This document shows, piece after piece, positions 1 to 27,341 of a stretch of 27,341 nt of DNA. A program made the translations under genes and the position numbers. Origin of the DNA: a virus; IMG/VR virus record IMGVR_UViG_3300013010_000052, positions 1-27,341 of that record; one strand, written 5' to 3'. Position 1 is the first letter of the stretch. Every line of letters starts with the position of its first letter. The notes beneath the pieces are model-generated. The model saw nothing but the letters and a program-made list of their open reading frames with translations, was not told where the DNA came from and ran no database searches.

Positions 1-129
1 AATAGGTTCTTTAATCATAGAGCCTGGCATCTTATTTAAGTATGGCTTATACTTATCTGAAATTTCCTTAGGTATAAAATTTCTAGGGAATTCAAATTTA
101 AACTGATTATTTCTTGCGCTTAATATCAT
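1..129 (-). CDS. Partial unidentified protein, N-terminal 43 residues, runs off left edge
   Basis: An ATG at 129-127 opens a frame that stays open to base 1, giving 43 codons. The protein begins MILSARNNQFKFEFPRNF and continues with a Lys/Pro/Tyr-rich stretch ending ...MPGSMIKEPI. The start follows the stop of the 344-residue gene by 10 bases, with the A-rich leader AATTAATAAAAA usual in this window, which supports it as a real start. I do not recognise the family. As the next gene of the late operon it is probably another virion or tail protein, but that rests on position only. No signal peptide or membrane segment is visible in the part present. Confidence 0.8.
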   Translation of the reverse strand, partial: MILSARNNQFKFEFPRNFIPKEISDKYKPYLNKMPGSMIKEPI

Positions 130-139
130 TTTTTATTAA

Positions 140-1174
140 TTATTCTATTTCAAGGTTAAAGTCACTAGTAAACGGTTTTGTAAATATTGGGTTTTTAGAT
201 GTATTAAACTCTTGTAATAATCCTGCTGCTTGTTTATTATATCTTATCTGTTTTGCTTTGGTAGATCCTGCTGCTTTTTTTGTTAATGCCCTTATTTGAG
301 ACCTTTTCTTTTTTAATCTCTCTGCTCGCTGTGCTATTAATTGAGCATTCTTTAAGGCTAACTCTGACTCAGTAGAACCTAGCTGCTCAGTCAATATAGC
401 CAGCTCATTAGTTAATTCTAAATTAGATGCTTCTAGTCCAGATATTGTTGCAGTTTGATCTTCATCTAATGAAATCATTTCAGCTAATGTTTTTTTATAA
501 TTATTTATAATTCTTTGCTTACCTGCTAAATCTCTAGAATATAGTAATGCTTGAGCGTTTAGTTTATCCGTCATGTTTTGCTGCACCGAATCTTGTAAAT
601 TTAAAAATGTTCCAGTATACAGCACGCTCTCGTCACTTACACCATTCTCATCTTCCATTCTAGTAGAAATATAAAAATTTTGATTATCTAATGCTAAAAT
701 CTTTTTTGAATCTTCTTTACTTATTCTAAACAAAACTTGTCCTTGCGAAAGGTCTACTTCTTGTACTTGTGTCCAATTAGGTACTCTTATTTCATCATTC
801 TCACCCACAAATACTAATGTTAAAGTTCCAACATTGCTAAGATCTATTGGTGTATCTGTTGTATTAATAACATCATCAGCTGACGAAGAAATACCAGGTA
901 TTGCTTTAGAGTTAGAACTACTTGGTCTTATTTCAGAAGTTTCATCAAATAGTGTAAAAATAACATAATCATCAAATGGTGATATTCTAATAACACCATC
1001 ACCTTGTGGTAAAGGTTCTGCACTAGGGTTTAAAGAAGTAAATCTTTTAAAATATTCCGACTCTTCCTTAGTAACTGATATATTACTCTGAACCCCTAAA
1101 GGCTTTGTAGTAACCTTAGGTTTATTAGTATTAGTTGCTGATATACTTTTTGAATTATTCTGTTGCGCTGCCAT
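140..1174 (-). CDS. Structural-type protein with beta-rich N-terminal half and C-terminal coiled coil (344 aa)
   Basis: I do not recognise a named family. Residues 1-35 are a Ser/Asn/Thr/Lys-rich flexible leader. Residues about 60-195 alternate hydrophobic and polar residues (for example VIRISPFDDYVIFTLFD at 61-77), consistent with a beta-sandwich. Residues about 235-300 carry heptad-like leucines and glutamates (SGLEASNLELTNELAILTEQ at 245-264), suggesting a parallel coiled coil. Residues 284-315 are strongly basic (RAERLKKKRSQIR). The layout of globular head plus trimerising stalk is common in phage tail-attached or receptor-binding proteins, and the neighbours are tail genes, so a virion role is inferred. 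The ATG lies inside the end of the 461-residue gene, overlapping it by 20 bases in another frame, so the two are probably translationally coupled. The next in-frame Met comes only after the beta domain, so this start is the credible one. Confidence 0.6.
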   Translation of the reverse strand: MAAQQNNSKSISATNTNKPKVTTKPLGVQSNISVTKEESEYFKRFTSLNPSAEPLPQGDGVIRISPFDDYVIFTLFDETSEIRPSSSNSKAIPGISSSADDVINTTDTPIDLSNVGTLTLVFVGENDEIRVPNWTQVQEVDLSQGQVLFRISKEDSKKILALDNQNFYISTRMEDENGVSDESVLYTGTFLNLQDSVQQNMTDKLNAQALLYSRDLAGKQRIINNYKKTLAEMISLDEDQTATISGLEASNLELTNELAILTEQLGSTESELALKNAQLIAQRAERLKKKRSQIRALTKKAAGSTKAKQIRYNKQAAGLLQEFNTSKNPIFTKPFTSDFNLEIE

Positions 1175-2540
1175 CGGTTTCTGTTATTGTTTGTATTTTT
1201 GCTGGTGAAATTGCAGCCTTTACATTTATTCTATCTCTGAAAGAAGTAACATATTTAGTTTTTACAACTAATTGCTCCACAATCTGTGTACTAGTTTGAC
1301 CAGGTGCATTTCCTGCACCTCCATTATTAACTATAATATTTTCACCAGCATCTGGTGCTATTTGATTATATACATTAGCTACGGTTGGCACAACTCCTAA
1401 ATTTATTTTCATTAATCTTCTACCATATTTATTTACATCAAATGAAGTCAATTTAGCAACCTTTACTATTTGTGTATTATCTGAGCGATTATAAATTCTT
1501 AACATATAATTAATAGAAAAAGATGCAGCTATTGCACTGTTAAGAATTATAGGCCTAAATAAAATAGGTTCATCAAAGTTAGTAGTTTGTGTAAATACTT
1601 GCGTGCTTGTTTTAATAAAGTTAGTGTTAATTTGTTCACTCACATTAATTTCATGAAACACTACATTATCAGCACCACCTGAAGCCGCATTTAATTGACT
1701 TATAAAATTAGAAAAGGTTGAGCCTGTTACTTGCCCACTTAGTTCAAAATAATCCCCACCATCCGATTCTTTAACCTCCGCGTACACTTCATCGTATATA
1801 TCTCTGCTTGGGAAGGTTGCAGCATTTATTTCTTCAACATCATAATAACTATAACCATTATCTACAGTAGTATTATAAATACCCGTTGCTTTAAAGGTAA
1901 TAGTTGGTGTACTTAAAAACCCTTGCCCCTCTGTTAACTTATAACCTAAGCCATTTGATACAGCAGCCTGAAATTCATTATTCATAAAATATAATGAAGG
2001 TACTCTCCACTCTATATAACTAGCATAGAGCTTATCGTTTATTAAAACAGGATCAGGATTAAATACAGGCGTATCAGTTGTAAGAAAATTAATAGAAGAT
2101 AAGTTAAGAAGCACGCCATCTCTTCTAGGTACTAATGTTTCAAATATTATTCCATCATAACCAGTAAAAGTAAAACCTGCAATAAAATGAACTCTAATTT
2201 TATCGTATGCAATATCTTGCTGAGGAGAAAATGTTTGTAGCAAATTAACACTATCAGTTAATAGTGGATCAAAATCATTATAAGGTACACCCACATCAGT
2301 ATCTAAATATGCATACTGTGTATTGTTGCTATTAATAGAAGCAACAGATATATCTCTATAATTCCCCATTTCCAAAGCTACACTCTCTGTATTAAAAAGG
2401 TAGCTTCCACCAGTATGCTCATCCCTCATAATTTCAATAGGATAATTAGTCGTATCGAATTCAGTAGGATCAGATTGGCTAGTGTAAATATACTCTAGTA
2501 ATATACCGTCTGCTATTTGTAAAAACTTAGATGATTCCAT
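1155..2540 (-). CDS. Probable virion structural protein, beta-rich (461 aa)
   Basis: Family not recognised. The protein is acidic and rich in Thr, Asn, Ile, Tyr and Asp, with repeated short beta-strand patterns and no catalytic motif, signal peptide or membrane helix, as is typical of tail or baseplate decoration proteins. It begins MESSKFLQIADGILLEYIYT. An N-terminal region to about residue 180 (VRVHFIAGF-type strands and EWRVPSLYFMNNEFQ) is followed by a second beta-rich region with SFSINYMLRIYNRSDNTQIV at about residues 337-356. A Gly/Asn/Ala-rich linker (NNGGAGNAPGQTS) then leads to a short C-terminal tail. It sits 13 bases after the 260-residue membrane protein gene and runs 20 bases into the next gene. 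The start has an AAATAAATAAAAAGA leader. A tail-associated role is inferred from context only. Confidence 0.6.
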   Translation of the reverse strand: MESSKFLQIADGILLEYIYTSQSDPTEFDTTNYPIEIMRDEHTGGSYLFNTESVALEMGNYRDISVASINSNNTQYAYLDTDVGVPYNDFDPLLTDSVNLLQTFSPQQDIAYDKIRVHFIAGFTFTGYDGIIFETLVPRRDGVLLNLSSINFLTTDTPVFNPDPVLINDKLYASYIEWRVPSLYFMNNEFQAAVSNGLGYKLTEGQGFLSTPTITFKATGIYNTTVDNGYSYYDVEEINAATFPSRDIYDEVYAEVKESDGGDYFELSGQVTGSTFSNFISQLNAASGGADNVVFHEINVSEQINTNFIKTSTQVFTQTTNFDEPILFRPIILNSAIAASFSINYMLRIYNRSDNTQIVKVAKLTSFDVNKYGRRLMKINLGVVPTVANVYNQIAPDAGENIIVNNGGAGNAPGQTSTQIVEQLVVKTKYVTSFRDRINVKAAISPAKIQTITETDGSATE

Positions 2541-2553
2541 TCTTTTTATTTAT

Positions 2554-3336
2554 TTACCATTGTAAAAACTTTGGTGTATAATTTAAACCTATACCTACGT
2601 ATGGGCTAATCTGATCTCCAGTTAAACCAACACCTAGTTGTAAACCAAGGCCTAATGTTTTTCTATTTTCATATTGTAAACCTTTAAATGCTTTACTCTT
2701 TTGATTAATCAATATCCCTTCAGCACTATTAAATGTAGTACCAGGATAATCGGTTAAAAGATTTACAAATAATTCTTTTGTTTTATTATCTCTTATCAAT
2801 GACGCGGTTAAAAATATGTTTTGCTGTAATTCAATATTAGCATTTCCAAAAGTTATAAGACTATCAGTAGTTTCATAAGGTATTAATCCATCAATAGCTC
2901 TAAAACTTTTGCCCCATTCTTTTTTATCTGAAAATGTTAAAGCTGAACTAAAATCACCAATAACAGTATTCACTACCGTATCTAATATAATAACAGGAAC
3001 TTCTACAATAACTTCTTTAATTACAGTTTCAGTTTTAATAATAGTTAACGGCGGTTTATTTTTTTCAAATTTTAACTCACCTTTAATTTCATCTAATGAC
3101 AAATTTAATGCTCTTATCTGAGCAATAGAATTACCGTCCTTATCTACGTAATTTTGGATTGTATCTAATGAAGCTTTCCAATTATTAGTAATTCTACTAG
3201 CCTCACCTTTCGCTAAAGTTGTCTGTTCACACTGTCTAAATAATAAAATACATAGCACTACAATACCACCTAACAAAAACATTCTAGTGTTTTTAGGATC
3301 AGTAAGTATTCCTATTATGTTTTTTAGTATTATCAT
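2554..3336 (-). CDS. Membrane-anchored envelope protein, candidate spanin-like or lysis-associated (260 aa)
   Basis: One N-terminal transmembrane helix is clear at residues 18-34 (RMFLLGGIVVLCILLFRQCE), preceded by Lys and Arg and followed by a helical region (about 45-92). The bulk is therefore predicted to lie in the periplasm. A Pro/Val/Ile-rich strand segment (about 94-122) precedes a mixed domain. The last 34 residues end in a glycine/aromatic beta-hairpin pattern (LGLGLQLGVG and SPYVGIGLNY) finishing in Trp. I associate such endings with Bacteroidetes phage membrane proteins of the DUF6808/DUF6549 kind, from memory and not from a search. The gene overlaps the 80-residue gene by ATGA, so they are probably translationally coupled. 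Single-pass anchor, long periplasmic part and a C-terminus suited to the outer membrane fit a spanin or an anchored lysis factor. An outer-membrane-interacting structural or superinfection protein is the alternative. Cys29 and Cys36 lie in and just after the helix; I see no lipobox. Confidence 0.5.
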   Translation of the reverse strand: MIILKNIIGILTDPKNTRMFLLGGIVVLCILLFRQCEQTTLAKGEASRITNNWKASLDTIQNYVDKDGNSIAQIRALNLSLDEIKGELKFEKNKPPLTIIKTETVIKEVIVEVPVIILDTVVNTVIGDFSSALTFSDKKEWGKSFRAIDGLIPYETTDSLITFGNANIELQQNIFLTASLIRDNKTKELFVNLLTDYPGTTFNSAEGILINQKSKAFKGLQYENRKTLGLGLQLGVGLTGDQISPYVGIGLNYTPKFLQW

Positions 3337-3575
3337 AAACCTTCTTCATAAATTTCTTTTAGCTTATATGGAGTCACGTTGCTTTCTCCATATCTTTCTA
3401 TTAACTTATTCATGAATTTTTTTTCTTTACCTTTCATTTGATCTAATTCATCAAAGAGGTCATCTCTTTTTTCAGCAAGACTAACTATACTCTTTTGCAT
3501 AAGTTCAATAGAAGTTTCAATTTCTTTATACCTATTTATAAAACTTGCTAATTCCTTTCTTTCTTTTTTTGTCAT
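3333..3575 (-). CDS. Small coiled-coil protein (80 aa), coupled to the membrane protein gene
   Basis: An all-helical, highly charged protein beginning MTKKERKELASFINRYKEIE. Residues about 8-55 show heptad spacing (Ile/Leu/Met every three to four positions), predicting one long coiled coil. The C-terminal YGESNVTPYKLKEIYEEGL looks like a short capping helix. No membrane segment or signal is seen, so it should be cytoplasmic unless carried by a partner. Its TGA stop is embedded in the start of the 260-residue membrane protein (ATGA overlap), which usually means fixed stoichiometry or a functional pair. The codons GAA GAA GGT just before the overlap also give a weak purine-rich run ahead of that next start. 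No family recognised. Confidence 0.6.
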   Translation of the reverse strand: MTKKERKELASFINRYKEIETSIELMQKSIVSLAEKRDDLFDELDQMKGKEKKFMNKLIERYGESNVTPYKLKEIYEEGL

Positions 3576-3584
3576 TCTCTTTAA

Positions 3585-3592
3585 TATTTATA
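3585..3592 (-). promoter_or_regulatory. Candidate T4-type late promoter box TATAAATA
   Basis: On the minus strand the 22-base gap between the 879-residue fibre gene and the 80-residue gene contains an exact TATAAATA, the -10 element that serves as the whole late promoter in T4. It lies 9 bases before the ATG at 3575, so a transcript starting about 7 bases downstream would have almost no leader. The same octamer occurs by chance several times inside genes in this A/T-rich DNA, so the intergenic position is the only extra support. Confidence 0.25.
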
Positions 3593-3597
3593 TTATT

Positions 3598-6237
3598 TTA
3601 TGGTGTGGCGATCGTATATTCATTAGTACCTATGCCTGGTCCTAGGTAAGTGGACATTACTGAACCGTTAGAGTTACCTCCAGAAAGGTACCCTTTTTGG
3701 AATATCGGTGGTGCTACTAATGACCAACCTGGTGTAAAATCATTATTAAAAACAGGCCCAGTTGTAGTATTACCGTTCACAAAAGTTTCTTCGAAACCAC
3801 TCCACTGTAATGTATAGTTAACTCTAAACCATCGCGGGGGTTGGTTTAGTGAGGGAAACTGCGCAGTGGTAACGTTGCCAGTTCCAATAGGGTTACTATA
3901 CCTATTACCTCCATTTTGGATACGCTGTGCATGCTTCATTCTTAAATTAATGTTAGCCATAAGTGGAATGGATGTAGAAGGTGGGGGAGAACTTACTGCG
4001 ATATGACCAGTAACTGAAAGAAGTTCAACATGAAGTCTTTGTCCACTTGCCCAATCCCCCGGAGGAGGAAGTAACCTAAAGGTAAAATCCATCCCGGCAC
4101 TCCCAGGGCTATACAAACCACCGTTTATATAGTTAATATAATTATAAGCGCCCACATTCCAAGGGCCTACCATTATTCTAAGAAATGGGCTAGCAACTTC
4201 TATGTCAGCATTGGACATTACAGTCGCAAAACAGTCTATTCGTCCACCGGATGCTGTTATGTTATCTGTTCCTAAATCGGATATCCCATTCTTTCCACCC
4301 CATATCATTCGGTTACTAACCTTAGTCATATTCTTATCAACCTTAAACTTTTCACCAGCTGGATTATATGTTCCATTCTGAGGAAAGTTTTCATCATCAT
4401 TAAAGAAGATTCCATGTTGTAAAGTGGGTGCAGAAACAGTAGCAAAACCTTTTCCAACAATTACTGATGAGTTAGTAAAATCATGCCAAGCTTCTTGTAT
4501 CACGCCAGGATTTAGGAACGCGTTAGGGTCACCGTTTAGTTTAATTGTTGAACCTGTTGGATAATAAGCTGACCCGGTATCTACGTATATAGTGGAAGTA
4601 GTATGAGGGGTACCTGCTGCAAATCCCTGTAGCAAAAATGCAACTCTACCTGTAATACTTATTAAATCGTCTTGAACACCCGGGCTTGTAGTATTGGTAT
4701 AATTTAATGTAATACTAGCGTTAGTTCGATAATCAGCAGGGGTTGTAAAAGGTCTACCTATTTCAATAGCACCATTAGAGTTTACTGCCCCTAGCCCTAA
4801 TTGTATTTTTTGGCCTGAAAAGTTGGAGTTTATTTTTAAGTTAACACCTGAGTTACCAGTTCCACTTGCAAGTAGCTGCATCTCCGTTTTTGATACAATA
4901 ATACTACCAAATCCTAGACTACCAGGATCAGCAACAATTATATTTGCCTGGTTTTCACTAGTTATATTAGTTGTACCGCTTGCGTGACTATCTATATTAA
5001 TATTACCGGCAACTGCTAACGCTTCATTAGTAGCTATGTTAATATTACCACCACCAACAGATGTAATATCTATAGGATTAACGGTGGTACTAATAAATGC
5101 ATTGCTTGTACTTAGGCCTATGTTGTTAGGATTTACTGTTAATGTTATTGAATCATCACTTAAGAGATTAATATTTGAATTTGCAGCAACTCCAAAAGTA
5201 TCAACGTCAAATCTAACCCCGCCAGTATATACAGGATTTGTGGCTAATATACCAATACCAGGCCCAAACGTAGATTTTGTTTGTGACAGTGCAGCACCTA
5301 AAGTGTTAACTGTAAATGTTGGAACCGTCGAGCCTGTTAAAGCTGCTAATGTAAATGTAACATTGCTATTATCACCAGCAATTTCTAATGCTCCCTTTGT
5401 ACCAGTTTCAAATAACATACCATTCCCTGCTCTATATTGATGCCCTCTTTTTGCTGCATCTACAATATATCCAGTATATTGATTTGAATCACCAACAGTC
5501 CCTGCCTTAGGTACACTAACAGTAAAAGTATCATCAGTTCCTAAGCTTATTGATGATAAGTTATCTAAATTATTTTGTTCATAATGTGAAGATGGAGTTA
5601 AACCACCTCCCATAAACTTTATTGCGCTAGAACCGGCATCACCTTGCCTAATTAGTACTGAAAGAAGTGATGAGTCAAGTGCACCTGCAAGAGCAGATGT
5701 TATTTGAAATTTGTTATTTAAAATCCCAGGATTTGAATCACTTGGGCTAGCTATACCGAATGATGCTACTGGTACCCCTTGGTTTTCCGTTGTTACAAAT
5801 TCATCAGGAGCAGAAAATAAAGAAGGGTAAGAAACATTGTCATTCACCGCGACATAATTTCCAGACCCATCATTACCAAATTGACCCCATCCAACAGCAC
5901 TACCTTGCGGTCCAGTCTGACCAGTTAAATTAATTCCAGTATCAAACCAAGTTAATCCTGTATATTCCCAAACCTGACCATCATCTCGTAAATACTTATC
6001 ATATTGTAATGGTATTATCCCCGGGCCTGGTGGTGTTACATTTGGATTATCAGTACCTTCATACCACTCGGACCCTCTTTCTCCTCTTCCTCCTATTGGG
6101 CCGGATGGTCCTAATGGTCCAGGAGGTCCTACTGGGCCACCACCGTTTAACAGTAATTGATCAAAGTTAAAATTAATTTTATCAACTGCCTGAGAAATAG
6201 TATCAGATGCAAGTAGATCTTGTATGGTAATTGCCAT
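3598..6237 (-). CDS. Tail fibre-like protein with collagen-like repeats (879 aa)
   Basis: A probable host-contacting fibre. Residues 1-30 (MAITIQDLLASDTISQAVDK...) form a short docking module resembling the N-terminus of the 213-residue protein encoded at 17004-17645. Residues 34-54 are seven collagen Gly-X-Y triplets (GPV GPP GPL GPS GPI GGR GER). Then comes a DGQVWEYTGLTWFDTGINLTG motif region (86-106) of the type often found between collagen-like segments in phage fibres, followed by three more triplets (106-114). The long middle (about 115-680) is Asn/Thr/Ser/Gly/Ile-rich with repeating short strands, consistent with a beta-helical or beta-prism shaft. The C-terminal 200 residues contain Trp/Pro/Arg clusters (LQWSGFEETFVNGN), suggesting a globular tip. 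There are no chaperone or sialidase signatures. The start is fixed by the docking module. A/T-rich leader, no Shine-Dalgarno. Confidence 0.75.
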   Translation of the reverse strand: MAITIQDLLASDTISQAVDKINFNFDQLLLNGGGPVGPPGPLGPSGPIGGRGERGSEWYEGTDNPNVTPPGPGIIPLQYDKYLRDDGQVWEYTGLTWFDTGINLTGQTGPQGSAVGWGQFGNDGSGNYVAVNDNVSYPSLFSAPDEFVTTENQGVPVASFGIASPSDSNPGILNNKFQITSALAGALDSSLLSVLIRQGDAGSSAIKFMGGGLTPSSHYEQNNLDNLSSISLGTDDTFTVSVPKAGTVGDSNQYTGYIVDAAKRGHQYRAGNGMLFETGTKGALEIAGDNSNVTFTLAALTGSTVPTFTVNTLGAALSQTKSTFGPGIGILATNPVYTGGVRFDVDTFGVAANSNINLLSDDSITLTVNPNNIGLSTSNAFISTTVNPIDITSVGGGNINIATNEALAVAGNINIDSHASGTTNITSENQANIIVADPGSLGFGSIIVSKTEMQLLASGTGNSGVNLKINSNFSGQKIQLGLGAVNSNGAIEIGRPFTTPADYRTNASITLNYTNTTSPGVQDDLISITGRVAFLLQGFAAGTPHTTSTIYVDTGSAYYPTGSTIKLNGDPNAFLNPGVIQEAWHDFTNSSVIVGKGFATVSAPTLQHGIFFNDDENFPQNGTYNPAGEKFKVDKNMTKVSNRMIWGGKNGISDLGTDNITASGGRIDCFATVMSNADIEVASPFLRIMVGPWNVGAYNYINYINGGLYSPGSAGMDFTFRLLPPPGDWASGQRLHVELLSVTGHIAVSSPPPSTSIPLMANINLRMKHAQRIQNGGNRYSNPIGTGNVTTAQFPSLNQPPRWFRVNYTLQWSGFEETFVNGNTTTGPVFNNDFTPGWSLVAPPIFQKGYLSGGNSNGSVMSTYLGPGIGTNEYTIATP
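6076..6138 (-). repeat. Collagen-like Gly-X-Y coding repeat
   Basis: Seven consecutive GXY triplets are encoded here, with GGTCCT/GGACC-type codon repeats visible on either strand. The segment is locally G/C-richer than its surroundings. Tandem glycine-proline codons like these can expand or contract by slippage, which would change fibre length. Confidence 0.85.
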
Positions 6238-6247
6238 CTTTAATTTT

Positions 6248-9200
6248 TTATTTTTTAATTATAGTAATACTCAACCCAAACGACTCAGTAAAACCATTCC
6301 TTTTGTTATATATTAGGCTAACATCAAATGGGTTTGTATTTAGCTTTTTTGAACCTACACCAGTATTAATGGATAAACCAGCCGAAACTTTTTCAGAATT
6401 AGTTAATTGGGCTGTTGTGTAATTTAATGGTGCTTTATTTCTAGTACTACTAACATAAAAATCTATATTTGAAATTTTATATAATTGTAATATATTTTGA
6501 GTTATGTATCTTTCCACATCATCGTCTAGTGTATTAGTATCACCAAAACTAAATTCATCTTTTATGTATTTCTTAAACTGTTCTTTAATTGGATTAAATA
6601 AATATTCAATGAGTCTTTTTTGTATAAATGTATAAAATATAACCGAAGTATCATTTTCTTGAGTCATAAATGTGCCATCAATTAAACTTGGTTGTTTTAT
6701 AGCATCCTTTTCAAACGGCGAATGTAAAAATGTTTCTAATTCTATAAGCTGTGGTACTTTTAAATACTTTGAGCCAAAGAATGATTTTTTTTCTGTCATT
6801 GCTTTAGTTCCAATAATAGATTCAATTAAAGATTTATCAATACTTTTTCTAAAATAAGCAGGTTCCCAATTAGATGACCATAAATAAAAATCCCTCTTAG
6901 TAATACCTACCTCATTAATTAACGGGTATAAACTTAAGTATGCACTATCAACAGAAAGTTCCAACACCGTTGATGGATCTTCTTCATTTACTTTATGATA
7001 AAACAGATTTTTTATTTGTCCAAAATTTTCAACATCTCCAGCATTAAATTGAGTATTTAAATATCTGCATAATTCCAATACTTTAAGCTTATAAGCACTA
7101 TCGGTAGGTAATGTAGAAAAATCTACATTTAAATAAGGATCCCTAAAACTAATTATTGGTAATGACGTAGGCTGGTAATATCCTGCATGTCTACCAATTG
7201 GTGAAATTCTAGGCTTCTTTTGTAATGAAAGATCATAGCCAATCACATCGGTTAAGTTAAAGACTGTAGGTTTAGCTGGGTCAGGTAAAACTCCTACATA
7301 TATAGATTTTAAAATATCAGCCTGTGCCCTAAGCTCTATAATAAAAGTTTGGGCAATCTCCCCGTTTTTATCTAATACTCTATTACCGTCTTTATCAATA
7401 GTTTCATATTCAATTGACGGATCTCCTTGGTTTACATTTTTAAATATAGTAGCAAAACCAATATCACGTAGTCTTGTTGTATATGCATTAAAGCCACCGC
7501 CTATAGATGAATATGAAACTTGTGATAGCGTTAAATTAGTTGGTGTTGGTCCACCTGGTACATGTACCATCCCGTTTTTCGTTATATTATTTATTGTTGC
7601 AAGAAACTGGCTATCTGATATTACTCTAGATATTCCACTAATTACATAAGTATCAGAACCAACTACAAATTCAATGTCATTAAAATTACCACTACTACCT
7701 ATAGTAATGTCCCGTAAAAATCGAGGAGGGTTTCCATTTATATCATTTATTCCTTGGACAACATATGAATTTAAGCCTATGTCAGTTGTGGTACTTGAAA
7801 AACTTATAGCACCTTGTACTACACCATCTTCAAATACAAAATCTGGTGGTGGTGCCATATTTGGAATTGGTTCACATGCATTAGGATTCCCAGCTGGGTA
7901 AACTTCATAATCACTTTCATATGAATATAGTGTAGTTCTGTCTATACTTTGGTCACCAACACCATTTATACAACCATTTTCTAGAGTTAAGAAAATCATC
8001 ATAACCACAGTTTTCCATTTATCATTTTTAATAAATTTAATCTGAGTTTCAGGTTTGTCTGGTGCATTAGGTATAAGCATTACTGAAAACCTATATTCAT
8101 TAAATCTTCCATCATTAATATATTTTAACGATTTTGCATTAAAGTCTGGTCTTATTTCCGGATTGGCTTTAGGCTTAGCTATTATTCTTACCCCTCTCAA
8201 AAAAGTTTCGGCAAAATTCTTTTCATCACCTCCACTAAATCTACCATACCTTAATTGCCTATCTATAAGATTAATATTACCACCAGAAGTAAACTTATCT
8301 ATTATAAAATAATCATTAAAATAATCTTGGTCTACTTTTTGAAACGTTCCTGGTGTATATACTGCTCCCGTAAAAGGATTTTCTTCTATAGTATCAGTTG
8401 GTGCAGTGTCTACATAACTCCATGAACTTTTAATTGCCTCATTACTAAAGTAATATGGAAACTCACACAGATAATACCATTCATGAGTAAACCCCTGTGG
8501 TTCTTGTCCTATAGAGTATTTAGATGGAGCAAAGTTATTTTGACCAAACGCCTCACTTAAATTTAAACTATACGGTAAGTTCCTAACATTTTTACCATCA
8601 TTTAACCACGACCATTTATTAATATATGGAATTACTCTAGATGCCACAGCTTGTTGCTTTAAAAAGTTTTCCTCTAACCTATTATATTCAGACTTAATAA
8701 TAGTATCAAATGTTTTGTCAGGGTCTGACTCCTTAAGCAAACCAATTAACTTAGAAAAGCCGCCATCAGAATAAAAGCTTCTAATTTCAGGATTGGCACT
8801 TATATTAATATAATCACCACCCGAGTTTGTTTGGTTATATTGTCGATGTTCGTAACTCAATTCGCCTAATTGGCTATACATTTCACTATAAAAATCAAAA
8901 TCAAAATCTCTAATTGGAAATATAGAAAATCTACCAAATGAAGATCTATAATCAGAATATAAGGCTACTTGTCCACTCCTAGTAATATTTATTTGATTAT
9001 CATTTAAAGTTATAATCACAAAATCATTAACATTTTCATATCCTATGATATTTCCACTATCATTTTTAATAGGATCATTTAAGTATGGGACCCAGTTTTG
9101 AATTTGTGCAAAACCATCTTTAGATTGAATATAATTACCAATACTAAACCTATCCTGGTCACCATTAGCAACTTTAAGCAATGATCCTTTAACATCGTTA

Positions 9201-10864
9201 CCTCCTACAAAATCTTGTCTAGGTGTTATACTAGAAGTAACTGGGTATGTTTGAATTTCATCTACAAGTGTTGGGTAAGATAAATAATCTATTTCAAAGC
9301 TAAGTCTATTAAATCTAGTTCCACCAAATCTAGACTGTATATACACAACATCATCATTATACGTGGCTGTAAAAAATCTTTCTTCAACTGATATTCCGTT
9401 ATTTATAGCTGAAGTAATGGCTATCGCAATTTCATTAGGTGTACCGGTTGGATTAAAAAATTGACCATTACTTTTACCGGGTAATGGCGACGCAGCAGCA
9501 CTGGCTGCAATCTGTCCTGTTAACCCAACTCCGTCATAAAAGGTAATTGTGGAACCATCAGTTATTTCAGAAATAATTTTAAAGTAACATGTTGACTTTC
9601 CTTTCTGATTTAAAATTTTAGCATTAGCATAAGTATCTGGATTTTTAAATCCAGCAAATTTTGATATATCAATTTTAGTATCGAATATTCTTATTTGATT
9701 ATTTCCCCATTGGGATCCTTTTTTAACAGTGTGAAAATTATTGTCTTTATCTTTTACATAAAAAATAGATTCAACCTCATTTACTCTAGTAGGGGTTGGG
9801 ATTCCTGTAACTGTAGTTGTTTTAGCAGGATCTAAATAAATAAGCACACCATTTGTGTTTGTCATTTCAAACGGGGTGTTAAGTTCTTGTGAAACTTCAT
9901 TTATAGTACTAATTTTAGGTAATTGAGTTTTCTCAGTATTTTTATAAAACCCTTCCCCTGATATATCAAACAGTCCTTCTTCTACCTCATTAACATATAA
10001 TCCAAAATATCTATTAATAGAATAATCCTCAGCATTCTCATCGGAGAATAAAAACTCCATATTAATTAAATTTGCTAATAATACATTGTTTCTTTCAAAC
10101 CCTTCAGTAAAAAAGAATTCATTATTTATAATAGTAGTATCTTGTGTAACTAAGCCGTCATATGAAAAACTACCCGACTGTGTAAACCCTCCCTTACTAT
10201 AATTAATCCCCGCCCACTGTATAGGTTCATCTTTTCTCCATGAAATATTTAGCGGTGATGTAGGGAATGATTCCTGGTTTCTATAATTTCTAATATATGA
10301 TCCTAATAAACTGTTAGACGTTAAATCAAAAGTTTTAATTGCTGTACAATTTTCTAATACATTTTTAGTAAACTCTGCTGATGTTTGTGCATTTAGATAA
10401 TTCTCGTTTTGTAAGGCTGCATTAATATTATTAACAGCCGCTGGGTTATCAATTCTAAAAATAACAAAATTATTAGGAATTTGTTCGTTTAACCATATAG
10501 GAGCCAGTATTCCTAGATCTTCAGAATATGAATTAGATGAAACCGACCTAGTACCTGCAGAATAAAACATTTCAAACTGGTTTTGGTACTGTGATAATAC
10601 AGACACATCCCGGTATTCTTGAAACACTTCATAAGCTAAATTAGATGGAAATTTTCCACCTTGAAAGAAACGCCAAACATCGCGGTCATATGTTCCTGTC
10701 CCATCTATTTTAAATGCTTTAAACGTAGAAGAAGCTAATTCAACATTAGCACTAAAAGATTCCAAGTACAAATCTTGCCCATTACTAACAAGCTTTACAT
10801 TACCTGTTAATTTAGGATTAGTTCGAACAACACTATATGATGACTTATCAAAAAGTTTTTCCAT
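6248..10864 (-). CDS. Very large structural protein, probable peripheral baseplate or tail component (1538 aa)
   Basis: The largest gene in the window. It begins MEKLFDKSSYSVVRTNPKLT followed by GNVKLVSNGQDLYLESFSAN, a pattern I loosely associate with large structural proteins of big phages, though I cannot name a family. It is rich in Asn, Tyr, Phe, Ile and Asp with scattered strand-turn-strand motifs. I see no enzyme motif, signal peptide, membrane helix or long coiled coil. Several regions look like separate globular domains: an N-terminal part (1-200) with many aromatics, a middle beta-rich part (about 980-1130) with Gly/Pro turns (PNMAPPPDFVFEDG, VHVPGGPTPTNLT), and a helical C-terminal part (about 1380-1480). 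Its place between baseplate and fibre genes matches that of the T4 gp9-gp12 region, so a baseplate-periphery or fibre-linking role is inferred. The protein is far larger than any T4 baseplate protein, so a domain-fused scaffold is possible. Confidence 0.6.
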   Translation of the reverse strand: MEKLFDKSSYSVVRTNPKLTGNVKLVSNGQDLYLESFSANVELASSTFKAFKIDGTGTYDRDVWRFFQGGKFPSNLAYEVFQEYRDVSVLSQYQNQFEMFYSAGTRSVSSNSYSEDLGILAPIWLNEQIPNNFVIFRIDNPAAVNNINAALQNENYLNAQTSAEFTKNVLENCTAIKTFDLTSNSLLGSYIRNYRNQESFPTSPLNISWRKDEPIQWAGINYSKGGFTQSGSFSYDGLVTQDTTIINNEFFFTEGFERNNVLLANLINMEFLFSDENAEDYSINRYFGLYVNEVEEGLFDISGEGFYKNTEKTQLPKISTINEVSQELNTPFEMTNTNGVLIYLDPAKTTTVTGIPTPTRVNEVESIFYVKDKDNNFHTVKKGSQWGNNQIRIFDTKIDISKFAGFKNPDTYANAKILNQKGKSTCYFKIISEITDGSTITFYDGVGLTGQIAASAAASPLPGKSNGQFFNPTGTPNEIAIAITSAINNGISVEERFFTATYNDDVVYIQSRFGGTRFNRLSFEIDYLSYPTLVDEIQTYPVTSSITPRQDFVGGNDVKGSLLKVANGDQDRFSIGNYIQSKDGFAQIQNWVPYLNDPIKNDSGNIIGYENVNDFVIITLNDNQINITRSGQVALYSDYRSSFGRFSIFPIRDFDFDFYSEMYSQLGELSYEHRQYNQTNSGGDYINISANPEIRSFYSDGGFSKLIGLLKESDPDKTFDTIIKSEYNRLEENFLKQQAVASRVIPYINKWSWLNDGKNVRNLPYSLNLSEAFGQNNFAPSKYSIGQEPQGFTHEWYYLCEFPYYFSNEAIKSSWSYVDTAPTDTIEENPFTGAVYTPGTFQKVDQDYFNDYFIIDKFTSGGNINLIDRQLRYGRFSGGDEKNFAETFLRGVRIIAKPKANPEIRPDFNAKSLKYINDGRFNEYRFSVMLIPNAPDKPETQIKFIKNDKWKTVVMMIFLTLENGCINGVGDQSIDRTTLYSYESDYEVYPAGNPNACEPIPNMAPPPDFVFEDGVVQGAISFSSTTTDIGLNSYVVQGINDINGNPPRFLRDITIGSSGNFNDIEFVVGSDTYVISGISRVISDSQFLATINNITKNGMVHVPGGPTPTNLTLSQVSYSSIGGGFNAYTTRLRDIGFATIFKNVNQGDPSIEYETIDKDGNRVLDKNGEIAQTFIIELRAQADILKSIYVGVLPDPAKPTVFNLTDVIGYDLSLQKKPRISPIGRHAGYYQPTSLPIISFRDPYLNVDFSTLPTDSAYKLKVLELCRYLNTQFNAGDVENFGQIKNLFYHKVNEEDPSTVLELSVDSAYLSLYPLINEVGITKRDFYLWSSNWEPAYFRKSIDKSLIESIIGTKAMTEKKSFFGSKYLKVPQLIELETFLHSPFEKDAIKQPSLIDGTFMTQENDTSVIFYTFIQKRLIEYLFNPIKEQFKKYIKDEFSFGDTNTLDDDVERYITQNILQLYKISNIDFYVSSTRNKAPLNYTTAQLTNSEKVSAGLSINTGVGSKKLNTNPFDVSLIYNKRNGFTESFGLSITIIKK

Positions 10865-10871
10865 TTATTTA

Positions 10872-10913
10872 ATTTTCACTTTTTTTATTTATTCACAATG
10901 AAAGGAGTGAAAA
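10872..10913 (-). promoter_or_regulatory. Inverted repeat in the 58-base gap before the 1538-residue gene
   Basis: The gap between the 1302- and 1538-residue genes holds TTTTCACT at 10872-10879 and its exact complement AGTGAAAA at 10906-10913, an 8-bp stem with a 26-base loop. The loop contains a smaller TTCA-TTG-TGAA hairpin. There is no run of U after the stem in the transcript, so it does not look like an efficient intrinsic terminator. It could be an mRNA stability or attenuation element, or chance in A/T-rich DNA. Confidence 0.25.
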
Positions 10914-10922
10914 ATCAAATGC

Positions 10923-13900
10923 CTAAGGAATAGCATCAACAGCAACCCCTGAAAAACCTCGATTAACCCCACCACCAGTTACACCACCTGTTTTAACTAC
11001 CTGGTTAACTCTCGTTGCAGTTACAGATGGGCTTAACTTAGTTAATACTTTTTCTAAATCACTTAAGCCTTTAGTTACTGTCTTGGATGGGAATACATCA
11101 ATATTAAGGTTATCCGATCTATACTTAGCAAATACTTCAATGTCATATTGATAAACATCTTGATTATTAGGATAAATATCAAATCCTATTTTTTTAGAAT
11201 AAGTAACATTGACAGTAGCACCAGTATTATTACCTGCAACATTTCCTAATCCTCCACTACTACCAGAACCGGTTCCAAAATAGTCAGTCATTCTATACTG
11301 AAATACCACAGGTATATTAACAGCATTTTGCTGTCCAAATTGTATAATAGCCGAAGACTGTATAGAATCCCCGTTTATTTGTAAACCCTGATGATCATCA
11401 CTAGACATAAATAAATATGATCCACATGATTTTTCACCTAAAGTATATTGATCAAATGCGTCAAATGAAGTTTTTACATTTCTCTCATAACCCTTTCCAT
11501 CGTTTACTAAGTTAGGATCTGAAGGATTACCTAGTGCCCCGATTGCTGTAATAGAAGGGCTTGCTGATAGTACTTGTCCAGACAGCCATGTCTGCCCAGC
11601 TAAAGCTGAAGCTGTAGACATAGCTGCTAAATCTAAAACATCTTCGTTTAAATAAATCGCTTGTTGCTTGCCATAAGCTTCATCAGATTGTAAAGGGATA
11701 AACTTAGAATGCCTAAAAACTATATTTGCAGTACCGTTTCCACCTGATGTACAATTTGCTTGAAAAATTGTTGGCAGCCCTGAACCTACTGCCCCTAATG
11801 TAACAGAATCCCCAGTTAAATTTATGTAAGCTTGTCTGTAGGTATCAAAATTTTGTATATATGGATGAGTTATTTGAACCTCTATAGTATCACTAGAATT
11901 TAAATTATCATATTGAACATCGGTAGTAGGTAACCCATCATTTGGATCAAAACCACCACCCCAAATAAACTGACCTGCAGTAGCCACATTAATATACGAA
12001 GTTCTCCCATAAAAGTTTTCAGCAGTATCCAAATTAAATGTATAATCACCATCAATGTTTTTATAACTATAAAAATCCTCTTCGGATGAAACATCGCTAA
12101 ATCTGCTACTTATAAATTGATTTTTATTCTGTGTAGATTGAAACGGTGAAATAGATGTTGTTTGCCCATATCTCCATGAACCATTAATAGTAGGGTTTGT
12201 TAAAAGTATAGGGGTTAAATCATATTTTCTAATTGTATTATAATCAGAATCATCAGTCTTATATGTAGCAATTCCATTACTTTGGTTACTAGCGCTGTTG
12301 TCCAACCATGAATATGTTGCAGGTAAAATTACAGATCCACCAGTAACTTCACTTACTGAGTAATTAGGATTTTCTGATTGTTTAACCATTCGCTGACGGT
12401 TACCTGCTATTCTTGAAACTAACCTTAAGCCGGTTTGTTCTCGGTTTGCTAAATTAATAAAAAATGTTTTGGATATAACAGCTCCACGAGGATCGTCTAA
12501 GTTGGATACCTCCTGTGAATAGAAACCTGCAAAAACTTTAGTTACTGCATTCCTATTAAGATTTGTAACATTACCTTGATCATCAATTAAAGTTACAACT
12601 AATTCACCTTGTGCATTTCTTAATATTTCAGAGAACTCATCTAACCTAGCTTGCATTTCATTTAATTTACTAAATAAATCAATAGGTGTTTGGTTTTCAG
12701 ATAAAAATCCTGATGCAATTACTGGTGATGAATGTGCAAAATAAGTTTCGTTTGCTACAAATGAACTACTTAAGTGTTCTTGTATTCCTAATTCATCAAG
12801 ATCTTGTTCTAGTGAAACTTTTGCTAAATCCTGTTGGTTTTGATTAACTATAGCTTCTACTGCATTATCGGAACTAAGATCAGCAGGAAATGCTATTATA
12901 GTTGCAATTGACCAATCGCTTTCTATCGGATTCGATGGCCATCCTGCTTCACTGATAGATTTTACTTGTACTTCTACCTGTTCGCCCTTTCTTATAGGTA
13001 TATCTAATTGATTAATATTAACTGAATCTGCGTTATCAGCATCAATATCTACCCACTGATATACACCAGTTATCGGATCCTTTAATCTAGGTCTTAGTGT
13101 ACTTTCTATAATATTATAATTAGAAAACGCACCTTGGCTTTTACCAGAACCATCAGTAAATGTAAACTGATCAACTGGATTAGCTGCACCGTCATTAGAT
13201 AAATATCGGTATCTTATTTTAAATTTAACTATAGATTGTAAACCAGTTGATGGGGTTGACTTTTCCTCAGGCATTGCCCAAAAACCTCTAGCTCTATATT
13301 TAGGTGAAATACTAGAAACTGAATTATCTTTAGCTTTAGCATTTATTTCTTTTACTACAGATGAATATAACTCTGCCTGTGATGATCTCTCTGTAATTAA
13401 TCCTTGTAGAGCATTTATATCTGCGTCTCGTTCAACCTCAGTTGAATAATTAGTTGTTTGTATTTTAGCTCTGCTTTGTGAAATTGAACCATCTAATTCC
13501 TTCAGCGTAGATTCTATAGTGTTCTTTTGATTATTTAAATCACTAAGTTCTATTATTGCAGGTGAATCGCTAACTTGCGCGTTAATAAGCTTGACTGCAA
13601 AATCTTCTGCATTAACAGTAGGAGCATTAGGCTTAATACCTTCTCTCGTTGTTGGAATTTTATCATCAGCAAAAGAAAGTAACATTGATCCAAAATCAAT
13701 TGCGCTCTGCTGATAATATTCTGCTAATGTTTGTTCAGCACCACCTGCATTTAACGTAGTTAAAGTATTTGTGTAAAAGGCACTACCTGGTGACCAATTA
13801 ACAGAAGGGATTTTAGAATCTGGATCAATAGGCTTAACAAAAGTTACACACCTTTCGTTAAATCCTACAGTAACATCAACTTGTACATTATCTTCTAATG

Positions 13901-14831
13901 AAGATGCTATCTTTAAAACATCAGCACCAATTCGTATTGGTTCCCCACCTTCAACTAATTGTAATATGACTGTATTAATACTAGAATCTACTTTAGTAAC
14001 CCTATATCTTGTATTAATAGGATTGCTAATAACCTCTAAACTATCACCAACAGATAGCTGAACTGTATCATCAAAATCAGCCTCTGAGTCAGTGTAAAAT
14101 ATCTTATTTAGTTTATATTGTTTTCTTTGTGAAGTGACGCTAGCACCGTTTATTTCCTCAGTAACAGTAGCATCTGATATTCTTAATACGCTAAAATTAC
14201 CAGTATATCTTTTTACTCTCGGGGGTAAATCAACAACAGCCTCATCCAAAACATATGAAATATTTCTTTCAACTATTTCTTTTAAAAAGTCATTATAATT
14301 AATATCAGCTCTACCTTCAAAGCTATCATTAAAATAATTAACTTTAGTCTGAGTATTTGTATTTAAAATATATCTTTGGATAATAGCCCTCTCTGTGTCA
14401 ATAGGAACTTGGCCAGTTAAATCAAATGATACATAAAGAAGTGGATTAATTAACTCTTCAAAAAACCAGTTAGGTTTAATGTTAAAATTTTCAATAGAAT
14501 TTATGGAATTTAAATCCTGTGCCTCTGTTGGTAATTTTGCTAATACTAATTTTCTAAATGTACCATCAGCTAATCTAATTGAACTATTGCTACCATTTAC
14601 ATTCGTGATTGTATCAATATTAGATTGTAATCTATCAACCGAGTTTTTAAGAAAACCAAAACTTGGTATAGTTACTCTAGAGTTAGTGCCATTATTATTT
14701 TGTATATTAATAGTTACAGACTCATTACTAGAGGTAATGGCTTGGTTAACCTTCTCAAAACTTTCTAATGAATTATTAAAAAGCCTAAGAAGCTCCGGCA
14801 GCATTGTCGATATTGAATTGTTTTCAGCCAT
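10923..14831 (-). CDS. Large structural protein with FN3-like region, baseplate or tail tip candidate (1302 aa)
   Basis: Domains visible in order: a helical, Ser/Asn-rich N-terminus (1-115; MAENNSISTMLPELLRLFNN); a mixed domain (about 116-330) with strands around residues 205-320; a coiled-coil stretch at about 430-500 (LNNQKNTIESTLKELDGSIS and following); then residues 510-650, which read like a fibronectin type III module (KFKIRYRYLS ... VEVQVKSISEAGWPSNPIES). FN3 modules of this kind occur in phage tail-tip and host-specificity proteins. The remaining half is beta-rich, with Tyr/Asn/Gly turns and a Gly/Ser linker near the C-terminus (YFGTGSGSSGGLGN), ending in a Gly-rich tail. No catalytic motif is visible. 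It lies between the 709- and 1538-residue structural genes with 24- and 58-base gaps. A tail-distal virion role is well supported by context, but the exact identity is unknown. Confidence 0.6.
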   Translation of the reverse strand: MAENNSISTMLPELLRLFNNSLESFEKVNQAITSSNESVTINIQNNNGTNSRVTIPSFGFLKNSVDRLQSNIDTITNVNGSNSSIRLADGTFRKLVLAKLPTEAQDLNSINSIENFNIKPNWFFEELINPLLYVSFDLTGQVPIDTERAIIQRYILNTNTQTKVNYFNDSFEGRADINYNDFLKEIVERNISYVLDEAVVDLPPRVKRYTGNFSVLRISDATVTEEINGASVTSQRKQYKLNKIFYTDSEADFDDTVQLSVGDSLEVISNPINTRYRVTKVDSSINTVILQLVEGGEPIRIGADVLKIASSLEDNVQVDVTVGFNERCVTFVKPIDPDSKIPSVNWSPGSAFYTNTLTTLNAGGAEQTLAEYYQQSAIDFGSMLLSFADDKIPTTREGIKPNAPTVNAEDFAVKLINAQVSDSPAIIELSDLNNQKNTIESTLKELDGSISQSRAKIQTTNYSTEVERDADINALQGLITERSSQAELYSSVVKEINAKAKDNSVSSISPKYRARGFWAMPEEKSTPSTGLQSIVKFKIRYRYLSNDGAANPVDQFTFTDGSGKSQGAFSNYNIIESTLRPRLKDPITGVYQWVDIDADNADSVNINQLDIPIRKGEQVEVQVKSISEAGWPSNPIESDWSIATIIAFPADLSSDNAVEAIVNQNQQDLAKVSLEQDLDELGIQEHLSSSFVANETYFAHSSPVIASGFLSENQTPIDLFSKLNEMQARLDEFSEILRNAQGELVVTLIDDQGNVTNLNRNAVTKVFAGFYSQEVSNLDDPRGAVISKTFFINLANREQTGLRLVSRIAGNRQRMVKQSENPNYSVSEVTGGSVILPATYSWLDNSASNQSNGIATYKTDDSDYNTIRKYDLTPILLTNPTINGSWRYGQTTSISPFQSTQNKNQFISSRFSDVSSEEDFYSYKNIDGDYTFNLDTAENFYGRTSYINVATAGQFIWGGGFDPNDGLPTTDVQYDNLNSSDTIEVQITHPYIQNFDTYRQAYINLTGDSVTLGAVGSGLPTIFQANCTSGGNGTANIVFRHSKFIPLQSDEAYGKQQAIYLNEDVLDLAAMSTASALAGQTWLSGQVLSASPSITAIGALGNPSDPNLVNDGKGYERNVKTSFDAFDQYTLGEKSCGSYLFMSSDDHQGLQINGDSIQSSAIIQFGQQNAVNIPVVFQYRMTDYFGTGSGSSGGLGNVAGNNTGATVNVTYSKKIGFDIYPNNQDVYQYDIEVFAKYRSDNLNIDVFPSKTVTKGLSDLEKVLTKLSPSVTATRVNQVVKTGGVTGGGVNRGFSGVAVDAIP

Positions 14832-14855
14832 TTATTTTTTGCTTTCTTTTATTAT

Positions 14856-16985
14856 TTATTTAATTATATCATATACGAAATTTAAGACACCTTGCTCTGT
14901 GCATATAAATTCAATAATTGGTCTATCTGAAACATCAGCATTAGGAATAACTCCCATAGACATCCCATAAGAACCATTATTAAGTCTACTTGGAGAATCT
15001 GTCCACACTCTGATATTCCTTGAGCCTATGTTTAAATTATTGTTAAATGCTAGCCTCACGATCTGCCCAGTTTTCCATTGTATGTTGGTATCATCAATAT
15101 AAATATTTAAGTCCCCACCAGCCTCATTAACTGTATCTAATCTTAACATATTAGTATAAGTTCTTAATTCAGTAAACACTTCTGGTCTTGCTTGATTTAA
15201 ATTTAGTTTATTACTATTAGTTATTTGAACCTCATCTTTATCAAAAGGCACCATAAAATTATATTCTTGCGCAGCTAAAGAAATAGTAATTAGATTAGGC
15301 GTGTTAGTATCTATAGTAATCCCAGTACCTTGCCTAACTACATCAGTGTTATATTGCAATGTAATAGGTACGTTGCCGTTTGCTAATCCTTGTATCTCGT
15401 CTGAGTTTTTAGCAATAAGATCTAATAAAACTGTACCATTTGCAAAAGCCAGGTTAGCATTGTCTAATTGATTTTGTACACTTGTGATTTGTGCTTGTAA
15501 TGAAGTTACATCGGCTACATTAGTAATTTGATTTTCTAACCCTTGAACCTTTTGATCTAATTCAGAAATTTCTAATTGTTGAGATTGGAATATTTTAGCC
15601 GATTCTTGTAATTGTGCAGTTGCTTCACTGAAGAGCTGCATTGAAAATGTATTATAGTCATTGACAATTGTGTCAATCCCAGCTGTTCCTGGTGAAGCAT
15701 CAAATCGTAAATTAATTTTAAATCCATAACTGTTACCGTTTTGCCCTGTTACTTTATTAGGTTTATATTTAGGGTATCTTTGAATATAACCACCATCTGT
15801 CGTTGGTGTAACATTGTCTACTAATAAAATACCATATAAATTAGTAACAGTATTTGCGGTATTACTAGTATCAACTAAATCATAATAAACTAAAACTGCA
15901 TTAAATTCAAAAGTACTAGATAAATCGGTTCCATTAAATTGAGATATAGTAGAAATCGTTGGGTCAGTTACAATTTGTTCATAATCATTAGGAGTAAAGT
16001 CAACTGAAATTCCATCTAACTCTGATCTAATATACGCAGATCCAGTATAACCCACAGGAGAACCATAATCAGCTGGATATTTTTTTATAAAAACATTTGT
16101 AGGATTAGTAAAAGTAGTAGGTTCAGTAAAATAAGAATCTAAATTTACTGGAGGCGTAGGTTCATTCATCCAATTTGCATTAGGATCTGTATAACCAGCA
16201 GGACCACCACCTGATAAAGCATTATCATAGTCATAAAATGCTTTAATATCCAAACCTTGTGGATGTACTGTTGCTGCATTTCTTCCAAGAATAAACTCAG
16301 CGTTTGGTCCTTTACCTGATATTATCAAGCTAGGTTGATAATTTGCATCCGATATAGAATCAAATAGAATAGTTGGTGTTCCTCCTACTTCAGTTGGTAC
16401 ATTAATATAAAGTTCTGTATAAGCTTCACCTGCTTTATCTACATTATTTACAATATCAATATCACCTACATATTTTACTACTCTGTTATATTGCTGTGTT
16501 GCTGTATTTATAGAATCTTCTTCTACAAAAAGCGGCTTAGCAACCCCTGGGTTTTTTTCTAAATTAGTAGCAGCACGGAACCTCATGGCTCCAGTCTCTT
16601 TCATCCATTTAAAAAATACCCTTTCAGCAACAGACCTCTGTAAAGTATTATCATATGAGGTATCACTAATAATCATCTCCTCTAAGTTCAGCGCGTAATT
16701 CTGAAGACTCTCGGTTAAATTAACATTAGGATCGCCTTTTAAACCTCCACTTGCAATCATACCATCAATAGTATCAAACTGCATATAATTAGCTTCGGTA
16801 AGAGAACCTGTTATATTTGGATCTAATTTATCAAAGTCCGGTATATTTAAAAGCACAAACTTAGAAAAGACTAACTTAAGCTCGTCATTGTTAAGTGTCT
16901 TTGATAGATCTCTTGCTGAGGAAGAGAAGGTATAAAATGTACCTCCATCTGCCTGCGGTGTTTTAATTAAAGGCGTAGTTGCCAT
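14856..16985 (-). CDS. Virion structural protein with internal coiled coil (709 aa)
   Basis: The N-terminus (TPQADGGTFYTFSSSARDLS, then LVFSKFVLLNIPDFD at 38-52) resembles, from memory, a conserved opening of structural proteins in marine T4-like phages; I cannot verify this here. Residues about 105-180 are mixed (FFKWMKETGAMRFRAA). Residues 200-445 are beta-rich with Pro/Gly/Asn turns. Residues about 455-512 form a clear coiled coil (LQESAKIFQSQQLEISELDQ and on), a likely trimerisation stalk. The C-terminal 190 residues form a compact beta domain ending in IEFICTEQGVLNFVYDIIK, typical of a fibre tip or head. The coiled coil plus small C-terminal beta domain also recalls fibritin-like organisation, but the large N-terminal half argues against a simple whisker. 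Leader AATAAAAAGAAAAAAGATAC, no Shine-Dalgarno. Confidence 0.65.
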   Translation of the reverse strand: MATTPLIKTPQADGGTFYTFSSSARDLSKTLNNDELKLVFSKFVLLNIPDFDKLDPNITGSLTEANYMQFDTIDGMIASGGLKGDPNVNLTESLQNYALNLEEMIISDTSYDNTLQRSVAERVFFKWMKETGAMRFRAATNLEKNPGVAKPLFVEEDSINTATQQYNRVVKYVGDIDIVNNVDKAGEAYTELYINVPTEVGGTPTILFDSISDANYQPSLIISGKGPNAEFILGRNAATVHPQGLDIKAFYDYDNALSGGGPAGYTDPNANWMNEPTPPVNLDSYFTEPTTFTNPTNVFIKKYPADYGSPVGYTGSAYIRSELDGISVDFTPNDYEQIVTDPTISTISQFNGTDLSSTFEFNAVLVYYDLVDTSNTANTVTNLYGILLVDNVTPTTDGGYIQRYPKYKPNKVTGQNGNSYGFKINLRFDASPGTAGIDTIVNDYNTFSMQLFSEATAQLQESAKIFQSQQLEISELDQKVQGLENQITNVADVTSLQAQITSVQNQLDNANLAFANGTVLLDLIAKNSDEIQGLANGNVPITLQYNTDVVRQGTGITIDTNTPNLITISLAAQEYNFMVPFDKDEVQITNSNKLNLNQARPEVFTELRTYTNMLRLDTVNEAGGDLNIYIDDTNIQWKTGQIVRLAFNNNLNIGSRNIRVWTDSPSRLNNGSYGMSMGVIPNADVSDRPIIEFICTEQGVLNFVYDIIK

Positions 16986-17003
16986 GTATCTTTTTTCTTT
17001 TTA

Positions 17004-17645
17004 TTAAACTATTGAATATCCAGTTCCACCTACTAAGAACCAAATCCCATTTCCTGTACCATCATCAGCACATAATAAATGAGCAGTATCACCTTGTGCA
17101 TTTAACTCAATATTAGTACCACCTGGTAATACTAATGGAGTTACTGCTCCGGATATACTAACTACACCTGTTTGTGCATCAGAATATACAAAAAATATTT
17201 CTTGACCGATTGCACCATCATTTAATAATATTGATACTGGAGTTGCTACATCAGTATTAAATACCCTCTCTATTGTATAAGGTGGTATTGCAGTACTAGT
17301 ACCTACTGGTATTGGTGAACCTGCTGCAAATGTATCATCTAAAGGTTGTGGGTCTTGATCATTTCTAAACAAGCCACCACCATTAAGATTTAAATTACCT
17401 GTCATATTGACGTTTGTCAAAACATCAAATGTAGATGCATTAATATCTAATAGGATAGTACTTAATCCTACTCTTAATGCTTCGGTTTTTACATCGTTTA
17501 GGTTGGTGATAGTTCCTGCGGTTGGATTAAAGTAAACCTCCATCGCATTAATTTCACTGGTCAAAATATTGAAGTTATCATTCAATACTAATCTGGATCC
17601 TGATAAAGAATCTGTTCCAAGAATTTCTGTTACGCTAATTGCCAT
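17004..17645 (-). CDS. Small tail fibre-like structural protein sharing the docking module of the collagen fibre (213 aa)
   Basis: The first 28 residues (MAISVTEILGTDSLSGSRLV then LNDNFNIL) align without gaps to the N-terminus of the 879-residue fibre: 10 of 28 are identical (M1, A2, I3, L9, D12, S15, N22, N24, F25, L28) and many others are conservative. After a short helical and loop region, residues 60-95 are Asn/Leu/Thr-rich. The C-terminal half (about 125-213) is a beta-rich domain (QEIFFVYSDAQTGVVSISGA, then a Gly/Asn-rich edge and LLCADDGTGNGIWFLVGG), the sort of small domain seen at fibre tips. It lies 7 bases after the gp7/I-like gene and just before the 709-residue gene. A short adaptor or fibre on the baseplate is the likely role. 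The shared module suggests that it and the long fibre dock on the same partner. Confidence 0.65.
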   Translation of the reverse strand: MAISVTEILGTDSLSGSRLVLNDNFNILTSEINAMEVYFNPTAGTITNLNDVKTEALRVGLSTILLDINASTFDVLTNVNMTGNLNLNGGGLFRNDQDPQPLDDTFAAGSPIPVGTSTAIPPYTIERVFNTDVATPVSILLNDGAIGQEIFFVYSDAQTGVVSISGAVTPLVLPGGTNIELNAQGDTAHLLCADDGTGNGIWFLVGGTGYSIV

Positions 17646-17652
17646 TTCTTTT

Positions 17653-20600
17653 CTATTTTATTACTAGGATATTTCTACCCTTTTTATATTTATTCCCATT
17701 CGTATCTGTAAGTTCAAGGGTGATCTCGTATTTTCCAGATTCCTTGAACAGATATGTTAAGTATTTACTCTCAAAATATATATCAGCCATCTTAGAATTA
17801 GTTGTATTCTTAATGATCCATCTAGGATTGGCTTTACCTGGAATCTTACATTTATCATACACAAACATAAGCCAAGTCATTTTCGGTAGAGTTTTACCGT
17901 TATTTATAAATTTAGCGGTGCTCCAAGTTGGATTACTTGATTTACTCAAACCTCTTCGGTATATAATACTAGGACATCCAGTTACAGGTGTACCAGTTGG
18001 AAATGGTGGAAAGGTTGATCCTGTAGTTGGGCATACTCTATCTCCATTTGTATATACCATATCAAGATAAGTCCAATCTCCATGTACTCCAAAATATCTG
18101 CATACTGCTTGGACAAACTTTTGATTGCTACTCGCATCATAAACTACATTATAAACATATTTATTAATTATTCTATTTGTACTAGCATTTAAACCTGCAG
18201 CGGCCTGTGCTAATGTAGTAATAGTAGCGTCAAAATAATGCTCTGCTGTCTCGCCGCTAATATCTGTTATCTTAAGATATGTTTCTGGTTCTATTTCATC
18301 AAACTGAAAAAATGCTGGTGTATCTCCAGTCGTACTAGTCATATCCCACCACAGATGATAAGTATCATTCCACCCACCGGTATTTAAATTATCCCACCTA
18401 TATGGACCAGAAAAGCTAGCTGCACCACTGTCTTGATAATTTAATAATTGAAAATCTGGTGAAGTACCTAACCCAAAATTATTAAGAATAGCATTAACTC
18501 TATCTAATGAAGAATATAAACCAGGAGTCTCCTCATCCCATGTTACAGAAGGCTCTATAGGTAAATTCCATAATGAACCATAATCATTCCATAAATATTT
18601 ACCTTCACTTGACCAAGTATAATTTGTTTTTCTTCCTTGATACCAGCCAGAATATTCTACTTCTCTACTCTCAACACAAATAAAATCAGTTTTAACATTT
18701 GATGATATATTATTATATAAGTCAAAAAGTTTCATTTCTACACTGTAAATTCCAACATAAGGCAATATCAAAGGCAATTTATTATACTGAGCAAGAGTTC
18801 CTCTTATTTTCTTATAATAAGAAGGTGAAACATCCGTGGCATCTTTATAAATAGTCCATTCTATTTCATCAAAATTACCACGCTCAATCCCATCCCATGT
18901 AAATAAAGTTTCACCAGGTAACTGGTTAAACAGTAAAACTGAACCAACACTAGATTGGCATGTTATAGTTAACCTATCTACGTTTTGGCCAAATAATCTA
19001 ATAACATCACCAGTAACAATATTTTCTTTACTAATATCCCAAAACACCCAAGGCTCTGTAAATGAGCTCTTTAAAGATATTAATTGATTATATAAAGAAT
19101 TCACGACATCAGTATCAGTATCACCAAGCACAGCAGTATAAGTTGCACCTGTATTTGTATCAGGGTCATTAATAGTAAATACATCACCTGCAGATACTCC
19201 TTGTGGATCAATATCAAATGTAAAAAATTTGTTTGCATCATTTAATTGATTCCAAGTAGAATCAACATTGTCCCATGTTATATTATTAAATGAATCATTC
19301 TCTAAAACTGTTAAAGCACCAACAGGAATACCAGGTTTATCTGGTAAGTAATATGAAGATTCACCATCTGGCCAAGCTCCAACTTTACTAAGCTTAGGAG
19401 CATATCTAGTAAAATAGGCGAGGAATGCGTCTGCTAACCCATCGATAGTAATATTATTACCATCATACGGTAAACCTAATGGTCCGTTAGGATCAGGTCC
19501 TATTGGTGGCGGAGGATAAACTTCACCAGTATAAGATGGGCCTAATACTAGATTTCTTCCTATAGTACCACTGCTTAAAGGTGCTATATACGCATTACAA
19601 AAATTAAGTATAGCTTGGTTAACTATAGCTGGAGACTGTAAACAAAAAGAACTAAATGACCTAAGATCTTCCATATAGATACAGTCATTAGTAGACAACT
19701 TAAAGCTAGTATCTATCCCAGCTACAATTTGAGCTTTTTTGTTTCTACTGTTTGTATTTACAACCTCAAGCAATCCGAAAAAATCAGCCTCTCCTGTTAT
19801 ATCTTTTATCCTAGCATTAAGTGGTAAGAATTCATTTTCTAGTTTTTTCTTTAATCCAAATAGCTTAATTAAAATTTCTTCTATAGTAAAATCATAATTC
19901 TCTTCAGTTATCGGTAAATCTTCACTATCAAACTTATTAGGTACAATTTCATTAATTCTATATACTAAACTAAATAAACTAGTTTTTCTAAATCTTTTAT
20001 TAGGTAAAGTAATTGACTTATCATTTAATTGAACAGTAGGATTAAAAACTGAAATAGGACTGCTTTGAATATACTTTCCAAACATTGGTGAGTTAGCATC
20101 TACGTTTTTCCAAAATTCTTTAACTTTTAATGTATCATAACCAAAAAATTTAATCGCATTAATTAAACCTTTATATGAACCAATGAAAGGGTAAATATTA
20201 GAGCCCTCCATCATTATTTCCTTTCTCTTTAAATTTACTTCTTCAAAATTTGGAAGCAGCTCTTTTATATTAGTATCCCTAAATACACTACTATCTGATT
20301 CTAAAATATTATAACCCATATTTTGCGTCATAACTCTTAGTCTTTCATCTTCACCAACGGTCTCACCCCATATCAATATTTCCGCAATAACATTACCAGT
20401 ACAATCATCCTTTATTAGTAAAGTTCTTTTAAAAGTATTTTCCTTTTCTGACCTGATTGCTAAATTAATCTGTAATGCCTCAGATCTAATTACATCAGTT
20501 ATTGTATAACCTTCAGGATCAATTGTTTCAGTAGGGTCAGAGTCTAGTGGAATTTCTAATTCTGTTAGTATTTGTAATGGCGGTCCATCAGGTTCAATCT

Positions 20601-20946
20601 CTAATGACGTTTGCGTGCCGCTATTAAAATTCATGTTAAATTGAAATAAAAATATTTCGGTGGGATCAGTTGTTTGCCATTCAGCAACCCAATCACAAAT
20701 CCCATTAGTAGATCCAGTAGTACCAGTAGCAACCTCAATTCCATGAGGGAATCCAAATTTCTTTGTATTAGTAGTTTTATCAATAAATTCTTCTAGGATA
20801 AATATCTGACCAACTTCAAATAGGCCAATAGATACCTCAGGTAAATATATCTCACCAGACCATTTATCAGCCGAAGCATCATAATCAAAATTATAATACT
20901 TTCCGTTTTTATCAAAGAAATTTAAATGTTGCCAATTATTAACCAT
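17653..20946 (-). CDS. Baseplate wedge protein, gp7/P2 gpI-like, with Ig/PKD-like domains (1097 aa)
   Basis: Position directly downstream of gp25/W-like and gp6/J-like genes is that of T4 gp7 (1032 residues) and P2 gpI, which dimerised gp6 clamps in the baseplate wedge. In the sequence, residues 256-281 (GSYKGLINAIKFFGYDTLKV then KEFW) look like the gpI-type pattern of a small residue-rich turn, an amphipathic helix ending in a GY, and a following strand ending in W. The N-terminal 1-200 is beta-rich. Residues 225-400 are helical and charged. From about 690 on there is an Ig/PKD-like region (LPLILPYVGIYSVEMKLFDL), then a Trp-rich domain (780-900), and the last 75 residues form another PKD-like domain (FKESGKYEITLELTDTNGNK). 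These additions are not part of minimal gpI and suggest carbohydrate- or protein-binding extensions at the baseplate edge. One base separates it from the preceding 89-residue gene. Confidence 0.6.
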   Translation of the reverse strand: MVNNWQHLNFFDKNGKYYNFDYDASADKWSGEIYLPEVSIGLFEVGQIFILEEFIDKTTNTKKFGFPHGIEVATGTTGSTNGICDWVAEWQTTDPTEIFLFQFNMNFNSGTQTSLEIEPDGPPLQILTELEIPLDSDPTETIDPEGYTITDVIRSEALQINLAIRSEKENTFKRTLLIKDDCTGNVIAEILIWGETVGEDERLRVMTQNMGYNILESDSSVFRDTNIKELLPNFEEVNLKRKEIMMEGSNIYPFIGSYKGLINAIKFFGYDTLKVKEFWKNVDANSPMFGKYIQSSPISVFNPTVQLNDKSITLPNKRFRKTSLFSLVYRINEIVPNKFDSEDLPITEENYDFTIEEILIKLFGLKKKLENEFLPLNARIKDITGEADFFGLLEVVNTNSRNKKAQIVAGIDTSFKLSTNDCIYMEDLRSFSSFCLQSPAIVNQAILNFCNAYIAPLSSGTIGRNLVLGPSYTGEVYPPPPIGPDPNGPLGLPYDGNNITIDGLADAFLAYFTRYAPKLSKVGAWPDGESSYYLPDKPGIPVGALTVLENDSFNNITWDNVDSTWNQLNDANKFFTFDIDPQGVSAGDVFTINDPDTNTGATYTAVLGDTDTDVVNSLYNQLISLKSSFTEPWVFWDISKENIVTGDVIRLFGQNVDRLTITCQSSVGSVLLFNQLPGETLFTWDGIERGNFDEIEWTIYKDATDVSPSYYKKIRGTLAQYNKLPLILPYVGIYSVEMKLFDLYNNISSNVKTDFICVESREVEYSGWYQGRKTNYTWSSEGKYLWNDYGSLWNLPIEPSVTWDEETPGLYSSLDRVNAILNNFGLGTSPDFQLLNYQDSGAASFSGPYRWDNLNTGGWNDTYHLWWDMTSTTGDTPAFFQFDEIEPETYLKITDISGETAEHYFDATITTLAQAAAGLNASTNRIINKYVYNVVYDASSNQKFVQAVCRYFGVHGDWTYLDMVYTNGDRVCPTTGSTFPPFPTGTPVTGCPSIIYRRGLSKSSNPTWSTAKFINNGKTLPKMTWLMFVYDKCKIPGKANPRWIIKNTTNSKMADIYFESKYLTYLFKESGKYEITLELTDTNGNKYKKGRNILVIK

Positions 20947-20947
20947 C

Positions 20948-21217
20948 TTAATTTATTTTTTGATAGTCTTTAGGAACTCCAAAGTTATAAAATATCCTTA
21001 AGTATTTTACTTTATTAATCCAAAAAGTCATAATAGGTTTTAAATAAAATTCAATAAAACTACCGAGGCGCTTATTTCTAAACATATAATTTGAAAAAGA
21101 ATTCCTCATTAAATTTTCATTATAGTCATTACCTTGGTTTTTTAAAATCCAACCTTCTTCATACGTGGCTTTATAAATGCTAGGCATACCAGTTCTTCTC
21201 TCTGTAAACTTATTCAT
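20948..21217 (-). CDS. Small unknown baseplate-cluster protein between gp6-like and gp7-like genes (89 aa)
   Basis: A basic, aromatic-rich protein beginning MNKFTERRTGMPSIYKATYE. An N-terminal region with WILKNQGNDYNENLMRNSFS is followed by a hydrophobic/aromatic segment (SFIEFYLKPIMTFWINKVKY then LRIFYNFG). The hydrophobic stretch is broken by Lys and Pro and is not a convincing transmembrane helix. It sits exactly between the J/gp6-like and I/gp7-like genes with one-base gaps on both sides, so it is surely cotranslated with them and probably binds one of them. Its leader carries one of the few Shine-Dalgarno-like runs in the window (AAGGA at 21229-21225), which also encodes the end of gp6. 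In size it could replace a small wedge component, but I see no similarity that would justify naming it gp53. Confidence 0.6.
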   Translation of the reverse strand: MNKFTERRTGMPSIYKATYEEGWILKNQGNDYNENLMRNSFSNYMFRNKRLGSFIEFYLKPIMTFWINKVKYLRIFYNFGVPKDYQKIN

Positions 21218-21218
21218 A

Positions 21219-23075
21219 TTATTTTCCTTGTATTGCTTTTAATGTTGGATTATCTTGTAACCTTCCAGTGTTTGTACTTCTTGCATTACGAGAAGTTGCT
21301 ATTGTTGTGCCTCGTGTTCTTTTAAGATCATTAAGCCTAGTTTGTTGAGTTTTATTATAAAGATTATTAGGTATAGTTCCTTTAAAGAATATATTAAGAG
21401 AACTTATAGTATTCTTATTAGGTATTGCTTCATAGAAATTACCGTTTCTATCATCCCAACCCCCTCTAATAATTGCAAGATCATCAGGGCCTATAACAAC
21501 ATCACCAAATTCATCCAAACCTAATTGCGGATCTTCATCTGCCTTAAGCTCTACTTTTTTAGTTTCTATTAATACTTTTTGATCTGTTACTGGATCTGTG
21601 CCATAAACCGGAACTTCATAAAATCCATCAGCTATAGCTTTTTCATTTTCTTCGGATATAAAAAATACATTTACCGAATCTACACCATCTACATTTTCAA
21701 CAATAGAAATTATATCGGATCTTGGAATCCTGTCTCTTCTGTTTATGTATATAAAATATGTACTGAGTTGCTCTCTTATTGCCGCATGTATTTCATCTTT
21801 ATCAAAACCTTCAACGTATCTTATCACAATTTGCAATGCATATCTTTTAATTAAAGGATCATTAATTCTAACCTCAGCAGTAACAATTTGCCTACCGCTT
21901 TTATTTAAAATTTCATAAACCATTTCCTTTTCATCAGGTGTTAATGAAAATTCTTCTACAGGAACACTGAAATAATCGGTATCACTAGTTATTTTTTTAG
22001 CAATATCAGGAATAAGAAATAAGTATACAATATTATCATCGTCTAAATATTGATCATCTTTAGTATTATATGCATCAATAAAAGAAAAATAATCATACTT
22101 ACTTAAATAATAAATATAATTATTAGGATTAGCTAATACGAATGAATTGCTTTGGTAAGGCGCAATTAACCTTGTAAATTGCGGATCTTCACTATCCGAA
22201 CCAAACATAGGGTTTCTGACAATATTTAAAGATAATACTTGGTTTAGGTCAACATCGTTACCTGTTGGGTCAGTTGCAGGATTTTTAAATTTTATATCTA
22301 AATTTTTACCACCAATATTACCAGCAGAACCTCTTGTCTTTACATAGGTAACTTTAATTATAGAACCTAATGCAGGAGGTTTACCAAACTGATTATTCCC
22401 AAAGAAGCAAGTTAAGCCACCATTAACACTGGTTTTAATCATAACGCATTCCTCGCCATTATTCATATCATATAATGAATCAACGTTTTTCCATAGCTTT
22501 CCATCAACGTGTACATCAACCATGTATTGGTCAGTTGGATCTTTTGTGGTTAAATTATAACTTTGTAAAGCCTCCCCAGTTCCAGTAAATGTTTGATCTT
22601 CAATTTCTCCTTGTATTAATTCTACATTAACAAATTGTTTTGTGGTTTTTTCTAACCTAATATAATCACTGTCAAACTTAATAAAATACATTAAACTATT
22701 TTGCCCAATTTCACAAGGTGAATAGTTTAGTATTTGTACATAGTCACCTTCAACTAAACTAGCGGCTGATGTGTTTAACCTTAATCCAATTATTCCTTGT
22801 GCAGATATTCCTCTCGTAGGATCATGGCCAGTCAATCTTGATAACCCATATATAGATTCGATATTTCTGGCTCTACTTATATTTAATTCCGTTGCGACTG
22901 CTTCAATATAAAATAAAATAAGTTCACCAAGATTAGCAACTACTGTAAGTATTTGTCCAAATGGTGACGCAGGCGTAAACACTTCACCAGCCTGGTCATA
23001 TTGGCGCTGTAAATATTGAAATGCGTCAAAAAATAACTCGGTTGCTTTAATTCTGGTTTTACTAAAAAATGACAT
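21219..23075 (-). CDS. Baseplate wedge protein, gp6/J-like (618 aa)
   Basis: This is the central ring-forming wedge protein of contractile tails (T4 gp6, P2 gpJ). Evidence: an N-terminal helical region (1-90) with ASPFGQILTVVANLGELILF, like the helical entry of J proteins; then the J hallmark at residues 222-256, LTCFFGNNQFGKPPALGSII leading to KVTYVKTRGSAGNIGG. In the family this reads as a G-D/N-x-x-F-G-x-x-P-x-x-G-S element followed by x-V-x-Y and a G-x-x-G-N segment. The C-terminal arm at 405-473 (RYALQIVIRYVEGFDKDEIH ... IPRSDIISIVENVDGVDSVN) matches the J pattern of helix, then strand with GVxxV. The length is close to T4 gp6 (660). The last 145 residues, Asp/Pro-rich then Arg/Thr/Asn-rich, are an extension. 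It follows gp25-like by 19 bases, as W precedes J in P2. Confidence 0.88.
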   Translation of the reverse strand: MSFFSKTRIKATELFFDAFQYLQRQYDQAGEVFTPASPFGQILTVVANLGELILFYIEAVATELNISRARNIESIYGLSRLTGHDPTRGISAQGIIGLRLNTSAASLVEGDYVQILNYSPCEIGQNSLMYFIKFDSDYIRLEKTTKQFVNVELIQGEIEDQTFTGTGEALQSYNLTTKDPTDQYMVDVHVDGKLWKNVDSLYDMNNGEECVMIKTSVNGGLTCFFGNNQFGKPPALGSIIKVTYVKTRGSAGNIGGKNLDIKFKNPATDPTGNDVDLNQVLSLNIVRNPMFGSDSEDPQFTRLIAPYQSNSFVLANPNNYIYYLSKYDYFSFIDAYNTKDDQYLDDDNIVYLFLIPDIAKKITSDTDYFSVPVEEFSLTPDEKEMVYEILNKSGRQIVTAEVRINDPLIKRYALQIVIRYVEGFDKDEIHAAIREQLSTYFIYINRRDRIPRSDIISIVENVDGVDSVNVFFISEENEKAIADGFYEVPVYGTDPVTDQKVLIETKKVELKADEDPQLGLDEFGDVVIGPDDLAIIRGGWDDRNGNFYEAIPNKNTISSLNIFFKGTIPNNLYNKTQQTRLNDLKRTRGTTIATSRNARSTNTGRLQDNPTLKAIQGK

Positions 23076-23094
23076 TAATTATTTTATTTTTATT

Positions 23095-23460
23095 TTAAAA
23101 TAGAGCCCCTATGACTCTTTCTTCATTTACAAAAATATCTACTAAACAACCGTTTCTTTCCATTGTGCTATAAAACTGTACTCTTACATCTATACCAAAT
23201 TGACTACTGCTGCTGTTTAAGCAATATGTTTGAATCTGACTACTTACCTTCTGTGAAATAACAGATTCATTTAATACTAAAGAAAAAATAAGATCATCTA
23301 AATTGCATCCCATATTAGGAGATCCTAGTACATCACCCTGCCGAGTAAACAAACAATTCTCTATCTTAAGAATAAGTTGTTGTAATTGATCTGTCACCTC
23401 GATTACATCATCGTTGTACTTTGGTGCATCTATGTCTCTGCTGTATATTTCCTTTATCAT
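23095..23460 (-). CDS. Baseplate wedge protein, gp25/P2 gpW-like (121 aa)
   Basis: Structural wedge protein of the gp25/GPW family, which joins gp6 and helps nucleate the sheath. It is not an active lysozyme, despite the old family label. The length (121) is normal (T4 gp25 is 132). Residues 18-36 form the first amphipathic helix (VIEVTDQLQQLILKIENCLF). The core motif follows at 39-59, TRQGDVLGSPNMGCNLDDLI, equivalent to the family pattern of a turn with G-x-x-x-x-x-P-x-x-G-x-x-L-x-x-L. Residues 63-80 form the second helix, and 87-112 the C-terminal strands (FGIDVRVQFYSTMERN then CLVDIFVN). The family EPR triplet that enters the core wedge bundle appears here only as a D-V-R at 91-93, with Arg kept. 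Its ATG is separated by one base from a perfect 8-bp inverted repeat (see 23462-23488). Confidence 0.85.
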   Translation of the reverse strand: MIKEIYSRDIDAPKYNDDVIEVTDQLQQLILKIENCLFTRQGDVLGSPNMGCNLDDLIFSLVLNESVISQKVSSQIQTYCLNSSSSQFGIDVRVQFYSTMERNGCLVDIFVNEERVIGALF

Positions 23461-23461
23461 T

Positions 23462-23488
23462 GAGAATATTCTTTTATTATATATTCTC
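23462..23488 (-). promoter_or_regulatory. Perfect 8-bp inverted repeat immediately before the gp25-like start
   Basis: GAGAATAT at 23462-23469 and ATATTCTC at 23481-23488 are exact reverse complements with an 11-base A/T loop. In the transcript the 3' arm ends one base before the AUG of the gp25-like gene, so a hairpin here could hide or present the start. As DNA it could be an operator. A minus-strand TATAAT lies inside the loop side. The gap it sits in (57 bases) is one of the longer ones in this tightly packed cluster. Confidence 0.4.
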
Positions 23489-23517
23489 TACATTTTTTGA
23501 GGGTCTTAGATTATATT

Positions 23518-24384
23518 TTATCCAGTAAAAAAATAATCAACACCTTCATCACCTTTTATCTCTTCTACTATTCTATCTACTTCTTCTCTACCTTCTCCAG
23601 ATATTAAATCATAATTAATAGTAATGTTACCAGGTAGATTAAATTGAAATGTACCTACAATTCTAGCTAATTGGATTTTAGCCATACCACAACAATATCT
23701 TATGAACGCTTCATCTTGAAAAAGATCACAATCAGGAATAGTATTATAAACTTGGAAAATACATGCACCTCTTTTAGGTAACTCTCCCATAAATCTAAAC
23801 TTCTTAGTTAGCCTATTATAATTATATGAAATCTGTGCTTGTAAAACTTGTCTTGCTGTATCTATAAATTTAGAATTAATTACATAATACATTAAATCCT
23901 CGGAACCAATACCTGCACCATATACATCAGAGTATATAAATTTGTCTAATGAAAAGTCTACATCACCTGCTGAAAATGAGTTATCACCAAAGCCACCGTC
24001 TTCACCAGAGAATCCATTTATTTGGAATACATTATTAACAGCCCAGACGGTTGGTGGCATTTTTACAACACCCCTAGGATTATTAACATCCTTTTCAGTT
24101 AGCTTATTAGGTGTAGCACTAGTTTGGTCATTATGGCTTATACCTTGTCTAAATGCAGATTCACCCCACGCAGTAGCAGGTAATGCAATAAACATTTCTT
24201 CAACACTATCTTCATATATTTTATAAAAATAATCTTTAGCTCTACTTATGATATGAGCAAGCTCTTTTTTAGGCACCGTAAAAGGTATTTGGCAACCTAC
24301 GGTTAAGTCGTCATTAATTTCCTTTATGAGAGCATCCAAACATTCTTGTGAATCTGGGTTACACCAACTTTTATTCCTAGCCAT
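23518..24384 (-). CDS. Probable neck/head-tail connector-region structural protein (288 aa)
   Basis: I do not recognise a named family, though the pattern recalls conserved structural proteins of large myoviruses. The N-terminus has MARNKSWCNPDSQECLDALI, then VPKKELAHIISRAKDYFYKI (37-56) as an amphipathic helix. The middle (75-165) is Gly/Asn/Ser-rich loop. Residues 170-260 are mixed: YNYNRLTKKFRFMGELPKRG, then the conserved-looking IPDCDLFQDEAFIRYCCGMA and GTFQFNLPGNITINYDL, followed by a C-terminal amphipathic helix (EGREEVDRIVEEIKGDEGVD). The Cys pair at 231-232 is notable in a Cys-poor region. It lies 57 bases ahead of the gp25-like gene, at the edge of the baseplate module, the place where neck or tail-completion genes are often found. 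A neck or tail-terminator role is inferred from position. Confidence 0.5.
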   Translation of the reverse strand: MARNKSWCNPDSQECLDALIKEINDDLTVGCQIPFTVPKKELAHIISRAKDYFYKIYEDSVEEMFIALPATAWGESAFRQGISHNDQTSATPNKLTEKDVNNPRGVVKMPPTVWAVNNVFQINGFSGEDGGFGDNSFSAGDVDFSLDKFIYSDVYGAGIGSEDLMYYVINSKFIDTARQVLQAQISYNYNRLTKKFRFMGELPKRGACIFQVYNTIPDCDLFQDEAFIRYCCGMAKIQLARIVGTFQFNLPGNITINYDLISGEGREEVDRIVEEIKGDEGVDYFFTG

Positions 24385-24388
24385 ATCT

Positions 24389-25687
24389 TTACTTAATTTT
24401 TTCTATTTCTATTACTTCGGTGTTATCACCAAACCTAGCGAGCTTTGTTGCTCTACCTTGTCTAAAAATACCACCAACCATTTCTCCACTAAACACTCCT
24501 CTTTTTCCAAATACATAACTATCCTCACATATTACATTTCTACTAACATATGATTCTTCTATTTTACAGTCCTCTGCTACGGTCGCGCCAAACAAGTTAG
24601 ATTCAAATACTGACGTATTCTTAAGGTCACAACCAAAGATATCACAATTAACTATGTTTCCTTGAATGACTGAATCAACAATATCAACACCGTTTATTTC
24701 AAAGCATCGCATTAACTTAGCATCTTTAATCTGTATTCTCCCGGTATCACTATCATAATTAATTAAACCTTCATTCATATCAGCCCTAGTAATTAAATCA
24801 AAAATCTTTTCTCTAATCTTAGGGTAATACATTTCAATGATTTGATCATATGTTTGGAGATCAACCATTAAATGAACCTTTGGGAATTTTTCTTTAAATG
24901 AAGAATATGTTCGATAAGATTCAATAACAGTTTTATGCTTTTCTAAAATCTTATCTAAGACCTTTAAGTCAGATTCATTATATTTTGGATTAACTAAAGT
25001 TTCATATAATGAAGTAATAAAATGTTCGGTCATTGAAAGTATTGTAGAATACCTCTTTTCATAATCAGCACCACCAAGATATCTAAATTCAATATAGCCC
25101 TTTTGTAGCTTTTCAAAATTAATTCCATAATACTTCTCTTTGACAAACATATAGTTTTTCCAAAGATTTTTTTCTGGGGAAGGTTGAGTCATACCACTCA
25201 ACGGTACAATAAACTTTATAGATTTTGCATAAACAGAATCTCTTCTGTTTGGAAAGGCTTCATATACTTTGTTTTCATCAAAGTTAAGTACAAATTTACC
25301 TACGTCTAATTTAGACATATTAACAATAGGTCCTAGTTTCTTTCCATCAAATGCAATATTAATATGAATAGAACATCTTTCATTAGTTTTTCCATTTTCT
25401 CTAATCCATTTTAAAGTTTTAGCCATAATTAGCTTAGCCTCAACAAATGGCATTGGCCCGGTTACTAATTCAATCATACCAGTACCACCAGAGTTATCTG
25501 GTTCTAATTTAAAAATATCTTCGGTAGGGGTAAATTCACTGTGCGCCTTTTCTTCTACTCTGATTGCTTTGTTTAAAGTTTGTGCTAAGTCATCTTTTGT
25601 AGCGTCAAGGTTTTCATTTGAAAAGAACTCAAATTCAAATCCTATCTTTGAAGAATGTATAGCGTTAAGTTGTTCGTTAGAATACAT
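24389..25687 (-). CDS. Amidoligase-family (COOH-NH2 ligase) protein with C-terminal pentapeptide-repeat region (432 aa)
   Basis: Residues 1-300 carry the ordered signatures of the amidoligase branch of the glutamine-synthetase-like COOH-NH2 ligases: KIGFEFEFF (14-22, metal/ATP-binding Glu residues), LEPDNS (61-66), IELVTGPM (72-79), CSIHINIAF (105-113, the C-G-x-H-x-H-like strand) and GYIEFRYLGG (197-206, the E-F-R strand). Such enzymes join a carboxylate to an amine using ATP. The target here is unknown. A helical segment (215-300) links to residues about 330-392, where five-residue steps can be read (GNIVN, CDIFG, CDLKN, TSVFE, SNLFG, ATVAE and on), a pentapeptide-repeat type right-handed helix of about 12 imperfect repeats. 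The C-terminus is a short Gly/Arg-rich tail. It is 4 bases from the next gene, and its ATG has a weak AGGA upstream. Presence inside a virion gene block suggests that it modifies a virion, wall or host protein. Confidence 0.75.
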   Translation of the reverse strand: MYSNEQLNAIHSSKIGFEFEFFSNENLDATKDDLAQTLNKAIRVEEKAHSEFTPTEDIFKLEPDNSGGTGMIELVTGPMPFVEAKLIMAKTLKWIRENGKTNERCSIHINIAFDGKKLGPIVNMSKLDVGKFVLNFDENKVYEAFPNRRDSVYAKSIKFIVPLSGMTQPSPEKNLWKNYMFVKEKYYGINFEKLQKGYIEFRYLGGADYEKRYSTILSMTEHFITSLYETLVNPKYNESDLKVLDKILEKHKTVIESYRTYSSFKEKFPKVHLMVDLQTYDQIIEMYYPKIREKIFDLITRADMNEGLINYDSDTGRIQIKDAKLMRCFEINGVDIVDSVIQGNIVNCDIFGCDLKNTSVFESNLFGATVAEDCKIEESYVSRNVICEDSYVFGKRGVFSGEMVGGIFRQGRATKLARFGDNTEVIEIEKIK

Positions 25688-25729
25688 ATTTATCCTGATT
25701 TGTTTATATATTCCAAACCAAGATAGATG

Positions 25730-26902
25730 TTATACTAAGTTCATTGTAATCTTGCGATCACTAATATTTACACTACCAATTTTAACATTAATAGTATCAC
25801 CCTTAGTAAGCTCAGTATCTTTTAATTTAGTTTTATGAATAAGACCACTTATACCTTTTTCCAATTCTACAAATGCACCATACTTAGTTACTTTTGTAAC
25901 CTTCCCTTCAGTTACCATCATAGGTTTGTATTTTTGGTCTGCGCCATCCCATAAGTCAATCTTAGGTCCTGCTTGGCTTAAAATAATTTTTCTATCTGAT
26001 ATAATTTCCTTTGTCCAGAAATTAATCTCATCACCTGGTTTAATACTCCTATTATCAAATAGCTTTAGTGTAGATTCATCTAATTCATTTTTAGGAATAA
26101 GACCAGTTAAGGATTCATTAAATTCGGCAAATATACCAAATTTAGTTGTACCTGTAACAAAACCAGTAATATGTTCTTTTATATTTTCTCTTAGGTTTTC
26201 TACAGCAGAAGGAATCATGGTTCTAAGATATTCTCTATGGGAAACGACAATAGTTTGTTTTTCATTAGAATAAGTTATAGGCATAACGATAATTTCTTTA
26301 CCTACTATAGCTTCAAAATTATGTAGCTTATTTAAACCGGCTAAGGAACCTGGCATAAAGCATTGTACTCCACCAACCTCAACCCAGTAGCCACCATGTA
26401 TTAATTCTTTAACTTTACCAGTAAATCCTATACCTCTATTTCCAATAGCGTTATAAATTTCATTACGCTTAACTTCATCTAATGCATCGCTAATAGAAGC
26501 ATAAAGGGTTCCAAATTTAGAATATTTAACTTTTATGTCAACACTCATTCCAATTTCTAGTTGATCAACAATTTCCTTAGGCTCTTTATTTAAAATACAG
26601 ACAGCAGTATTCTTTCTTGATATATCTACTAAAGCCTCTACTTTAACTTCAGTTTCTTCCCCGTCAATAATATGAGTTTCTTTTTTGATAGCAACTATCT
26701 CACCTTGTGTTATGTAATTGTTATTTTCTTCGGAAAGAGTTAATCTATTTAATTCATCATCTGATAAATCATACATCGACATTGCTTCTGCTGCATACAT
26801 TTCAGTACACATTAACTTAGTTCCTTTAGGTACTTTAACTTTAACTACTTTAGTGTCAAATGGATCATCACTTAATTGGATTGTGATTTCTTGTTCTGTC
26901 AT
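25730..26902 (-). CDS. S1-domain RNA-binding protein, ribosomal protein bS1-like (390 aa)
   Basis: Contains about four S1 (OB-fold) domains: a degenerate one at 62-140, then 157-222 (GFTGKVKELIHGGYWVEVGG, FMPGSLAG), 242-310 (HITGFVTGTTKFGIFAEFNE, LTGLIPKNEL, ISDRKIILS) and 329-390 (VTEGKVTKVTKYGAFVELEK, ISGLIHKTKL, ISDRKITMNLV). The last two are canonical, with the G-x-V-x-x-V/T-x-x-G-x-F-V/A-E core and the D-R-K-I-x-x-S/N ending. Cellular bS1 of many bacteria has six domains, and it binds single-stranded mRNA ahead of the start to bring it to the 30S subunit. This protein lacks an evident full N-terminal ribosome-docking helix, though residues 1-60 are acidic and could dock differently. A phage copy could recruit phage mRNA with A-rich leaders or protect RNA. 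The function is inferred; the fold is clear. Confidence 0.85.
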   Translation of the reverse strand: MTEQEITIQLSDDPFDTKVVKVKVPKGTKLMCTEMYAAEAMSMYDLSDDELNRLTLSEENNNYITQGEIVAIKKETHIIDGEETEVKVEALVDISRKNTAVCILNKEPKEIVDQLEIGMSVDIKVKYSKFGTLYASISDALDEVKRNEIYNAIGNRGIGFTGKVKELIHGGYWVEVGGVQCFMPGSLAGLNKLHNFEAIVGKEIIVMPITYSNEKQTIVVSHREYLRTMIPSAVENLRENIKEHITGFVTGTTKFGIFAEFNESLTGLIPKNELDESTLKLFDNRSIKPGDEINFWTKEIISDRKIILSQAGPKIDLWDGADQKYKPMMVTEGKVTKVTKYGAFVELEKGISGLIHKTKLKDTELTKGDTINVKIGSVNISDRKITMNLV

Positions 26903-26990
26903 TATTTTTTTATTAAGAGTGTTATTATAGATTATATATTACTCGATTGAAATTTAATTATTATACTTTAAAAAATGTAATAGTTTAAGA
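26903..26990 (-). promoter_or_regulatory. 88-base A/T-rich gap with TATAAT hexamers, possible promoter for the S1-like gene
   Basis: The longest gap in the window. On the minus strand it holds three TATAAT hexamers (26965-26960, 26936-26931 and 26929-26924). None has a good -35 TTGACA at 17 bases, and I see no Bacteroidetes-type TAnnTTTG box. In DNA this A/T-rich such hexamers are expected by chance, so the case rests on gap length. There is no hairpin with a U-run that would mark a terminator. Confidence 0.2.
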
Positions 26991-27272
26991 TTAGATTATA
27001 ACACCTGGTCCAGTTGTGGCACCAGTCTGAGCAGCAGGGGAACCTGCGGTAGCAACAGGAATTCCAGGAACTACGTTTGCGGTTTTTATATATGTAGTTA
27101 TTGCTGGGCCAGCCACAGCAGCAAACGCGGCGGCGCCTGCAGCAATTACATCGCTTTGATTAACAGTTTTTTCAGTTCCTGCGGCTCCAGTTGAATATGC
27201 AGCCATAGCTTCCATTCCTGCTACAAAAGCAGCATCCATTGCGGTGTTAATTACTATTGGTACTAAAGGCAT
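26991..27272 (-). CDS. Small Ala/Gly-rich protein of unknown function (93 aa)
   Basis: Begins MPLVPIVINTAMDAAFVAGM and runs through EAMAAYSTGAAG, a polar stretch (TEKTVNQSDV), then IAAGAAAFAAVAGPAITTYI, ending in a Pro/Ala/Gly/Thr-rich tail (VPGIPVATAGSPAAQTGATT). Two hydrophobic small-residue segments (about 5-25 and 42-62) could be membrane-associated or pack tightly in a virion assembly. They are rich in Ala rather than Leu/Ile, so a holin reading is weak. The leader AATTAAAACAATAAATT-ATG lacks a Shine-Dalgarno. The gene is separated from the S1-like gene by 88 bases and from the preceding gene by 30. The G/C-richer Ala/Gly codons make this stretch stand out in composition, a result of its amino acids. 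I do not recognise a family. Confidence 0.6.
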   Translation of the reverse strand: MPLVPIVINTAMDAAFVAGMEAMAAYSTGAAGTEKTVNQSDVIAAGAAAFAAVAGPAITTYIKTANVVPGIPVATAGSPAAQTGATTGPGVII

Positions 27273-27285
27273 AATTTATTGTTTT

Positions 27286-27293
27286 AATTTATA
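27286..27293 (-). promoter_or_regulatory. Near-match to T4 late promoter box (TATAAATT)
   Basis: Seven of eight positions match TATAAATA on the minus strand, in the 30-base gap ahead of the 93-residue gene and 13 bases before its ATG. Weak evidence on its own; noted because the position is intergenic and parallels the exact box at 3585-3592. Confidence 0.15.
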
Positions 27294-27302
27294 GTTTATA
27301 TA

Positions 27303-27341
27303 TTAGTCAGTTGTATTCTTTGTACTTAATGCAGGATTTCC
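27303..27341 (-). CDS. C-terminal 12 residues of an upstream gene, runs off right edge
   Basis: Reading the minus strand from base 27341, one frame is open for 12 codons (GNPALSTKNTTD) and ends in TAA at 27305-27303. The two other frames hit stops within the same 40 bases. The 30-base spacing to the next ATG fits the tight packing of the cluster. Nothing can be said about function. Confidence 0.45.
   Translation of the reverse strand, partial: GNPALSTKNTTD

Follow-up and report, generated by a model that had tools for sequence, protein, structure and literature searches.

The window analysed here is the whole 27,341-nucleotide stretch of IMG/VR virus record IMGVR_UViG_3300013010_000052. Its minus strand carries a gene at 24389-25687, encoding a protein of 432 amino acids from an ATG start. 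The initial annotation read this gene as an amidoligase fused to a pentapeptide-repeat helix; the observation is confirmed. Three parts can be distinguished, all on the minus strand: a predicted glutamine synthetase (GS)-fold Amidoligase_2 domain (approximately residues 1-235; 24983-25687), a middle region that is helical in the AlphaFold2 (AF2) secondary structure (residues 236-316; 24740-24982), and a right-handed β-solenoid with pentapeptide spacing (residues ~317-413; 24449-24739). The AF2 model of the whole protein, built from 55 input sequences, has a pLDDT of 91.3 and a pTM of 0.86, and the two-domain anatomy is well supported. The gene is under strong purifying selection (dN/dS ~0.06); across 43 close relatives, dN/dS is 0.062 in the enzyme domain, 0.081 in the middle region and 0.045 in the solenoid. 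The pairing of enzyme and solenoid is real and ancient, and is strictly retained among relatives.

The neighbouring minus-strand genes encode virion proteins and an S1-domain protein. Upstream lies a conserved gene for a 390-residue protein with several S1 domains (25730-26902; PF00575, E 2.3e-21), which ends 42 bases from the amidoligase gene. Downstream, after 4 bases, begins a conserved neck or head-tail adaptor gene (288 residues, 23518-24384; PHROG 211 'head-tail adaptor Ad2', E 3.5e-11); both neighbours are thus as first described, an S1-like gene directly before and a connector gene 4 bases away. A gp25-like (23095-23460; PHROG 43, E 4e-4) and a gp6-like baseplate wedge gene (21219-23075; PHROG 219, E 8e-25) follow. 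Between the latter and the next large gene is an 89-residue gene (20948-21217), whose cluster has 115 members from related loci. Elsewhere in the window (3598-6237) is an 879-residue probable tail-fibre protein with a collagen-like stretch, GPVGPPGPLGPSGPIGGRGERG, near its N-terminus.

Relatives of the amidoligase-solenoid protein numbered 106 in a first IMG/VR scan and at least 487 by profile scan. Eight phage records match, including genomes of 462-735 kb (among them genomes of about 634, 636, 642 and 735 kb) and Agrobacterium phage Atu_ph07. The 735 kb genome (LR756501) has a second, partial amidoligase-like match at 380912-381370 (E 1.6e-4). Al-Shayeb et al. place their largest genomes in the Mahaphage clade and predict Bacteroidetes as the hosts (PMC7162821); the window phage belongs with huge phages related to the 462-735 kb phages, whose hosts are probably Bacteroidetes. 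A scan of 84,980 species genomes gave a single relative, on a contig binned with a Bacteroidetes MAG; this contig is probably viral. No paper describing an amidoligase paired with a pentapeptide solenoid was found in a search that lay outside most subscription journals. The initial annotation's statement that no such phage system has been described therefore stands to that extent, but the pairing is no isolated case: a large phage lineage carries the gene constantly.

Sequence profiles do not place the window protein directly. Pfam, NCBIfam and PADLOC scans assign it no family, PHROGs returns only weak or uninformative families, and a sequence-profile search of the PDB gives no significant match. 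A DUF4422 match was at chance level (E 0.012) and was rejected. The window protein does not match PF12224 (Amidoligase_2), in contrast to its homologues: a permissive threshold brings in 15 of 22 members of the family, and against a cut-off of 22 bits the full-length relative on the Bacteroidetes-binned contig scores 39.1 and the Atu_ph07 relative 30.2. Profile-profile alignment (hhalign) of residues 1-235 with 11 phage amidoligases gives a probability of 97.3% (E 2e-11), while the C-terminal half, used as a control against the same amidoligases, gives 0.2%. Bacterial PF12224 proteins from Bacteroidetes form a separate subfamily by motif and were excluded from the profile. GS structures are the best structural matches of the AF2 model (Z 10-11.6; 4bax, Z 11.6 over 183 residues at 3.4 A), with a Foldseek E value of 5e-5, and the closest predicted viral structures are mostly labelled 'Amidoligase enzyme'. 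An Amidoligase_2-type GS fold is thus a well-supported prediction for the N-terminal domain, and the enzyme family named in the initial annotation is borne out. The window protein and GS share the catalytic-barrel fold (Z ~11); they differ in that identity to GS is only ~12% and the alignment begins past the GS N-terminal domain.

The five motifs quoted in the initial annotation are all found, in the order given there. They are GFEFEF (residues 16-21; 25625-25642), with the proposed metal ligands E18 and E20; LEPDNS (residues 61-66; 25490-25507), with E62, D64 and S66; IELVTGP (residues 72-78; 25454-25474), with E73; CSIHINI (residues 105-111; 25355-25375), with H108 and N110; and YIEFR (residues 198-202; 25082-25096), with E200 and R202. 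Among 163 full-length members the named residues of the first, third and last motifs are invariant, as are D64 and S66; E62 is kept in 161, and position 108 is His in 140 and Gln in 23. GFEFEF corresponds by position to the G-x-E-x-E of annotated phage amidoligases. The hhalign alignment pairs motifs two through last with the phage amidoligase sequences WKLVPDSS, FELVSP, CGMHVHI and SIEFR. The metal and phosphate motifs are similar in form to those of GS, whose metal and phosphate ligands correspond to the GxExE motif, to the second acidic group, to the His and to the paired residues of E-x-R.

All five motifs are kept in relatives down to ~30% identity. In 58 diverged representatives (<80% identity to each other), 13 motif-type residues show no change: G16, E18, E20, D64, S66, E73, K131, E138, R148, K185, N190, E200 and R202. 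E62 changes once. Family-wide, 29 positions are invariant in the 163 full-length members; 26 of these fall in the N-terminal domain, and the only ones in the solenoid are K375 and R409.

The C-terminal part is also well predicted. Residues 300-432 modelled alone give a β-solenoid with strands mostly five residues apart (pLDDT 95.3), as in the whole-protein model. The five-residue hydrophobic periodicity of the C-terminus exceeds that of shuffled sequence (p ~0.006), while the N-terminal domain has none. The pentapeptide helix of the initial annotation is therefore real, but its estimate of about 12 steps was too low; there are ~19 pentapeptides, with strands from ~317 to 413. Pentapeptide repeat protein (PRP) structures match the solenoid at Z 8-9.6, and the top structural matches include pentapeptide proteins as well as pentapeptide solenoids made by design. 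The top-ranked match is a bacterial self-associating protein (Z 10.3), and pectate lyase scores 9.0; the comparison gives about equal scores to pentapeptide solenoids and other right-handed β-helices and does not separate them sharply. Several relatives match Pentapeptide_4, all below the Pfam cut-off (family best 26.8 bits against 38).

The pentapeptide repeat proteins AlbG, QnrB1, EfsQnr, MfpA and NP275/276 are likewise right-handed solenoids built in five-residue steps. Unlike these, the window solenoid is below the Pfam cut-offs and is fused to an enzyme. Qnr and MfpA are DNA-mimic gyrase inhibitors with a strongly acidic surface, while residues 317-432 are near neutral by residue count (15 K+R against 18 D+E); because the charge is nearly balanced, a DNA-mimic role, suggested in the initial annotation, is ill suited to this solenoid and is not favoured. 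That functional reading is otherwise supported in part. Family membership, the GS fold with a solenoid fused to it, the setting among virion genes and the conservation of the motifs in homologues are borne out; targeting of the enzyme by the helix, a virion or host protein as its substrate and the making of crosslinks are its conjectural elements.

Several readings of the gene's function are open. The best of them, tentative and somewhat short of probable, is that the protein is an ATP/Mg-dependent carboxylate-amine ligase, docked through its solenoid, and that while virions are being assembled it modifies a protein of the tail or neck by making an amide or isopeptide bond. The GS-fold domain would carry out the ligation, as argued from the anatomy and the invariant residues. 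The enzyme would be expressed late, together with the tail, baseplate and neck genes; the solenoid would provide a docking or oligomerisation surface; and the bond would be made on or between tail or neck proteins. Two observations count against this reading: the lack of a PF12224 match in the window protein itself, and the replacement of the motif His by Gln, with Asn to Ser or Gly, in 11 of the 58 representatives.

This replacement is the main basis for a rather unlikely alternative, in which catalysis has been lost and the GS-like domain is a binding platform. The protein would then be a structural or chaperone-like assembly factor, holding tail or neck proteins through the solenoid and the GS-like face. 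H108 and N110 occur as HxN in 47 of the 58 representatives and as Q-F-[GS] in the other 11. On the tree, H108 to Gln needs two changes, one of them on a strongly supported clade of ten rows; the larger of these two independent lineages still occupies the same operon slot. A scaffold would also fit the gene's constant presence in a structural operon, and a solenoid under constraint as strong as that of the enzyme domain. The other motif residues are retained, which weakens the case: the acidic, Lys, Asn and Arg positions of the motifs are almost all invariant, the Gln lineages included, and this goes beyond the needs of a pure scaffold. Metal binding is still possible with Gln. Of the Glu, His and Arg residues on which the initial annotation staked its enzyme call, Glu and Arg are kept, and only His gives way in the two lineages.

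The change from His-x-Asn to Gln-Phe-Ser/Gly always occurs as a block (loci L058, L064, L065, L067, L077, L080, L135, L146, L147, L148 and L117). Gln-lineage proteins at L067, L065, L077 and L080 have an additional Lys/Gly-rich tail, KGKGKG..., beyond the solenoid.

The gene occupies a fixed slot within a tail-baseplate operon of huge contractile-tailed phages, in the order S1-like, amidoligase, neck, gp25, gp6. This is preceded by LysM-like, hub-like and gp5-like OB spike genes and a variable gene; the hub-like and LysM-like assignments come from weak matches and inspection. The long order from LysM to gp6 is retained in other branches as well as in that of the window. In a 462 kb phage (L083, 4430-5635), a TnpB-like ORF, identified by eye, lies between hub genes. 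A search with the neck gene found the amidoligase at all 78 loci for which upstream sequence exists, and two more loci end at a contig edge; since the scan covered the best 80 matches, it speaks for relatives with 50-95% neck identity. In 51 of the 58 representatives the amidoligase has a conserved gene of the tail or neck operon no more than 6 kb away, which is not a tally of independent events because the representatives share ancestry; the remaining seven, which count against the virion-assembly reading, have none within that distance. In the 600-700 kb group, the amidoligase gene has been relocated and the S1 gene is distant. Genes of the baseplate operon nevertheless adjoin it in ~14 representatives, and a few still have it within about 4 kb of neck or gp25.

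The S1 neighbour is the main ground for a second alternative, that the translation apparatus is modified. RimK is an ATP-grasp ligase that adds glutamates to ribosomal protein S6; by analogy, the amidoligase might act on the adjacent S1-domain phage protein or on host ribosomal proteins. The S1-like gene directly precedes the amidoligase in nearly all relatives of the window type, and S1-like proteins occur in the same huge genomes, as reported for huge phages (PMC7162821). The separation of the two genes in the largest genomes, where many representatives keep the amidoligase close to tail or neck genes, weakens this reading. Lak phages also have an S1 relative, yet in the one Lak genome examined (Lak-B5), which has both the neck gene and the S1 relative, the amidoligase was not detectable. 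A translation-linked substrate is improbable. The Lak-B5 genome also counts against the virion-assembly ligase, since it indicates that related virions can be built without the amidoligase. In its neck gene (259623-260348) TAG occurs in frame seven times, which would fit a recoding of TAG in this phage.

Known phage enzymes of the PF12224 family (DBA55455 of Porphyromonas phages, and those of Pseudomonas phage TC6 and Arthrobacter phage Salgado) also have a GS-like fold and the ordered motifs G-x-E-x-E, D.S, E-L-V, H-x-[HN] and E-F-R. They are 266-446 residues long, and no solenoid was noticed among those examined, in contrast to the window protein. Most of the phage amidoligases examined are found in cassettes with a COOH-NH2 ligase, ATP-grasp enzyme, glutamine amidotransferase or gamma-glutamyl cyclotransferase, and peptidoglycan modification has been proposed for the podovirus cassettes (PMC5498523; PMC10580990). 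Membership of the same enzyme family allows an analogous reading here, in which peptidoglycan peptides or another cell-surface target would be modified for superinfection exclusion. We consider this doubtful, no better than the translation-linked reading. The window amidoligase is surrounded by S1, neck, gp25, gp6 and hub genes rather than by cassette partners, and it is placed among tail genes and not in an early region. ATP-grasp, COOH-NH2 ligase, amidotransferase and cyclotransferase genes were not recognised among the annotated conserved neighbours. A search of five huge or jumbo relatives, in which no positive control gave a signal, found no COOH-NH2 ligase; a cyclotransferase is present in two of the five, not adjacent to the amidoligase.

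Two further relatives were compared. AUZ94978 of Atu_ph07 (UniProt 'Amidoligase enzyme') is homologous in the enzyme domain only (26% identity); its C-terminus differs from that of the window protein and has no pentapeptide match, and its gene adjoins portal and head genes. Counted from the portal gp198, it is about gp196, of which PMC6102473 makes no mention in its main text. BFVD A0A6J5PQ40, from an uncultured Caudovirales phage, matches the structure over its full length (TM 0.90, 25% identity); it is uncharacterised and so provides no function to transfer.

The constant position of the amidoligase among genes for tail and neck, partly surviving rearrangement and lacking cassette partners, favours a virion-linked substrate over peptidoglycan and hence the virion-assembly ligase, although operon position can reflect timing only. 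A more specific form of this reading, in which the solenoid recruits the amidoligase to lock or tag tail or neck proteins covalently and so stabilises very large contractile virions, is unlikely as it stands; if true, such ATP-driven stabilisation would be an undescribed strategy. Phage amidoligases have so far been explained as modifiers of the cell wall or of metabolites. That an abundant lineage of huge phages keeps such an enzyme fixed in its tail operon, under strong constraint, points to covalent modification of proteins as virions assemble, or to the fold having taken on a new use.

In Porphyromonas phage BK068099 (L166, 8923-9876), a classical amidoligase gene is flanked by those for an adaptor and a neck protein; this is a second morphogenesis-linked amidoligase.
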